Source: Deminuibacter soli
GTDB taxonomy: Bacteria > Bacteroidota > Bacteroidia > Chitinophagales > Chitinophagaceae
Assembly (NCBI RefSeq): GCF_003412455.1
Contig: NZ_QTJU01000012.1
Span: 62,001-126,000 of the forward strand
DNA: 64,000 bases
Reading direction: 5' to 3'
The notes below the pieces were generated by a model. The model ran no database searches. It was not told the origin of the DNA and worked only from the letters and a program-made list of their open reading frames with translations. Numbering within the stretch: position 1 is the first letter of the stretch; every line of letters begins with the position of its first letter. A program made the translations under genes and the position numbers. This document shows, in pieces, positions 1 through 64,000 of this stretch.

Positions 1-196
1 GCACCTTTGTTTTCTCGAAAACGTTAGCAGGCACCTCTTTTGTCTTGAGCTCTTTTCTATAACGGGATAAGGTTGGCCCTTTAAGGCCCAATAACATTGC
101 AACCGCTTCATAAGTTTTTTTTCGCTTACGCAGATATTCAATCATTCCTTCCCATTCTTTACTATCTTCTTTAGATCCTCTATCTAGCTCATTCAT
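1..196 (-). CDS. Helix-turn-helix protein, N-terminal part (runs off the window)
   Basis: An open frame on the minus strand starts at an ATG at 194-196 and continues without a stop to the window edge (65 codons seen). It is highly charged. Around residues 30-50 it reads TYEAVAMLLGLKGPTLSRYR, which has the spacing of a helix-turn-helix recognition unit. A DNA-binding regulator is inferred from that segment alone; the rest of the protein is missing, so the family cannot be named. An AT-rich stretch without a clear promoter lies upstream (197-300). Confidence 0.5.
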   Translation of the reverse strand, partial: MNELDRGSKEDSKEWEGMIEYLRKRKKTYEAVAMLLGLKGPTLSRYRKELKTKEVPANVFEKTKV

Positions 197-334
197 AAGC
201 AATTAATCAAATTGAAAATTTTATTTTTAATTTTCTTGCTTTTTCTTTCAGTTTATTAACTTTTTAGTTTAATTTAGTGTTCTGAAAGGTTTATTTGGAA
301 AAGGCCGAATGCTTCATTTCCATTAAACTAAGCA

Positions 335-358
335 GAAAAACCGCCCTTGCGGGCGGTA
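335..358 (-). terminator. Rho-independent terminator of the 44-codon gene
   Basis: A perfect 6-bp GC stem (CCGCCC/GGGCGG, loop TTGC, extended by an A-T pair) at 340-357 is followed on the minus strand by a run of five T. It begins only six bases after the stop codon of the small membrane-peptide gene. Confidence 0.75.
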
Positions 359-363
359 GTGTG

Positions 364-498
364 TCACTTGAATAGCTGGAATAAACGTTGTAGACACGAC
401 ACAAGTTTATCCAGGATGCTGATGACGAGTACGCCAGTATTCAGCACCAACAAGACCAGTTTGTATCTGGACTTGTTCCTGCGTGGGTTAGTATTCAT
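364..498 (-). CDS. Small single-span membrane peptide, 44 aa
   Basis: ATG at 496-498, stop at 364-366. The peptide has a basic N-terminus (about residues 6-13: RRNKSRYK), a hydrophobic stretch of about 16-18 residues (LVLLVLNTGVLVISIL), and an amphipathic, mildly basic tail ending QRLFQLFK. An AAAAGG lies shortly upstream and a strong terminator directly follows the stop, so this looks like a complete short transcription unit. Basic-hydrophobic-basic peptides of this size occur among type I toxins and among small membrane regulators. I do not recognise the family; that it is translated is inferred from the gene-like layout. Confidence 0.5.
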   Translation of the reverse strand: MNTNPRRNKSRYKLVLLVLNTGVLVISILDKLVSCLQRLFQLFK

Positions 499-980
499 AA
501 TAAAGGCCTTTTGAACCCTTACCCTGAACTAACCCAACTTTTTTACTAAATTAAATCTTATAATTTAATAATTGTAATTTTTAGTTTTACTCGTCTTCCA
601 GTTATTTCTTTCCGTTAAGTCAAAGACTTAGTCCCGCACATAAAGAAAAAAAACTTCCCACCATTTATTAATTTTTAAACGTTTATTTCAGTAAACGCTA
701 ATCAATATGGTTTAGCTAAGCCATTGTTTGCACTTTTCCACTTTGAACCTCTTCCAACACTCCAACTTTAAACTTCCAACATTAAACCTTAAAACCTTCC
801 CGCAAGATTTGCTAAACCGTTTTAAATATAAAGAATTTGCTTAATTTTTGCAAATGCTTACCCCTGCTGCGTTTGCGGGGATATATGTACGGTTGTTAGT
901 TAAAGTTAACAATTGCATCATATTTAATAGCGGGATTGTTACAATTTACGGCCGCAATTTGCAGCGCACAAATGGTATTT
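499..980. other. Gene-free AT-rich stretch
   Basis: No open frame of note. It holds an AT-rich leader for the small peptide gene (500-600), two short inverted repeats (CGTTTA/TAAACG at about 679-697; TGGTTTAGCTAAGCCA at about 707-722) and, at about 738-800, a tract of the degenerate AACTT/TTAAA repeat seen in other gaps of this window. No clear promoter for the gene at 981 was found. Confidence 0.5.
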
Positions 981-2258
981 ATGAAGTCAGCATCTCCGGT
1001 AAAAGGCCTCTTCGCTTTGGCAATTGTATTCTGTTGTTCCCTCTTTGCAAAGGCGCAATTACAGGGGCCATCGGCCAACTATAAACTGGCGCAGCCGGGT
1101 AGCAGCCGTTCGGCTATGGTTCAATCTAAAAATTATTACCTGCTTACTTTACTGGAAAATGATGCGGCAGTAAAAAAACTGTTGCAACAGGATACTGCAT
1201 TTGCAAACATGGCGCGCAATAAAACAGCGGCATTGGCTGCAGCATTAAAAAGCTGTAACAGTGCTTTTTGTTATACGGGCGCATTGAAGTTTACGGATGA
1301 AGAGATTGCAAGCGTAAGCAGCCGTTTGTACGAACTATATAAACAATCGCCTGCACTGGCGAAGCTGGTAAAACAGCAACTGATTCCATCGGGCTGTTAT
1401 GTTTTGTATCAGCAGCAACCCGATTCCTTGCTGGTAAAGGCATGGCAGCAGGATGCAAAGGGCATTAACTATACCATTGGCGTGTATGCAGAAGGCAATG
1501 CACCCAACTATCCTAAAATTGATTCCATTGCATTTGACGTGCATCGCAAAGCATATGCTGCACTGGCTTATGATGCGGCAGATGCCATTCACCAGGAAAC
1601 GAAGGACAGTGCTTTGTTTTTCACTATTCCCCTGAATGGTGCGCTGCGGTTTCTTGAAATGAATGAGCGCAACAGTGCGGCAGACTTTGAACCAATGGCT
1701 TCAACAGTGAATAAGGCGGCTTACAATGCTATTGCCACTACCAATTGGAGCAAGTATAAGTACACATTGATACTGGTACCGGGTGCTGGTCCGGAAGAGC
1801 AGGGTGTGGCCATTAGTGCAGAAGGCATGTTACGTTGCAGGGTTGCTGCTTTGCGTTACCGCGAAGGACTGGCGCCGTTTATCATGGTATCAGGCGGTTG
1901 TGTACATCCGTACAAAACAAAATTCAATGAAGCCATTGAAATGAAAAAATACCTGATAGAAGCAATGGGTATACCGGAGAAAGCTATCCTGGTTGATCCG
2001 CATGCACGCCATACCACTACCAATATGCGCAACTGCGTGCGTATTATCTTCAGGTATCATATGCCGTTTGACAAACCCTGTATTACTTCAACCGATAAAT
2101 CGCAGAGTTATTATATCGATGCTATGGAAGGCCGCTGCAGGAAAGAACTGCAGCTGATGCCTTACAAACTGGGCAAGCGTTTGTCTGATACAGAGCGCGA
2201 GTTTTATCCTGCCATCGAATCACTGCAGATTAACCCTTATGAACCGATGGACCCTTAG
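981..2258 (+). CDS. Exported YdcF/DUF218-like protein
   Basis: 425 aa from the ATG at 981. This start is chosen because it gives a signal peptide (MKSASPVKGLFALAIVFCCS, ending before AKAQ); ATGs at 936 and 972 are in frame but would bury it. The C-terminal third (about residues 260-400) carries the DUF218/YdcF pattern: a hydrophobic strand into VPGAG, then VSGG, then a strand with LVDPHARHTTTN. This fold is linked to envelope functions in other bacteria (SanA/ElyC/YdcF), but its chemistry is poorly known. The N-terminal 240 residues are unrecognised. The next gene, also exported, follows after 51 bp, so the two may be co-transcribed. Confidence 0.75.
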   Translation: MKSASPVKGLFALAIVFCCSLFAKAQLQGPSANYKLAQPGSSRSAMVQSKNYYLLTLLENDAAVKKLLQQDTAFANMARNKTAALAAALKSCNSAFCYTGALKFTDEEIASVSSRLYELYKQSPALAKLVKQQLIPSGCYVLYQQQPDSLLVKAWQQDAKGINYTIGVYAEGNAPNYPKIDSIAFDVHRKAYAALAYDAADAIHQETKDSALFFTIPLNGALRFLEMNERNSAADFEPMASTVNKAAYNAIATTNWSKYKYTLILVPGAGPEEQGVAISAEGMLRCRVAALRYREGLAPFIMVSGGCVHPYKTKFNEAIEMKKYLIEAMGIPEKAILVDPHARHTTTNMRNCVRIIFRYHMPFDKPCITSTDKSQSYYIDAMEGRCRKELQLMPYKLGKRLSDTEREFYPAIESLQINPYEPMDP

Positions 2259-2309
2259 TCCATTGCAGTTAATGTATCAATAGTTCATTTAATTTATATA
2301 TCCCGAAGT

Positions 2310-3194
2310 ATGAAAATTATTGCCTTCGCCGCAACGGCATGCGCGTTCGCGCTGTTGTGCGCTTTTTTGCCGCATCATCCTTATTCCATTGAGATGCAAA
2401 TCAGCCGTTCTGCTACCATCGATTCACTGGGGGCCTGCCAGGGTGCAAAGTTTTTGGATGGCACGGTATACCTCTATGGCGACCGCGAGGTGGGTATGAT
2501 GCGTACTTACCATGTACAAAACGATAGCCTGGTGTATACAGGCCATGAATACAGGTTTACACAGGATGGTAAAGATGTGATCAATCATCCAACGGGTATT
2601 GCCTATCACAAAGGCATGCCTGTATTTGTGGGTAACAGCGTGCGCTTGAACAAAGAAGGCACTTTGTGGAAGGCTTTGATTTACCAGATTAACTGGGAGG
2701 GCTTTCTGAAAACGGGCACGCTTGATAATAACCTGATCAGTACAATAGAAGATGATGCATGTATACAGGGCTGTCGTCCAGAGTATGTAAAATACAAAGG
2801 CAAATGGTATGTGGCCACTGCTGATTATGGCAATAAAGGTAACGAGGTTCGTTTGTACGATGCTGCATTGCTGGCAAAGGCAAGTAAAACGAGTGAGCCG
2901 GGTATGGTGGTAAAGAAATTTGCTTGCACACCCTGGGTACAAAATCTTTGCTACCTGCCGGAGAAAAATATACTGGTGCTGATACAGAACCAGGAAGAAG
3001 GTCGCAAATGGCGCTTTACTTATGTTGACCTTGCAAAGTCGCTGGATGAAGGCACGGCATCAGTAATCAAAGTGTCGGAAACAGACAAGCCTGATGAGCT
3101 GGAAGGATTTACTTTCCTGAAGAATGATCAAAACGGAGTAGCAGTAACATCGTCGCGCAGCAATAATGTGCACTGCATGAAGGTAAACTGGTAA
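2310..3194 (+). CDS. Exported protein of unknown function
   Basis: 294 aa with a hydrophobic N-terminal signal (MKIIAFAATACAFALLCAFL). The mature part is rich in Tyr, Gly and Trp with repeated beta-like segments (DGTVYLYGDREVGMM, KGKWYVATADYGNKGNEVRLYD), which suggests a beta-propeller or similar periplasmic/secreted domain. I cannot assign a family. It ends 14 bp before the ECF sigma gene, so it may be read into that operon; whether it belongs functionally with the uptake system is unknown. Confidence 0.7.
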   Translation: MKIIAFAATACAFALLCAFLPHHPYSIEMQISRSATIDSLGACQGAKFLDGTVYLYGDREVGMMRTYHVQNDSLVYTGHEYRFTQDGKDVINHPTGIAYHKGMPVFVGNSVRLNKEGTLWKALIYQINWEGFLKTGTLDNNLISTIEDDACIQGCRPEYVKYKGKWYVATADYGNKGNEVRLYDAALLAKASKTSEPGMVVKKFACTPWVQNLCYLPEKNILVLIQNQEEGRKWRFTYVDLAKSLDEGTASVIKVSETDKPDELEGFTFLKNDQNGVAVTSSRSNNVHCMKVNW

Positions 3195-3208
3195 ATACAA
3201 ACTAAGTG

Positions 3209-3877
3209 ATGCACCCAGTTCGTGAACATGAGGAAACTGATCTGCTGCTTTGGCTGCAGGTGAGGAATGGTAATGACAAAAATGCGTTTGAACAGTTGTA
3301 CAGAAGGTACATGCAGGTATTGTATGCGGCTATCTACAAGTTTACAGAAGATGCAGCTACCGCAGAAGATATATTGCAGGAGGTATTCCTGGACATCTGG
3401 GAAAAACGTGCATCTATTGTTATTGAGAACAGGATATTCCCCTACCTGTATAGTATGGCCAGGTTTAAAATATTTGATTACCTGCGTAAAAAGCAACTGA
3501 ATGCCCGGCAGCTGGAAACCTGGCAACAATTGACAAATGAGCAGGTAACAGTGCCCGAAGTATTTGAAAATGCGCTACGCGCAGAGCGGGAAACAATGGC
3601 TGCAGCTGAAATTGCTGCATTGCCAGAGCAGCTGCATAAGGTATATATATTAAGTGTAGTGCAGCAAAAAGGTATTGCAGAGATTGCGGCGGTATTACAG
3701 GTATCGCCTAATACTGTAAAAAATCACCTGCAAAAACTAAGAAGGCGATTCAGGAATGCAGCAGTGAAAATTACTTCACTGTTGTTTTCGCTGCACCTGC
3801 TTTGTTATGTTCCGGTATTGAATAGCCTGCATCAGCGTTGTCAAAGCTATAGTGTGCAAGCATCCCGGCTTGCGTAA
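3209..3877 (+). CDS. RNA polymerase ECF-type sigma factor
   Basis: 222 aa from the ATG at 3209 (a GTG lies immediately before at 3206). Region 2 is clear (NAFEQLYRRYMQVLYAAIYK, then EDILQEVFLDIWEKR and a YLYSMARFKIFDYLRKK recognition part). Region 4 follows with LPEQLHKVYILSVVQ and the helix-turn-helix IAAVLQVSPNTVKNHLQKLR. It has the form of the Bacteroidota ECF sigmas paired with FecR anti-sigma factors and SusC receptors. The next three genes are exactly that set, so it very probably directs their transcription on substrate sensing. A hairpin terminator separates it from fecR. Confidence 0.93.
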   Translation: MHPVREHEETDLLLWLQVRNGNDKNAFEQLYRRYMQVLYAAIYKFTEDAATAEDILQEVFLDIWEKRASIVIENRIFPYLYSMARFKIFDYLRKKQLNARQLETWQQLTNEQVTVPEVFENALRAERETMAAAEIAALPEQLHKVYILSVVQQKGIAEIAAVLQVSPNTVKNHLQKLRRRFRNAAVKITSLLFSLHLLCYVPVLNSLHQRCQSYSVQASRLA

Positions 3878-3904
3878 AGGTTAATATAATTGAAATAATA
3901 TGAG

Positions 3905-3938
3905 ACAGGCTGCAGTATTACTGCGGCCTGTTTTGTTT
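3905..3938 (+). terminator. Terminator after the ECF sigma gene
   Basis: An 11-bp stem (ACAGGCTGCAG/CTGCGGCCTGT, one G-U pair, loop TATTA) is followed by TTTTGTTT, 27 bp after the sigma stop codon. It should uncouple fecR-susCD from the sigma transcript, so the downstream genes probably have their own promoter. Confidence 0.8.
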
Positions 3939-3958
3939 GTTAAGCGCGCGTCTTATTT

Positions 3959-4008
3959 TTTACCACAAAGGGACACAAAGAGAAAACCCACAAAGCGCAC
4001 AAAGAGGG
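3959..4008. repeat. Short CACAAAG repeat tract
   Basis: Four imperfect copies of CACAAAG(G/A/C) at irregular 11-16 bp spacing (ACCACAAAGGGACACAAAG and onward). It lies between the sigma terminator and fecR, in the likely upstream region of fecR. Function unknown. Confidence 0.6.
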
Positions 4009-4093
4009 TGAAAGCTGCCTGTATTCTTCCAATGTTATGTAAATATTAACTCAAAAAAAGGAGTAGTTCTTTTTTTACCTGTGTGAGACTATT

Positions 4094-5098
4094 ATGCAAA
4101 CACTCCTGATTGCTATGCAAAAAACACCGGACGTTACCGGGCTACTTAACAAGTATATGCGCGGTGAATGTTCAATTGAAGAGATTGTATTACTAAAAAA
4201 ATGGTTCGAGCTGGTACAGCAGCAGCAAGAGGAAGGGCCATTGTTAACTGCTGCAGACGAGGAACGACTGGTTAAAACACTGCATGCACAACCAACGTTT
4301 GCAAGAAATGCGGCTGTGATTATTAATGGCACACATCGTTCAAAGTTGAGATGGTACGCAGCTGCTGCCTTACTCGGGGTTACACTGGCAGGGGCATGGC
4401 TGATGCTGAAACCTACGCAGCAACAAGGCATAACTGCGAAGGCTGCAACATTCACCGGCCCTGATTTTATGGTGGTAGCCACCGGGTACAAGCAACAAAA
4501 GAAACTAATGCTGCCTGATGGTTCTGTGGTTTGGCTTAATGCCTGTTCGCAGTTAAAGTACAATAAAGATTTTATACAAAACCGTGCAGTGCAGCTGAGC
4601 GGTGAAGCCTTCTTTGAGGTAACGAAGGATGCACAACATCCTTTCTCGGTAATGGCGGGCACAAAGTTTACGCAGGTGTATGGCACTGCATTTAATGTAG
4701 CTGCCTATGCTGCGGCAAGTGAAGTGCGTATTGCATTGCAGAACGGGAAAATAGGTGTAGGAGAGAACGATGGTAAAGTGAGCAAGGTGCTTATGCCCGG
4801 TGAATTGCTGATTTATAACAACAATACCGGTAAACAACAAATAGAGCAGCTGGCTGCGGAAGACATTAACGGCTGGACAAAAGGCAAGCTGGTGTTTTAT
4901 AAATCAACGATGACCGATGTGTTATTGCAATTGCAGGCCAGGTATGGGGTTCATATTGAATATGACAGGGATGAGATGGCTAATAAAAAGGTAACGGCAC
5001 GTTTCAGTAACATAACACTGCCGGCGCTGTTGAGGCACCTTTCATTTGGATGGGATATACGGTTTAATAAGACGAGTGATACACTTTACATAAAATAA
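4094..5098 (+). CDS. FecR-family anti-sigma factor
   Basis: 334 aa from ATG 4094; an in-frame ATG at 4115 is an equally possible start. The N-terminal cytoplasmic part binds sigma in this family. One membrane span follows at about residues 92-108 (WYAAAALLGVTLAGAWLML), then the periplasmic FecR domain (LPDGSVVWLNACSQLKYNKD, GEAFFEVTKDAQHPFSVMAG, YGTAFNVAAY) and a C-terminal domain of the DUF4974 type (VLLQLQARYGVHIEYD ... VTARFSNITLPALLRHLSF). It should hold the ECF sigma factor at 3209 until the STN domain of the downstream SusC signals substrate. Confidence 0.93.
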   Translation: MQTLLIAMQKTPDVTGLLNKYMRGECSIEEIVLLKKWFELVQQQQEEGPLLTAADEERLVKTLHAQPTFARNAAVIINGTHRSKLRWYAAAALLGVTLAGAWLMLKPTQQQGITAKAATFTGPDFMVVATGYKQQKKLMLPDGSVVWLNACSQLKYNKDFIQNRAVQLSGEAFFEVTKDAQHPFSVMAGTKFTQVYGTAFNVAAYAAASEVRIALQNGKIGVGENDGKVSKVLMPGELLIYNNNTGKQQIEQLAAEDINGWTKGKLVFYKSTMTDVLLQLQARYGVHIEYDRDEMANKKVTARFSNITLPALLRHLSFGWDIRFNKTSDTLYIK

Positions 5099-5115
5099 AA
5101 CAATCAATACACAGT

Positions 5116-8100
5116 ATGTTTACAAATGCACAGGTGAACCCCTGTAACAGTTCTGTCCCGCGCAAACTGTTCAGAAAAAACAGGTGGTGGCTATTTGTTT
5201 TTTTGTTGCTCGGCAATACACATTTGTTGCTGGCACAGCAGGCACACATCAGCCTGCAGAAGACTGATTTGTCGAAAGTTGCGCAGGCATTGCAGCAACA
5301 GTTTCCTCAAACCAACTTTTCGTACAATGATGAGGCTCTGAAAAAAGTAAAACTGCAGCAGGTAACTATTGATGCTGCTGACTTACATGCTGCATTAGAA
5401 GTATTGCAGAAGACTTATGGCGTGCATTACCTGCAGGATGGCAGCAATGTGACGCTGAAATATGTTCCTTCGAACGATTTACCTGCAAGCGATAAAAAAC
5501 GCATGCTGAGTGGTATTGTGCAGGACGAAAATGGTGCCCCCCTGGCTGGTGTTGCGATCAGCGACAACAAAACCGGTAAAAAAACAGCTACTACTACCAA
5601 TGGTGCTTATAACATTGCGGTAGAAGAGGGATCTGTGCTGCATTTTAGCTATGTAGGTTTAACTGCACAGGATGTACCTGTTGCGGAAGAGCTGGTAGTA
5701 AATGTAAAAATGAGAGGTGAAGTAAATGTGCTGAATGAAGTGGTAGCTGTAGGTTACCAGAAGGTGCGCAAGAGTGATTTCACCGGTTCGGTATCGAGCG
5801 TAAAAGCAAAAGAACTGAACCTTGCTACTCCTTCACTGGGCCAGGCACTGGTAGGTAAAGTTGCCGGTGTGCAGGTTTCACAAACAGACGGTTCTCCTTA
5901 TGGCGGTATTAAAATAAGGGTGCGCGGTGTAGGTTCTATCAATACCAGCACTGAGCCTTTGTATGTAATTGATGGTTACCCTGCTGGTAATGATGTTTAC
6001 ATCAACCCCAATGATATAGAATCCATCGATATCCTGAAAGATGCGGCTTCTGCTGCTATTTATGGTTCAAGGGCTGCGGGTGGTGTAGTATTGATTACTA
6101 CCAAACGCGGTAAAGAAGGTAAAGGCAGGCTGGATTATGATTTCCAGGTTGGTGTTGATCAGCTGAGCAAAAAAGTGAAGCTGCTGAACAGCGCGCAGTT
6201 TGTTGACCTGGTAGTAGATGCGAGGAACAACAGCTACAGGGACCTGATGCTGAATACCGGCCACCAATGGAGTGATGCCAATTTTTCTGATGACAACAAG
6301 ACACGTGTAAATAATGTGGGTAACGCCGGTAGCGTGCAGATTCCTGTTGGACTGTATGATTATGCCAACCAGAAAGTAATTGCGCCAACCATCAATACCG
6401 ACTGGCAGGATGCGTTGTACAGGAATGCATTGTTCACCAGGCATAACCTTGCGTTTACAGGCGGCGCCAAAGGTGTGCGTTATGCAATAAGCGGTGGTTA
6501 CCAGAACCAGGATGGTATTATGGTAAACACTGGTCAGAAACGTACCAACTTCAGGGCTAATATTGACGGTGATGTAAATGCCAAACTGAAAGTAGGCGCA
6601 AACATTGCCTATACTGCCAACAGCAATAAAGAAACACAGGTAGGCCGTTGGGATCACAGCCCCGTATTTGGTGCATTGATCTATATGCCTAACCTGCCTG
6701 TATACAATGCAGATGGTTCATTGGCTACTAACCTTGCTGCCGCACAGGCAAACGACTATGGTTACCAGAGTATAGAAAACCCGGTTGCAACTGCTGAGCG
6801 TACCAGGATCACCAGAACAGGCAGCCGCGGCACTTACAATGCTTATGCAACGTATGAGCTGCTGAAAAACCTGGTGTTTAAAACCAATCTCGGTTACCAG
6901 ACCTATAACGAGAAGTATGATTATTACCTGCCTACCAGTTTGAGTGCCGGTATTGATCCTCCTTATTCACCCAATGCTATTGCTGCAGCGAATGCGGTAG
7001 CGCAAACCACTGGTCAGAAAGACCAGCTGGCAGAGTTTACCCTGAACTATAACAAGCAGCTGGGTAAAAACAGCCTGAATGTACTGGCAGGTTATACAGC
7101 GCAGCAGACTTATACAGATGTAGTAACTACTACTGCCAAAGGTTTTCAGAATGACCTGATTCCTGAAGTAACAGCTGGTGCGCCCGGACAGATTGCTGTA
7201 ACCGGTGGTAAAAGCACTTATACGCTGAACAGCTACCTGGCACGCGTGCTGTATAACTATGACGGTAAATACTTTGCTAGTGCGGCTTTCCGTACAGACG
7301 GTTCTTCCCGTTTTGGCGTAGACAGGCGCTGGGGTTCATTCCCTTCTGTTTCGGCAGGCTGGAACATTTCAAAAGAATCTTTTTACCAGGATTGGCTGGG
7401 TAACAGCTCTTCACTGCGTTTGCGTGCAAGCTGGGGCTTAAGCGGGAACAATAATATTGGTAACTACAGTGCTGTTCAAACAATGGCATCTCCCGGTGGT
7501 GTAGCACTTGGTACCGGTAACGTTATTTCAACGGCATACTGGCCCGGTCAGATCACAGACAACCGCCTTGGCTGGGAATCTACCTCGCAGTATAACTTTG
7601 GTGCAGATTTGAGCCTGTTTAAAAACAGGGTTTCCATTATCGCCAACTACTACATCAGCCAAACCCGCAACCTGTTGTTTAATAACAATGTGTCTGCGAT
7701 TTCAGGTGGCAACACTATCTTAACCAACCTGCGTAATTCAAAAGTGCAGAACAAAGGCTGGGATTTCCAGGTTGATGCGAAAGCCATTTCTTCCAGGGAT
7801 TTTAACCTGAATGTGAGCGGTAACATTTCTATCAACAGGAACAAAGTGCTGAGCCTGGGTGGTGCAAGCACCATTATTACTGCCGGTGCTGAGCGTTCTT
7901 ATCTTACCCATATTACCCAGCAAGGTCAGCCTGTAGGTATGTTCTATGGCTACCAGGTTGCCGGTATGGTTCGTGAAAAAGATATGGCTGGTATTGCTGC
8001 TGACGATGCTGTTTATAAAGCCAACAACAAAAGCTTCCCCAAAGGTTACCAGTTGCAGGGACCTGCGCGTTCACTTGCCCAGACAAACCCGCTGAAACCA

Positions 8101-8706
8101 GGTGATCTGTACTTTAAAGATGTAAATAAAGACGGTGTGGTAGATGCGAATGATCTTGGCATCATCGGTTCTCCCTACGCCAAATTTACTTATGGCTTTA
8201 ACATCGGTGCTAACTACAAACGCATCAGCTTTAATGCTTCTTTCAACGGTTCATATGGTAATAAAATTCTCGACGGACAGGATTACTACCTGTTCAACAT
8301 GGAAGGTTCTGGCAACCAATACTCAGTAGTGGACGACCGTTACCGTAACGAAAGCCGTCCGGGCAATGGCAGTGTTTACCGTGCTTCAAGGGCTGGTACG
8401 CAGAGCAACAGTACAAGGCTGTCTACGTTTTACCTGCAGAGCGGTTCATTCCTCAGGTGTACTGATTTAACACTTGCCTATGAAATACCAGGTTTGGATA
8501 AACTGACCAACAATACCTTAACCGGTGTACGTGTATTTGCCAGCGTAAGCAATGCATTCACTATTTCAAAATACAAAGGTTACAATCCTGAAGTTGACTA
8601 CAACTACAGCAATAACGCCAGCGGTGCAAATGCAACACCTGGTGTAGACTATGGTGTGTATCCGCTGGTAAGGGCGTTTAATGTAGGTGCTAAACTGAGT
8701 TTCTAG
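5116..8706 (+). CDS. SusC/RagA TonB-dependent outer-membrane receptor with STN domain
   Basis: 1196 aa. It has an N-terminal signal (WWLFVFLLLGNTHLLLAQ), then an STN signalling domain at about residues 45-115 (ISLQKTDLSKVAQALQQQF...), a carboxypeptidase-like beta-sandwich (LSGIVQDENGAPLAGVAISD), and the TonB plug with the SusC signature (VRGVGSINTSTEPLYVIDG, DIESIDILKDAASAAIYGSR, GVVLITTKRG). A long beta-barrel ending in a C-terminal Phe completes it. The STN domain marks it as a sensor-receptor that talks to FecR. It is followed after 21 bp by its SusD partner. The substrate cannot be told, because no degradative enzyme adjoins the operon. Confidence 0.96.
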   Translation: MFTNAQVNPCNSSVPRKLFRKNRWWLFVFLLLGNTHLLLAQQAHISLQKTDLSKVAQALQQQFPQTNFSYNDEALKKVKLQQVTIDAADLHAALEVLQKTYGVHYLQDGSNVTLKYVPSNDLPASDKKRMLSGIVQDENGAPLAGVAISDNKTGKKTATTTNGAYNIAVEEGSVLHFSYVGLTAQDVPVAEELVVNVKMRGEVNVLNEVVAVGYQKVRKSDFTGSVSSVKAKELNLATPSLGQALVGKVAGVQVSQTDGSPYGGIKIRVRGVGSINTSTEPLYVIDGYPAGNDVYINPNDIESIDILKDAASAAIYGSRAAGGVVLITTKRGKEGKGRLDYDFQVGVDQLSKKVKLLNSAQFVDLVVDARNNSYRDLMLNTGHQWSDANFSDDNKTRVNNVGNAGSVQIPVGLYDYANQKVIAPTINTDWQDALYRNALFTRHNLAFTGGAKGVRYAISGGYQNQDGIMVNTGQKRTNFRANIDGDVNAKLKVGANIAYTANSNKETQVGRWDHSPVFGALIYMPNLPVYNADGSLATNLAAAQANDYGYQSIENPVATAERTRITRTGSRGTYNAYATYELLKNLVFKTNLGYQTYNEKYDYYLPTSLSAGIDPPYSPNAIAAANAVAQTTGQKDQLAEFTLNYNKQLGKNSLNVLAGYTAQQTYTDVVTTTAKGFQNDLIPEVTAGAPGQIAVTGGKSTYTLNSYLARVLYNYDGKYFASAAFRTDGSSRFGVDRRWGSFPSVSAGWNISKESFYQDWLGNSSSLRLRASWGLSGNNNIGNYSAVQTMASPGGVALGTGNVISTAYWPGQITDNRLGWESTSQYNFGADLSLFKNRVSIIANYYISQTRNLLFNNNVSAISGGNTILTNLRNSKVQNKGWDFQVDAKAISSRDFNLNVSGNISINRNKVLSLGGASTIITAGAERSYLTHITQQGQPVGMFYGYQVAGMVREKDMAGIAADDAVYKANNKSFPKGYQLQGPARSLAQTNPLKPGDLYFKDVNKDGVVDANDLGIIGSPYAKFTYGFNIGANYKRISFNASFNGSYGNKILDGQDYYLFNMEGSGNQYSVVDDRYRNESRPGNGSVYRASRAGTQSNSTRLSTFYLQSGSFLRCTDLTLAYEIPGLDKLTNNTLTGVRVFASVSNAFTISKYKGYNPEVDYNYSNNASGANATPGVDYGVYPLVRAFNVGAKLSF

Positions 8707-8727
8707 TTTAATTCAAAAAACAATCTA

Positions 8728-10251
8728 ATGCGTTATAAATTTTTGACAATAGCAGGTTTGGCTGCGCTGGGATTTGCTTCGTGCAAAAAGGACTTCCTGG
8801 TGCAATCCAATCCCAATTCTGTAACCATTCCGCAGTACTATTCAACAGAATCTGACATATTGCTGGCAGTAAACGGTATTTACACTTCATTGCGCAGCAG
8901 TAACAATATTGGTGAAGAAAGTGATTTGTTTACCGATCAGCGTTCTGATGATACCGGTACGAATGATAACCAGTCAAGTTCAGGCGAACCGTTCCAGTTC
9001 AACAACTATTCACTGTTGCCTACGAATTCAAACCTGAAGTCGCACTGGACATCGCTGTTTAATACCATTACACGTTGTAATGCGGTACTGACTTATATAG
9101 ACCAGGTACCGTTTGCCAATGCATCGAACAAAACGATTTATTCAGCAGAGGCTAAGTTTGTACGTGCCGTGATGTATTTTCACCTGGTGCGCAAATGGGG
9201 TGATGTGCCGTTGGTTACCAGGTTTCTGAAGGCCGATGAACTTACTGCCAATACATTCAGGGTAAAACGTCCGCAGGTGTACAAACAGATTGTAGCTGAC
9301 CTGAGAGATGCTGCGGGCAGCAATCTTCCTGCCACACAAACAGATGCATCGCGCGGAAGGGCTACCATTGCTGCAGCTGATGCGATACTGGGCCAGGTAT
9401 ACCTGACCATGTCAACCATTTTTGATTCTGCCAAGAACAATAGCCTCGATAGTGCGAAGTACTACCTGGAAGCATGTTATAAATTGCGTACGTTCGGCAA
9501 GCTGTCTGAGATTCCTTATGCTGATGTTTTCGACGTAACCAAGAAAAATAGCTGTCCTGAGCTGATCTGGCAGATTGTAAACATCCAGGGTGATCTCAAC
9601 TACCATTCTAATGTTGCAGCTGACAACCAGGCCAAAGGTGAATTTATCAATTCGCTTAAAAAGGCGGGCGGTGCAGGTAACAATGTTACGCACGACCTGG
9701 TGAATGAATTTGAAAGCAATGATCTGCGCAAAACATTCTCTATGAAGTTTGCCAATGATCCCAATATCCAGGACTGGTTTGTTACGAAATACCGTGACAG
9801 CAGCAGCGGTGCAACCGATAAAGGATATGGTGGCAACAACTGGCCGTTGATCAGGTATGCTGATGTAATACTGATGCTGGCCGAGGTAAATATGTACCAG
9901 GGCAACAACGATGCGGCTATTCAATACCTGAATTTAGTGCGTGAAAGGGCTAAGCTGCCATCCTATGAGGTATCACTGAATGATCCATTCTATGCATCTG
10001 TTTGCCCAACGCTTAAAAAGGCCATTCTGCATGAGCGCCGCGTAGAGCTGGCATTTGAACATCACCGTTTGTTTGATTTGCTGCGTTTCTTTACCATTGA
10101 TGAACTGGTTGATTATATGCATGCCAAAAAACAGAGTGATTTTGGTTTGGCCAACCTGAGCAACTTCACCAGGAAGGATGAATATTTCCCCATACCACTG
10201 ATTGAATACAATCTTGATCCGGTTAAGATGTACCAGAATCCTGGTTACTAA
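8728..10251 (+). CDS. SusD/RagB outer-membrane lipoprotein
   Basis: 507 aa with a lipoprotein signal and lipobox FASC (Cys19). It then shows the SusD-like N-terminal pattern and TPR-like helices (AEAKFVRAVMYFHLVRKWGDV, RADAILMLAEVN-type segment at about 375-390, VRERAKL). The C-terminal LHERRVELAFEHHRLFDLLRF is typical of RagB/SusD. It is the substrate-binding lid of the SusC at 5116 and closes the operon before a terminator. Confidence 0.96.
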   Translation: MRYKFLTIAGLAALGFASCKKDFLVQSNPNSVTIPQYYSTESDILLAVNGIYTSLRSSNNIGEESDLFTDQRSDDTGTNDNQSSSGEPFQFNNYSLLPTNSNLKSHWTSLFNTITRCNAVLTYIDQVPFANASNKTIYSAEAKFVRAVMYFHLVRKWGDVPLVTRFLKADELTANTFRVKRPQVYKQIVADLRDAAGSNLPATQTDASRGRATIAAADAILGQVYLTMSTIFDSAKNNSLDSAKYYLEACYKLRTFGKLSEIPYADVFDVTKKNSCPELIWQIVNIQGDLNYHSNVAADNQAKGEFINSLKKAGGAGNNVTHDLVNEFESNDLRKTFSMKFANDPNIQDWFVTKYRDSSSGATDKGYGGNNWPLIRYADVILMLAEVNMYQGNNDAAIQYLNLVRERAKLPSYEVSLNDPFYASVCPTLKKAILHERRVELAFEHHRLFDLLRFFTIDELVDYMHAKKQSDFGLANLSNFTRKDEYFPIPLIEYNLDPVKMYQNPGY

Positions 10252-10268
10252 CCGTTGAGCGATCAAAA

Positions 10269-10306
10269 CAAAAGCAGGAGCACCTATCGGACTTCTGCTT
10301 TTTTTG
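10269..10306 (+). terminator. Terminator of the fecR-susC-susD operon
   Basis: Stem AAAGCAGGAG/CTTCTGCTTT with one mismatch, then a run of seven T, 18 bp after the susD stop. Confidence 0.8.
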
Positions 10307-10413
10307 TGCCTATACATTTAGGATCATAGTAGATAAATATGCCCTGGTTCTTTGCCTAAACGGTTGATATATAGCTGCTAAGCCTGGAACTGGTAAATTC
10401 CGGGAAATTACAG

Positions 10414-10567
10414 TATCTTTGCCCCGTTAAAATATTCTCTCTCTTAGCAGACTTAGATAATTTCCCTCCCTGAAAGCACATCAAGGTCATAACGATGACG
10501 AGCATATATTCACCATTACATCCGTTAAATTAGTGTGTGATGGTATTGATTAAATAAACTTCAGATT
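10414..10567 (+). promoter_or_regulatory. Promoter and long leader of the rhlE-type gene
   Basis: TATCTTTG at 10414-10421 fits the Bacteroidota -7 element TAnnTTTG; no good -33 TTTG is visible. A transcript from here would have a leader of roughly 140 bases. The leader contains two tiny open frames: ATG 10495 to TAG 10533 (12 codons) and ATG 10540 to TAA 10557 (5 codons). The gene itself starts with TTG. The rest of the gap (10307-10413) shows nothing. Confidence 0.45.
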
Positions 10568-11926
10568 TTGACATTTCAAGAATTACAACTTTCCGACACC
10601 ATATTGCGTGCGTTAGAACAGGAAGGTTACACAAATCCCACACCCATTCAGCAGAAAGCCATTCCCGTGGTATTGCAGGGCAGGGATTTACTGGGTTGCG
10701 CACAAACCGGCACCGGCAAAACAGCCGCGTTCGCCTTACCCATATTGCAGTTGCTGTCGCAGCAACCACGCAACAAAAGCACTGCGCCCAGGGCATTGGT
10801 GTTAACACCAACCCGTGAGCTTGCTTTACAGATTGAAGAAAACTTTACCGCTTACGGCAAACATACCGGTTTGAAGGTTTGCGTCATATTCGGCGGTGTA
10901 TCGCAACAGGCGCAGGTTAATGCATTGCGCGGTGGTGTGGATGTATTGATTGCCACGCCGGGCCGCCTGCTCGATTTTATTGGCCAGGGGCTGCTGAGCC
11001 TTGCGCAACTGCAGTTTTTTGTATTGGATGAAGCCGACCGCATGCTGGACATGGGTTTTATTCATGATATTAAAAAGATCATCAAAATATTACCTGCGAA
11101 AAAGCAGACACTGTTTTTCTCTGCAACCATGCCTGTGCAAATAGCCGGCCTCGCCGATTCGCTGTTGCAAAACCCGGTGAAAGTAGAAGTAGCACCTGTT
11201 TCTTCCACTGCAGAAAAAATTGAGCAGTCTGTTTACATGGTTGCTAAAAACGACAAGCCTTCTTTGCTGGTGCATTTGCTGAAAGAATTGGCTATTACCC
11301 GCACATTGGTGTTTGCGCGTACCAAACATGGTTCAGACAAAATTGCCAGGCACCTGAACAAAGCGGGTGTTAAAGCAGAAGCCATTCACGGTAACAAATC
11401 ACAGAATGCCCGCCAGCGCGCGCTTACCAATTTTAAAAATGGTGAGTTGACTGTACTGGTAGCAACAGATATTGTTGCGCGTGGCATTGATGTAGACGAC
11501 CTGTCGCATGTGATTAACTTCGATTTGCCTGAGGTGCCTGAAACTTACGTGCATCGTATTGGCCGTACCGGCAGGGCACAGAAAACAGGTATCGCACTGT
11601 CATTCTGTGATGCAGAAGAACGCATTAACCTGCGTGACATTCACAAGGTAACAGCACAGCAGATTCCTGTGCAGCACGAACATCCGTTTGCGCAGAGCGA
11701 TGCCGAAGCTGCTACCATTGCACTCACCCTGCAGCCGGTGAAACAGCCACAACGTGGCGGAAGGCAACAGCAACGCCAGCACCAACGTCCTAAACAGCAC
11801 CAGCAGCAACGTGCCCATGGGCATGGCCAGCAGCAGGGAGCCAATGCAGGTCATGGTGAATCTGCAAAGCGCCGGCCACAGCAGCAACAGCAAAGGCAGC
11901 GCTCACAGCAAGTGAGCAACAACTAA
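10568..11926 (+). CDS. rhlE: DEAD-box RNA helicase, RhlE type
   Basis: 452 aa. It carries the Q motif ([13 protein letters not shown]), Walker [29 protein letters not shown], and the C-terminal helicase motifs [17 protein letters not shown] and HRIGRTGRA. The last 65 residues are a Gln/Arg/His-rich low-complexity tail, usual for RhlE-type proteins acting in rRNA or cold-related RNA remodelling. The start must be the TTG at 10568: an in-frame stop lies at 10547 and no ATG comes between, while the N-terminus [16 protein letters not shown] fits the family. Confidence 0.93.
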
Positions 11927-11933
11927 AAATAGA

Positions 11934-11972
11934 AACAGCCATCCACTACAAGCGGATGGCTGTTGTTTTTTA
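11934..11972 (+). terminator. Terminator of the rhlE-type gene
   Basis: An 11-bp perfect stem (AACAGCCATCC/GGATGGCTGTT) followed by GTTTTTTAT, 8 bp after the stop. It lies between converging genes. Confidence 0.85.
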
Positions 11973-11996
11973 TACGGGTTAATGCCCCTGGTATTG

Positions 11997-13181
11997 CTAT
12001 ACTTCGCGTGCTGCTGCTGAAATAGCTGCTAACCCATTGCGCAGTTCCTGCTCTGTGGGCCAATCATACCCCAGCCTGAAATACTGGTCGGGCATATCAA
12101 ACCAGTGCCCCGGCGCAAGGTAGGTTTTGTGTTGGTGAAGCAAGCGCTCATAAAAAGCGGCTGTTTTTTCATCAGGCAAATCTATCCGTGGAAAACATAC
12201 TACGCCGCCTTGCGGTGGTATCCAGCTGATCATTGGTTCCTGTTGTATCCATTCGCGCACAATGGCCAGTTTGTGCTGAATGCGCAGGTGGTTTTCCTGC
12301 ATCAATTCCGTTCGCTTTTTCAGTATTGAGCTGGCGATATTTTCATCAATTACACTGCCGCAAATGCCGATTTGCTCCTTGGCTGCAAGCAGCAGTTGCA
12401 ACAGGCTATTGTTCTGTGTAATAAGCCAGCCGGTTCGTATGCCGGGCACGCCATATGCTTTTGACATGGATGAAACACTGATGGCAAGCGGACTGAGCGA
12501 AGCGCCCAGCGGAAGCGGTGTATTAAAACTGAGGTCACGGTAAGTTTCATCAAACAATACATAACAGCCCGCTTTTTCTGCAATGGCGATGATCTCCTGC
12601 ATTTGTTGCTGGGTTATCATGGTTCCGGTGGGGTTGTGCGGAACGGTTACGCTGATGAGTTTGGTGGCAGGTGTAATGGCTGCTGCAATGCGTTGGGTAT
12701 CGAGCGCAAAACCGTCTTCAAAATGTAAGTCGATAAAGCTGATTTGCGCGCCGATGGTTTTGGGTGTTTCAATATTGGTGGCATAGTTGGGGCGTATTAC
12801 TACCAGGTGATCCTCTTTGGTAAGCAGGGCAGTGGCGATCATAAAAAGTGCGCCTGCAGCGCCGGCCGTAACCAGTACATGATCTGCAGTTAGTCCCTGC
12901 CCCTGTGCAGCAATTTGCTCACGCAATTCTGGTAGTCCCTTATGGTCACCATAAAAGAGTACCAATCCCGCTATATCGAGCGTTACGTTAAGCTGTTGCA
13001 GGGTTTTATCCTTGATGGAGCTTTCTGATAAATTATTGCTGATACGGTCGTAGCCAAATTCTTCAGGCGATTCGGCTTCAATGGGCATTCTTTTATAGTG
13101 CATGAAACAGGTGTTAAGGTAATAACCTAAGGTAATTGATTTTACCTGAACCTGCTGAGGGGGTAGTTCAATAGGTTTCAA
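11997..13181 (-). CDS. PLP-dependent aminotransferase, class I/II fold
   Basis: 394 aa. Visible are the fold type I landmarks: YGDHKGLPELREQIA, VTAGAAGALFMIA, a VPHNPTGTM substrate loop, FDETYRDL (PLP-binding Asp/Tyr), and the Schiff-base lysine in SSMSKAYGVPGIRTGW. The substrate is not clear; the general shape resembles aminotransferases of unassigned specificity rather than AspC. The longest frame starts with TTG at 13181; ATG at 13103 (MHYKRMPIEAES) is a good alternative and keeps all conserved parts. No functional partner adjoins. Confidence 0.88.
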   Translation of the reverse strand: MKPIELPPQQVQVKSITLGYYLNTCFMHYKRMPIEAESPEEFGYDRISNNLSESSIKDKTLQQLNVTLDIAGLVLFYGDHKGLPELREQIAAQGQGLTADHVLVTAGAAGALFMIATALLTKEDHLVVIRPNYATNIETPKTIGAQISFIDLHFEDGFALDTQRIAAAITPATKLISVTVPHNPTGTMITQQQMQEIIAIAEKAGCYVLFDETYRDLSFNTPLPLGASLSPLAISVSSMSKAYGVPGIRTGWLITQNNSLLQLLLAAKEQIGICGSVIDENIASSILKKRTELMQENHLRIQHKLAIVREWIQQEPMISWIPPQGGVVCFPRIDLPDEKTAAFYERLLHQHKTYLAPGHWFDMPDQYFRLGYDWPTEQELRNGLAAISAAAREV

Positions 13182-13265
13182 GGGTTTAAAAGTTCCATTT
13201 TTTGGGCTAAGGCATGGGAAGCGCCTGTTGGGAACAAACTGGGGCCGGGCAATTCAACTTGCGGA

Positions 13266-13300
13266 CTAAAAAAGTCCTCCTGTTAACCGGGAGGACTTTG
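13266..13300 (-). terminator. Terminator downstream of the yiaA-like gene
   Basis: A 10-bp stem (AAAGTCCTCC/GGAGGACTTT) whose minus-strand exit is a run of six T, a few bases after the gene's stop. Confidence 0.75.
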
Positions 13301-13306
13301 AATAAA

Positions 13307-13732
13307 TTAATGGTTAGAGACTTCGCCGGCAGGTTTCACACTGTTTTTGGCAGCCTGTGCATCGCGCGTGTTTTTCTGTACGGTGATGGCGCCAAAAATG
13401 GCGAGCAGAAAGGCAAAGGCATAAAATCCTTTTTCGCTGGGCAGAATAGTCGCGTTCCACAAACCAACGGTAAGCAATAGAATGGTTAACAGGATGGATA
13501 CCCAGCTGATGCCATAGTACAAATCTGTTACCGGTATGCCTTCGAGGCGGTCGCGTACGCATTTCTGAACAGATACTGCAGAGAACAACCCGTACATGAG
13601 CACGGTAAAATAATAGCCTTTTTCATTCAGTTGCATGGTGGCATTCCACAGGCCGATATTGAAACCTACGAAGCCGAGCAGCAGTGCTACCCACGAAGCG
13701 GCGACAAATGCGCCGGATGGTTTTTGGGTCAT
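13307..13732 (-). CDS. YiaA/YiaB-type inner-membrane protein
   Basis: 141 aa with two copies of a YiaAB unit in tandem. Each copy has two membrane helices and the shared pattern GLWNAT-x4-EKG(Y/F)Y followed by VQK-x3-D (about residues 27-60 and 87-122). Function unknown in the family. It has its own terminator and lies divergent from the rhomboid gene. Confidence 0.85.
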   Translation of the reverse strand: MTQKPSGAFVAASWVALLLGFVGFNIGLWNATMQLNEKGYYFTVLMYGLFSAVSVQKCVRDRLEGIPVTDLYYGISWVSILLTILLLTVGLWNATILPSEKGFYAFAFLLAIFGAITVQKNTRDAQAAKNSVKPAGEVSNH

Positions 13733-13964
13733 GGTTGTGTTATTGAAGCAGGAAAAATAAGTAACCCGCCTGATAGTAAGGGATTGTAAGTGTTAAAATG
13801 TACCGGCGGCAGAAAGCGGGCCGTGAATCATGCGTCAATATCAGGAAAAAATAACCTTTTTTAGTATATTCAATTGTAAACACAACTGTTTCTTTGTAAT
13901 AAAAACAATTGCCGCCCTGTATAACCTGCGGTGTGGATTAATTGAAAGAAAAGCCTTAAACTAT

Positions 13965-14807
13965 ATGTCGCAAGTTGCTATCATAAGCCTGGTTTTGATT
14001 GTTGCAAATGTGCTTGTTTCTTACCTCGGGTTTAACAATACCGGTTTTTATTATGCCTACCGTTTCCAGGTGGGTAAAGTGCTGCACGAGAAAGATTATA
14101 AAAGATTGGTCACTTCCGGCTTTCTGCACTCGGGCTGGCTGCATCTTATTCTGAATATGGTAACCCTGTTTTTCTTCGGGTACGATATGGCTGCCGTGCT
14201 CAGCGGCTGGCAAATGCTGGTAATTTATTTCGGGAGTTTGTTAGGGGGTAACCTGTTCTCCTTGTACCTGCACCGCAATCAACCGGGTTATTCTTCGGTG
14301 GGTGCATCCAGCGCGGTGATAGGATTGGTATTTGCCTGTATTGCGTTGCTGCCGGGCATGAAAATCGGGTTATTTCCGCTGCCCATCCGCCTGCCGGCCT
14401 GGCTGTATGGTGTGGCCTTTGTGCTGTTTTCTATTTATGGCATCCGCTCGGGAAAAAGAGGCGTTGGGCACGATGCACACCTTGGCGGCGCCCTGGTAGG
14501 AATGTTGATTGCCATTGCGCTTTATCCCGGTGTGCTGGCGGTAAATTATATGGCCATTTTATGTATACTGTTACCGATTGTATTTTTTATCTATGCCATG
14601 GTGGCTAACCCGTCGTTGCTGCTGGTGAATAAACTATTTTTCAAATCAAATGGCAACTACACCATTGACCAACGCTATAATGTGGAGCGCAAGGAGAAAC
14701 AGCAGGAGATAGACCAGATTCTCGATAAAATTCACAAACGCGGGATGGGAGCTTTGTCGAGAAAGGAAAAGCAAATGCTGGAGGAGTATTCGAAAAACGT
14801 GAAGTGA
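13965..14807 (+). CDS. Rhomboid-family intramembrane serine protease
   Basis: 280 aa from ATG 13965; the open frame runs upstream to 13830 but that part is not rhomboid-like. Multiple membrane helices carry the family marks HxxxN (HLILN, about 60-64), the catalytic serine in GASSA (Ser115) and the catalytic histidine in DAHLGG (His172). The C-terminal cytoplasmic part (about 245-280) is Lys/Glu/Gln-rich. Cleaves within or next to membrane segments; the substrate is unknown. Confidence 0.92.
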   Translation: MSQVAIISLVLIVANVLVSYLGFNNTGFYYAYRFQVGKVLHEKDYKRLVTSGFLHSGWLHLILNMVTLFFFGYDMAAVLSGWQMLVIYFGSLLGGNLFSLYLHRNQPGYSSVGASSAVIGLVFACIALLPGMKIGLFPLPIRLPAWLYGVAFVLFSIYGIRSGKRGVGHDAHLGGALVGMLIAIALYPGVLAVNYMAILCILLPIVFFIYAMVANPSLLLVNKLFFKSNGNYTIDQRYNVERKEKQQEIDQILDKIHKRGMGALSRKEKQMLEEYSKNVK

Positions 14808-14811
14808 GGAG

Positions 14812-14874
14812 GGTTTAAAGTTGGAGGTTTAAGGTTTAACGTTGGTTTTGGGGTTCAATAGTTTAATTGTTGCA
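14812..14874. repeat. Degenerate GTTTAA/GTTCAA intergenic repeat
   Basis: Directly after the rhomboid stop: irregular copies of GTTTAAAGTT, GGTTTAAGG and GTTCAATAG with a period near 8-10 bp. The same motif family fills gaps at 738-800, 32450-33640 and 51838-51965. Confidence 0.55.
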
Positions 14875-14936
14875 TTTTGATTTTTGGGGGCTAATGTGCT
14901 GATTGCCTATTTTTTATAAAATTTTTCAGCAAACTG

Positions 14937-14967
14937 TTTGCGGTAATCATATTAACTCCTATTTTTG
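14937..14967 (+). promoter_or_regulatory. Promoter of the tRNA gene
   Basis: TTTG (14937-14940), 19-bp spacer, TATTTTTG (14960-14967): an exact match to the Bacteroidota consensus TTTG-N19-TAnnTTTG, ending 9 bp before the mature tRNA. It is the best promoter match in the window. Confidence 0.8.
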
Positions 14968-14976
14968 CCGCCCATT

Positions 14977-15050
14977 GGCGAGATAGCTCAGATGGTTAGA
15001 GCGTCGGATTCATAACCCGGAGGTCTCGGGTTCAACTCCCGATCTCGCTA
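14977..15050 (+). tRNA. tRNA with CAU anticodon (Met, or Ile2)
   Basis: It folds as a cloverleaf: acceptor GGCGAGA/TCTCGCT, D arm GCTC/GAGC, anticodon loop TTCATAA with CAT at 15011-15013, variable loop AGGTC, and T arm CGGG-TTCAACT-CCCG. Discriminator A; CCA is not encoded. The anticodon stem has one A-C mismatch next to the loop. It lacks the features of an initiator tRNA, as the first pair is G-U. Elongator Met is the likely identity; Ile2 (lysidine-modified) cannot be excluded by eye. Confidence 0.93.
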
Positions 15051-15052
15051 CA

Positions 15053-15084
15053 AAAGCTCCGTATAATGCGGGGCTTTATTTTTA
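15053..15084 (+). terminator. Terminator of the tRNA gene
   Basis: Stem AAAGCTCCG/CGGGGCTTT (one G-U pair) followed by ATTTTTAT, starting 3 bp after the tRNA. Confidence 0.8.
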
Positions 15085-15204
15085 TGCATACGGCATACTG
15101 TACTCATTTACGGCTCCGGGGTACAACTTGCGGTTGAGCCAGTCAGGATTAGCCAATCATCAGGGCGCTAAAAGCTAACCCTAAGGTAACGGAGCGATTC
15201 TTCC

Positions 15205-16107
15205 TTAAGCGCTAATTTCAAGTTTGTATCCTTTGCCACGTATAACAACAATGTTGATATTGGGATCAGGCTCCAGTTTTTTTCTAAGTTTTGATATGAA
15301 CATATCCAGGCTGCGCCCCACAATAACACCTTCATCTTCCCATATTTCTTTTTGAAGTCGGCTTCTCTCTATAGTTTCATTAGGAGACAAAGCAAAAATA
15401 AGCAGCAGTCGCGTTTCAGTTCCAGTGAGGTCTATGGTTTTCCCATTTATTGTCAATTGCCGATTCTTCGCATCGAACAACACCGAGCCCAAAGTTAACA
15501 TGCCAGGATTTTGAGCCCCAGGCGCGGCGCTTCGCGGTTTGCCCGATCTAAAAAAAATGAAACCAACAAATGCTAAAAATGACAGGCTACCCAACACATA
15601 TATATTCTTTGCTGTATTTATTCCTGTCGGTTTAAATTTAATGTTTACCATGTAACATCCTTTGGGTTGAACTCTTCCCCTGCAAGCTACAATATCATCT
15701 TTTTTATTGTTAGCTATGGCGTATCCATAGGCTACACTGGAATTGCCACAGTTCAGAACGTTAACTACATAATCACTTGCCAGAGGGTCTTTAGCCAACA
15801 AACGCCGGGTAGTATTCACCAGCGAATCTGGTTGAAAAGTAAGCTCATTTTCAAACCTGATCTGGTATTCATTTTCTGCGATCTTTTTTACCGGAAGAAC
15901 CCTTGATTTGTTGTCGCCCGACTGAGTGAGTAGTTCATCTCCTATCTTCCGAAGTAAAACTTCCCTCCTGGCAGTATAAAAGTCGTCACCGCCAGTTATA
16001 CTGAAAGCCACGCAGATTAGAGAGATAAACAGGAATAGTATCAATCCCAACAGGTACCTGCGTTTCCCGGAAAGGAGATTTCGGCTTTCAGACATACTAT
16101 TTACCAT
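15205..16107 (-). CDS. Membrane-spanning winged-helix transcription regulator
   Basis: 300 aa. It has a membrane helix near the N-terminus (about 18-38, YLLGLILFLFISLICVAF), an extracytoplasmic segment of about 130 residues with several Cys, a second membrane helix (about 170-187, NIYVLGSLSFLAFVGFIFF) and a C-terminal OmpR/PhoB winged helix (about 205-300: LTLGSVLFDAKNRQLTI ... LTGTETRLLLIFALSPNETI ... GRSLDMFISKLRKKLE ... IRGKGYKL). This is a one-component regulator that would sense outside and bind DNA inside while membrane-bound. ATG 16095 is an alternative start that leaves the direct repeats at 16099-16138 fully upstream. It is divergent from the exported protein at 16198. Confidence 0.88.
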   Translation of the reverse strand: MVNSMSESRNLLSGKRRYLLGLILFLFISLICVAFSITGGDDFYTARREVLLRKIGDELLTQSGDNKSRVLPVKKIAENEYQIRFENELTFQPDSLVNTTRRLLAKDPLASDYVVNVLNCGNSSVAYGYAIANNKKDDIVACRGRVQPKGCYMVNIKFKPTGINTAKNIYVLGSLSFLAFVGFIFFRSGKPRSAAPGAQNPGMLTLGSVLFDAKNRQLTINGKTIDLTGTETRLLLIFALSPNETIERSRLQKEIWEDEGVIVGRSLDMFISKLRKKLEPDPNINIVVIRGKGYKLEISA

Positions 16108-16141
16108 TTATTTACAAAGGTTACATTTTTATTTACAATCC
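16099..16141. promoter_or_regulatory. Direct repeats of ATTTACAA at about helical spacing: likely operator
   Basis: ATTTACCA at 16099, ATTTACAA at 16110, a weak GGTTACAT at 16119 and ATTTACAA at 16131. The steps of 11 and 21 (11+10) bp match tandem half-sites as used by OmpR/PhoB winged-helix proteins, and such a protein is encoded right beside them. Binding is inferred from layout only. Confidence 0.5.
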
Positions 16142-16197
16142 AAATCCCCGCGTTGAAAGGGATCAGGATAATTTCGCTGCAACAACTTTAGAAGGAT

Positions 16198-16815
16198 ATG
16201 GAAAATAAAAAAAATGCTTTAAACGAATCTGATTTATCAGCAGATAGATCTATGTTAATTAAACCTACAAAAAATATGAAAAAAGTTATTTATGCGCTGA
16301 TCTTACCACTGGTTGTGGTATGCGGACTAGTATTTGCTAATCGCGAAATTAAAAATGAAACTTCCAAAAGGCCAACCACAAAACCCCTCTCTGCTGCTGA
16401 AAGGGAAGCCGAACTGAAAAAATGGGAGGCTACGCCTGAAGGTATAAAGTTCAAAGAATGGGAAGTGTCTCCCGCAGGTAGAAAAGTGCATGCCGGTATT
16501 GCTAACATATGGAAGCAGATAAGTGCTTTTACCAATATGGAGGCTGTTATAACCGCTCTTTCTCTTCCGCCAGGATCAAGATTGGGTTTCGGTGTGATGG
16601 CCAGGATTAATGATGTTGATTACATTGTAACGTTTGAGCCGGAAAAGTCTCAACTTGGACAATTGCTGAGCCTGAAAGTTAACGACAAGATATTTATACG
16701 AAGCCATAACGTATCGTACGCGCCCAAGTATTCATACCCAATAGTATCGTGCGAATATGCAGAACGGGATGGTAATGTAATTTTTAAACATGTTCCTCGC
16801 AAAGGCGGTTGCTGA
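16198..16815 (+). CDS. Small exported or membrane-anchored protein, divergent from the regulator
   Basis: 205 aa from ATG 16198 (AGAAGGAT before it). ATG 16276 would give a 179-aa protein opening directly with the hydrophobic stretch MKKVIYALILPLVVVCGLVF. After this helix comes a Lys/Glu-rich part with a doubled motif, KKWEATPEGIKFKEW then EVSPAGRKV, and a compact domain (about 115-205) ending in GGC with a C-terminal Cys. The family is not recognised. Its position suggests it is controlled by the membrane regulator at 15205, or is its sensing partner. Confidence 0.65.
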   Translation: MENKKNALNESDLSADRSMLIKPTKNMKKVIYALILPLVVVCGLVFANREIKNETSKRPTTKPLSAAEREAELKKWEATPEGIKFKEWEVSPAGRKVHAGIANIWKQISAFTNMEAVITALSLPPGSRLGFGVMARINDVDYIVTFEPEKSQLGQLLSLKVNDKIFIRSHNVSYAPKYSYPIVSCEYAERDGNVIFKHVPRKGGC

Positions 16816-16959
16816 GCAAACAAATATGAAATACGTATTGTGTTATAATGGACACCTTTACCGTTTAAGGAGAACAACACCGTTGCCGGATCGGAACAAA
16901 GATTTACCAGTTTAATATTAACCTTTTAAATAGTCGTTTTTATGCTATTTAATCAGTAT

Positions 16960-17415
16960 TCATAAAAAAGCATTGTTTGGGTTGTCTTCTATGTTCAGTA
17001 CAACCCAGCTGCCTTCCGCTATTTCCTCATCCAGTTCAAGGTTATCCCAGCCGCAGTAGCCGATGAATATTTTGATGTCTTTTTGGGTGAGGGTGTTGTT
17101 GTGGATGTGTTTTATGGCGGATTGGAAATCTCCTCCAAAGAAGATGCTGCTGGTGATTGGGGTGCCTCCGGTTATCAGGTCGGGGCGTTGGTGTATAAAA
17201 TATAGATGCTCCTGATCAACGGGGCCGCCGAGGTATAGGGGGAATGGGGTGATGTGTTTGAACGCTTCCAGCTCGTTTAATTTGCGGGGGAATTGCTGAT
17301 TGATGATAAAGCCCATTGCGCCTTTGTCATTGTATTCTGTGATGAATAGTACCGTGTTTTCAAAAACGGTATCATTCAGCAATGGGGTGCTTTTGATAAA
17401 TGAGCCTTGCTTCAT
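16960..17415 (-). CDS. YqgE/AlgH-family protein
   Basis: 151 aa, a little shorter than the usual 180-190. It shows FIKSTPLLNDTVFENTVLFI near the start, GAMGFIINQ, LYLGGPVDQEHLYFIH and the late FIGYCGWDNLELDEEIAEGSW. The family is widespread; its role (linked to regulation in Pseudomonas) is not settled. A -7 element (TACCTTTG, 17421-17428) ends only five bases before the ATG. Confidence 0.92.
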   Translation of the reverse strand: MKQGSFIKSTPLLNDTVFENTVLFITEYNDKGAMGFIINQQFPRKLNELEAFKHITPFPLYLGGPVDQEHLYFIHQRPDLITGGTPITSSIFFGGDFQSAIKHIHNNTLTQKDIKIFIGYCGWDNLELDEEIAEGSWVVLNIEDNPNNAFL

Positions 17416-17420
17416 GTAAT

Positions 17421-17428
17421 CAAAGGTA
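17421..17428 (-). promoter_or_regulatory. -7 promoter element close to the yqgE start
   Basis: On the minus strand TACCTTTG fits TAnnTTTG. A TTTA, 20 bp further upstream, could serve as the -33 element. Only ATTAC separates it from the ATG, so the transcript would start at or next to the start codon. Confidence 0.5.
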
Positions 17429-17505
17429 ATTTCAAGTTCTCATTTAAGTAAAGTGGGTTCAGCAATTTTCGAAAGCAAACCGCGTTATAGCTGGAAAAGA
17501 CTGCT

Positions 17506-18375
17506 TTGAAAAAATCTTTGATACAGCTCCTTTGCTTATTAATCGTTGTTTGCACTGCAGGTGCCCAGCCCGGTAAAGAGCACATGCCCGCAGGTACTAT
17601 TCCCGAATACAGCTGGTGGAACCTGCTGCACTACACCATCAGCATTACACCAGATTACAACAAGAAATTTTTAGCCGGTACCAATACCATCCGCTTCCGG
17701 GCTTTGCAGGCAGGAAGATTGCTGCAGCTGGATTTGCTGGAGCCAATGAAAATAACTGCTGTTACCTGGAAGCAAGGTGCATTGCCATTTATGAAAAAGG
17801 GAACTGCCTATCAGGTAAGTTTTCCCAAAGCTATTTCAAAGGGAGAAACAGTAAGCATTACCGTTCACTTCGAAGGTAACCCCGTAGCGGCTAAACGGCC
17901 ACCATGGGATGCAGGCTGGATATGGTCGGCCGACAAACAGGGAAGGCCGTGGATGAGTATTGCCTGCGAGGCAGCAGGCGGGGCATTATGGTTGCCCTGC
18001 AAACGCGCAGCGTATGATGAGCCGGACAATGGCGTGGTATTCAGCATTACTATTCCCGACACGCTGGTAAGTACAACTGATATATTGCCTGTACTGAACC
18101 AGGTTACGGGCCGGGATTTTTCAAAGGTATTCGATCAGTATTTACGTTCAACCAATGTTCCGGTGCTGGAGTATGCTTTAAGGAATGATACTTTACAATA
18201 CCGCTGGGCAAACTGTGTGGATGGTTTTGATATGCCGGTAAAAATAACCGCAGGGCCACAGCCGGCGCGATTCATTTACCCGGACACGCAATGGCAGAAA
18301 ATGCCCATTGGTACTGGTGTTGCGGCTATTGCAGCAGACAGGAATTTTTATGTAAAGTGTAAGTTGGTGCAGTAA
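17506..18375 (+). CDS. M1 aminopeptidase-like protein lacking the catalytic domain
   Basis: 289 aa, with a signal peptide (LIQLLCLLIVVCTAGAQ). Residues about 35-185 match the N-terminal beta domain of M1 metallopeptidases as found in Bacteroidota (LLHYTISITPDYNKKFLAGT, GAL-WLPCKRAAYDEPDNG, TIPDTLVST). The next residues, ILPVLNQVTGRDFSKVFDQYL and onward, correspond to the far C-terminal domain. The middle, with HExxH and the zinc-ligand Glu (about 250-300 residues in full-length relatives), is absent, yet the frame is intact. The start is TTG (17506): an in-frame stop sits at 17488 and no ATG intervenes. It may be a non-catalytic binding protein or a decaying gene. Confidence 0.7.
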   Translation: MKKSLIQLLCLLIVVCTAGAQPGKEHMPAGTIPEYSWWNLLHYTISITPDYNKKFLAGTNTIRFRALQAGRLLQLDLLEPMKITAVTWKQGALPFMKKGTAYQVSFPKAISKGETVSITVHFEGNPVAAKRPPWDAGWIWSADKQGRPWMSIACEAAGGALWLPCKRAAYDEPDNGVVFSITIPDTLVSTTDILPVLNQVTGRDFSKVFDQYLRSTNVPVLEYALRNDTLQYRWANCVDGFDMPVKITAGPQPARFIYPDTQWQKMPIGTGVAAIAADRNFYVKCKLVQ

Positions 18376-18376
18376 T

Positions 18377-20101
18377 TTATTCAGGTGCATGTGTACTGGT
18401 AATGCTAAACTGCTCCGTGCTTCCCGGGTAAGTTATGTTGCAATCATTCATTTTTAAACTGCCATGCGCTGCAGGTGAAATATACAGGGCATGGCTTTCT
18501 TTTGTGGCAATGCCATAACCGTTTATCTGTACATTGTTGAATAGTGTGTTGGATAGTTTACCTGCCTTATCCACCTCGTTTTTAGCGATTATATTTACTG
18601 CGTTGGACAGGCTGTTTTGAATAACCAGGTTGCGCAGTTGAATGCCAGCGATGTCACGCTTGTCAAGGCATATTTCCACGGCAGCACGCCAGTCCCATTC
18701 ATGATCAAAGCCGCCGCTGTTGGTGATGCTGCAATTTTCTATGATCGTTGTGCCGCTGAAGTTATTGTTGGTGCTGTTGTTTTTGGTGGCAGTAGGGAAG
18801 GTGGTGCTGATTAAAATAGCTGATCCCGCAGTGATATCAGTGAAGGAGCAGTTTTTTACTGCATTGTTTTCTCCGCCATACACGGCTGCGCCATTGGCAA
18901 GAAAAGGCAGCTGGCCGGTGCAATGTGTGATAAGGTTATAACCGGGCTTGTACTGCTGTTTGGCAAACACAGCCGGCCAAATGGCAAAACAGTCGTCGCC
19001 GGTATTGCGCGCGGTGCAATTGTTTATTACAGAATGGCGCATACCCACACAGAAGTTAATACCATCGGCAATGGTGTTGCGCAGGCGGCAATCGTCAATT
19101 TGCAGGCTGTCTGAATTTTCTATCCACATGCCCACCTTGGTATGTTCAATCCACAGGCGTTGTATGGTTGAGTGGGTGCCGAATGAACCAACAATGCCAT
19201 CATTCGGCTCGCGGTCGCTCCGGTAGTTGAGTTTGCCTGTGATAGCGAAGTCTGCAAGGTGAATATTGCTGCCGTTTCCTTTTAGCCGCACGCGTTTAGC
19301 TGCATCGGTATATAAACTGTCGTTACCGGTTAAGGTGGAATACCATATGCCTGCGCCCTGAATGGTAAGGCCTGCGGGTATAAGAAGGTCACCTGTAATA
19401 ATAAATGTGCCGGCAGGCAGCCATACGCTTTTGCCTGTTTGCTGCGCGCTGTCAATACATTTTCTGAATGCACCGGTATAGTCGCCCTTTATGCCGGGTT
19501 GTAAAAAGGCCGGGTTTGTAATGGATAAGGAGTTGGCAGGTGCTTTTAAAGCCGGTGGAATATTTTCCAGGTCTGCCAGGTCAATGATGCAGGTTGGGCT
19601 TTCCCCGGGTTGTGCGTTCAATTGAATGCGTGTTACATCGCCCTTGGCAAGGGAGATGTTTGTAATGCGTACATCATCATAAAAGTTGCGCGGTTTGCCT
19701 GCAGCCGGGTCATTGGTAAAAGGATATTTGCCGTATAGCCGGCATAGTGCCGATGAAACCGGTATGTTTTGGATGCGCTGGCCATTGCGGTAAATTCCCA
19801 GGGTAGCGGTAAGTCCTTTGCCGCTTTCATCATCCGGCAGGCTGTACCTGATTACAAGGCTGTTGGCTTTTGCCCTGGCAGTAAATTCAACGTACTGGCC
19901 TTTGCCCAGCTGCACGCATTGCTGATTGGAGGATGCTGTTTCTACCTGGTATGGGTTATATCCGGGCCCCAGTATTTTACCCGTATGGCGCATCTGCTCT
20001 GCTTCATAGGTGATCCAGGGAACGGTTGCACCGGGTTTTTCGCGGGCGAAACATGCAAAAGGGATAAGTACTAACAGGGGCAGCAGTTGTTTCAGCGTCA
20101 T
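18377..20101 (-). CDS. GH87-like glycosidase (mycodextranase / alpha-1,3-glucanase type) with N-terminal carbohydrate-binding domain
   Basis: 574 aa from the ATG at 20101, chosen for its signal peptide (MTLKQLLPLLVLIPFACFA). A CBM6/35-like domain follows (about 25-185: YEAEQ ... QCVQLGKGQYVEFTA), then a right-handed beta-helix (about 205-560). Segments such as LTIQGAGIWYSTLTG, WIEHTKVGMWIEN and LPFLANGAAVYGG resemble GH87 enzymes. The three acidic residues expected there are present: Asp346 (TIADGIN) and Asp369-Asp370 (NTGDDCFAIW), 23 residues apart. It likely cleaves alpha-glucan outside the cell. The 3' end lies 1 bp from the convergent M1-like gene. Confidence 0.75.
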   Translation of the reverse strand: MTLKQLLPLLVLIPFACFAREKPGATVPWITYEAEQMRHTGKILGPGYNPYQVETASSNQQCVQLGKGQYVEFTARAKANSLVIRYSLPDDESGKGLTATLGIYRNGQRIQNIPVSSALCRLYGKYPFTNDPAAGKPRNFYDDVRITNISLAKGDVTRIQLNAQPGESPTCIIDLADLENIPPALKAPANSLSITNPAFLQPGIKGDYTGAFRKCIDSAQQTGKSVWLPAGTFIITGDLLIPAGLTIQGAGIWYSTLTGNDSLYTDAAKRVRLKGNGSNIHLADFAITGKLNYRSDREPNDGIVGSFGTHSTIQRLWIEHTKVGMWIENSDSLQIDDCRLRNTIADGINFCVGMRHSVINNCTARNTGDDCFAIWPAVFAKQQYKPGYNLITHCTGQLPFLANGAAVYGGENNAVKNCSFTDITAGSAILISTTFPTATKNNSTNNNFSGTTIIENCSITNSGGFDHEWDWRAAVEICLDKRDIAGIQLRNLVIQNSLSNAVNIIAKNEVDKAGKLSNTLFNNVQINGYGIATKESHALYISPAAHGSLKMNDCNITYPGSTEQFSITSTHAPE

Positions 20102-20162
20102 GATGGCAATGTTTGGCTGTAATGGATAACACAAGATAACTTCTATAGCTATCTTTTGCGAA

Positions 20163-20290
20163 CCTTTAACAATTCGCCGGTCAGCATTCAGCCACCACTA
20201 CGTATCTACTAACAAAAGCAAGTAATCTCTTTTCTCATAAAGCAGTTAGTTTTGGTTGAGCCCGGTTGTTCACAACAGGGCTTCTTTTTT
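20163..20290 (+). ncRNA. Candidate small RNA ending in a terminator
   Basis: A plus-strand terminator at 20259-20290 (AGCCC..GTTGT/ACAAC..GGGCT, then seven T) serves no plus-strand gene: both neighbours are on the minus strand. TATCTTTTG at about 20150-20158 is one base longer than the -7 consensus and could start a transcript of about 125 bases. ACTAAC and GTTAGT inside can pair. No open frame of note. Confidence 0.3.
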
Positions 20291-20369
20291 TAAAAGACTT
20301 TCTGCAATGCCTGCTGTGGTTTTGTTTTTGCGGACTTTATTTTTCTTTTTGGTCTTACCGGTTAACTAT

Positions 20370-20403
20370 AAAATAAAAGGGCCCATTGTTGAAACAACGG
20401 GCC
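20370..20403 (-). terminator. Hairpin, likely terminator for the aminotransferase transcript
   Basis: Stem GGCCCATTGTT/AACAACGGGCC (one G-U, loop GAA) at 20380-20403, with a T-rich exit (CCTTTTATTTT) on the minus strand, about 210 bp after the stop of the gene ending at 20612. The stretch 20404-20611 is AT-rich and shows no supported gene. Confidence 0.5.
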
Positions 20404-20611
20404 GTCTTCGATTGCTTGCCATATGAAAAAAGATATTCCCTTCGGAAATGTCTTAAAGTATCGTTTGTTGGTGCCGGAATTAATATTAAAAATAAATCAA
20501 TATTTGTTTTAATTCCTTGTTAAGAACAAAATAAAGGATTTTTAAGAACAAAACAATAATATATTTTAAATATATATATGATTATTCCTGTCCGGTTTTC
20601 CCTTTATTCGC

Positions 20612-21814
20612 CTATTTGATTCGTCCGGGATATACTTCCAGCGCTTTTTCCAGGCAATCCATTGCCTTGTGTATGGCTTCTGTATTTAAAACATAAGCCA
20701 GGCGCACTTCCTGCCTGCCCGAACCCGGTGTTCCATAAAACCCGGTGGCAGGAGCCAGCATCACGGTTTGTTTATTGTACTCAAAGCTTTCCAGCAGCCA
20801 CTGGCAAAATTTATCTGAATCGTCGATGGGTAATTGGGCCATTGCATAAAATGCACCGCCCGGGTTGGGACAAAATACGCCGGGTATAGCATTCAGTCTG
20901 GATACCAGGGCATTTCTCCGCTCCAGGTACATGGCCTTGGTTTCGTCAAAATAGTCATCCGGCAGGTCTACTGCAGCTTCGCCGGCTATTTGGGCCAATC
21001 CGGGCGGACTTAACCTGGCCTGTGCAAACTTCATGGTAGCGTCCAGCAGTTGCTGGTTGCGGGTTACAAAGGCACCAATGCGCGCGCCGCAGGCGCTGTA
21101 GCGCTTACTAATGGTATCCATCAGTACCACATTGTCTTCCACACCGGTAAGCTGCATGGCGCTGAAATGTTCGCCCTGGTAGCAGAATTCACGGTAAGCT
21201 TCGTCAGAAAACAGGTAAAGATTGTGTTTTTGGATAATGCTTTTCAGCGTTTCCATTTCCTCGCGGCTATACAGGTAACCGGTTGGGTTATTGGGATTGC
21301 AGATGACAATGCCTTTGGTGCGCGGGGTAATGGCTTGTTCAAAAGCGGAGATGGGGGGCAGTGCAAAACCGTTTTCAATATGCGAAACAATGGGTACCAC
21401 CTTTACACCGGCTTCAACGGCGAATCCATTGTAGTTGGCGTAAAAAGGCTCAGGAATAATCACTTCATCACCCGGGTCAAGGCAAGCCATAAAGCCAAAC
21501 AAAATAGCTTCAGAGCCGCCCGTGGTAACCAGTATCTGTGTGTGGTTAACGTTGATGCCTACCTTGCTATAGTATTCAACCAGCTTTTTGCGGTAGCTTT
21601 CGTTGCCGGCACTATGACTGTATTCCAGCACTTTAAACTCGGCGTGGCGCACTGCGTCAAGCACTGCTTTGGGCGTTTCAATATCGGGCTGACCAATGTT
21701 TAAATGATATACGGTGACCCCTTTTTTCTTGGCTGCTTCTGCATACGGAACCAGCTTGCGTATGGGCGAGGCCGGCATTTGCTGACCACGCTGACTGATG
21801 GTTAACTGTGACAT
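20612..21814 (-). CDS. Pyridoxal-phosphate aminotransferase, aspartate aminotransferase type
   Basis: 400 aa. The class I aminotransferase pattern is complete: YHLNIGQPDIETP, VTTGGSEAILF, PEPFYANY, CNPNNPTGYLYS, FSDEAYREF, the Schiff-base lysine in TISKRYSACGARIG, and a C-terminal EVRLAYVLNTE with the substrate-binding Arg. Probably makes aspartate/glutamate, or transaminates a related amino acid; exact specificity is not decided by sequence reading. A -7 element (TAGGTTTG) ends four bases before the ATG. Confidence 0.92.
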   Translation of the reverse strand: MSQLTISQRGQQMPASPIRKLVPYAEAAKKKGVTVYHLNIGQPDIETPKAVLDAVRHAEFKVLEYSHSAGNESYRKKLVEYYSKVGINVNHTQILVTTGGSEAILFGFMACLDPGDEVIIPEPFYANYNGFAVEAGVKVVPIVSHIENGFALPPISAFEQAITPRTKGIVICNPNNPTGYLYSREEMETLKSIIQKHNLYLFSDEAYREFCYQGEHFSAMQLTGVEDNVVLMDTISKRYSACGARIGAFVTRNQQLLDATMKFAQARLSPPGLAQIAGEAAVDLPDDYFDETKAMYLERRNALVSRLNAIPGVFCPNPGGAFYAMAQLPIDDSDKFCQWLLESFEYNKQTVMLAPATGFYGTPGSGRQEVRLAYVLNTEAIHKAMDCLEKALEVYPGRIK

Positions 21815-21818
21815 GGCG

Positions 21819-21826
21819 CAAACCTA
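21819..21826 (-). promoter_or_regulatory. -7 promoter element abutting the aminotransferase start
   Basis: TAGGTTTG on the minus strand fits TAnnTTTG, with only CGCC between it and the ATG. No convincing -33 element is seen. Confidence 0.4.
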
Positions 21827-21891
21827 CAGCAAATTGTTGTATGGTTGAATGTATGCAGCCATAAAGCAATTGAGCCATTCAGCCATAGTAT

Positions 21892-21928
21892 AAAAAAAAT
21901 GGCCGCCCGGTGGGCGGCCATTTTTTTT
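21892..21928 (-). terminator. Bidirectional hairpin terminator after the DUF1573 pair
   Basis: A perfect 10-bp stem (ATGGCCGCCC/GGGCGGCCAT) with A- and T-runs on both sides. It ends transcription from the DUF1573 genes before the aminotransferase gene. Confidence 0.85.
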
Positions 21929-21940
21929 ATACTAGCTATT

Positions 21941-22327
21941 TTATTTACCTGTTTTAGCAGTAGTTACCACTTCGCCATCGATGGTTAAAACAATGGGTTC
22001 GGGGGTATTGGCCACTTTTACATTTACGTGTTTGGTAAACGCGCCCATAGCTGCGGCATTGTAGGTAACCTTGATAACGCCTGTTTTACCTTTCATAATA
22101 GGTGTTTTAGGGTAATCAGGTGTGGTACAGCCGCACTCTGCGGTAGCAGTTTCAATAATGGCAGGTTTGTCGCCATTATTGGTAAACTTAAACTCAGTGG
22201 TCACTGGTGTGCCCTGTTTGATTTTGCCGAAAGAATATTTTGTAGAAGCAAACTCCAGCGGAGCTTTTGTTTGGGCAAATGCAGCGATGCTTACAAAAAG
22301 TGTGGCAATGAATAACAGTTTTTTCAT
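21941..22327 (-). CDS. DUF1573 exported protein
   Basis: 128 aa with a signal peptide (MKKLLFIATLFVSIAAFAQ). It shows the DUF1573 pattern: FGKIKQGTPVTTEFKFTNNG, then CGCTTPDYPKTPI and an immunoglobulin-like strand GVIKVTYNAAAMGAFTKHV. Very common in Bacteroidota; role unknown. It lies 9 bp after a second DUF1573 gene, so the pair is one operon from duplication. Confidence 0.9.
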   Translation of the reverse strand: MKKLLFIATLFVSIAAFAQTKAPLEFASTKYSFGKIKQGTPVTTEFKFTNNGDKPAIIETATAECGCTTPDYPKTPIMKGKTGVIKVTYNAAAMGAFTKHVNVKVANTPEPIVLTIDGEVVTTAKTGK

Positions 22328-22336
22328 ATCTGGTGG

Positions 22337-22780
22337 TTATTTCGTTGTTGGCGTGGTGGCAGCCGGTTTAAAGGTTTCGCCGTGGAAAGTCAAAAATTTG
22401 GTTAAGCCACCTGCAAAATAAATGGTTACATTTTTGTTGAAATGGCCTTCGGTATAACCGTTAAAACCTACAGTTATTTTGAAAGTTTCACCTGGTGCAT
22501 ACGGACCAGCTTTCCATTTGGGGGTAGTGCAGCCACAGCCAGCCTGAACATTCTGTATTTTCACAGAATCTTTGCTGATGTTGGTGATGGTTACATCGTA
22601 TTCTACGGGTTTGCCGTAAGGGATTTTACCCATTTCATGGTCAGCTTCCTGAAACTTAAGCACCTGTTCAATTGTTGCAGCAGGGGTAATTTGTGTTGGC
22701 TGGGCCGGGGTTGCGGCTGTTTGGGCCTTCACAGCGGTACCTGCTATCAGAATAGACGCGAAAAGAATGATTTTCTTCAT
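22337..22780 (-). CDS. DUF1573 exported protein, first of a pair
   Basis: 147 aa from ATG 22780, which begins the signal peptide (MKKIILFASILIAGTAVKAQ); the frame extends to 22867 without signal character. Same domain as the next gene: HEMGKIPYGKPVEYDVTITN, GCGCTTPKWKAGPYAPGE, GFNGYTEGHFNKNVTIYFAG. It has a Pro/Thr/Ala-rich linker after the signal. Confidence 0.9.
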   Translation of the reverse strand: MKKIILFASILIAGTAVKAQTAATPAQPTQITPAATIEQVLKFQEADHEMGKIPYGKPVEYDVTITNISKDSVKIQNVQAGCGCTTPKWKAGPYAPGETFKITVGFNGYTEGHFNKNVTIYFAGGLTKFLTFHGETFKPAATTPTTK

Positions 22781-22909
22781 GGATTTGTGGTTTGAGCGCT
22801 TAAAGTTATTAAGAAACTTCAGAATTTTGATCAGCGGACCGATTTTAACAAATATCAATTTATTCAAGTAATAAACACGCTATTCACAAAACTGTCATGT
22901 GTTTTTAAA

Positions 22910-22943
22910 ATTGACCGCACTACCCTCTAAATCAATATTTTTG
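22910..22943 (+). promoter_or_regulatory. Promoter abutting the E1 start codon
   Basis: ATTG (22910-22913), 22-bp spacer, TATTTTTG (22936-22943). Only CTAC separates it from the ATG at 22948, so either the mRNA is leaderless or the true start is the ATG at 22987. Confidence 0.5.
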
Positions 22944-22947
22944 CTAC

Positions 22948-25341
22948 ATGGAAAATTCACCCACCACTATTCAGGTTAAAGACGATATGTTGTCTTACGA
23001 AGGTTTCCGCGCAATGGTACTGGCCGATTACCGGGTAGTACTGGAAAGCCGTGAAACAAGTTTGCTGGGCAGGCGCGAAGTGCTTACCGGCAAGGCGAAG
23101 TTTGGCATTTTTGGTGATGGGAAGGAAGTGGCGCAGGTGGCCATGGCCAAGTTTTTTCAGCCGGGCGACTGGCGCGCGGGTTACTACCGTGACCAGACCT
23201 TTATGTTTGCAACCCAACTGGCTACAGTGGAGCAGTTTTTTGCCCAGATGTATGCCGATCCGGATATTAATAACGAACCTTTCAGCAGGGGCAGGCAAAT
23301 GAACGGGCACTTTGCTACCCGTATCACCGAACCCAATGGTGAGTGGGCACCCATTGCCAACCTGATGAACGTTTCAGCAGATATTTCTACCACAGCAGGC
23401 CAGATGCCACGCGCGCTCGGCCTTGCAGCAGCCTCCAAATCGTTCAGGCAGGTGCGTGAGCTGCAGGGAATGAAAAACCTGTCTGACAATGGGAATGAAA
23501 TCTGTTTCTGCACCATCGGCGATGCATCTACATCTGAAGGGCATTTCTGGGAAGCGGTGAATGCTGCCGGTGTAATGCAGGTGCCGCTGGCTATATTTAT
23601 ATGGGATGATGGCTATGGCATATCTGTTCCCACCTCGCTGCAAACCACCAAAGGTTCTATCTCTGCTGCCTTAAAAGGCTTCCAGAAAAAAGAAGATACC
23701 AATGGCCTGGATATTTACCGCCTCAAGGGCTGGGACTATGCAGGCATGTGCGAGGTGTTTGAAACCGCTTTGCAGAAAATACGTGATACGCATGTTCCCG
23801 CTGTATTTCACATAGAAGAAATTACGCAACCGCAGGGGCATTCTACTTCCGGTAGTCATGAGCGGTACAAAAGCGCTGAAAGACTGGAATGGGAGAAAGA
23901 ATGGGATTGCCTGCGCAAAATGCGCGAATGGGTGCTTGAAAACGGTATTGCCACAGAAGAAGAACTGGGTGAAATGGAAATGACCATTCGCCAACAGGTG
24001 CGCGAAAGCAAAAACAGGGCCTGGCAAAAATACCAGCAGCCTATTAAAGAACAGGCGCTGCAGGCTGCGGAAATGGTGAAAAGCATGGTGGTAAACGATA
24101 TGGAAGTTTACCAGAAATTGCAGCACCTGGCCACAGATCTTGAAAACAACCGGGAACCTTTGCGCAGGGATATTTTCAGGGGATTGTCGCTGGCGCTGGA
24201 AACAGCACCGCATTCTCCTTCTGTACCCGAGGTGAAAGCATTCCGCAAAACACTGAAGCAGGTTAATAAAGCTTTATATAATTCAGACTTATACAACGAA
24301 GGCCCTAAAAGCGCATTGAAAGTGCCGGTGGTTGCGGCGCATATACCGGCCGATGCACAAATGCTCAACGGCTACGAAGTGCTGAACCGCTATTTTGATC
24401 AGCTGTTTACACACAACCCGAGGGTACTTGCTTTTGGTGAAGATGTTGGTAAAATAGGTGACGTGAACCAGGGTTTTGCAGGTTTGCAGGACAAACATGG
24501 CAGCAGCCGCATATTTGATACAGGCATCCGCGAACTGACCATAGTCGGTCAGGGTATAGGCCTGGCGCTGCGTGGTTTGCGCCCTATTACCGAAATTCAA
24601 TACCTGGATTATGTATTGTATGGCCTGCAAACACTGAGCGATGACGTGGCTACACTGCATTACCGTACCGGTGGCCAGCAAAGCTGCCCGCTCATTATCC
24701 GCACACGCGGCCACAGGCTGGAAGGTATCTGGCACAGCGGTTCGCCTATGGGTATGCTTATTAATTCGCTGCGTGGCATGTATGTATGTGTGCCCCGCGA
24801 TATGGTGCAGGCGATTGGTATGTACAATACACTGCTGCAAAGCAATGACCCTGCCATTATGGTAGAATGCCTGAATGGTTACCGTTTGAAAGAAAAATTA
24901 CCGGCCAACCTGCTTGAATATACTGTTCCGCTGGGTATACCTGAAGTGGTGCGCGAAGGTGCAGACATTACAGTGGTGAGCTATGGCTCAACCCTGCGCA
25001 TTGTGCTGGAAGCCGCTACACGCCTCGCCGCACTGGGCATACATTGCGAGGTAATAGATGTGCAGACCCTGCTGCCGTTTGACATTAACCACGACATACT
25101 GGTATCGCTGAAGAAAACCAGCCGTATTGTATTTGTTGATGAAGACGTGCCCGGCGGTGCTACTGCTTATATGTTTAATCATGTAATGGAACAGCAGGGC
25201 GGTTACCAGTGGCTCGATGTGGCGCCACGCACCATTACCGCACAGGCACACCGCCCGGCCTACGGCAGCGACGGCGATTATTTCAGCAAACCCAATGCAG
25301 AAGATATTATTGAAGTGATTATGGAGATGGTGACTGAATAA
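22948..25341 (+). CDS. 2-oxoacid dehydrogenase E1, fused alpha and beta subunits
   Basis: 797 aa. Residues about 20-340 are the E1-alpha part with the thiamine-diphosphate motif GDASTSEGHF (191-200) to WDDGYGIS (219-226). Residues about 465-797 are E1-beta (EDVGKIGDVNQGFAG, DTGIRELTIVGQGIGLAL, EIQYLDYVLYGLQTL, VIDVQTLLPFD, VDEDVPGG). A helical linker joins them. Such fused E1 proteins are typical of Bacteroidota and probably act on branched-chain 2-oxoacids or pyruvate, giving acyl-CoA with E2 and E3 encoded elsewhere. The metal-ligand Asn of most E1-alpha proteins is Asp220. Single gene, ending in a shared terminator. Confidence 0.93.
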   Translation: MENSPTTIQVKDDMLSYEGFRAMVLADYRVVLESRETSLLGRREVLTGKAKFGIFGDGKEVAQVAMAKFFQPGDWRAGYYRDQTFMFATQLATVEQFFAQMYADPDINNEPFSRGRQMNGHFATRITEPNGEWAPIANLMNVSADISTTAGQMPRALGLAAASKSFRQVRELQGMKNLSDNGNEICFCTIGDASTSEGHFWEAVNAAGVMQVPLAIFIWDDGYGISVPTSLQTTKGSISAALKGFQKKEDTNGLDIYRLKGWDYAGMCEVFETALQKIRDTHVPAVFHIEEITQPQGHSTSGSHERYKSAERLEWEKEWDCLRKMREWVLENGIATEEELGEMEMTIRQQVRESKNRAWQKYQQPIKEQALQAAEMVKSMVVNDMEVYQKLQHLATDLENNREPLRRDIFRGLSLALETAPHSPSVPEVKAFRKTLKQVNKALYNSDLYNEGPKSALKVPVVAAHIPADAQMLNGYEVLNRYFDQLFTHNPRVLAFGEDVGKIGDVNQGFAGLQDKHGSSRIFDTGIRELTIVGQGIGLALRGLRPITEIQYLDYVLYGLQTLSDDVATLHYRTGGQQSCPLIIRTRGHRLEGIWHSGSPMGMLINSLRGMYVCVPRDMVQAIGMYNTLLQSNDPAIMVECLNGYRLKEKLPANLLEYTVPLGIPEVVREGADITVVSYGSTLRIVLEAATRLAALGIHCEVIDVQTLLPFDINHDILVSLKKTSRIVFVDEDVPGGATAYMFNHVMEQQGGYQWLDVAPRTITAQAHRPAYGSDGDYFSKPNAEDIIEVIMEMVTE

Positions 25342-25349
25342 TCGAGGGA

Positions 25350-25385
25350 ATGGTTAGATGGCTGGGATTGTTTGATGGTTAAACA
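25350..25385. repeat. Degenerate GGTTNGATGG repeat
   Basis: GGTTAGATGGCTGGGATTG and TTTGATGGTTAAA after the E1 stop. The inverted counterpart CCATCTGACCATATAACC lies past the terminator at about 25482-25504. The same motif occurs at 36597-36665 and about 21840-21886. Confidence 0.5.
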
Positions 25386-25404
25386 TTTCGCTGACATATA
25401 AATT

Positions 25405-25447
25405 AAAAAGTCCCCGGTTGTAATTACAGCCGGGGACTTTTTTTATT
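25405..25447. terminator. Bidirectional terminator between E1 and yebC
   Basis: Stem AAAAAGTCCCCGG/CCGGGGACTTTTT with A- and T-runs on either side, lying between convergent genes. Confidence 0.85.
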
Positions 25448-25508
25448 AAGAAGCCAGATGATTATTTCTCATAACAATCAAGCCATCTGACCATATAACC
25501 ATCTGCTA

Positions 25509-26231
25509 CTAGCCCATATTATGAAACACCTTGCTCACATCTTCGTCCTGCTCGAGGCGTTCGATTAATTTGGAGATATCTTCTGCCTGTTCGTCGGTTA
25601 CAGGAACGGTGGTAGAGGGGATCCATTCAAGCTCGGCGCTGATAGGGGTGATGCCTTTATCTTCCAGTGCTTTCTGCAGTTTGCCGAAATCGGTAAAGGC
25701 GCTGCGCAATACCAGTACGGGGTCGCCGTTTTCAGTGGTGCTTTCGCCCAGTTCTTCCAGGCCAAAATCAATCAGTTCCAGTTCAAGATCATCGATGTTT
25801 AAACCGGCAGGGTTTAATTTGAACACACCCATTTTTTTAAACTGGAAGCTAACGCTGCCGCTGTTGCCAAGGGCGCCGTTGCCTTTGTTGAAATGACTTT
25901 TTACGTTGGCTACCGTGCGAACATGGTTGTCGGTGGCTGTTTCTACGAGTATGGCCACGCCATGCGGACCATAACCTTCATATAATATCTCTTCGTAGTT
26001 ATCCATTTCTTTACCCTGTGCACGCTTGATGGCCGCTTCTACACGGTCTTTCGGCATGTTTACGCTTTTGGCGTTCTGAAAACAGCGGCGCAGCGCAGGG
26101 TTGGTGGCCGGGTCGGGGCCGCCGGCTTTTACAGCAATCGCAATCTCTTTCCCTATACGGGTAAACTGTTTGGCCATCCTGTCCCAGCGGGCAAACATCG
26201 TGGCTTTACGAACTTCAAAAATCCTTCCCAT
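25509..26231 (-). CDS. yebC: YebC/PmpR-family (TACO1-like) protein
   Basis: 240 aa, normal for the family. It shows [20 protein letters not shown] (the family usually has KAAKDAKRGKIFTKL-like sequence here), then [55 protein letters not shown] and [16 protein letters not shown]. Members act as transcription regulators or in translation of poly-proline stretches. A -7 element TAATTTTG lies at 26266-26273. Confidence 0.93.
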
Positions 26232-26265
26232 GCTATGGTTATTTGATTAACTTTTTTCTTTCCGG

Positions 26266-26273
26266 CAAAATTA
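26266..26273 (-). promoter_or_regulatory. -7 element of yebC
   Basis: TAATTTTG on the minus strand fits TAnnTTTG, giving a leader of about 30 bases. Confidence 0.4.
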
Positions 26274-26292
26274 AACGAAGCAATTGATTTAC

Positions 26293-26327
26293 GCAAAAGC
26301 CCTTTTCCTGTTGAAAAAGGGCTTTGC
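26293..26327 (-). terminator. Hairpin terminator of the permease gene
   Basis: Stem GCAAAAGCCCTTTT/AAAAGGGCTTTGC (one bulge) between the permease stop (26365) and the yebC start; the T-rich exit on the minus strand is part of the stem. Confidence 0.55.
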
Positions 26328-26364
26328 GCTGGCTTACGCCGTAAATGATTTATCTATACAGCAG

Positions 26365-27990
26365 CTATACTGTTTCTCTCTGTGCAGGCTGCGTGCTTTT
26401 CCCGGTGGTTTCCGGTACGCGCAGTTTACTGTGTTTTTTGCTGTAGGTAAAGTATACCACCAGGCCAATGGCCATCCATGCAAATGCCACTTTCAGGGTT
26501 TGGCTGTCCAGCGCCACAATCATACCACCGCAAATAACAATACCCAGTATTGGGACAATGGGTACCAGCGGGGCTTTGAACGGACGTTCCAGTTCAGGGC
26601 TTTTCTTGCGCAGAATCCATACACCGGCACTTACCAGCACAAATGCAAACAGGGTACCAAAAGAGGTAAGGTCACCTGCCACGCTGCCTGGTACAAATCC
26701 TGAGAACAGGCCAATAAATACGAACAGGATCATATTGGCTTTGTAAGGTGTTTTGAATTTGGGATGCAGGTCGCTGAATACTTTTGGAATAAGGCCATCA
26801 TTGCTCATGGTATAAAACACGCGGCTCTGGCCCAGCAGCATTACCAATATTACAGAAGAGAAGCCTGCGAGGATGGCGATGTTAACCGCAGTACCCAGCC
26901 ATGCATAATCTTTCATGTAGGTTTTGATAGCATAAGTTACAGAAGCCTCTTTACCGGCTGCCTGAAACTCCTGCCAGTTGGCAACACCAGTGAGTACGTG
27001 ACCGAACAGGATGTATAAAATGGTACAAACCACCAGTGAGCCAAGAATACCGATGGGCATGTCTTTCTTGGGGTTTTTGGCTTCCTGTGCAGCAGTACTT
27101 ACCGCATCAAAGCCAATAAACGCGAAGAATACGATAGCCGCACCACCTAGTATACCGCCTGCGCCATGTTTGAAGAAGCCTTCATGGCCGGGTGTTCCTT
27201 CAGGAATAAGGTAAGGGGTGTGGTTGGCGGGGTTAATGAATTTCCAGCCGAGGAATATAAACAGTAATACGATGCTTACTTTAATAAATACGATCACAGA
27301 GTTTACTTTGGCAGATTCTTCTGTGCCTTTAATCAACAGCAGGGTAAGCGCTAACAAAATAACCAATGCAGGCAGGTTCATAATGCCATGCGATACCTGT
27401 ACCAGCGGGGTTAAAGCAGCAGGCAGTTTTGAAAATTGTTCAGATGTTAAGATCAATGAACCTTCTTTGGCAGTTTTTACAAAGTCGGCACCTGCAGTAG
27501 CAATCTGGTCAATATTGACTTGTCCTACTACCTTGTGCAAGGTTTCAAACGGCGAGTGGCACCATTGGTATGGAATGCTCCCCCCAAGCAGGTTATTTAA
27601 GTATTCGCTCCATGCAATAGAAACCGTGGCTGCACCCAGTGCATATTCCATAATCAACGCCCAGCCAATGATCCAGGCTACCAGTTCGCCCATGGTTACA
27701 TAAGAGTAGGCATAGGCACTGCCTGCAATGGGAATCATAGAGGCAAATTCAGCATAACATAAACCGGCAAAAGCACAGCCTATTGCTGCAACAATAAAAG
27801 AAAGGGTAACACCGGGGCCGGCTGCTTCAGCAGATGCTGCTGCCGTTCTTACAAATAAACCTGCGCCAATAATGGCACCAATACCGAGTGCGACAAGGTT
27901 TCCTGCTCCAAGGGTACGTTTCAAACCCTTTTCACTATCGGCAGCCTGCGCCAATAACTGATTCAAAGGTTTCTTAACAAATAAGCTCAT
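26365..27990 (-). CDS. APC-superfamily amino-acid permease
   Basis: 541 aa with about 12-14 membrane helices. The APC pattern is clear: LGAGNLVALGIGAIIGAGLFV near the N-terminus, CYAEFASMIPIAGSAYAYSY, GWALIMEYALGAATVSIAW, AFIGFDAVSTAAQEAKNPKKDMP and LLGQSRVFYTMSNDGLIPK. It most resembles the cationic amino-acid transporter group; the transported amino acid is not known. Single gene. Confidence 0.92.
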   Translation of the reverse strand: MSLFVKKPLNQLLAQAADSEKGLKRTLGAGNLVALGIGAIIGAGLFVRTAAASAEAAGPGVTLSFIVAAIGCAFAGLCYAEFASMIPIAGSAYAYSYVTMGELVAWIIGWALIMEYALGAATVSIAWSEYLNNLLGGSIPYQWCHSPFETLHKVVGQVNIDQIATAGADFVKTAKEGSLILTSEQFSKLPAALTPLVQVSHGIMNLPALVILLALTLLLIKGTEESAKVNSVIVFIKVSIVLLFIFLGWKFINPANHTPYLIPEGTPGHEGFFKHGAGGILGGAAIVFFAFIGFDAVSTAAQEAKNPKKDMPIGILGSLVVCTILYILFGHVLTGVANWQEFQAAGKEASVTYAIKTYMKDYAWLGTAVNIAILAGFSSVILVMLLGQSRVFYTMSNDGLIPKVFSDLHPKFKTPYKANMILFVFIGLFSGFVPGSVAGDLTSFGTLFAFVLVSAGVWILRKKSPELERPFKAPLVPIVPILGIVICGGMIVALDSQTLKVAFAWMAIGLVVYFTYSKKHSKLRVPETTGKSTQPAQRETV

Positions 27991-28258
27991 AAATAGCGTT
28001 GAATTTTTAGCAAAACGATTTGGAAAAATAAGGATTTATTCATTTACCGGATCAAAACTTTTATCAAACTGCAGCAATTGCATTAAAACTGAATAATAAT
28101 TTACATTACCTAAATATGTTATATGACAAAGGGCTGTATTGCTTTTTGACCAGGTACACCATCATAATACGATCATTGACAAGCTGCTGTAATCGCCTGC
28201 CTGATCAATGAACTTGCGTTATAAGTATTATATTGCGCCAATTAATCAAAAGTGCTGC

Positions 28259-29503
28259 ATGAAAAAACTGAATGGCCTTACCTTATATATTATTCTGGCA
28301 ATGATAGTAGGTATGGCAATAGGCTATGTGGTGCATGAACATACTTCTCCTGCATATATAACGGGGTTTGCCAAAAATATACGGCTGCTGACTACCATTT
28401 TTTTGCGGTTGGTACAAATGATCATAGCGCCGCTGGTATTTACAACGCTGGTAGTAGGTATTGCGAAACTGGGCGATTTAAAATCTGTAGGCCGTGTAGG
28501 CGGCAAGGCCATGCTGTGGTTTGTGTCTGCCTCGCTGGTATCATTATTACTGGGCATGTTAATGGTAAATCTTACCCAGCCCGGTAAACTCATTAGCTTA
28601 AACACTGCCGACGCACACCTGGCCAGTGATATTGTTGCGGGTACGCATGGTTTTACACTGGAAGACTTTGTAAAACACGTGGTGCCGCAAAGTGTGGTAC
28701 AGGCTATGGCCACCAACGAAATTTTACATATAGTTGTGTTCGCTGTATTTTTTGGTCTGGCCGCCGCTGCCATAGGCGAGGCAGCCAAACCATTGGTGCG
28801 TGCGCTGGATATAGCCGCGCATATTGTATTGAAAATGGTAGGCTATGTGATGTACTTTGCGCCGGTTGGCGTGCTGGGGGCTTTGGCAGCTGTGGTAGCT
28901 GAAAGAGGTTTTGAAGTATTTTCGTTTTACGGTGCCTACCTGTTGTATTTCATTATGGGTATTGCGCTGTTATGGGTAGTAATGTTGCTGGTGGGGGTAC
29001 TGATATTGAAACAGCGTTTGCCCGATTTGCTGAAACGTATTGGCAGCCCGCTGCTGATTGCCTTTAGTACCACGAGCAGCGAAGCGGTGTTTCCAAGATT
29101 AACAGCACAACTGGAAAGTTTTGGATGCAATAATAAAATAGTATCCTTTATTTTACCGTTAGGTTATTCGTTCAATCTCGATGGCAGCATGATGTATATG
29201 ACGTTTGCCAGCATTGCCATTGCACAGGCCTATCACATTCCGCTCGACCTTGGCACCCAGCTTACCATGCTGCTGGTGCTGATGCTTACCAGCAAAGGTA
29301 TAGCCGGTGTGCCCCGTGCATCGCTGGTAGTGGTGGCCGCCACCTGCGGCATGTTTCATATTCCGCCGGAAGGCATTGCACTGATTTTGCCCATCGATCA
29401 TTTTTGCGATATGTTCCGTACCACTACCAATGTGCTGGGCAATGCCCTGGCTACAAGCGTGGTGAGTAAATGGGAAAAGGCATTAACAAATCCAATAGAT
29501 TAA
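28259..29503 (+). CDS. Dicarboxylate/amino acid:cation symporter (DAACS family)
   Basis: 414 aa from ATG 28259 (MKKLNGLTLYIILAMIVG); the frame reaches back to 28208 without supporting features. It has the DctA/GltP landmarks: a run of helices, a serine-rich hairpin AFSTTSSEAVFPR, LPLGYSFNLDGSMMYMTFASI, and SKGIAGVPRASLVVVAATCG, ending in the substrate site DHFCDMFRTTTNVLGNALAT. Moves C4-dicarboxylates or glutamate/aspartate with cations. It heads a tight row of four genes with 10-36 bp gaps. Confidence 0.93.
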   Translation: MKKLNGLTLYIILAMIVGMAIGYVVHEHTSPAYITGFAKNIRLLTTIFLRLVQMIIAPLVFTTLVVGIAKLGDLKSVGRVGGKAMLWFVSASLVSLLLGMLMVNLTQPGKLISLNTADAHLASDIVAGTHGFTLEDFVKHVVPQSVVQAMATNEILHIVVFAVFFGLAAAAIGEAAKPLVRALDIAAHIVLKMVGYVMYFAPVGVLGALAAVVAERGFEVFSFYGAYLLYFIMGIALLWVVMLLVGVLILKQRLPDLLKRIGSPLLIAFSTTSSEAVFPRLTAQLESFGCNNKIVSFILPLGYSFNLDGSMMYMTFASIAIAQAYHIPLDLGTQLTMLLVLMLTSKGIAGVPRASLVVVAATCGMFHIPPEGIALILPIDHFCDMFRTTTNVLGNALATSVVSKWEKALTNPID

Positions 29504-29513
29504 CACACTCAAC

Positions 29514-30170
29514 ATGGAAAAAGGTATTCTCCAGCAGTTTATTGAATGGATTATTCATAACGGCGGGTTATATGTACTGCTGCTCGTAATTTTTGCTGAA
29601 ACCGGTTTGTTTCTTGGTTTCTTTTTGCCGGGCGACAGCCTGCTGTTTGCTGCCGGCCTGTATATCCAGGATTTTGCTGCAGAGTTTTTCGGCGTACACT
29701 ACAGCATCATTATCCTGATGATTGTGATTGCTTCTGTGCTGGGCAACGCGGCAGGTTACTGGTTTGGTTATAAAGCAGGTCCGCTATTGTTTAAACGAAA
29801 GGATACCTTGCTGTTTAAAAAGAAACACCTGATTAAAGCGCAGGAGTTTTATGAGCAGTACGGCAAAGGCACTATTTTTCTCGCCAAGTTTTTGCCCATC
29901 ATCCGCACGTTTGCTCCCATTATTGCGGGTATTGTAAAAATGAACAGGTCTACTTTTATTTTTTACAATATCATCGGCAGTATCTGCTGGGTAACTTCCA
30001 TGATTCTCGGCGGGCATTTTTTACAGGCCTGGGTTCAGTCTAAATACAACTTCAGCCTGAAAGATCATATTGAAGCCATTACCATTATCATTATCCTGAT
30101 TACCACATTACCTGTTATCATTAAAATCTTCTTCGGCAGGAAGAAAGATTCAACTCCAACCAATAGTTAA
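29514..30170 (+). CDS. DedA-family membrane protein
   Basis: 218 aa. It shows the DedA/VTT pattern: ETGLFLGFFLPGDSLLFAAG, GNAAGYWFGYKAGP, and the re-entrant loop FLAKFLPIIRTFAPIIAGIVKM. Members keep membrane potential and lipid (C55-P or phospholipid) movement in order. Starts 10 bp after the symporter and ends 15 bp before the MFS gene. Confidence 0.93.
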   Translation: MEKGILQQFIEWIIHNGGLYVLLLVIFAETGLFLGFFLPGDSLLFAAGLYIQDFAAEFFGVHYSIIILMIVIASVLGNAAGYWFGYKAGPLLFKRKDTLLFKKKHLIKAQEFYEQYGKGTIFLAKFLPIIRTFAPIIAGIVKMNRSTFIFYNIIGSICWVTSMILGGHFLQAWVQSKYNFSLKDHIEAITIIIILITTLPVIIKIFFGRKKDSTPTNS

Positions 30171-30185
30171 TAACAGATATATTAT

Positions 30186-31418
30186 ATGACGAACGTTAAG
30201 AAACAGCTAGGAATTTTATCAATCCCGGTATTGGTAGCGGCATTGGGTTATTTTGTAGATATCTATGACTTGTTATTGTTTGGCATTATCCGCGTGCCCA
30301 GTTTGCACGAGCTTGGGTTAACCGACCTCGAGATCCGCAACCAGGGCGAAACCATTCTTACCTTCCAAATGACGGGCCTTTTGCTTGGCGGTATTTTCTG
30401 GGGTGTGCTGGGCGACAAGCGCGGCCGTTTAAGTGTGCTCTTCGGTTCTATATTATTATACTCCACCGCCAATATACTCAATGGCTTTGTACAGAATGTG
30501 CACCAGTATGCCTGGGTGCGTTTTGCTGCCGGACTTGGCCTGGCAGGCGAACTGGGTGCCGGTATTACACTGGTATCTGAATTAATACCCAAAGAAAAAA
30601 GGGGCGTGGCCACTTCATTGGTGGCGGGGCTGGGTTTAACCGGTGCCGTGGTAGCCTTTTTTATTAAACAGAACTTTCACTGGCGTACCTGTTATTTTAT
30701 TGGTGGCGGCCTAGGTGTGCTGCTGTTGCTACTGCGCATTTCCGTTTTTGAATCGGGCATGTTTCATGAAGTGAAAAAGCTGGATGTGCAGCGCGGTAAC
30801 TTTTTCATGCTGTTTAAAAAAGGCGAACGCTTTAAACGTTACCTGCTGAGCATTCTCATTGGTTTGCCCACCTGGTTTGTGATTGGCGTACTGGTTACCT
30901 TTTCAAAAGAGTTTGGCAAGGAAATGCATATTGCCGAACCTATTGACGCGGGCAAGTCAATTATGTTTGCCTACGCGGGTATCTCTATCGGCGATATATT
31001 AATCGGTTTTGTAAGCCAGTGGTTCAAAAGCCGTAAAAAAGCCTTGTATGTGTTTTATGCCATCACGGCGCTGTTTATGATACTGTATTTTACCGTACAG
31101 TATAACGGCTCTGCCATGAACATGTACATTATTGCAGCCGGTCTTGGCTTTGGCACCGGTTTCTGGGCCATATTCGTAACCATGGGGGCCGAGCAGTTTG
31201 GCACCAACCTGCGCGCTACCGCTGCCACTACAGTGCCCAATATGGTGCGTGGCATGCTGCCGCTGGTGTTAATGTTGTTCCAGTTTTTGCGCAATACAAC
31301 AGGTGACTATATTACCGGTGCATGGATTACCGGTGTTATTGTAATGAGCATCGGCGTTGTAGCCACCATTTTAATACAGGAAACCTACGGCAGGGATCTG
31401 AATTTTATAGAAGAATAG
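30186..31418 (+). CDS. MFS transporter
   Basis: 410 aa with about 12 helices. The loop 2-3 motif GVLGDKRGRLSVLFGS, RFAAGLGLAGELGAGITLVSEL in helix 4, and PKEKRGVATSLV after helix 5 are those of the major facilitator superfamily, in a form like the sugar or aromatic-acid porters. The substrate is unknown. It shares the transcription unit with dedA and the GT9 gene. Confidence 0.9.
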   Translation: MTNVKKQLGILSIPVLVAALGYFVDIYDLLLFGIIRVPSLHELGLTDLEIRNQGETILTFQMTGLLLGGIFWGVLGDKRGRLSVLFGSILLYSTANILNGFVQNVHQYAWVRFAAGLGLAGELGAGITLVSELIPKEKRGVATSLVAGLGLTGAVVAFFIKQNFHWRTCYFIGGGLGVLLLLLRISVFESGMFHEVKKLDVQRGNFFMLFKKGERFKRYLLSILIGLPTWFVIGVLVTFSKEFGKEMHIAEPIDAGKSIMFAYAGISIGDILIGFVSQWFKSRKKALYVFYAITALFMILYFTVQYNGSAMNMYIIAAGLGFGTGFWAIFVTMGAEQFGTNLRATAATTVPNMVRGMLPLVLMLFQFLRNTTGDYITGAWITGVIVMSIGVVATILIQETYGRDLNFIEE

Positions 31419-31454
31419 CTGTGCAGCACGCATTGCAGCGTAAAATAAGTTGTT

Positions 31455-32453
31455 ATGAAGGTGTTGATTGTCCGTTTATCATCCATTGGCGATATTGTAT
31501 TAACAACGCCTGTTGTACGCTGCGTTAAACAGCAGGTGCAGGAGGCGGAGGTGCATTATTTAACCAAGAAAAGCTTTGCCACCCTGCTTAACAGCAACCC
31601 GTATGTAAGCAAGGTGCATGTGCTGGGCGATGACTGGGATGCGATGATTGCAGCATTGCAGGCTGAGCAGTTCGACTGCATTATAGACCTGCATCATAAC
31701 CTGCGCACCCTTCGCATTAAACGGGCTTTAAAAAAAGTGCCTGCTTATTCGTTCAATAAACTCAATGTGCAGAAATGGCTACTCACTGCACTTAAAATAA
31801 ACCGCATGCCGCCGGTGCACATCGTTGATCGCTACCTGGATGCTGCCAAAACACTGGGTGTGGTGAACGATGGGCGCGGGCTGGATTATTTTATTCCGGC
31901 CAAAGATGAGGTGCCTGTTACCGATTTACCCATGAGCCATCATGCCGGTTACGTAGCCGTGGTAATAGGTGCTGCACTCAATACCAAAAAATTGCCGCTG
32001 GCCAAACTGCAGCAGTTGTGCGCCTCGCTGCAACACCCTGTTGTGTTGCTGGGCGGCCCTGAAGACAGGGCAGCAGGTGAACTGATTGCCGCACAGGATA
32101 CAGTTAAAATTTACAATGCCTGCGGCAAATTCAATCTCAATGAAAGCGCGCACCTGGTACGCAATGCCAGGCTGGTGGTAACACACGATACCGGCTTAAT
32201 GCACGTGGCGGCTGCTTTTAAAAAACAAATCATTTCTGTGTGGGGCAATACGGTCCCTGCTTTTGGTATGACACCCTATTACGGCAATGCCGTAGTAAAT
32301 GCCCCTGTGTTTGAAGTAAATGGCCTCTCGTGCCGTCCCTGCAGTAAAATAGGGTATAAAAAATGTCCCAAAGGTCATTTTAAATGCATGAACAACCAGG
32401 ATATCCCGGCCATTGTGCAGGCGGTGGAGAAGGGGATTAAGAAGGTTCAATAG
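31455..32453 (+). CDS. Glycosyltransferase family 9 (heptosyltransferase-like)
   Basis: 332 aa. Opens with MKVLIVRLSSIGDIVLTTPV, the signature of GT9 heptosyltransferases, and carries VVLLGGPEDRAAGELI and THDTGLMHVAAAFKKQIISVWGN for nucleotide-sugar binding, then CRPCSKIG. Likely adds heptose or a similar sugar to the lipopolysaccharide core. An ADP-heptose epimerase gene lies at 51990, which fits. The gene ends right at the start of the repeat region. Confidence 0.9.
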   Translation: MKVLIVRLSSIGDIVLTTPVVRCVKQQVQEAEVHYLTKKSFATLLNSNPYVSKVHVLGDDWDAMIAALQAEQFDCIIDLHHNLRTLRIKRALKKVPAYSFNKLNVQKWLLTALKINRMPPVHIVDRYLDAAKTLGVVNDGRGLDYFIPAKDEVPVTDLPMSHHAGYVAVVIGAALNTKKLPLAKLQQLCASLQHPVVLLGGPEDRAAGELIAAQDTVKIYNACGKFNLNESAHLVRNARLVVTHDTGLMHVAAAFKKQIISVWGNTVPAFGMTPYYGNAVVNAPVFEVNGLSCRPCSKIGYKKCPKGHFKCMNNQDIPAIVQAVEKGIKKVQ

Positions 32454-32538
32454 TTTGAAGGTTCCATAGTTCAAGCGTTCAATTGTTCAAGGGGCTAACC
32501 TGTTTCGGTTTAACGTTTCAAGTTTAATGTTTAACGTT
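32448..32538. repeat. Degenerate GTTCAA/GTTTAA tract leading into the array
   Basis: GGTTCAATAGTTTGAAGG, then GTTCAAGCGTTCAATTGTTC and GTTTAACGTTTCAAGTTTAA, beginning over the stop codon of the GT9 gene. Same family as the tracts at 738, 14812 and 51838. Confidence 0.6.
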
Positions 32539-33600
32539 GGACATGGCTTTTGTGTGGGTATCAGCGATGAGTGTTTGTTCAAAAAGTTTCATTGTTCAAA
32601 AGTTCAATTTAGGCACATAGCTTATACGTCGGCTGTGGGGACACAGCCTTGGGCAGGGATATTAAACAATGCAATCAATTGAACTATTGAACGCTGGAAC
32701 CGGCGCTAAATAGAACTGTTTCCTGTTTCAAGATTTCCCGTTGAACGTTTAATGTTGGACATGGCTTTTGTGTGTGGGTATCGGCGATGAGTGTTTTGTT
32801 CAAAAGTTCATTGTTCAATAGTTCAATTTAGACAGATAGCTTATACGTCGGCTGTGGGGACACAGCCTTGGGCAGGGATATTAAACAATGCAATCAATTG
32901 AACTTTTGAACATTTGAACTCAGGAACCGGCGCTAAATAGAACTGTTCCCTGTTTCAAGATTTCCTGTTGAACGTTAATGTTTGACATGGCTTTTGTGTG
33001 GGTATCGGCGATGAGTGTTTTGTTCAAAAGTTTCATTGTTCAAAAGTTCAATTTAGGCAGATAGCTTATACGTCGGCTGTGGGGACACAGCCTTGGGCAG
33101 GGATATTAAACAATGCAATCAATTGAACAATTGAACTATTGAACGCTGGAACCGGCGCTAAATAGAACTGTTCCCTGTTTCAAGATATCCTGTTGAACGT
33201 TTAATGTTGGACATGGCTTTTGTGTGTGGGTATCAGCTATGAGTGTTTGTTCAAAAAGTTTCATTGTTCAAAAGTTCAATTTAGGCACATAGCTTATACG
33301 TCGGCTGTGGGACACAGCCTTGGGCAGGGGTATTAAACAATGCAATCAATTGAACAATTGAACTATTGAACGCTGGAACCGGCGCTAAACAGAACTGTTT
33401 CCTGTTTCAAGATTTCCCGTTGAACGTTTAATGTTGGACATGGCTTTTGTGTGTGGGTATCGGCGATGAGTGTTTTGTTCAAAAGTTTCATTGTTCAATT
33501 TAGACAGATAGCCTATACGTCGGCTGTGGGGACACAGCCTTGGGCAGGGGTATTAAACAATGCAATCAATTGAACAATTGAACTATTGAACGCTGGAACA
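32539..33600. repeat. Tandem array of five long repeats with a conserved hairpin
   Basis: Five head-to-tail units begin at 32539, 32757, 32983, 33209 and 33436 (unit lengths 218, 226, 226, 227 and a last, shortened one). Each starts near GGACATGGCTTTTGTGTG and contains GTTCAAAAG-type runs, CTTATACGTC, then the hairpin GGCTGTG-GGGA-CACAGCC and TTGGGCAGGG. The 7-bp stem is intact in all five; unit 4 lost one loop base only. Units 1 and 4 share variants, and units 2 and 5 share others, so blocks of units were duplicated. No long open frame. It lies between the 3' ends of two convergent genes. Confidence 0.93.
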
Positions 33601-33644
33601 ATGGAACTTGAAACATTAAACTTGAAACTTGAAACACAAAACCG

Positions 33645-34577
33645 CTACGATAAAGTCTGCAGTACGGCGTTCATGCTGCGAACGGCTTCGGCGCTTTTGG
33701 CGAACTGGGCCTGTTCGGTCTCATTGAGCCGGTAATCGATGATTTTTTCCCAGCCGTTTTTGCCGATGGTTACAGGTACACCCAGGCAGAGGTCTTTTTC
33801 GCCATATTCACCATCGAGGTGAACACAGCAGGAGAACAGGCGCTGCTCGTTGCGGAGAATGCTTTTTACCAATGCAGCACCTGCTGCGCCGGGGGCATAC
33901 CAGGCAGATGTGCCAATGAGTTTGGTTAAAGTAGCACCACCTACCATGGTATCGGACACTACCTGTTGCTGTTGATTGGCCGACAGGAACTGTGTAACAG
34001 GCACACTGTTCCAGGTGGCGTAGCGGATAAGCGGTATCATGGTGGTATCGCCGTGGCCGCCTATAACAAGTGCATTTAAATCGGCAGGAGAGCAGTTGAG
34101 TGCAGCGCTGAGATAGCATTTAAAACGGGCACTGTCGAGAATACCGCCCATGCCAATGATGCGGTTTTTTGGAAGGCCGGTGCTTTGCAGTGCCAGGTAA
34201 GTCATGGTGTCCATGGGGTTGCTGATCACTACAATAATGGCATCGGGGGAGTATTGGAGAATGTTTTGTGCTACGGTTTGCACAATACCGGCATTGGTGC
34301 CGATAAGTTCTTCACGCGTCATGCCCGGTTTGCGGGGTATGCCTGAAGTAATAACCACCACCTGTGAGCCGGCGGTTTTGCTGTAATCGTTGCTGCTGCC
34401 GGTAATCTTTGTGTCGAAACCGAGCAGTGTTGCGGTTTGGGTTATATCCAGCGCTTTGCCTTCGGCAAGCCCTTCCTTAATGTCGAGCAGTACAACTTCT
34501 TCGCATAAAGCAGCGCGGGCAATATTGTCGGCACAAGTGGCACCTACAGCGCCCGCTCCTACTACTGTTACTTTCAT
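33645..34577 (-). CDS. mdh: Malate dehydrogenase
   Basis: 310 aa. It has the Rossmann start VTVVGAGAVGATCADNIA, LLDIKEGLAEGKALD, the mobile loop GIPRKPGMTREEL (two Arg, typical of malate rather than lactate use), ISNPMDTMTYLA, and the catalytic HG pair in VIGGHGDTTMIPL. NAD-linked oxidation of malate to oxaloacetate in the citric-acid cycle. It is the LDH-like type of MDH. Confidence 0.95.
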   Translation of the reverse strand: MKVTVVGAGAVGATCADNIARAALCEEVVLLDIKEGLAEGKALDITQTATLLGFDTKITGSSNDYSKTAGSQVVVITSGIPRKPGMTREELIGTNAGIVQTVAQNILQYSPDAIIVVISNPMDTMTYLALQSTGLPKNRIIGMGGILDSARFKCYLSAALNCSPADLNALVIGGHGDTTMIPLIRYATWNSVPVTQFLSANQQQQVVSDTMVGGATLTKLIGTSAWYAPGAAGAALVKSILRNEQRLFSCCVHLDGEYGEKDLCLGVPVTIGKNGWEKIIDYRLNETEQAQFAKSAEAVRSMNAVLQTLS

Positions 34578-34689
34578 ATAGCATCCTGTTTAATTGGGTA
34601 TAATTAAATGACAAAATTCTATGGAATGATGTGACTAATACCGAGGGGGATCGCCTGCTGAAAGAAAAACGCCGGATACAACGTATTGT

Positions 34690-35208
34690 TTAAAGGGACA
34701 GCTCTTTCTTCAATGCGTCAATTTCCGCACCGCCTTCAAACGTTTTCTGTAAGTTACCTTTTTTGTCGTATACCGCTACAAATGGTGTGAATTTTATACG
34801 GAAAAAGGAAGGTATATAATATTGGGTATCACGTCCGGCTACCACATACGCCAGTTCTTTCAGTTTGTATTCTTTTACAAACTCACCAATCTGCTGCGGG
34901 TTGTGGTAACTTACAAATACAAAAGCACCGTTGGTTAATTCGCTTTTGTGTTCAATCATGCTTTTGGCTTCCTGCTGGCAGTGGCCGCAATCAGGATTGA
35001 AGTATACAATAACTACGTGCTTGTTTTTGGGTAAATCGGCGCTGTTGAACCAGGTACTGTCTGGCTGCAGCAATTTAAAATCGGGAATAGCGGGGTGGTG
35101 GCGGTAAGGGGCGGTTGTGTCGTAACTGATATCACGTTGGGCATGAACGGTGAAAAATCCGGCCAGTAACAAAATAACCAGGGCTGCTTTTTTCATGGAA
35201 GACTTCAT
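34690..35208 (-). CDS. Exported thioredoxin-fold (TlpA/redoxin-like) protein
   Basis: 172 aa with a signal peptide (KKAALVILLLAGFFTVHAQ); ATG 35196 is a possible later start. It has a thioredoxin fold with the active-site pair in NPDCGHCQQE, VFVSYHNPQQIGEFV, and a cis-Pro-like TPFVAVYDKKG. Likely a periplasmic thiol reductase or oxidase. Divergent from efp. Confidence 0.88.
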   Translation of the reverse strand: MKSSMKKAALVILLLAGFFTVHAQRDISYDTTAPYRHHPAIPDFKLLQPDSTWFNSADLPKNKHVVIVYFNPDCGHCQQEAKSMIEHKSELTNGAFVFVSYHNPQQIGEFVKEYKLKELAYVVAGRDTQYYIPSFFRIKFTPFVAVYDKKGNLQKTFEGGAEIDALKKELSL

Positions 35209-35285
35209 TTTGGCTCAAATTTCAGGGAAAAATGTTGAATACGGTAAAATACCTGCCTGTTTATGCAGGTTTCAACCGTAATCCC

Positions 35286-35293
35286 TACATTTG
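35286..35293 (+). promoter_or_regulatory. -7 element of efp
   Basis: TACATTTG fits TAnnTTTG; a TTTA 22 bp upstream may be the -33 element. The leader would be about 60 bases. Confidence 0.4.
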
Positions 35294-35361
35294 CCACACT
35301 TTGCAAAAATCCGGCGCCGGGCCGGTTGTTAAAGGACATTAAACCATCAACAAAATTTTTT

Positions 35362-35934
35362 ATGGCAACTACATCAGATATCAGCCGTGGCATGATTTTG
35401 AAACTGGACGGCAGTCTGTATTCAGTGGTAGAGTTTGGTGAGAACAAAACTGCCCGCGCGGCAGCCAAGGTATGGGCAAAATTAAAAGGCGTTGACAACA
35501 GCCGTACCATTGAAAAAACCTGGAACAGCGGTGAGAACATTTTTCCTGTGCGTGTAGAGAAGAAAACCTTCCAGTACCTGTATAAAGATGATTCGGGTTA
35601 TAACCTCATGAATAATGAAACCTTTGAGCAGATTGCTTTAGGCGAAGAAATGATTGACGCGCCCCAGTTTCTGAAAGAAGGTTCTGAAGTGTATGTTTTC
35701 ATCAACAATGAAACAGAACAACCTATCGGTGCCGAGCTGCCCGAGAAAATTGTAGTGCTGGTTACCTATTGCGAACCGGGTTTAAAAGGTGATACTGCCA
35801 CCCGTGCATTAAAACCTGCTACCATTGAAACAGGTGCCACTGTAAACGTTCCCCTGTTTGTAAATGAGAACGAACTGATCCGCGTAAACACCAAAACCGG
35901 TGAGTACGTAGAAAGAGTAAAAGAAAAAGAATAA
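35362..35934 (+). CDS. efp: Translation elongation factor P, with an altered domain I loop
   Basis: 190 aa from ATG 35362 (MATTSDISRGMILKLDG); the frame runs upstream to 35263 without EF-P character. Domain II and III marks are normal: YLYKDDSGYNLMNNETFEQI, EPGLKGDTATRALKPATIET, VPLFVNENELIRVNTKTGEY. The domain I loop that normally reads KPGKG (or a variant) is here NKTARAAAKVWAKLKG. Ungapped alignment with E. coli EF-P places Lys29 at the modified lysine, but the surrounding Pro-Gly-Lys-Gly is replaced. Relieves ribosome stalling at proline runs. Confidence 0.95.
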   Translation: MATTSDISRGMILKLDGSLYSVVEFGENKTARAAAKVWAKLKGVDNSRTIEKTWNSGENIFPVRVEKKTFQYLYKDDSGYNLMNNETFEQIALGEEMIDAPQFLKEGSEVYVFINNETEQPIGAELPEKIVVLVTYCEPGLKGDTATRALKPATIETGATVNVPLFVNENELIRVNTKTGEYVERVKEKE

Positions 35935-36108
35935 ACCTTCTGGTGATATACTTGTTTGGGGTGGTGCAAACCATCCCTTTTTTCATCCCGTGCCCTATGG
36001 CAAAAAATTGAAAAAAAAGGTGGAATTTTGTCTATTTTACCTATTTTGCCACCCGTTTTCAGCTAAAAACGCCGAGAAACTTACTAAAACCCCAAAAATT
36101 GACGTCGT

Positions 36109-36594
36109 ATGGACTTTAAACAAATTCAGGAGCTGATTAAGATTATCAATAAGAGCAACATCGGGGAATTGAGCATTGAGGAGAAAGAATTTAAGATCAC
36201 TATCAAACAGAAAGAAGACCAGCAGATACAGACCGTAGTTGCTGCCCCCTCAGCTCCCATATACGCACAGGCTCCCGTACAGCAGCTGGCCGCAGCGCCT
36301 GCAGCCGGTTCACTGCCTGCCGCACAGCAACCTGCTGCTGCACCGCAGAAAGACAACCTGATTACCATTAAAAGCCCGATGATTGGTACATTCTACCGTC
36401 GTCCCTCGCCCGATAAACCCATTTTCGCAGAAATCGGCGACGAAATTGCACCCGGTAAAGTGGTGTGCATTATTGAAGCCATGAAATTGTTTAATGAAAT
36501 TGAAAGTGAAGTAAGCGGCAAAATCGTAAAAATACTGGTAGAAGACGCCAGCCCGGTAGAATACGATCAGCCATTATTCCTGGTAGAACCTTAA
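36109..36594 (+). CDS. accB: Acetyl-CoA carboxylase biotin carboxyl carrier protein
   Basis: 161 aa. An N-terminal helical part (IQELIKIINKSNIGELSIEE), an Ala/Pro/Gln-rich linker (about 44-82), and a C-terminal biotinyl domain with the biotin lysine in EAMKLFNE (Lys126). Carries carboxybiotin between AccC and the carboxyltransferase in fatty-acid synthesis. accC follows after 104 bp that contain a degenerate repeat. Confidence 0.95.
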   Translation: MDFKQIQELIKIINKSNIGELSIEEKEFKITIKQKEDQQIQTVVAAPSAPIYAQAPVQQLAAAPAAGSLPAAQQPAAAPQKDNLITIKSPMIGTFYRRPSPDKPIFAEIGDEIAPGKVVCIIEAMKLFNEIESEVSGKIVKILVEDASPVEYDQPLFLVEP

Positions 36595-36596
36595 CT

Positions 36597-36665
36597 GGTT
36601 GATGGTTGCAGGCTGCATTGTTGAATGGTTGCATTAACCATATAACCATCTGTCCATCGAACCAT
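36597..36665. repeat. Degenerate GGTTGATGG / CCATCTGACC repeat between accB and accC
   Basis: GGTTGATGGTTGCAGGCTGC, then TTGAATGGTTGC, then AACCATATAACCATCTGTCC. Same motif family as near 25350 and 25482. The two arms can partly pair. Confidence 0.5.
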
Positions 36666-36698
36666 TACACCGCATTTTCAAATTTTCAAATTAGTTTG

Positions 36699-38039
36699 AT
36701 GTTTAAAAAAGTATTGATAGCCAATCGTGGCGAAATTGCCCTGCGCGTTATTCGCACCTGCAGGGAAATGGGTATTAAAACGGTGGCTGTTTATTCTACA
36801 GCAGATAAAGACAGCCTGCATGTAAAATTTGCGGATGAAGCTGTTTGTATCGGCAAGCCCCAGAGCAGCGATTCTTATCTCAACATTCCCCATATTATGG
36901 CTGCTGCAGAAATTACCAATGCAGACGCTATTCACCCGGGTTACGGCTTCCTGGCCGAGAATGCCCGTTTTGCACAGATTTGCGGTGATCATGGTATTAA
37001 ATTCATAGGCCCCACGCCGGATATGATTAATGCCATGGGCGATAAAATCACTGCCAAGGAAACCATGATTAAAGCAGGCGTTCCCGTTATCCCGGGCAGC
37101 GACGGCCTGCTGCAAAGCCTGGAACAGGCCATTGACCTGGCTAAAAACCAGGTGGGTTACCCTGTTATCCTGAAAGCCACAGCCGGTGGTGGTGGTAAAG
37201 GTATGCGCGTGGTATGGGAAGAAAGTGAGATGGAACGCGCTTACAACACAGCAAAAGCAGAAGCAGCCGCTTCTTTTAAAAACGACGGCATTTACATGGA
37301 GAAATTCGTGGAAGAGCCGCGCCATATTGAAATACAGGTAGCAGGCGACCGTTATGGTACTGTTTGTCACCTCAGCGAACGCGATTGCTCTATCCAGCGC
37401 CGTCACCAGAAACTGGTAGAAGAATCACCTTCTCCTTTCATGACGCCAGAACTGCGCCAGAAAATGGGTGAAGCAGCTATTAAAGCTGCATCGGCCATTA
37501 ACTATGAAAGTGTAGGTACCATCGAGTTCCTGGTAGATAAGCACCGCAACTTCTACTTCATGGAAATGAACACACGTATCCAGGTAGAACATTGCGTAAC
37601 AGAAGAAGTGATCAACTTCGACCTGATTAAAGAACAGCTGAAGATTGCGATGGGTGAAAAAATCTCCGGCCGCAACTACGAGCCACAGATGTATGCCATC
37701 GAATGCCGTATCAATGCCGAAGACCCGTACAATGATTTCCGTCCTTCACCGGGCCGCATCAACACGCTGCATACACCCGGCGGGCACGGTGTGCGTGTAG
37801 ACAGCCATGTATACGCAGGTTATGTTATTCCGCCCTATTACGATTCCATGATCGGCAAGCTCATTACCGTGGCACGTACACGCGACGAAGCCATCGATAC
37901 CATGTACCGTGCCCTCAGCGAATACGTGATTGAAGGTGTTAAAACCACCATCCCCTTCCACCTGCAGTTGATGCAGAACGAAGATTTCAGGAGCGGTAAC
38001 TTCAATACCAAGTTCCTCGAAAGCTTTAAAATGAAGTAA
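36699..38039 (+). CDS. accC: Acetyl-CoA carboxylase biotin carboxylase
   Basis: 446 aa from ATG 36699 ([20 protein letters not shown]); the upstream part of the frame lies in the repeat. ATP-grasp marks: [58 protein letters not shown], and [14 protein letters not shown] with metal and carboxyl ligands. Carboxylates the biotin on AccB with bicarbonate and ATP. Confidence 0.96.
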
Positions 38040-38064
38040 ACACGTACAACGATAATCTTAAGAT

Positions 38065-38093
38065 AAAGGTCCTGGCTTTGCCGGGACCTTTTT
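38065..38093 (+). terminator. Terminator of accBC
   Basis: Stem AAAGGTCCTGGC/GCCGGGACCTTT (one G-U) with exit TTTTT, 26 bp after the accC stop. Confidence 0.85.
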
Positions 38094-38193
38094 GTTTATA
38101 TATATTGCCCGAAGCTTTAGCCCATATGCCGGAATAAACAGGCAGTGGCGTATGGATTTATGTACATTGCAAGAGCCCATTAAACCGTTGAGT

Positions 38194-38769
38194 ATGCAAA
38201 ATGATATTATTCTTCAAATAGGTAACCGCATTAAGGAAAAGCGAAAAGAGAACAGTATTACCCTGCAGGAGCTGGCAGAATCGGTAGGCGTAACCAAGGG
38301 CCTTATTTCACAGATCGAAAACAACCGCACCGTTCCGTCATTAACAGTACTGCTGAGCATTATAAAGGCCCTGCAGGTTGATTTGAACGAGTTTTTCGAC
38401 AATATCTCCATGAAAGAGGCCGATGAGCCACTGCTGATAAAAGCCAGCCAGTACGAGACGGTAGAGCGCGAATACAAGCAGGGTTCCTATTACAGGCGTA
38501 TTACTTCTTTCAAACAAAACGGCAAACTGGTAGATGTGGTGCTGTACCGCCAGGAAAAAGATGCGCCGCGCGGTTTTGTTTCTACCAATGCCTACGAATT
38601 TGATTATATGATTAAAGGGGCCATGCAGTATACCATCGACGATAAAATATATGTGCTGGAAGAAGGGGACTCTTTTTATTATGATGCCAGGAAACCGCAT
38701 TTAACCACCTGTTTAAGCAGTGACGATTGCACGATGCTGGTATTTTACTTTTTTGACGATCCTTCCTAA
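38194..38769 (+). CDS. XRE-family regulator with C-terminal cupin
   Basis: 191 aa from ATG 38194; longer in-frame starts (38092, 38152) lie over the accC terminator region. Residues about 8-65 form a helix-turn-helix of the XRE type (ITLQELAESVGVTKGLISQI ... TVPSLTVLLSIIKAL). Residues about 115-185 form a cupin barrel (YEFDYMIKGAMQYTIDD, LEEGDSFYYDARKPHLTTC). Such proteins usually sense a small metabolite and control a neighbouring catabolic or uptake operon. The SusC-led locus starts 160 bp downstream in the same direction, so it is the likely regulator of that locus. Confidence 0.88.
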   Translation: MQNDIILQIGNRIKEKRKENSITLQELAESVGVTKGLISQIENNRTVPSLTVLLSIIKALQVDLNEFFDNISMKEADEPLLIKASQYETVEREYKQGSYYRRITSFKQNGKLVDVVLYRQEKDAPRGFVSTNAYEFDYMIKGAMQYTIDDKIYVLEEGDSFYYDARKPHLTTCLSSDDCTMLVFYFFDDPS

Positions 38770-38868
38770 ATGTTAAATAAAATACTTTAAAGTTTAGTGA
38801 TTCTAAAATTAAGCAATTGTTAAGCGCTAAAAGTTTACAATTACTTTACTATTTGTTAACGCCCATTC

Positions 38869-38900
38869 TTCGTCCTTCGGGATAGAGCCGGGTAGATTTG
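38869..38900 (+). promoter_or_regulatory. Promoter of the second susC locus
   Basis: TTCG (38869-38872), 20-bp spacer, TAGATTTG (38893-38900), fitting the Bacteroidota pattern with one -33 mismatch. The leader would be about 25 bases before ATG 38930. Confidence 0.5.
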
Positions 38901-38929
38901 TGTTGTCACCCAACTAATTGACAACACTT

Positions 38930-41900
38930 ATGAATCTGCAACTATCCCAAAGGTTCAGGGCGCCGTTACTTACCGTAATTGCCCTTTTCATGTTCAGTGT
39001 GGTGTTTGCGCAATCTTTCCAGTTAAAAGGGAAGATTACAGACGCTACTTCCAAAAATCCCGTAGCCGGTGCTACCATTGCAAGCCGTGTATCGGGCAAA
39101 TCCGTAGCCACCGGTAATGATGGTGCTTTCAGCATTCCATCTGCCAAAGGTGACGCCTTAACCATCTCTTATGTAGGTTATGATGTGAAGCTGGTGGATG
39201 TAACCGGCGACGCGTTTCTCGACCTCGAAATCAACGCTTCTTCCAAGCAGCTGAGCGAAGTGGTGGTAACCGCTTTCGGTATCAAGAAAGAAACCAGGAA
39301 GCTGGGTTATGCCGTTCAGGAAATCAAGGGTGAAGACCTGGTAAAAGCCAGGGATCAAAACCCGGTTACAGGCTTAACCGGTAAAATCGCCGGTTTATCT
39401 GTAGGCCCTTCTGCCGAACTGCTGCGCAAACCTACCGTTATCCTGCGCGGTAACGAAATAAGCCTGTATGTGGTAGATGGTGTGCCAATTAGCTCAGACA
39501 CCTGGAATATCAGTCCGGATGATGTGGAAACCTACACCGTACTGAAAGGGCCAACTGCTGCTGCCCTGTATGGCGCCCGTGCACAATATGGTGCCATTTT
39601 GATCACGACCAAAAAAGGATTGAAGAAAAAAGGCTTTACTGTTGAGCTGAACTCTACCAACTCATTTGATAAAGGTTTTATCGCTTTCCCACGTACGCAG
39701 GATGAATACGGTCCAGGCGAAAACGAACTGTATGCATTCGGTGACGGTAAGGGCGGTGGCCTGAATGACAATGATTATGACGTATGGGGTCCCAAATTCA
39801 ACGGCCAGCTTATTCCCCAGTATGATGGCAAATACGATCCCAACACCACTTTCACCACTACTTTCCCGGGTGGTAAGGTATGGACAGGTCATATTCAGCC
39901 AACACCGTTTATTGCACGCGGTAAAGACAACCTGAAGCACTTTTTGCGTACAGGTTTCCAAACCACCGACAATATTTCGCTGAGCACTTCGGGTGACAAC
40001 TACAACCTGCGTTTTTCTCTATCGCATTCTTACCAGCAGAGCATTATTCCCAACGAGCAGCTGAACATTACCAACTTTAACATGTACGGCTCTTACAATC
40101 CCAGTTCACGTTTAAAAGTGGAAGGTAGCCTGAACTACAACAGGCAGTATACCCCCAACTTCCCGGATGTGGATTATGGTCCCAACAGCTTAATCTACAA
40201 CATGGCTGTATGGACAGGTGCTGACTGGGATGTGAATGCGCCTGATATCAAAGGCATCTGGCAGCCTGGTAAAGTAGGTACACAGTCTGTTTTTGCCGAA
40301 TACCAGCGTTACCACAACCCATGGTTCATGGTGAAAGAGTGGACACGCGGCCACTACAAAAACGATATTTTCGGTTATGTAGCTGCTACGTATAAAATTG
40401 ACAACCACCTGAACCTGCTGGCCCGTACGCAGATCACTACGTACGACCTGCTGCGCAATGAAAAAATGCCTTATTCCGCCCACCCTTATGGCCGTGAGCA
40501 GAACCAGGGTGATTACCGCGAAGACCGCCGCAGCCTGTTTGAAAACAATACAGACCTGCAGCTGAACTTCAACTACCGCGTGGGTGACTTCCTGGGCCTG
40601 AGCGGTTTGGTAGGAGGTACCGGCCGGTTCTTTAACTACAACTCCAGCTTTACCTCTACCGATTATTTAAGCGTGCCTGGTGTATACAGCTTCAGCAATT
40701 CGCTGAACCCTGTGCAGGCCAGCAGCTTTGCCAGCGATATGCGTGTGTACAGCGGTTATGCATCACTGGACGCCGCACTGGGTAAATATGCAAACATTGG
40801 TTTTACCAGCCGCTGGGATAAATCATCTGCAGCGCCTATCGGTTACCAGTCGTTCTTTTACCCAAGCGTATCCGTATCTACCGTTATCTCTGATTATGTA
40901 AAACTGCCTGAAGCTATTTCATTGCTGAAGCTGCGTGCATCTTATGCGAACGTACGTGCCGATGCTACCAGTGCAGAAGTAGGTACAGCACCGTTCTCAA
41001 CAATTTCAGCGCTGGGCGGTTCACCATCAGGCCACAGCATTACCGATTACCCGCTGGGTTATGGCAACAACTATTTATCACCCTATGGCGGACCTAACTA
41101 TGCATTAATTGCCGCTTACTCGGTGAACAAAAATTACAACAACCAGCCTTCAGCGAGCTATACCAACAATATTTACAACGCCAATATCAAAACCGCAACG
41201 CGCGTAAACTATGAAGAAGGTTTTGATATCCGCTTCCTGAAAAACAGGCTGGGCTTAAGCGCTACTGCATTCCAGTACGTAGATGGCCCGCAAATTCTGC
41301 AGAACACCATTTCTTCTTCAACCGGCTACGGGTACTACTATCTGAACGCGCTGAAAACAAAGAAAACAGGTTATGAAGTATCACTGCAGGGCACACCGGT
41401 AAAAACGAGGACAGGCTTTAACTGGGATGTGCTGGTAAACTGGTCAACCTTCCGTGAAAAATATGACGAGCTGCCTCCGGGACAGCAGTTGTATAACACC
41501 TTCTATAAAAAAGGCGACCGTGTAGATAAATTCTACGGTACTGCATTTGTAAGAACACAGGATGGCAAAATTATCAACGATAACGCAGGCAAACCTTTAA
41601 CAGATTCACGTGCTGCACAGTTCCTGGGTTATTTGAATGCCGATTATGCATGGAGCATTTACAACAAACTGAGCTACCGCGGCCTGTCGATGGGCTTCCA
41701 GTTTGACGGAAGCGTAGGTGGTAAAATGGTTGATTACATGCGCAACAAAACCATGCGCGGTGGCCGTAACATAGAAACTGCAGAAGGTGCACTGGGTGCC
41801 GCCCGTTCAGCCGATAACGACCATGCAGGTGATGCCAACTACAAAGGTGTATATGTAGGTGAAGGTGTGGTATTAACCAGCGGCCAGATTAACTACAACT

Positions 41901-42259
41901 CTACTACCGGTGCTATTGACAATTACAAAGACCTCACGTTTGCGCCCAACAAGAATGTGGCAACCGTACAGGACTATGTAAGTAAATACTACGGCATCGA
42001 CGAATCGAACCTCATGAGTAAAAGCTACGCCAAACTGCGCGAAGTAACCATTGGTTACGATCTGCCTGCAAAATGGCTGAACAGAACATTTATGAGCAAG
42101 GTAACCGTATCGCTGGTAGGCCGCAACCTGATTTACTTCTATGGCGACAAACGCTTTAAAGATGTGGATCTTGACCAGTACAACGGTCCTACCTCGCTGT
42201 CAGTACTGCAATCGCCCACTACCCGCAGGTATGGTATTAACCTGAATGTTGTATTCTAA
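38930..42259 (+). CDS. SusC/RagA TonB-dependent outer-membrane receptor (no STN domain)
   Basis: 1109 aa from ATG 38930 with a signal peptide (APLLTVIALFMFSVVFAQ). It has a carboxypeptidase-like domain (LKGKITDATSKNPVAGATI), the TonB plug (VVVTAFGIKKETRKLGYAVQ, VILRGNEISLYVVDGVPI, DDVETYTVLKGPTAAALYG, AILITTKKGLKKKG) and a long beta-barrel ending in Phe. Unlike the receptor at 5116 it has no STN domain and no ECF/FecR pair. It probably imports the substrate of the phosphonate genes that follow. Confidence 0.95.
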   Translation: MNLQLSQRFRAPLLTVIALFMFSVVFAQSFQLKGKITDATSKNPVAGATIASRVSGKSVATGNDGAFSIPSAKGDALTISYVGYDVKLVDVTGDAFLDLEINASSKQLSEVVVTAFGIKKETRKLGYAVQEIKGEDLVKARDQNPVTGLTGKIAGLSVGPSAELLRKPTVILRGNEISLYVVDGVPISSDTWNISPDDVETYTVLKGPTAAALYGARAQYGAILITTKKGLKKKGFTVELNSTNSFDKGFIAFPRTQDEYGPGENELYAFGDGKGGGLNDNDYDVWGPKFNGQLIPQYDGKYDPNTTFTTTFPGGKVWTGHIQPTPFIARGKDNLKHFLRTGFQTTDNISLSTSGDNYNLRFSLSHSYQQSIIPNEQLNITNFNMYGSYNPSSRLKVEGSLNYNRQYTPNFPDVDYGPNSLIYNMAVWTGADWDVNAPDIKGIWQPGKVGTQSVFAEYQRYHNPWFMVKEWTRGHYKNDIFGYVAATYKIDNHLNLLARTQITTYDLLRNEKMPYSAHPYGREQNQGDYREDRRSLFENNTDLQLNFNYRVGDFLGLSGLVGGTGRFFNYNSSFTSTDYLSVPGVYSFSNSLNPVQASSFASDMRVYSGYASLDAALGKYANIGFTSRWDKSSAAPIGYQSFFYPSVSVSTVISDYVKLPEAISLLKLRASYANVRADATSAEVGTAPFSTISALGGSPSGHSITDYPLGYGNNYLSPYGGPNYALIAAYSVNKNYNNQPSASYTNNIYNANIKTATRVNYEEGFDIRFLKNRLGLSATAFQYVDGPQILQNTISSSTGYGYYYLNALKTKKTGYEVSLQGTPVKTRTGFNWDVLVNWSTFREKYDELPPGQQLYNTFYKKGDRVDKFYGTAFVRTQDGKIINDNAGKPLTDSRAAQFLGYLNADYAWSIYNKLSYRGLSMGFQFDGSVGGKMVDYMRNKTMRGGRNIETAEGALGAARSADNDHAGDANYKGVYVGEGVVLTSGQINYNSTTGAIDNYKDLTFAPNKNVATVQDYVSKYYGIDESNLMSKSYAKLREVTIGYDLPAKWLNRTFMSKVTVSLVGRNLIYFYGDKRFKDVDLDQYNGPTSLSVLQSPTTRRYGINLNVVF

Positions 42260-42279
42260 ACACCATTAACAAGCATAGT

Positions 42280-43884
42280 ATGAAAAAATTAATATACCGG
42301 TTATTGCTGTTGCCTGTAATGGGTACGGTGGTACTAACCACGAGCTGTAAAAAAAGCTTCGACAGTCTTAACTCAAACCCCAACGTGCCTACCACCGTGC
42401 AGCCTTCACTGCTGCTCAACGGCGTGTTGTTTAACATGTACGATGCGCCCTATACCATGAAGGAAAGATGGGGCCAGTACTATTGCTGTAACTACGATTA
42501 TTATGGCAATAACAAATACGATTTCGGCGGTATGGATGATTATTACAACACGCTGAAGAACGTACAGAAAATGGAAGCGCAGGCCATTGCCTATGGCGGT
42601 GAAGCGGTAAACCCGTACGAGGCGCTGGGTAAATTTTTCAGGGCTTATTTCTTTACCAAAATGAGCCTGGAAGTGGGTGATTTGCCCATGAACGATGCAT
42701 TGAAGGGGGAAGCTACGCTTACACCGAAATACAATACGCAGAAAGAGATCTTTATCCAGGCGTTTAAATGGCTCGATTCGGCCAATACCGACCTGGGCCA
42801 GCTGGCGAGCAAGGCAAGCAGCAACACAGCCGAAGGCCAGACACTGAAAGGCGATTTTTATTTCGGCAGCACTTCCAACCCGCTGGCACAGTGGCAGAAA
42901 GTGGTGAATGCCTACAGGCTGCGCCTGCTCATTAACCTGAGCATCAGGGTAGCAGATGCTGACCTGAACATCAAACAGCAGTTTGCGGATATCATCAACA
43001 ACCCCGGCAAATACCCCTTGCTGCAGGATGCCAATGATAACCTCCAGTTTCTCTATATCGCGCCTACCAACCTGTATCCCAACAACAAGAATAACTTTGG
43101 TAACGATGCCCTGCGTTACAATACTTCGGGTACTTACATCGGGCTACTTACTTCTTTAAAAGATCCGCGTGTGTTTGTAACAGCCGAGCCTGCAACAGCC
43201 AAACTGGACAAAGGCATTGCAGCCACCAGCTTTGACGCATTTGTTGGTGCTGACCCCGGCGAAGACCTGGGTGACATGTACAAGGAAACCAATGCAGGCG
43301 TGTACTCACTGCTGAACAGGAAACGTTATTATGATGGTTATACAGGCGAGCCCAGCATACAGGTAGGTTATGCAGAACAGTGTTTCAATATTGCAGAAGC
43401 CATTAACCGCGGCTGGATAAGCGGCAATGCAGAAAGCTACTACAAAACCGGTATGCTTACCTCACTGGCTTTTTACGGTATTCCGCAAACAGGTTCATTA
43501 ACTGTGTACTTCCTGAAAAGAGGTGCCAGCTTGGGTACGTATGACAGCTATACTGTAAACACTGATTTTGCAGCATACTATGGCCAGCCTACGGTTGCTT
43601 ATGCCGGCAATAACCCCGATGGTTTGAAAGAAATATTGCTGCAGAAATACCTGGCATTGTTCCGTCATTCGGGTTTGGAAGCCTACTACCAGAACCGCAG
43701 AACACAAATACCGGTGTTTACCACTGGTCCGGGTACAGGTAACAGTGAGCGTATTCCCAAGCGTTTCCAGTACCCCTCTGCAGAACGTTCGGCCAATACC
43801 ACCAACTATACCGATGCGCTTAAAAACCAGTACAGCGGCAACGATGATATCAACGGTACCATGTGGCTGTTGAAAAGCAACTAA
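42280..43884 (+). CDS. SusD/RagB-type outer-membrane lipoprotein
   Basis: 534 aa, lipobox TTSC with Cys23. It has the SusD-like pattern of the group that begins SLNSNPNVPTTVQPSLLLNG, then EALGKFFRAYFFTKMSLEVGD and WQKVVNAYRLRLLINLS, with a C-terminal EILLQKYLALFRHSGLEAYY. It is the surface partner of the SusC at 38930 (21 bp upstream). It belongs to a different SusD subgroup from the protein at 8728. Confidence 0.93.
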   Translation: MKKLIYRLLLLPVMGTVVLTTSCKKSFDSLNSNPNVPTTVQPSLLLNGVLFNMYDAPYTMKERWGQYYCCNYDYYGNNKYDFGGMDDYYNTLKNVQKMEAQAIAYGGEAVNPYEALGKFFRAYFFTKMSLEVGDLPMNDALKGEATLTPKYNTQKEIFIQAFKWLDSANTDLGQLASKASSNTAEGQTLKGDFYFGSTSNPLAQWQKVVNAYRLRLLINLSIRVADADLNIKQQFADIINNPGKYPLLQDANDNLQFLYIAPTNLYPNNKNNFGNDALRYNTSGTYIGLLTSLKDPRVFVTAEPATAKLDKGIAATSFDAFVGADPGEDLGDMYKETNAGVYSLLNRKRYYDGYTGEPSIQVGYAEQCFNIAEAINRGWISGNAESYYKTGMLTSLAFYGIPQTGSLTVYFLKRGASLGTYDSYTVNTDFAAYYGQPTVAYAGNNPDGLKEILLQKYLALFRHSGLEAYYQNRRTQIPVFTTGPGTGNSERIPKRFQYPSAERSANTTNYTDALKNQYSGNDDINGTMWLLKSN

Positions 43885-43907
43885 ACCAAGGTTTTTCATA
43901 AAGTGTA

Positions 43908-43944
43908 AAGCGAAGCCCTGCGGGGCTTTGCTTACTTCTTTTTA
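43908..43944 (+). terminator. Hairpin between susD and the phosphatase-superfamily gene
   Basis: Stem AAGCGAAGCCC/GGGCTTTGCTT (loop TGC or CG, one G-U), followed by ACTTCTTTTT. It lies 24 bp after susD and 15 bp before the next ATG. The T-run is imperfect, so it may act as a partial terminator or a 3'-end stabiliser that lets susCD be made in excess of the enzymes. Confidence 0.6.
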
Positions 43945-43958
43945 TAACAGTGTATACC

Positions 43959-45029
43959 ATGAAAAAAATCGCACTCTCACTTGCAGTAATGCTTAGCCTC
44001 ACTGGTCTGCATGCGCAGCATAAACAGGCGCAGAACCTGGTAATTGTAACCCTCGACGGCATGCGTTGGGAAGAGGTATTCGGCGGCGCAGACAGCGCAC
44101 TGATTCATGCCTTTACAGAAGACCCCAAAGAAGAAGAAAAGAAGTGGTGGGTAAACGACGCCAATGCGCGCCGCAGCACCTTGTTCCCGTTTTTGTGGAG
44201 CGAAGTGGTTGCCAAAGGCCAGTTGTTCGGCAACCGCAACAAAGGCAGTTATGTGAATGTAACCAACCCATACCGTTTCTCTTATCCCGGCTACAACGAA
44301 ATCTTTACCGGCTATCCTGATACAGCTGTAAACTCGAACGATAAGGTGCTGAACAAAAACACCAATGTACTGGAGTTTATCAACAAACAGAAAGGCTTTG
44401 AAGGCAAGGTGGCTGCGTTTACTACCTGGGATGTGTTTCCCTATATTCTCAACGCACAGCGCAGCGGTATTTATGTGAACACTGATACTGATACGCTGGC
44501 CGGCAATGCAGCCGTATTAAAGCTCACGAACGATTTTCAACGCCTGGCACCGCGCCCCATCGGTGTGCGCCCGGATGTAATTACCTACCTCGCTGCACGT
44601 GAATATTTAAAAGCCAATAAGCCACGTGTGCTGTACATTGCCTTTGATGAAACAGATGATTTTGCGCATGGCGGTTTGTACGATCAGTACCTGAAAGCAG
44701 CACACGCCGAAGATGCCATGATTGCCGATATATGGCACCTGCTGCAGTCAACACCCGGTTATGCCAACAATACGGTGCTACTGGTAACCTGCGATCATGG
44801 CCGTGGCGATAAGATTAAAAAACAATGGCGTGATCATGGTGCCAAAGTGGAAGATGCCGACCAGATATGGATGGCAGCCATGGGCCCCGGTATAAAACCA
44901 TTGGGAGAAGATACGCATACGCAATTGTATCAACGCCAGCTGGCGCCTACCATGGCTGCATTGCTGGGCTTTGATTTTGTGCCTGCACATCCTGTGGTTA
45001 AACCTGTGAGCAATTTACTTGAACAATAA
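43959..45029 (+). CDS. Exported alkaline-phosphatase-superfamily hydrolase (NPP/PhnA-like)
   Basis: 356 aa from ATG 43959 with a signal peptide (MKKIALSLAVMLSLTGLHAQ). Metal-site marks of the superfamily are present: LVIVTLDGMRWEEVFGG (Asp33), a nucleophile region FSYPGYNEIFTGYP with Ser108 where NPP enzymes have Thr, ETDDFAHGG (Asp233, His237), TCDHGRGD (Asp279, His280) and WRDHGAK (His293). It should cleave a phosphate mono- or diester, or a phosphonate, outside the inner membrane. Next to a PhnZ-type gene it may free a phosphonate from a larger molecule; phosphonoacetate hydrolase belongs to the same superfamily but is cytoplasmic. Confidence 0.85.
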   Translation: MKKIALSLAVMLSLTGLHAQHKQAQNLVIVTLDGMRWEEVFGGADSALIHAFTEDPKEEEKKWWVNDANARRSTLFPFLWSEVVAKGQLFGNRNKGSYVNVTNPYRFSYPGYNEIFTGYPDTAVNSNDKVLNKNTNVLEFINKQKGFEGKVAAFTTWDVFPYILNAQRSGIYVNTDTDTLAGNAAVLKLTNDFQRLAPRPIGVRPDVITYLAAREYLKANKPRVLYIAFDETDDFAHGGLYDQYLKAAHAEDAMIADIWHLLQSTPGYANNTVLLVTCDHGRGDKIKKQWRDHGAKVEDADQIWMAAMGPGIKPLGEDTHTQLYQRQLAPTMAALLGFDFVPAHPVVKPVSNLLEQ

Positions 45030-45043
45030 TAACTAAGACTGGC

Positions 45044-45619
45044 ATGATTCACTCAGACAAAAATCAACAGATAGCTGCCGGCATTATGCAGCTGTTTAAA
45101 CAGCATGGCGCAGCAGATTACGACGGCGAACCGGTAACCCAGTCATCGCACATGATACAGTGTGCCATGCAGGCACTGGCCGAGGGTGGTGATATGGAAC
45201 TGGTGCTGGGCGCCTTTTTACACGATATCGGTCATTTACTGAAACACGAACAGCCTACAGAAGCCATGGGCGATTATGGCGTGGTAAACCATGAAGGCAT
45301 TGGGGCAGCGTATTTAAAACAGCATGGTTTTTCTGACCGCATTTGTGCGATGGTTGATATGCATGTGCAGGCCAAGCGTTACCTGGTGGCTACAGACCCC
45401 GGCTACCGCGCAAAATTATCGCCTGCCAGCCTGCAAACACTGGAATGGCAGGGTGGCCCCATGAGCGATACGGAAGCGGCTGCCTTCAGTCGCCACCCCT
45501 TTTTTGAAGACATCATTAAGGTGCGCCGCTGGGATGAGCTGGCCAAAAGTACCGACACGGTGCTGCTGCCCTTGTCGCATTTTGAGAAAATGATGGTGGA
45601 TTATTTAAACGACAACTAA
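45044..45619 (+). CDS. PhnZ-type HD-domain di-iron oxygenase (C-P bond cleavage)
   Basis: 191 aa, the same length as PhnZ and alike along its whole length. Residues matching the known active site are all present: Tyr26 and Glu29 (ADYDGEP), His36, His60-Asp61 in LHDIGH, His64, His83 (VVNHEGIGAAYL), His107 with Lys111 (MHVQAKRYLV) and Asp164 (RRWDEL); LSPASLQTLEWQGGPM also matches. PhnZ splits (R)-2-amino-1-hydroxyethylphosphonate with O2 to glycine and phosphate after PhnY hydroxylation. No PhnY lies in this window. It starts 14 bp after the phosphatase-superfamily gene. Exact substrate is inference. Confidence 0.85.
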   Translation: MIHSDKNQQIAAGIMQLFKQHGAADYDGEPVTQSSHMIQCAMQALAEGGDMELVLGAFLHDIGHLLKHEQPTEAMGDYGVVNHEGIGAAYLKQHGFSDRICAMVDMHVQAKRYLVATDPGYRAKLSPASLQTLEWQGGPMSDTEAAAFSRHPFFEDIIKVRRWDELAKSTDTVLLPLSHFEKMMVDYLNDN

Positions 45620-45628
45620 CTGCACGCT

Positions 45629-46933
45629 ATGATCATCTCCCGTAAACTGCAACAACAATTAACCACCGCACCGGCATGGCTGGTCTCTACCTTTGCCGCT
45701 GTGTGTTCTTTCGGCGTGTACTGTTGTATGTATGCATTCAGAAAACCGTTTACTGCGGCAGGTTACAACACCGAGCAGTTTTTGCACATTGACTATAAAA
45801 TATGGCTGGTTACTGCACAGGTAATTGGTTATATGCTCAGCAAGTTTTATGGCATCCGCTTTATCAGCAGTATGAAGGGCGATAAAAGAGCACCGAGTAT
45901 TATACTGCTGATTACCTGGTCGTGGCTGGCATTGCTGCTGTTTGCCATTACACCTGCACCGTATAACATCGTGTTCCTGCTGCTCAACGGTTTTCCGCTG
46001 GGCATGGTATGGGGGCTGGTGTTCAGCTTTCTCGAAGGCCGCAGGGCAACGGAGTACATGGGCGCAGTTCTGTCTGTGAGTTTTATTTTTTCATCGGGTA
46101 TTGTAAAAACGGTAGGCAAGTATATCCTGCTTAACTGGCATGTATCTGAATGGTGGATGCCTTTTTATACAGGCGCTTTGTTTTTTGTACCCATGCTGCT
46201 GTTTACCTGGCTGCTTAACCATATGCCTGCACCTACTGCTGCAGATGTAAGTGCCCGCAGCGAGCGCAAGCCCATGACAAAAACCGAACGTTCTGCGTTT
46301 TTGCAAACCTACCTGCCAGGCCTTACGGTAATTATCACTACCTATGTACTGCTTACTGTACTGCGCGATTTCAGGGATAATTTTGCCAACGAGTTGTGGA
46401 ACGAGCTGGGCTATGGCAACCAGCCTTCTATATTCGCAGCTACGGAAGTGCCTATTTCTATCGTGGTGCTGTTGTGCATGAGCTTTTTGATTATGGTGAA
46501 AAGCAATATCAAAGCCTTTATCATTAATCATTACATTATTATGGGTGGTTATGTGCTGGCATTGGTAAGCACCCTGCTGTTTTCGCACCAACAGGTTAAT
46601 GGCGCAGTATGGATTATGCTGGTAGGGGCGGGATTGTACCTGAGTTATGTGCCGTTTAACTGCCTGTATTTTGAGCGCATGATTGCGAGTTACCGTATTA
46701 AGGGCAATGTAGGTTTTGTTATGTATGTGGCCGATTCGTTCGGTTACCTGGGCAGTGTGGCGGTGCTGTTTATTAAACAGTTTACCGGTCTGCATGTGTC
46801 ATGGACAACCTTTTTCACCAATGCGGTAATTGTTATCAGTATATTGGGCGTTGCAGGTACCATTGCTGCAATGCTCTACTTCAGAAAAAAATATCATTCT
46901 TCACAAATTCAAATGGGAACTTCTTATGCATGA
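45629..46933 (+). CDS. DUF5690-type MFS carrier
   Basis: 434 aa, about 12 membrane helices. Opens with VSTFAAVCSFGVYCCMYAFR-KPFTAAGY, reminiscent of the organophosphate:phosphate antiporters (GlpT/UhpC) but belonging to the group named DUF5690. Other marks: GFPLGMVWGLVFSFLEGRRA and SYVPFNCLYFERMIA. Its place between a PhnZ-type gene and a phosphonate-linked oxidoreductase suggests it carries a phosphonate, or exports phosphate, across the inner membrane. Its 3' end overlaps the next gene by 8 bp. Confidence 0.85.
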   Translation: MIISRKLQQQLTTAPAWLVSTFAAVCSFGVYCCMYAFRKPFTAAGYNTEQFLHIDYKIWLVTAQVIGYMLSKFYGIRFISSMKGDKRAPSIILLITWSWLALLLFAITPAPYNIVFLLLNGFPLGMVWGLVFSFLEGRRATEYMGAVLSVSFIFSSGIVKTVGKYILLNWHVSEWWMPFYTGALFFVPMLLFTWLLNHMPAPTAADVSARSERKPMTKTERSAFLQTYLPGLTVIITTYVLLTVLRDFRDNFANELWNELGYGNQPSIFAATEVPISIVVLLCMSFLIMVKSNIKAFIINHYIIMGGYVLALVSTLLFSHQQVNGAVWIMLVGAGLYLSYVPFNCLYFERMIASYRIKGNVGFVMYVADSFGYLGSVAVLFIKQFTGLHVSWTTFFTNAVIVISILGVAGTIAAMLYFRKKYHSSQIQMGTSYA

Positions 46934-48050
46934 GCAAACAGCTATTGTAATTGGCGCTGGTATTGTAGGGCTTGCTATGGCCCGCAGTCTTGGACAGCGT
47001 GGTGTTAAGGTTACTGTTATTGAACGAAACGAGCGTGCGGTGGGTGCATCTATCCGCAATTTTGGTATGGTATGGCCTGTGGGGCAGCCCAACGGTAAAA
47101 TGTATAACCGCGCAGTAAAAACCAAACAGATATGGCAACAGGTGTGCAGCGAGGCCGGCCTGTGGCGCGATGAGGTGGGCAGCCTGCACCTGGCTTATAC
47201 CGATCTTGAACTGCAGGTGATGGAAGAGTTTGTAACCGCCAACAAGGGCCTTCGCCCGGTGGGTATGCTTACTGCGGCAGAAGCTGCTGCCAAATCCCCG
47301 GCTGTAAATACCAGCGGTTTAAAAGGCGCTTTGTGGAGCGGCGATGAAATGATCATTGAATCGCGCGTGGCCATTGAAAAACTGCCTGCTTATCTTACTT
47401 CGAAATATCACACTCAATTTATATTCAACGCAGCTGCTACAGCCATTGAGGGCAATACGGTACTGGCAGGCGGGAAAAAATATACGGCAGACAACATTTA
47501 CATATGCAGCGGCGCAGACTTTGAAACCCTGTATCCTGAAGTGTTTGCCGCGAATTATTTTACCAAGTGCAAGCTGCAGATGATGCGCCTGGTTGCGCAG
47601 CCAGACAGCTGGCGTATTGGTCCGTCATTATGCGGTGGTTTATCCATGATTCATTACAAAGCTTTTGAAGTAGCGCCTGCTTTAGCTGAGTTGCGCAAAC
47701 AGTATGAAGCCACAATGCCCGATTATTTGAAATGGGGCATTCACGTAATGGTATCGCAAAACGGGGAAGGCGAATTAACGATTGGCGACACACACGAATA
47801 CGGGCTGGTACACGACCCGTTTGATAAGCAATGGATGAACCAGCTGGTGCTGGATTACCTGAAAACATTTGCGCAGTTTAAAAACTGGGATCTTATTCAG
47901 AGCTGGAATGGTATTTATCCCAAACGCACGAATGGGGAAACCGATTTTATAGAAACCGTGGCGCCTGGGGTTACCATTGTAAATGGCCTTGGTGGTGCAG
48001 GGATGACGCTCTCGTTTGGGTTGGCGGAAGAGGTGTTGGATTGTGAGTGA
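46926..48050 (+). CDS. FAD-dependent oxidoreductase, TIGR03364-like (phosphonate-linked)
   Basis: 374 aa from ATG 46926; the stop of the carrier gene lies inside ATGCATGA, so translation is coupled. It has a DAO-type FAD fold: AIVIGAGIVGLAMARSLGQR, VIERNERAVGASIRNFGMVW, and a C-terminal GLGGAGMTLSFGLAEE. It looks like the TIGR03364 oxidoreductases (PbfD-like) that recur in phosphonate degradation clusters and act on aminoethylphosphonate-type amines. I infer oxidation of the amine carbon of an aminophosphonate in the cytoplasm. Confidence 0.8.
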   Translation: MHEQTAIVIGAGIVGLAMARSLGQRGVKVTVIERNERAVGASIRNFGMVWPVGQPNGKMYNRAVKTKQIWQQVCSEAGLWRDEVGSLHLAYTDLELQVMEEFVTANKGLRPVGMLTAAEAAAKSPAVNTSGLKGALWSGDEMIIESRVAIEKLPAYLTSKYHTQFIFNAAATAIEGNTVLAGGKKYTADNIYICSGADFETLYPEVFAANYFTKCKLQMMRLVAQPDSWRIGPSLCGGLSMIHYKAFEVAPALAELRKQYEATMPDYLKWGIHVMVSQNGEGELTIGDTHEYGLVHDPFDKQWMNQLVLDYLKTFAQFKNWDLIQSWNGIYPKRTNGETDFIETVAPGVTIVNGLGGAGMTLSFGLAEEVLDCE

Positions 48051-48116
48051 GGAGATCGCTGGTGAATAGTGAATAGGCAATAGCGGTGCAAGTTTGCCTG
48101 TTTGGTGCATTTGATA

Positions 48117-48171
48117 GGTTCGCCCGAGGTTCGTCGGATGATCGTCTGAGGTTCGTTTGAGGCTTGTTGGC
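48117..48171. repeat. Five tandem 11-bp units
   Basis: GGTTCGCCCGA, GGTTCGTCGGA, TGATCGTCTGA, GGTTCGTTTGA and GGCTTGTTGGC follow one another without gaps, 66 bp after the FAD gene and before its terminator. Consensus GGTTCGTCNGA. Confidence 0.6.
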
Positions 48172-48205
48172 GAGTAACGACTAAATATTGTCCGATAGGG
48201 ATATA

Positions 48206-48239
48206 AAAAGGGTTTCATACCGCGGTATGAAACCCTTTT
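48206..48239. terminator. Bidirectional terminator after the phosphonate locus
   Basis: A perfect palindrome: AAAAGGGTTTCATACCG/CGGTATGAAACCCTTTT, between convergent genes. Confidence 0.9.
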
Positions 48240-48261
48240 GTTCCTAAACGAAACACTATGA

Positions 48262-48669
48262 TTAGTTATTGCCATTATCGCCGCCTCTTCCACCACGTCC
48301 GCCTGGTCCGCCCTGGCGCATGCGGTTACGTTGCATGGCTTCCAGTTTGGTAATCTGGTCGTCGGTTAAAATGGTTTTCAGTTTGTCTTTTGTTTTGGCG
48401 CTGAGATCGGCCATTTTGCTTTTTTTGTCGTCGGCGCTGATAGACTGGTCTTGCCAGATCGTGCGCTGCTGCTGCATAGATTCAAACTGGATATTGACAA
48501 CCTGTTCGGCTTTTGCGTCATCAATCTGCAATGAATCTTTCAGTCTTTGTTTCTGCATTTCTTTCATTTGCTGCATTCTGGCTGCGCGGTCTCCGCCGCC
48601 GTCCTGTGCGTATGAATGAAGGGCTGTGAGTGATAATACCATCACAAGGCATGCGATAATCTTTTTCAT
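48262..48669 (-). CDS. Exported Spy/LTXXQ-like protein with Gly/Arg-rich tail
   Basis: 135 aa, signal peptide MKKIIACLVMVLSLTALHSYA. Helical mature part with LQIDDAKAEQVVNIQFESMQ and LKTILTDDQITKLEAMQRNR, a layout shared with Spy/CpxP-like periplasmic proteins. It ends in a Gly/Arg/Asn-rich tail (about 115-135). Likely a periplasmic chaperone or stress protein; 40 bp after a related gene. Confidence 0.75.
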   Translation of the reverse strand: MKKIIACLVMVLSLTALHSYAQDGGGDRAARMQQMKEMQKQRLKDSLQIDDAKAEQVVNIQFESMQQQRTIWQDQSISADDKKSKMADLSAKTKDKLKTILTDDQITKLEAMQRNRMRQGGPGGRGGRGGDNGNN

Positions 48670-48709
48670 ATTTTAAGATTTATAGTAGTGAAATTACCAA
48701 TAACGTGCC

Positions 48710-49126
48710 TTAGCTATTAGCGGGTGTGGTGTCATTCGGTGAAGTACCCTGGTTTTTGGGCGAATGCTGGCGACGATTTTTTTGCATTTCTTTCAGCTTT
48801 GTTTGCTGGTCGGGCGTTAACACAGCTGCTATTGCCTTGCGGTTGCTGTTGTGCAATGCTTTCAGCTGCTGTTTTTTGTCTGCGTCTGACAGGGCAGTAT
48901 TGTTCATTATTTCCTGTCGTTTAGCCTTGCCGTCCTGGCTGATTGCCTTTATTTTATCGTTTTGATCCTTTGTCAGGTTCAGTTCCCTGAACGGGTTCTT
49001 GTGGTGCGCTTTACCCATGTGGTTGTGCTGGTGCTGCGATTTTACAGCAGTACTGTCTTGTGTCTGTGCCTGTGCAGCGCCTGCTGCAAACAATACGATC
49101 GCGAAGAGGAAGAGTATCTTTTTCAT
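48710..49126 (-). CDS. Exported Spy/LTXXQ-like protein
   Basis: 138 aa from ATG 49126 (MKKILFLFAIVLFAAGAAQA); ATG 49135 is in frame. His-rich after the signal (KSQHQHNHMGKAHHK), then two LTxxQ-like motifs: LTKDQNDKIKAI and LTPDQQTKLKEMQ. Same general build as the next gene, so they are paralogues in one unit. The His-rich part may bind metal. Confidence 0.78.
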   Translation of the reverse strand: MKKILFLFAIVLFAAGAAQAQTQDSTAVKSQHQHNHMGKAHHKNPFRELNLTKDQNDKIKAISQDGKAKRQEIMNNTALSDADKKQQLKALHNSNRKAIAAVLTPDQQTKLKEMQKNRRQHSPKNQGTSPNDTTPANS

Positions 49127-49281
49127 TGCATTCATTTTTTTTGTTGCTAATGAAAGATAGACCCGGGCCTTTCCGCAAGGTTTAACTGGTTAACGGCGGA
49201 TTAACATCTGCAGCAGGAAAAGAAGGCCATGGATCGATGAATGCCGTTTTTTCTGCGACAACCGCCCGGCGGTTTTAACAA

Positions 49282-49317
49282 TAAAAAAGGGCTGTCTCCA
49301 GGAAGGAGACAGCCCCG
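49282..49317 (-). terminator. Terminator of the glutamine synthetase gene
   Basis: An 11-bp perfect stem GGGCTGTCTCC/GGAGACAGCCC (loop AGGAA), with six T on the minus strand. Confidence 0.85.
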
Positions 49318-49359
49318 TATCTATGCCAATAGATAAAGAACAAATGAAACAACAGGTAA

Positions 49360-51549
49360 TTAGCGCAACAGCAGCATTTCCCTGTATTTAGGCAGCGTCC
49401 AGTCGGCATCGTTCACCAGCAGTTCGAGTTTGTCTACATGGTAGCGGATTTCATCGAAGAACGGCGCTTTTACCTGGCTTTCGTAAGCAATTGCCTTGGT
49501 GCGGCTTTCTGTCATGTTGTTTACAATTTTCCTTGCTTCCACCATGGCGTCGGTTTTAGTGTACACCACCTGGATGTGCTCAGACAATTGTTTCAGGATA
49601 TCCAGCTGGCTGGCATAAGCGCTTTCGGGTAAACCGGCTGCTTTCAGTCCTTTGATGTTTTCTGCCAGTGTGTTCTGGTATTTAACAGCTGCAGGAATGA
49701 TGTGGTTGATGGCCAGGTCGCCCATGATGCGTGCTTCGATCTGAACTTTCTTGATGTATTTTTCCAGTTCAATTTCGTGGCGTGCTTCCAGCTCGCTATG
49801 TGAGTATACGTTGTTTGATTCGAACAGGTGTTTGGCCTTGTCGGTAATCATGGCATCGAGCGCCAGCGGTGAAGTTTTTACGTTGGCCAGGCCACGTTTT
49901 TCTGCTTCTTTTTCCCACTCTTCGCTGTAACCGTCACCTTCAAACACTACTTTTTTGCTTTCAACAATGTATTTCTGGATGGTGTGCATGATAGCGATTT
50001 CTTTTTTGTCGCCTTTCTCGATCAATGCATCCACGTCTTTTTTGAAGGTTTTCAGTGTGTCGGCCATAATGGTGTTAACCACGGTCATAGCACTGGCACA
50101 GTTGGCTGCGCTACCTACTGCACGGAACTCAAATTTGTTACCGGTGAAGGCAAAAGGAGAAGTCCTGTTACGGTCGGTATTGTCTAACAGCAGTTCAGGA
50201 ATGCTGCGGTGCAGGTCCAGTTTCAGGATGGCTTCGTCCTGCTCGTCGAATTTGTCACCTACGCGCGTTTCTATGTCGTTCAGCACTTTTGCGAGGTACT
50301 GACCCACAAACACGGAGATAATGGCAGGAGGAGCTTCATTTGCGCCCAGGCGGTGGTCGTTACCGGCAGAGGCGATGGCAGAACGCAGCAGATCGGCATA
50401 ATCGTGTACCGCTTTGATGGTATTTACAAAGAATGTAAGGAACATCAGGTTGGTTTTCGGCGTTTTGCCGGGAGCCAGCAGGTTTACACCGGTATCGGTG
50501 GCCATGCTCCAGTTATTGTGTTTACCGCTACCGTTGATACCTGCGAAAGGTTTCTCGTGCAGTAATACTTTCAGTTTGTGACGTTTGGCAACACGGCTCA
50601 TGATGTCCATCAGCAGGGTGTTGTGGTCTACCGCCAGGTTTACTTCTTCGAAGATAGGCGCACACTCAAACTGTGCAGGCGCAACTTCGTTGTGGCGTGT
50701 ACGCAGGGGAATACCCAGTTTGTAGGCTTCGTTTTCGTAATCGCGCATGAAAGCGTATACTCTTTCGGGGATAGAACCGAAGTAGTGGTCTTCCAGCTGC
50801 TGGCCTTTTGCAGGTGAAGCGCCGAATACGGTGCGGCCGCACTGTACCAGGTCAGGACGTGCATTGGCAAGGGCTTCGTCAATTACAAAATACTCCTGTT
50901 CCCAGCCGAGGGTAGCAGTTACTTTGGTAACATTTTTATCAAAGTAGTTACATACTTCTACGGCACTCTTGTTCAGGCTTTCGAGCGCTTTCAGCAGGGG
51001 AGCCTTGTAATCGAGTGATTCGCCTGTATAAGAAACGAAAATGGTAGGAATACAAAGGGTTTTACCAAAACCAATTTCGATGATGAATGCGGGTGAAGAA
51101 GGATCCCATGCAGTATAACCGCGTGCTTCAAAAGTTGCGCGCAAACCACCGCTTGGGAAAGAAGAGGCATCGGGCTCCTGCTGGATCAGCGCAGCGCCGT
51201 CGAATTCTTCGATAGCCGTGCCATCACTTTTAATGGTAAAGAAAGAATCGTGTTTTTCAGCAGTGGTACCGGTTAAAGGCTGAAACCAGTGCGTAAAGTG
51301 GGTAACACCTTTGCTTTCGGCCCATGCACGGATACCGTTGGCAATTTGGTTGGCTACTACACGATCAATTTTTTTGCTGCCTTTGATACTGGCAATCAGG
51401 CTCTTATAAGCCTCATCGCTCAGGAACTGGCGGGCTTTTGTTAGGGTGAACACATTCTCGCCAAAAATGGCCGTGATTTTGGATGGGCCTTCTACTTTCA
51501 CCTCCTCCAAATCTGTTAAGTTGTTGATTGCCTGAAATCGTAAAGACAT
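49360..51549 (-). CDS. glnN: Glutamine synthetase type III
   Basis: 729 aa, the size of GSIII. The GSIII marks are visible: FPSGGLRATFEARGYTAWD, ATLGWEQEYFVID, IPLRTRHNEVAPAQFE (ATP/glutamate site), EKPFAGINGSGKHNNWS, LGANEAPPAIIS, NRTSPFAFTGNKFEFRAVGS, and a C-terminal helical part. Makes glutamine from glutamate, ammonia and ATP; this type is common in Bacteroidota. Transcribed from its own promoter (51578-51609). Confidence 0.95.
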   Translation of the reverse strand: MSLRFQAINNLTDLEEVKVEGPSKITAIFGENVFTLTKARQFLSDEAYKSLIASIKGSKKIDRVVANQIANGIRAWAESKGVTHFTHWFQPLTGTTAEKHDSFFTIKSDGTAIEEFDGAALIQQEPDASSFPSGGLRATFEARGYTAWDPSSPAFIIEIGFGKTLCIPTIFVSYTGESLDYKAPLLKALESLNKSAVEVCNYFDKNVTKVTATLGWEQEYFVIDEALANARPDLVQCGRTVFGASPAKGQQLEDHYFGSIPERVYAFMRDYENEAYKLGIPLRTRHNEVAPAQFECAPIFEEVNLAVDHNTLLMDIMSRVAKRHKLKVLLHEKPFAGINGSGKHNNWSMATDTGVNLLAPGKTPKTNLMFLTFFVNTIKAVHDYADLLRSAIASAGNDHRLGANEAPPAIISVFVGQYLAKVLNDIETRVGDKFDEQDEAILKLDLHRSIPELLLDNTDRNRTSPFAFTGNKFEFRAVGSAANCASAMTVVNTIMADTLKTFKKDVDALIEKGDKKEIAIMHTIQKYIVESKKVVFEGDGYSEEWEKEAEKRGLANVKTSPLALDAMITDKAKHLFESNNVYSHSELEARHEIELEKYIKKVQIEARIMGDLAINHIIPAAVKYQNTLAENIKGLKAAGLPESAYASQLDILKQLSEHIQVVYTKTDAMVEARKIVNNMTESRTKAIAYESQVKAPFFDEIRYHVDKLELLVNDADWTLPKYREMLLLR

Positions 51550-51577
51550 ATGGTATTTGATTTTTGCGTGGACAAAG

Positions 51578-51609
51578 CAAAGCTAATTTGCAAAGAATAA
51601 CAACTCGAA
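51578..51609 (-). promoter_or_regulatory. Promoter of the glutamine synthetase gene
   Basis: On the minus strand TTCG (51606-51609), 20-bp spacer, TAGCTTTG (51578-51585); leader about 25 bases. The region further upstream (51610-51837) holds no gene. Confidence 0.5.
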
Positions 51610-51837
51610 AATACAAAAATGTGGAAAAAAGTCCCAAAAAACCTGATTTTCGTAATGTTTTGCCTTTTTTGTTCGTAGTCTGTGTATAAAATGAACGCTT
51701 TTTTCAAATATTTAAAAAAATGTAATGGGTTGGGCCCTTCATCCAGGTTACAAAGGGGATTTTTGCGCCTGCGGGCATGCTTGGGAGGCTCGGGGTTTTG
51801 GCTTAGGTTTGCCACCGGCGAAGCCGCGTTTTACGCG

Positions 51838-51965
51838 TTCAATAGTTTAAATGTTCAAGAGTTCAAATGTTTCATTGTTCAAGGGTTTAAAAGTTTAAGG
51901 TTTAAAGTTTAAGATTATTGAACAATTGAACAATTGAACAATGGAACAATGGAACAATTGGAACA
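51838..51965. repeat. GTTCAA/GTTTAA tract ending in ATTGAACA tandem copies
   Basis: Starts with GTTCAATAGTTTAAATG and similar irregular units (51838-51910), then near-perfect copies of ATTGAACA/ATGGAACA with a period of 9-10 bp (51916-51965), up to 25 bp before the hldD start. Same family as the flanks of the long array. Confidence 0.7.
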
Positions 51966-51989
51966 AGCAATCCATAATACAGAACAAAG

Positions 51990-52982
51990 ATGACAGATAA
52001 GATTACAGATACACAGGCATTGATCGTGGTTACAGGTGCGGCAGGGTTTATTGGCAGCTGCATGGTGCAATATCTTAATGATAATGGCTTTACCAACCTG
52101 GTGCTGGTAGATGATTTTGGAGTGGAAGCGAAAAGGGGTAACTGGGAAAACAAGCAGTTCAGTGAAATTGTAGAGCGGTATAACTTTTTTAACTGGCTGC
52201 AGCAATCGGTGAAACCGGCTTGCATCATTCATCTTGGCGCGCGTACCGATACTACTGAATTCAATTACGCCATTCACCAGGAGCTGAACCTGGAATATTC
52301 ACAGAAGGTATGGGAATATTGCACCGCTAACCAGGTGCCGTTGATTTATGCTTCTTCTGCAGCTACTTATGGCGATGGCGAACACGGGTATGCAGATGAT
52401 CATGGCATTGTAAATGAACTGCAGCCGCTGAATCCCTATGGCAAAAGCAAGAATGAGTTTGACAAGTGGGTACTGCAGCAGGCCACACATCCGCCGTTTT
52501 GGGCCGGACTTAAGTTCTTCAATGTATACGGTCCGAATGAAGCGCATAAAAAACGCATGGCCAGCGTTATATTCCATGCATTTAACCAGATACGGGAAAA
52601 TGGCCATATGAAACTGTTCCGGAGCCACAAAGCGGGGTATAAAGACGGTGAACAGCTGCGTGATTTTGTGTATGTGAAAGATGTGGTGAAAGTGATCTAC
52701 TGGTTAATGAAGCAGCAGCCTGTATCTGCCATTTACAACCTTGGCACAGGCAAAGCCAGGAGCTTTATTGATTTGGTGAATGCTACGTTTGCCGGGCTGG
52801 ATAAAGAGGCCAACATTGAATTCATTGATATGCCTGCGGATATACGCGACAAATACCAGTACTTTACAGAAGCCGATATGAACAAGCTTCACCAGGCTGG
52901 TTACAGCGAACCGTTTTATTCGCTGGAAGAAGGTGTGCAGGACTATGTGCGCCATTACCTGGCATTGGGGAAAAAATACTAA
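51990..52982 (+). CDS. hldD: ADP-L-glycero-D-manno-heptose 6-epimerase
   Basis: 330 aa. Short-chain dehydrogenase fold: VVTGAAGFIGS for NADP, HLGARTDTTEF (typical of RfaD/HldD), the SSAATYG and YGKSKNEFD catalytic parts, and FFNVYGPNEAHKKRMASV. Supplies ADP-heptose for the lipopolysaccharide core; the GT9 gene at 31455 may use it. Confidence 0.95.
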   Translation: MTDKITDTQALIVVTGAAGFIGSCMVQYLNDNGFTNLVLVDDFGVEAKRGNWENKQFSEIVERYNFFNWLQQSVKPACIIHLGARTDTTEFNYAIHQELNLEYSQKVWEYCTANQVPLIYASSAATYGDGEHGYADDHGIVNELQPLNPYGKSKNEFDKWVLQQATHPPFWAGLKFFNVYGPNEAHKKRMASVIFHAFNQIRENGHMKLFRSHKAGYKDGEQLRDFVYVKDVVKVIYWLMKQQPVSAIYNLGTGKARSFIDLVNATFAGLDKEANIEFIDMPADIRDKYQYFTEADMNKLHQAGYSEPFYSLEEGVQDYVRHYLALGKKY

Positions 52983-53003
52983 ATTTAGCCAAAACCTGTA
53001 CTT

Positions 53004-53168
53004 ATGACCATCCAGGTAAAGAAAAAAGTAACGAAAAAGAAGGCGACAGAAATCATTGCTTCCCTACCGGATAAGCTGAAACCGGTCGACTTATCAAAAT
53101 ATGCGGGTAAGATAAAATGGACGGGTGGAGATCCGCTGACACTGCAAAAACAGTGGCGTGATGAATAA
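53004..53168 (+). CDS. Antitoxin of a PIN-domain toxin-antitoxin pair
   Basis: 54 aa: a Lys-rich N-terminus (MTIQVKKKVTKKKATEIIAS), then LPDKLKPVDLSKYAGKIKW and a short tail ending LQKQWRDE. The C-terminal pattern KYAGKIKWTGGDPL-x-LQ-x2-WRDE is typical of the small antitoxins placed before PIN toxins. No separate DNA-binding domain is visible. Its stop (TAA at 53166) overlaps the toxin ATG (53161) by 8 bp, so both are translated together. It lies 21 bp after hldD. Confidence 0.8.
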   Translation: MTIQVKKKVTKKKATEIIASLPDKLKPVDLSKYAGKIKWTGGDPLTLQKQWRDE

Positions 53169-53538
53169 AGATTTAATCCTGATTGACACGAATATTGTTT
53201 TATATGCATTGAACCAGAATCCCACCATTTATCCATTTGTCAATCAGAAAAAGCTGGCTATTTCCTTCGTGTCAGAAATTGAACTGTTGGGCTGGAAGGG
53301 AATGACCGCTGCGAGCAGGAAAGTACTGCAGCAGTTTTTTAAAGAATGCCTTTACATTGATTATAACTATCAGATCCGTCAACAAACCATCTGGCTCAAA
53401 TCTCAATATAATCTTAAGCTGGCAGATGCATTGATCGCTGCTTGTTCTTTAGAGTTTGATATTCCGCTGGTATCGGCAGATAAGGACTTTTCAAAAGTCA
53501 AAGAGATCAATTTCATAAATCTTATTCCCAGCTTATGA
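53161..53538 (+). CDS. PIN-domain toxin (VapC-like)
   Basis: 125 aa. PIN-domain acidic residues are in place: Asp9 in LILIDTNIVLYAL, Glu39/Glu41 in SFVSEIELLGW, Asp89 in KLADALIAA, and Asp107 in LVSADKDF. Likely an RNase that cuts tRNA or rRNA when freed from its antitoxin. The last codon overlaps the proC start (ATGA), so proC may be translated by coupling to the toxin. Confidence 0.9.
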   Translation: MNKDLILIDTNIVLYALNQNPTIYPFVNQKKLAISFVSEIELLGWKGMTAASRKVLQQFFKECLYIDYNYQIRQQTIWLKSQYNLKLADALIAACSLEFDIPLVSADKDFSKVKEINFINLIPSL

Positions 53539-54335
53539 GCAAAAAAATAGCCATTATTGGTGGCGGCAACCTGGGCACCGCTATAGCAGAGGGTTTAATC
53601 AGCAGCCGTTTTATTTCGCCCAAACACATTATTGTTACCAAGCGCAATATTGCCACACTCCGTTCACTCGAAGAAAAGGGCGTGCTGGTAACCAGCGACA
53701 ATGAAGAAGCTGTTAAGTATGCGGATTGGGTGATACTGGCCGTAAAACCCTTCCAGGTAAAAGATATTTTATCGAAACTGCAGCCGCACCTGAACCCGGA
53801 AAAACATGCGCTGGTAAGCGTGATTACCGGTGTGTGGATTAAAGACATACAGGAAGTGCTGGGCAACAATTTTACCCTGTTCCGTGCCATGCCCAATACG
53901 GCCATTGCCATTCAGCAAAGCATTACCTGCATTTGCAAACACAATGCATCGGTTGAGCAGGAGGAGTTTGTAACCAACCTGTTTGACCAGCTGGGCAAAA
54001 CCGTAATGATTGAAGAAAAGCTGATGGATGCAGCGACCGTGCTGGGCGCCTGTGGTACGGCATATGCCATGCGTTATATACGTGCCAACATACAGGGTGG
54101 TATTGAAATAGGTTTTGATGCGCAAACGGCTTCACTGATTGCCGCACAAACCGTGAAAGGCGCAGCTGAGTTGCTGCTGACCCGCCACACGCATCCTGAG
54201 CAGGAAATAGATAAAGTTACCACACCCAAGGGATGTACCATTGCCGGCTTAAACGAAATGGAACACCAGGGCTTTAGTTCATCATTGATCAAAGGCGTGG
54301 TAACCAGTTATAAAAAAATAGTGAACGATATGTAA
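53535..54335 (+). CDS. proC: Pyrroline-5-carboxylate reductase
   Basis: 266 aa. NAD(P) site IAIIGGGNLGTAIAEGLI, VILAVKPFQVKDIL, RAMPNTAIAIQQSITCI, and the C-terminal dimer and substrate part GAAELLLTRH ... TPKGCTIAGLNEMEHQGF. Last step of proline synthesis. The overlap with the toxin gene (4 bp) puts it at the end of the hldD-antitoxin-toxin-proC row. Confidence 0.95.
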   Translation: MSKKIAIIGGGNLGTAIAEGLISSRFISPKHIIVTKRNIATLRSLEEKGVLVTSDNEEAVKYADWVILAVKPFQVKDILSKLQPHLNPEKHALVSVITGVWIKDIQEVLGNNFTLFRAMPNTAIAIQQSITCICKHNASVEQEEFVTNLFDQLGKTVMIEEKLMDAATVLGACGTAYAMRYIRANIQGGIEIGFDAQTASLIAAQTVKGAAELLLTRHTHPEQEIDKVTTPKGCTIAGLNEMEHQGFSSSLIKGVVTSYKKIVNDM

Positions 54336-54362
54336 CCGTTGCTTAACGGTTACTTCTTTTTC
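54332..54362. terminator. Terminator overlapping two convergent stop codons
   Basis: A 9-bp perfect stem GTAACCGTT/AACGGTTAC (loop GCTT) followed by TTCTTTTT. The stop of proC lies in one arm and that of the minus-strand gene in the other. Confidence 0.75.
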
Positions 54363-54868
54363 CCAAAGTTTGTTTTAAAGAACGCTTTGAAGAGCTTTTC
54401 CTCTTTCCCAAAGTTTGTTTTAAAGAACGCTTTGAAGAGCTTTTCCTCTTCTTCCTGGAAAATGGGCGGCTGAAACTGGCTGGCGCTGCCAAAACGCAAA
54501 GTGAACGGCGGCACCCGGAAATAAACGGAATCGCCCGCAAGGTTTTCAAAATAATAGGCCTGTGAAAAGCCTTTGCCTGCTTTTTTAAGATTGGCCGGGT
54601 TAAAATACAGGGGAGAAGACGCTTCTCTCAGCGCAGCATCTATACCCACAACAGCTATTTGCAACGTACCGGGCTGATAACCTACAGCATAATTGTAATA
54701 TGTAAACGTTCGTTTGGTTATGCTGGCGGTTTCCGTTTGGTAGTTGCCATATACAATCCGGTAATCATTTGCCTGTGGTACTACTAGGCTGAACAGCAGG
54801 CCCAGCTTTTGCCTGGCCTCGCTGCTGCGCGATTCGCTGGGTATAACCAGCTTTTTGATGAAGTTCAT
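54350..54868 (-). CDS. Protein of unknown function with a duplicated C-terminal 15-residue unit
   Basis: 172 aa from ATG 54868 (MNFIKKLVIPSESRSSEARQ); the frame goes up to 54904. The middle has beta-like segments (YYNYAVGYQPGTLQIAVVGI, SQAYYFENLAGDSVYF). The end is two copies of EEKLFKAFFKTNFGK, encoded by a perfect 45-bp DNA duplication (54361-54450). No family recognised and no signal peptide seen. Confidence 0.6.
   Translation of the reverse strand: MNFIKKLVIPSESRSSEARQKLGLLFSLVVPQANDYRIVYGNYQTETASITKRTFTYYNYAVGYQPGTLQIAVVGIDAALREASSPLYFNPANLKKAGKGFSQAYYFENLAGDSVYFRVPPFTLRFGSASQFQPPIFQEEEEKLFKAFFKTNFGKEEKLFKAFFKTNFGKKK
54361..54450. repeat. Perfect tandem duplication of 45 bp
   Basis: Copy 1 is 54361-54405 and copy 2 is 54406-54450; both begin TCCCAAAGTTTGTTTTAAAG and are identical. 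In frame with the gene on the minus strand. Identity suggests a recent event. Confidence 0.95.
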
Positions 54869-55018
54869 AAGGTGAAGTGTTTTGGTTACTGCCGGAAAAG
54901 GCAAACCGGGAAATTACAAAACAGCCGGCTGCGCGCAAGCCTTTGCAGGAAAATGAATAGCATGAATACTGCCCCTTGTTGAACAGTTAAAATCAATTTC
55001 CCCGGCGCTGCCATTTTT

Positions 55019-56915
<1,897 letters not shown>

Positions 56916-56937
56916 TTATTTTCTTCCTGATACAATG

Positions 56938-56975
56938 AAAAGGGACTGCAATAGGACAAGTTGCAGTCCCTTTTT
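56938..56975 (+). terminator. Terminator of pyrG
   Basis: Stem AAAGGGACTGCAA/TTGCAGTCCCTTT with exit TTTTTCT, 22 bp after the stop. Confidence 0.88.
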
Positions 56976-57010
56976 CTATTTTTACTTCCTCAAACGCGAT
57001 ACGCTATAAC

Positions 57011-59182
57011 ATGATGAAACAACGATTACGCTTATGCATTGCCTGCATGGCGGCGCTGCTGTGGCAGCAGGCCATTGCACAAAACATTCAGTGGACAACA
57101 AGCGGCGACGCTTACTACAAAGCCGAGAATGGAGAAATTGCCAGGTACACCCTGCCCGGGTTTACACACGAAACCGTGGTTGAAAAAGCAAAACTGATAC
57201 CTGCCGGAAGCAGCGCCCCGTTAAAAGTGCGCAGCTTCAGCTTTTCGGCAGACGGCAAAAAAATGCTCATCTATACCAATAGCCAGCGCGTATGGCGCAG
57301 GGATACCCGCGGCGATTACTGGGTACTGGATGTTGCCAGTGGCAAGCTGAGCCAGCTGGGTAAAAAACAACCCGCTGCCTCACTCATGTTTGCGAAATTT
57401 TCACCCAATGGCGAACAGGTGGCCTATGTAAGCCGGCACAATCTGTATACAGAAAACGTGGCTACAGGTGCGGTGAAAGCGCTTACCACAGATGGTACTG
57501 ACCGTTTGATTAACGGCACATTCGACTGGGCTTATGAAGAAGAATTTGACTGCCGTGATGGTTTCAGGTGGAGTGCAGACAGCAAACATATTGCCTACTG
57601 GCAGATTGATGCGCGCGCTATCCGCAACTTTCTCATGATCAACAATACTGATTCTATTTATTCTTTTACTGTTCCTGTTGAGTATCCCAAAGTAGGGGAA
57701 GACCCTTCTGCGTGCAAAGTAGGTGTGGTAGATGTAAGCTCTGGCAAAACCAGCTGGATGCAGGTGCCCGGTGATACGCGCCAGCACTATATTCCACGTA
57801 TGGAATGGGCGGCGAATAATACCGAAATCATCCTGCAGCAGTTAAACAGGAAACAGAACGAAAGCCATGTTTTCATTTGCAATATTGCTACCGGTGCAGC
57901 CAAACAGGTGATCACCGAAACCAGCAAGGCATGGATTGATGTAAAGGCCCTGCCTGCAGATGAAGCTGCCGGCTGGGAATGGCTGCATGATGGGAAAGAC
58001 TTTTTGTGGGTGTCTGAGAAGGATGGCTACCGTCATATTTATCTTGTAAGCCGCGATGGCAAATCAGAGAAGCTGGCAACCAAGGGCAACTATGATGTTA
58101 TCAGCATCAACGCCATTGATGATAAAACGGGTAATGTATATTTTATGGCATCGCCCTATAATGCCACGCAGCAATACCTGTATCGCATTAATGCCAATGG
58201 CAGCGGTGATTCTGTAAGGTTATCACCTGCCACGCAGCCAGGCACACACGGTTACGATGTATCGCCCAATGGCATGTATGCTTCTCATAGCTACTCCAAC
58301 ATTAATACGCCGGGCACGCGCGACTGGGTTCGTTTGCCTGCGCACGAAGTCATTAAAAGCAATGGCGTACGCGCAGTGTCGCGTGTAGTAGTTAGTCCGG
58401 CCACGTTTTTCCAGGTAACTACTGAAGATGGCATTACACTCGATGGCTGGATGGTAAAGCCACTGCATTTTGATTCAACCAAGAAATACCCGGTACTGTT
58501 TACCGTATATACCGAGCCTGCTTCGCAAACCGTACGTGATGCATACGGCGCGGCTTACAACGGGTTATACACTGGCAGCCTGGCCAACGATGGTTATATA
58601 CAGATTAGCCTGGATGGCCGTGGTACACCGGCTCCCAAGGGCACGGCCTGGCGCCAGGCTATTTACCGCAACATCGGTCGCATTAACATACGCGACCAGG
58701 CGATGGCGGCAAAGAAAATACTGGAATGGCCGTTTGTAGACAGCAGTCGCATCGCCGTATGGGGCTGGAGCGGCGGCGGATCTACCACGCTGAACCTGCT
58801 GTTTCAATACCCCGATATTTATAAAACCGGTATTGCCATTGCAGCAGTAGCCAACCAGCTTACCTACGATAATATTTACCAGGAACGCTACATGGGTATT
58901 CCGCAGGAAAACAGGGAAGACTTTGTAAAAGGATCGCCCATTACGTATGCGAAAAACCTGCGTGGTAAATTGCTGCTGATACACGGCACCGGTGATGACA
59001 ATGTGCATTACCAGAATGCGGAAATGGTGATTAACGAGCTGATCAAAAACAACAAGGTGTTTCAGCTGATGGTATATCCTAACCGTACGCATGGTATTTA
59101 TGAGGGGGAAGGAACATCTGAACACCTGGCAAGTACGTTTACAGAGTTTCTGCAGCGGAACTGCCCGGGGGGAGGGAGATAG
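57011..59182 (+). CDS. Dipeptidyl peptidase IV-like serine peptidase (S9 family)
   Basis: 723 aa; ATG at 57011 and again at 57014. Signal peptide (LCIACMAALLWQQAIAQ). N-terminal beta-propeller of DPP IV type (about 25-470), containing YEEEFDCRDGFRWSADSKHI, where the Glu pair binds the substrate N-terminus. C-terminal alpha/beta hydrolase: nucleophile Ser587 in GWSGGGST (the family more often has GWSYGG or GWSFGG), Asp in GTGDDNVHYQNAE and His in YPNRTHGI. Removes X-Pro or X-Ala dipeptides in the periplasm. Single gene. Confidence 0.93.
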   Translation: MMKQRLRLCIACMAALLWQQAIAQNIQWTTSGDAYYKAENGEIARYTLPGFTHETVVEKAKLIPAGSSAPLKVRSFSFSADGKKMLIYTNSQRVWRRDTRGDYWVLDVASGKLSQLGKKQPAASLMFAKFSPNGEQVAYVSRHNLYTENVATGAVKALTTDGTDRLINGTFDWAYEEEFDCRDGFRWSADSKHIAYWQIDARAIRNFLMINNTDSIYSFTVPVEYPKVGEDPSACKVGVVDVSSGKTSWMQVPGDTRQHYIPRMEWAANNTEIILQQLNRKQNESHVFICNIATGAAKQVITETSKAWIDVKALPADEAAGWEWLHDGKDFLWVSEKDGYRHIYLVSRDGKSEKLATKGNYDVISINAIDDKTGNVYFMASPYNATQQYLYRINANGSGDSVRLSPATQPGTHGYDVSPNGMYASHSYSNINTPGTRDWVRLPAHEVIKSNGVRAVSRVVVSPATFFQVTTEDGITLDGWMVKPLHFDSTKKYPVLFTVYTEPASQTVRDAYGAAYNGLYTGSLANDGYIQISLDGRGTPAPKGTAWRQAIYRNIGRINIRDQAMAAKKILEWPFVDSSRIAVWGWSGGGSTTLNLLFQYPDIYKTGIAIAAVANQLTYDNIYQERYMGIPQENREDFVKGSPITYAKNLRGKLLLIHGTGDDNVHYQNAEMVINELIKNNKVFQLMVYPNRTHGIYEGEGTSEHLASTFTEFLQRNCPGGGR

Positions 59183-59312
59183 TGAGTGGTGAGTGAGGGA
59201 ACTACTGCCTGCTCACCGCTCCACAATAAACCGCGACCTGGGAACTACATGCCGCTCATCTGGCTGAAAACCAGCTTATAAAACTTGCTGGAGCAATCTG
59301 TCTGCCAATGAT

Positions 59313-59320
59313 TACCTTTG
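59313..59320 (+). promoter_or_regulatory. -7 element of yidC
   Basis: TACCTTTG fits TAnnTTTG; the leader to ATG 59345 is about 20 bases. No good -33 element is seen. Confidence 0.4.
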
Positions 59321-59344
59321 CCGCTCAATTTTTTGTTTCAATTT

Positions 59345-61198
59345 ATGAAGACGGATAAGAATACGATTATCGGTTTTGTTTTGCTGGGTGTGCTTTTTTT
59401 CGCATTTTTCTGGTATACCAACAAACAGCAGCAGGCCGTTCTCACTGAAAAAAAGAGAATAGCTGATTCAACCGCCGCAGTTATTGCAGCCCACAACCGC
59501 ATTGCTGACACCGCTGCAGCAAGGGTTGATTCACTTCGCACAGATTCATTGCTCCGCGCTGCCAAAGCAGGCAATTTTACCTCTGCAGCCAATGGTACCG
59601 AACAATTGGTGGTTGTAGAAAACAGCCTCATGAAGGCCACTTTCACCAACAAGGGCGGACAGCTGAAAAGCGTAGAACTGAAAAAATACCGCAGCACCGA
59701 CAGTACCCAGGTCATCATGGGCGGTACTGCTAAAGATAACCTGTCGTACAATGTTAACACTTCCAATGGCCACGCAGCGCAAACGTCAGAGCTGTTCTTC
59801 AACGCAGGCCAGGTAGTTAAAAATGCAGACGGCAGCCAGGCTATTACTTTCACGCTCTCTGATAACGGTGGCGAAAGCATTACACACCAGTATATTGTTA
59901 AGCCAGACAATTACCTGATTGACTGGAATGTATCGCTCACCGGCGCTGACAAACTGCTTAACGGCAATTCCATGAACATTGCGTGGGATTACATGATGCA
60001 GCAACAACAGGCTTCCGTAACCTACGAACGCCAGCAAAGCCGCGTGTGCTTTGTGGAAGACGGTGGTTATGATTACAAAATTGCCGGCAATGCCAAAAGA
60101 AAGGAATTTGAAAAACCTACTGATTGGGTAAGCATCAAACAGCAGTTTTTTAATGTGACCCTGGTTGCTGCCAAAAACAAGATACAGAGCGGTGCTACTG
60201 AGTTTACACAGCAGTCAGATTCTTCACATGAGCTGTTTGCCACCACCAGCAACTTTAAAGTGCAGGTGCCTGCAGGTGCTTCTGTAACCGTTCCCTTCCA
60301 GCTGTATTTTGGTCCGAATGACTATTATATCCTGAAGAAATACGATAACAAAATGGAGAATATCGTTGACCTGGGTTCAGGCATATTCTCTTTTGTGAAA
60401 TACATTAACCGCTGGATCATTATGCCGGTGTTTAATTTCTTCGCCGGTTTCATTGGTAACTATGGCTGGGTAATTGCGTTGCTTACGCTGTTTATCCGTA
60501 TCGTTATTTCCCCGCTTACTTACTCCAGCTATGTAAGCGGTGCCAAAATGAAATTGCTGCGTCCTGAACTGGATGTGCTGAAGAAGAAATTCGGCAGCGA
60601 CCAGCAGGGCTTTGCGATGGAGCAGATGAAATTATTCCGCGAAGCAGGGGTAAACCCGCTCGGCGGCTGTATCCCGGCATTGCTGCAGATCCCGATATTC
60701 TTCGCCTTGTCAAGCTTCTTCAGCGCCAATATTTTGCTGCGCGGTCAAAGCTTCCTTTGGGCGAAAGACCTTTCGGCTTCTGATATGGTGGTAAATTTCC
60801 ACCGTTCACTGCCGCTGATCGGCGACCATATTAGCCTGTTCACCATTACGGCGATCATCACCAGCTTCCTGATCTCTATCTACAACATGAGCATGACGCC
60901 TACGCAGGACAATCCTGCCATGAAGTACATGCCGTATATTTTCCCTTTCATCCTGTTCTTTGTATTCAATAACCTGTCATCGGCCCTTACCTGGTACTAT
61001 ACAGTATCAAACCTGGTAACCCTGGCCCTGCAGTTTGTGATACAGCACTACATTATTGATCATGATAAAATCATGGCCAAAATTGAGGAGAAACGCAAAG
61101 CCCCTAAAACGCAGAGCAAATTCCAGGAGCGTTATTCACAGATGATGGAAGCACAGAAAAAAGTGCAGGATCTGAAAAACAAGACTAACAAGAAATAA
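59345..61198 (+). CDS. yidC: Membrane protein insertase YidC
   Basis: 617 aa from ATG 59345 (MKTDKNTIIGFVLLGVLFFA); a TTG 27 bp upstream is in frame. N-terminal membrane anchor, large periplasmic beta domain (about 85-345), then the conserved insertase core of five helices (WIIMPVFNFFAGFIGNYGW ... ISPLTYSSYVSGAKMKLLRP ... NPLGGCIPALLQIPIFFALSS ... WYYTVSNLVTLALQF) and a Lys-rich C-tail. Inserts and folds inner-membrane proteins with or without Sec. Confidence 0.97.
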   Translation: MKTDKNTIIGFVLLGVLFFAFFWYTNKQQQAVLTEKKRIADSTAAVIAAHNRIADTAAARVDSLRTDSLLRAAKAGNFTSAANGTEQLVVVENSLMKATFTNKGGQLKSVELKKYRSTDSTQVIMGGTAKDNLSYNVNTSNGHAAQTSELFFNAGQVVKNADGSQAITFTLSDNGGESITHQYIVKPDNYLIDWNVSLTGADKLLNGNSMNIAWDYMMQQQQASVTYERQQSRVCFVEDGGYDYKIAGNAKRKEFEKPTDWVSIKQQFFNVTLVAAKNKIQSGATEFTQQSDSSHELFATTSNFKVQVPAGASVTVPFQLYFGPNDYYILKKYDNKMENIVDLGSGIFSFVKYINRWIIMPVFNFFAGFIGNYGWVIALLTLFIRIVISPLTYSSYVSGAKMKLLRPELDVLKKKFGSDQQGFAMEQMKLFREAGVNPLGGCIPALLQIPIFFALSSFFSANILLRGQSFLWAKDLSASDMVVNFHRSLPLIGDHISLFTITAIITSFLISIYNMSMTPTQDNPAMKYMPYIFPFILFFVFNNLSSALTWYYTVSNLVTLALQFVIQHYIIDHDKIMAKIEEKRKAPKTQSKFQERYSQMMEAQKKVQDLKNKTNKK

Positions 61199-61219
61199 CC
61201 AATCCGGTTATCTATAGAA

Positions 61220-61256
61220 ATGCCCTCGCAAACTGACAGTTTTGCGGGGGCATTTT
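61220..61256 (+). terminator. Terminator of yidC
   Basis: Stem ATGCCCTCGCAAA/TTTGCGGGGGCAT (one G-U) followed by TTTT, 21 bp after the stop. Confidence 0.85.
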
Positions 61257-61509
61257 GCCTGGCGGGTATTACGGTTTTGTGCTGATGCAAGGATGTTTTT
61301 AGCCGGTTAGCCGGAAAAGCAGGAAAGGGAAAATAGGGAGAAGCTCATAGAGACGGTCAGGTAGTACTGCCGCAAACCCGGGCTACAATGGGGCGTAACC
61401 TGCGCTTTCTGACGGTCAAAACAGATACAAGCCTTGCAGGGCGGTCATCCTGTCAGTCGGCAGCCGGTTGGTATTGACTTTGATGTGAGAAAACAAAAAA
61501 ATCGCACTT
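61257..61509 (+). other. Long gap upstream of htpG
   Basis: No supported gene. GACGGTCA occurs at 61352 and 61411, with a near copy GCGGTCAT at 61441 and an inverted CTGTCAGTCGG at 61450. These could be regulator sites for the chaperone gene. No CIRCE-type inverted repeat and no clear TAnnTTTG element was found; TGACTTTG at about 61475-61482 is one base off. Confidence 0.35.
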
Positions 61510-63354
61510 ATGCAAAAAGGCCAGATACGGGTTCAGACAGAGAACATATTTCCGATCATTAAAAAGTTCCTCTACAGTGATCATGAAATCTTTGTAAGGG
61601 AGCTGGTGAGCAATGCGGTAGATGCCACCCAGAAGCTGAAAACGCTTTCTTCCATTGGAGAAGCGAAAGGCGAGCTGGGCGAACTGCGTATTGATGTAAT
61701 TGTAGATGCCAAAACCAAAACCCTGAGCATTGTTGACAGGGGTGTTGGTATGACTGCCGAAGAAGTAGATAAATACATTAACCAGGTGGCTTTCAGCGGT
61801 GCTGAAGAGTTCCTGGATAAATATAAAGACGCGAACATTATCGGTCACTTTGGCCTGGGCTTTTACAGCTCGTTCATGGTGAGCGATAAGGTAGAAATTT
61901 TCACCAAAAGCTTTCGCGAAAACACCAAGGGTGTATTCTGGAGCTGTGACGGCAGCCCTGAATTTGAACTGTACGAAATTGACAAGGAAGACAGGGGCAC
62001 CCGCATTGTGATGCACATTAACGAAGAAAGCCAGGAGTTTCTGGAACCGGGCCGTATCCGTGGCATCCTCGAAAAGTTCTGCCGCTTTCTGCCGGTGGCC
62101 ATTTACTTCAAAGATGCAGGTGAAGAAGTAAAAACCGACGAGGTTGTTGAAGAAAAGCCCATCAACAATACCAATCCTATCTGGGTTAAAAAGCCGTCTG
62201 AATTAACTGCAGACGACTATCAGCAGTTTTACCGTGAGCTGTATCCCTATGGCGAAACGCCTTTGTTCTGGATACACCTCAACGTGGATTACCCGTTTAA
62301 CCTCACCGGTATCCTGTACTTCCCCAAGATTAAGCAGAGCTACGAAATACAGAAAGATAAAATTCAGCTGTACTCTAACCAGGTGTTTGTAACCGATGAG
62401 GTGAAAGACATTGTACCAGAGTTCCTGATGTTGCTGCATGGCGTCATTGACAGCCCGGATATCCCGCTCAACGTAAGCCGCAGTTACCTGCAGGGCGATC
62501 CGAATGTGAAAAAGATCAACGCGCACATCACGAAGAAAGTAGCAGACAAACTGGAAGAGATTTTCAGGAACGACCGTAAATCGTTTGAAGAAAAATGGGA
62601 AAGTCTTGGCCTGTTTGTGAAGTACGGTATGATGACTGATGACAAATTCCTGGACAAAGCCAACAAATTCCTGGTAATGGAAGATGCGGCAGGTGGTACC
62701 TTCTACACGCTGGAAGAATACAAAGCCGCAACAGAAGCTTTACAGAAAAACAAAGACGGTAAAACCGTTATTCTTTATACAACCGATCCCATTCAGCAGG
62801 ATGCGTACATCAAAGCTGCGCAGGGCAAAGGTTACAAGGTAATTAAGGCTGAAACGCTGATTGATGCTGCGTTTATCAACAATATGGAAATGAAATGGGA
62901 GGGTGTGAGCTTTACCCGTGTAGATGCCGATATTGTTGACAACCTGATTGATAAACAGGAGCACGCAGCAAGTGTACTCTCTGCCGATGAAGAAACACGT
63001 TTGAAAGAACTGTTCCAGTTTGATGCGCCTGAGCTGCGTATGACGGTGGAAGTAAAAGGACTGAGTGCAGAAACAGCGCCGGTTGTAGCTACACGCCCTG
63101 AGTTTATGCGCCGCATGAAAGATATGGGGGCTGCAGGTGGCGGTATGACTGCCTTCTATGCTACCATGCCCGATGAAGTAACACTTACTGTGAATGGTAA
63201 CCACAAAATTTACCAGTCATTGCTGCAGGAAGCAGACCAGGCAAAAGCAGGAAAGCAAATCCGCAACCTGGCAGATCTTGCATTGTTATCGCAGGGATTG
63301 CTGAAAGGCGCCAGCCTAACCAATTTCATTAACAGAAGTGTTGAGTTGATGTAG
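61510..63354 (+). CDS. htpG: Chaperone HtpG (Hsp90)
   Basis: 614 aa. N-terminal ATPase domain with the Bergerat fold: ELVSNAVDATQKLKTLS (metal Asn), VDRGVGMTAEEVDKYINQVA, IGHFGLGFYSSFMVSDKVEI and GTRIVMHI. Middle domain: LPVAIYFKDAGE, SRSYLQGDPNVKKINAHITK. C-terminal dimer domain. Cytoplasmic ATP-driven chaperone. It is convergent with recJ. Confidence 0.97.
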   Translation: MQKGQIRVQTENIFPIIKKFLYSDHEIFVRELVSNAVDATQKLKTLSSIGEAKGELGELRIDVIVDAKTKTLSIVDRGVGMTAEEVDKYINQVAFSGAEEFLDKYKDANIIGHFGLGFYSSFMVSDKVEIFTKSFRENTKGVFWSCDGSPEFELYEIDKEDRGTRIVMHINEESQEFLEPGRIRGILEKFCRFLPVAIYFKDAGEEVKTDEVVEEKPINNTNPIWVKKPSELTADDYQQFYRELYPYGETPLFWIHLNVDYPFNLTGILYFPKIKQSYEIQKDKIQLYSNQVFVTDEVKDIVPEFLMLLHGVIDSPDIPLNVSRSYLQGDPNVKKINAHITKKVADKLEEIFRNDRKSFEEKWESLGLFVKYGMMTDDKFLDKANKFLVMEDAAGGTFYTLEEYKAATEALQKNKDGKTVILYTTDPIQQDAYIKAAQGKGYKVIKAETLIDAAFINNMEMKWEGVSFTRVDADIVDNLIDKQEHAASVLSADEETRLKELFQFDAPELRMTVEVKGLSAETAPVVATRPEFMRRMKDMGAAGGGMTAFYATMPDEVTLTVNGNHKIYQSLLQEADQAKAGKQIRNLADLALLSQGLLKGASLTNFINRSVELM

Positions 63355-63378
63355 TCAGCAACACGTTTGTAAATAACA

Positions 63379-63411
63379 AACCCGGTGGCATGCCACCGGG
63401 TTTTCTTTTTA
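63379..63411. terminator. Bidirectional terminator between htpG and recJ
   Basis: Perfect palindrome AACCCGGTGG-CATG-CCACCGGGTT followed by TTCTTTTT; convergent genes. Confidence 0.85.
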
Positions 63412-63423
63412 TGGGAAAGCTGT

Positions 63424-64000
63424 TTACAGCTCGCTTAACCTGAAATCAATTACTTTCAGCTGTAATGTTTTTTCGCCGTTCCATTCATTCATGTCCAGCG
63501 TAAACACTATGTCTACCGGGTGTTTCAGCTGCAGTTGCGGAAATTTGGCAGCCATGTTAAAACCAATACCGGTAAAGGTGATATTGTGTTGTTTTACCAC
63601 AAAGCGGATATGCTGATCCTTTACAATTTTAGAGAAACCTGTATCGGTTACCTTTTTGGCTACAAATACCGGCCGCATATTTTCAGGGCCAAAGGGTTCC
63701 ATTTGTGTGAGTATGCCAAAGAAGCTGTGCGAGAGTTCGGAAAATGTGACCTCAGCATCGATAATGATTTCGGGCACCAGCAGGTCTTTGGTGATAGTAG
63801 CAGCCACCACTTCTTCAAACTTATTGCTGAAAGCGGTAACATTTTCGGGCAGCAGCGTCATGCCGGCTGCGGCAAAGTGACCACCATAACCCAGCAGGTG
63901 ATCGCGGCATGCGTGAATGGCTTCGTATAAATTAAAACCGCTTACGCTGCGTGCGCTGCCTGCCACAATATCGCCGCTGCGTGTAAGCACAATGGTAGGG
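63424..64000 (-). CDS. recJ: Single-strand exonuclease RecJ, C-terminal part (runs off the window)
   Basis: The frame is open to the window edge (192 codons seen). It shows the DHHA1 part: GSARSVSGFNLYEAI, YGGHFAAAGMTL (the GGHxxAAG motif), then the OB-fold domain with FFGILTQMEPFGPENMRPVF. The catalytic DHH domain must lie beyond 64000. 5'-3' single-strand DNA exonuclease in repair and recombination. Confidence 0.93.
   Translation of the reverse strand, partial: PTIVLTRSGDIVAGSARSVSGFNLYEAIHACRDHLLGYGGHFAAAGMTLLPENVTAFSNKFEEVVAATITKDLLVPEIIIDAEVTFSELSHSFFGILTQMEPFGPENMRPVFVAKKVTDTGFSKIVKDQHIRFVVKQHNITFTGIGFNMAAKFPQLQLKHPVDIVFTLDMNEWNGEKTLQLKVIDFRLSEL

Follow-up and report, generated by a model that had tools for sequence, protein, structure and literature searches.

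REP elements and REPINs of gammaproteobacteria, together with their REP-associated tyrosine transposases (RAYT, or TnpA-REP), are the closest described systems to the hairpin reported here (PMC2817692, PMC8266576, PMC3116915). As presented in the sections of those papers cited here, they share with our family a short hairpin with a one-sided foot, many copies that often lie between genes and an arrangement in inverted pairs, and their RAYT genes are likewise flanked by the same elements and encode an HUH motif and a tyrosine, with 4er8 as the closest structure. They differ in the foot, which is GT[AG]G there and (G)CC here, and in the perfect 10-bp stem, the constant GTG/CAC tip and the T-rich or TCCN loop, which characterize the family here. 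With the GT[AG]G foot absent and GCC in its place, the canonical GTAG REP was rejected as the identity of the hairpin.

A RAYT group with similar departures has been described. In the part of PMC6006769 considered here, E100 and R104 are among the guide contacts of RAYT, and RAYT subclass 2.6 is mostly from Bacteroidetes, with an unconserved guide-contact region and "atypical" flanking structures that have copies elsewhere; that part gives no consensus foot for the subclass. Our RAYT group differs from the E. coli protein in that E100 and R104 are not kept (0/81 and 1/81), and resembles subclass 2.6 (PMC6006769, the same part) in being mostly from Bacteroidetes, with non-GT[AG]G flanks that have copies elsewhere and an unconserved guide-contact region. 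The RAYT here may belong to subclass 2.6, a lead that follows from likeness by description. The present family belongs to the known REP/RAYT kind, with a GCC foot replacing GTAG, and Bacteroidetes RAYTs with "atypical" flanks are already in print. The sections of PMC3733652, PMC6006769, PMC2817692, PMC8266576 and PMC12306157 considered here contain no GCC-foot consensus.

The CGTC REPs of PMC3733652, in the part cited, are also similar in their short hairpins, their occurrence in several phyla including Bacteroidetes, their loops of 4-5 bases and their paired arrangement, and that part reports that no RAYT flanked by CGTC units was found. Of the 93 hairpins examined in our genome, the only ones with CGTC in front are the five array copies; it is thus not a family trait, and a CGTC-type REP was rejected. 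Tandem BIME arrays of the BIME-2 type consist of head-to-tail REP-containing units (PMC2817692, as far as cited), as does the array in the window, which differs from them in having one solo REP per unit and approximately 85% of each unit outside the REP.

The array and its hairpin

The window, a 64,000-nucleotide stretch of Deminuibacter soli DNA, contains a tandem array detected by TRF with 91% matches (Table 1), which lies between a glycosyltransferase family 9 gene and a lactate/malate dehydrogenase gene that converge on it, in agreement with the preliminary description, which had reported five units between convergent genes. The unit length of 220-227 bp given there was correct at the upper end and too high at the lower, the unit starts being 218, 226, 226 and 227 bp apart in the unit alignment. 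The same alignment reproduced the stem GGCTGTG/CACAGCC in all five units and the single loop base missing from unit 4, and the outer two stem pairs were broken in all five hairpins. Each unit holds one solo REP, with no inverted partner. As for the private variants said to be shared between units, those of units 1 and 4 were found (alignment columns 25, 39-43 and 78), and the corresponding claim for units 2 and 5 is weak because these have one column (75) in common. A search of 59 genomes, none of them congeneric, located the full unit in this genome only; two other genomes gave short weak matches at most, and the matches elsewhere in its own genome were short pieces of up to 61 bases.

Table 1. 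Positions of the array, its units, hairpin copies and neighbouring genes in the window, and of the RAYT gene on C11. R1 and R2 are the hairpin models described in the text.
Feature	Position	Strand	Evidence
Tandem array	32522..33599	.	TRF, period ~227 bp, 4.8 copies
Unit 1, 218 bp	32540..32757	.	Unit alignment
Unit 2, 226 bp	32758..32983	.	Unit alignment
Unit 3, 226 bp	32984..33209	.	Unit alignment
Unit 4, 227 bp, hairpin short by one loop base	33210..33436	.	Unit alignment
Unit 5, truncated	33437..33599	.	Unit alignment
REP copy, unit 1 (GCC foot, hairpin, TCCC loop)	32625..32657	-	R1 38.4 bits; R2 19.7 bits, E 0.0014
REP copy, unit 2	32844..32876	-	R1 38.4 bits; R2 19.7 bits, E 0.0014
REP copy, unit 3	33069..33101	-	R1 38.4 bits; R2 19.7 bits, E 0.0014
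REP copy, unit 4, shortened loop	33297..33328	-	R1 29.3 bits; R2 11.9 bits, E 0.46
REP copy, unit 5	33516..33548	-	R1 38.4 bits; R2 19.7 bits, E 0.0014
Glycosyltransferase family 9 gene, left neighbour	31455..32453	+	ORF, PF01075
Lactate/malate dehydrogenase gene, right neighbour	33645..34577	-	ORF, PF00056 + PF02866
RAYT gene, 171 aa	C11:59265-59777		HUH motif + tyrosine, NF047646 match

The conservation of the hairpin among the units had been taken as a possible sign of selection. Within the array, one of its 18 columns is variable, and 28% of all 18-column stretches of the alignment show 0 or 1 variable columns; because the hairpin is not exceptionally conserved among stretches of equal size, this argument fails. 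The initial alternative of a structured element under selection or a minisatellite was otherwise partly right in each half: the hairpin belongs to a dispersed REP family with a structured, covarying stem, and the array represents a tandem amplification, at this site, of the surroundings of one such copy. Support for the structure of the hairpin is found in its other copies across the genome and in other species, not in the array itself.

Short repeats of the GTTCAA type lie on both sides of the array hairpin. The segments 32461-33599 and 51837-51947 of the window are densely packed with GTTCAANN repeats in 8-bp phase, which run in direct orientation on one side and inverted on the other; repeats of this type have 30 near-matches across the window, compared with 0.5 expected, and fragments of them turn up again elsewhere in the genome.

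A dispersed hairpin family and the RAYT gene of the genome

A genome-wide search with the hairpin pattern, which is nearly palindromic, gave 123 forward and 124 reverse matches at up to 2 mismatches, compared with 1 and 2 for the pattern read backward. In a set of 93 exact hairpins with flanks, 88 from fetched loci and 5 from the window, GCC occupied positions -6 to -4 of the stem in 87 (82/88 without the window's five), and two further outer pairs were formed in 83 and 84 of the 93 despite varying letters, the slid-partner control giving 10-49. Outer-stem changes in the other copies thus keep the pairing. The preliminary description had regarded confinement to one strain and stem-breaking substitutions in other copies as speaking against a selected element; the array was indeed found in only one of the 59 genomes, whereas pairing is kept elsewhere. 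A second stem class, GCCGGTG/CACCGGC, has the same foot, tip and loop as the GGCTGTG/CACAGCC class, and in the family consensus a GCC foot stands on one side of a covarying stem, which reaches at most 10 bp and ends in a GTG/CAC tip, with TCCN as the loop.

Covariation was evaluated in an alignment of 69 rows, which contained 76 double-change cells, compared with a mean of 23.7 after shuffling, and had a covariation score of 0.302 (0.089 shuffled), values that none of 500 shuffles reached in either case. For two further measures, the count of pairs showing a double change and that of pair types, the alignment was no better than shuffles (313/500 and 267/500). Two of the five covariation measures thus did not beat shuffles, and the same was true of the foreign alignment described below. 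The model R1 was made from 69 of 80 distinct rows, with 11 omitted, mostly near-duplicates from arrays, and because the rows had been preselected for the GCC head and the inner 7-bp pairing, the outer pairs alone are free evidence in it.

R1 detected at least 149 copies in the genome, in 91 clusters, a number that is a lower bound because 150 of the 3212 candidates were scored (up to 150 per genome for R1 and R2 alike). A genome-wide search had been proposed earlier as a check, and it places the array hairpin among these related hairpins. Neighbouring copies within 80 nt were arranged outward in 22 cases, the other way in 10 and in the same direction in 2, and 21 of the 22 outward pairs were spaced 37-45 nt apart, the remaining one 75; these outward pairs are REPIN-like. 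The family therefore has the high copy number, the dispersal and the one-sided motif (GCC, 87/93) of a REP element in the broad sense, and also the inverted pairs with constant spacing of a REPIN, whereas the array copies are solo. Its members stand alone, in inverted pairs or within further tandem arrays.

NF047646, the model of the REP-associated tyrosine transposase, had one match in the genome, which lies within a hairpin cluster on C11 with REPs within 100 bases on either side of the gene. The match extends over the full length at 74.2 bits (NCBIfam cut-off, 80), and that to Pfam Y1_Tnp reaches 20.6 bits (cut-off, 23). Both histidines of the HUH motif and the catalytic tyrosine are present in the protein, whose structure model has a pLDDT of 94. 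Among solved structures the closest was 4er8, in which a RAYT is bound to a REP hairpin; it was matched at an E of 0.014 by sequence alone, of 5.2e-5 by profile and of 2.6e-9 by the fold of the model (TM 0.60). Across an alignment of 81 RAYTs, the tyrosine, both histidines and the W corresponding to E. coli W94 were invariant, and the columns of E. coli E100 and R104 held mainly A/S/P and Y/F/D. A PF01797 match at C17:415449 was rejected as the cognate transposase, being an IS200-type protein whose locus yielded no hairpin.

Hairpins beside RAYTs of other genomes

The best 80 of 195 named loci encode RAYTs 40-50% identical to that of this genome, and their titles name taxa that we take to be Bacteroidota. 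Within 400 bp of these RAYTs (63,450 bases), the tip G[TA]G/C[AT]C was present in 207 of 226 perfect hairpins, in 70 of the 80 loci, compared with 30 of 63, in 17 loci, at greater distances (388,178 bases), the tip rule having been derived by inspecting the 80 loci and then counted on those very loci. After removal of 16 hairpins with unclear orientation, 191 oriented hairpins remained, of which 147 had CC at positions -12 and -11 relative to the loop and 4 had it at the mirrored site. In a second set of 16 RAYT loci from genomes of the window's family, 13 had such hairpins. This set is partly dependent, as L297 and L218 are one and the same DNA; when L297 is left out, the hairpin was present in 12 of 15 loci and the CC foot in 25 of 36 hairpins compared with 11 of 36 mirrored, indicating a less one-sided foot, and one locus (L304) has a CTA foot.

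The model R2 was made from 57 of the 191 oriented foreign hairpins, with at most one per locus, 4-base loops only and no row of this genome. Most of the covariation in its alignment (175 double-change cells, with 0/500 shuffles as high) is due to the way the rows were selected because they were chosen for 8 perfect pairs, and two covariation measures were not clearly above shuffles (33/500 and 427/500). R2 gave at least 144 matches in this genome (150 of 1039 candidates scored) and recovered array copies 1, 2, 3 and 5 at an E of 0.0014 and copy 4 at 0.46 only. The median number of R2 matches was 7.5 in 16 genomes with this RAYT, which are all those above 100 bits among 59 others (14/16 above zero, 2/16 none), and 0 in 16 genomes without it, which were hand-picked, non-randomly, from 43 (6/16 above zero); for this comparison, the Mann-Whitney p was 5e-4.

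Among the 30 top-scoring NF047646 loci in the family's other genomes, we noticed by eye RAYTs flanked by hairpins with an apparent GCT foot (L110, L113, L117, L119 and L125), which are perhaps a sister REP type. Of 117 genomes searched, the exact hairpin was found in this one and in one other, G099. This distant family member has the identical 18-base hairpin at 8 sites (odd-numbered loci L063-L077), and at most of these a second hairpin of the GCCATTCGTG type lies directly upstream. The G099 copies were set aside from the family because, by eye, none of the 8 has GCC at the foot position.

Origin of the array and occurrence of other arrays

Very probably, the array is a minisatellite formed by amplification of a solo, worn REP, which RAYT would have placed. 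We read it in this way because the hairpin is dispersed in the genome, is of the type found beside foreign RAYTs and is recovered by R2, which was made from foreign hairpins only. The sequence of events would be as follows. RAYT, as an HUH single-strand transposase, may recognize the foot and hairpin as single-stranded DNA and cut and paste REP copies between genes; one such copy would have been inserted between the two convergent genes. The surrounding 220 bp would then have been duplicated several times via unequal recombination or slippage, perhaps aided by the GTTCAA-type short repeats flanking the hairpin as recombination sites. The REP is decayed, its outer two pairs being broken in all five units. 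Other than as a hairpin close to the ends of two genes, the array REP probably plays no specific part, and a specific job for the array itself is not supported.

The gene context of the family was determined in 60 evenly spaced 20-kb stretches with 600 intergenic gaps. There, 43 of 62 REP matches fell in called intergenic gaps (29 gaps), and the other 19 fell in called ORFs (16) or at a stretch edge (3), the ORF caller being crude. The REP-bearing gaps were tandem in 15 cases, convergent in 12 and divergent in 2 (n=29), compared with 331, 131 and 138 (n=600), which corresponds to a convergent excess (p 0.012) and a divergent deficit (p 0.021). This bias agrees with the possibility that the hairpins are retained mainly because they serve the host where genes end, in transcription end, in mRNA 3'-end protection or as a protein-binding site, the array being a multiplied 3'-end barrier; however, the same bias would be expected from the loss of insertions in promoters, terminator-like sites numbered 0 in 32300-33800 compared with 1.8 expected, and such a function has no need of the RAYT association or the inverted pairs, so that we regard it as improbable. 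An intrinsic terminator was rejected as an identity, as no site with a hairpin and a T-run was present in 32300-33800.

It is scarcely credible that the unit of approximately 220 bp encodes a structured RNA of which the hairpin is merely the best conserved part: one unit folds somewhat better than shuffles (z -2.14), but promoter-like sites are at chance (2 compared with 2.2 expected), Rfam has no match at the array, and unit matches elsewhere in the genome are the short pieces mentioned above. A known RNA family was also rejected, Rfam giving one tRNA only across the window. A plain minisatellite, produced by slippage on GTTCAA-type low-complexity DNA, with an accidental hairpin unrelated to the transposase, would fit the density of GTTCAANNGTTCAA-like sites in and around the array (30 in the window compared with 0.5 expected) and the fact that 8 of 9 arrays in the even gap sample have no REP. 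It explains the tandem copies but not the at least 149 dispersed copies with a foot, a covarying stem and a RAYT; it is refuted as a complete explanation of the hairpin and is very improbable as a whole, whereas slippage on GTTCAA-type DNA is a likely cause of the duplication step. A broader proposal than the amplified worn REP is that a Bacteroidota-wide RAYT lineage has a changed code, with a (G)CC foot and a fixed GTG-loop-CAC tip instead of GTAG, and that nicking there also drives tandem amplification, giving rise to this and other REP arrays; we consider it unlikely.

An explicit consensus, with foot, register, stem, tip and loop, is now available for REPs that, in the parts of the literature cited on this RAYT clade, have so far been termed atypical only. 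RAYT-REP recognition thereby becomes testable beyond GTAG systems, and many unexplained hairpin repeats of Bacteroidota genomes could gain an annotation. The value of the array is explanatory, as a duplicated, decayed REP neighbourhood.

Two or more REPs lay inside an array in 7 of 70 fetched REP loci, in addition to the window. These loci had been chosen for bearing REPs, and this chosen set is enriched for arrays relative to REP-free gaps (8/571; p 1e-4), whereas in the even sample the link was not significant (1/29 compared with 8/571, p 0.36), so that any causal link between REPs and arrays would be tentative. A second array, at C21:8587-9644 (L132 1588-2645), has 4.9 copies of 216 bp; besides its single REP, which is of the CCGGTG type, each unit has a separate GC hairpin flanked by A/T. 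Further REP groups, regularly spaced at approximately 71-158 bp, were observed at C18:349069-349868, C20:176200-176751, C24:154893-155336, C18:264985-265378, C22:298947-299120 and, from the match list only, C18:451369-451652. A tandem repeat with a 77-bp period (231 fits too) and approximately 51 copies occupies C21:236062-240000 (L199 16062-20000), up to the end of the stretch, and is perhaps a repetitive protein gene. At positions 54359-54450 of the window, a 45-bp sequence is perfectly duplicated (2.0 copies at 100% identity).
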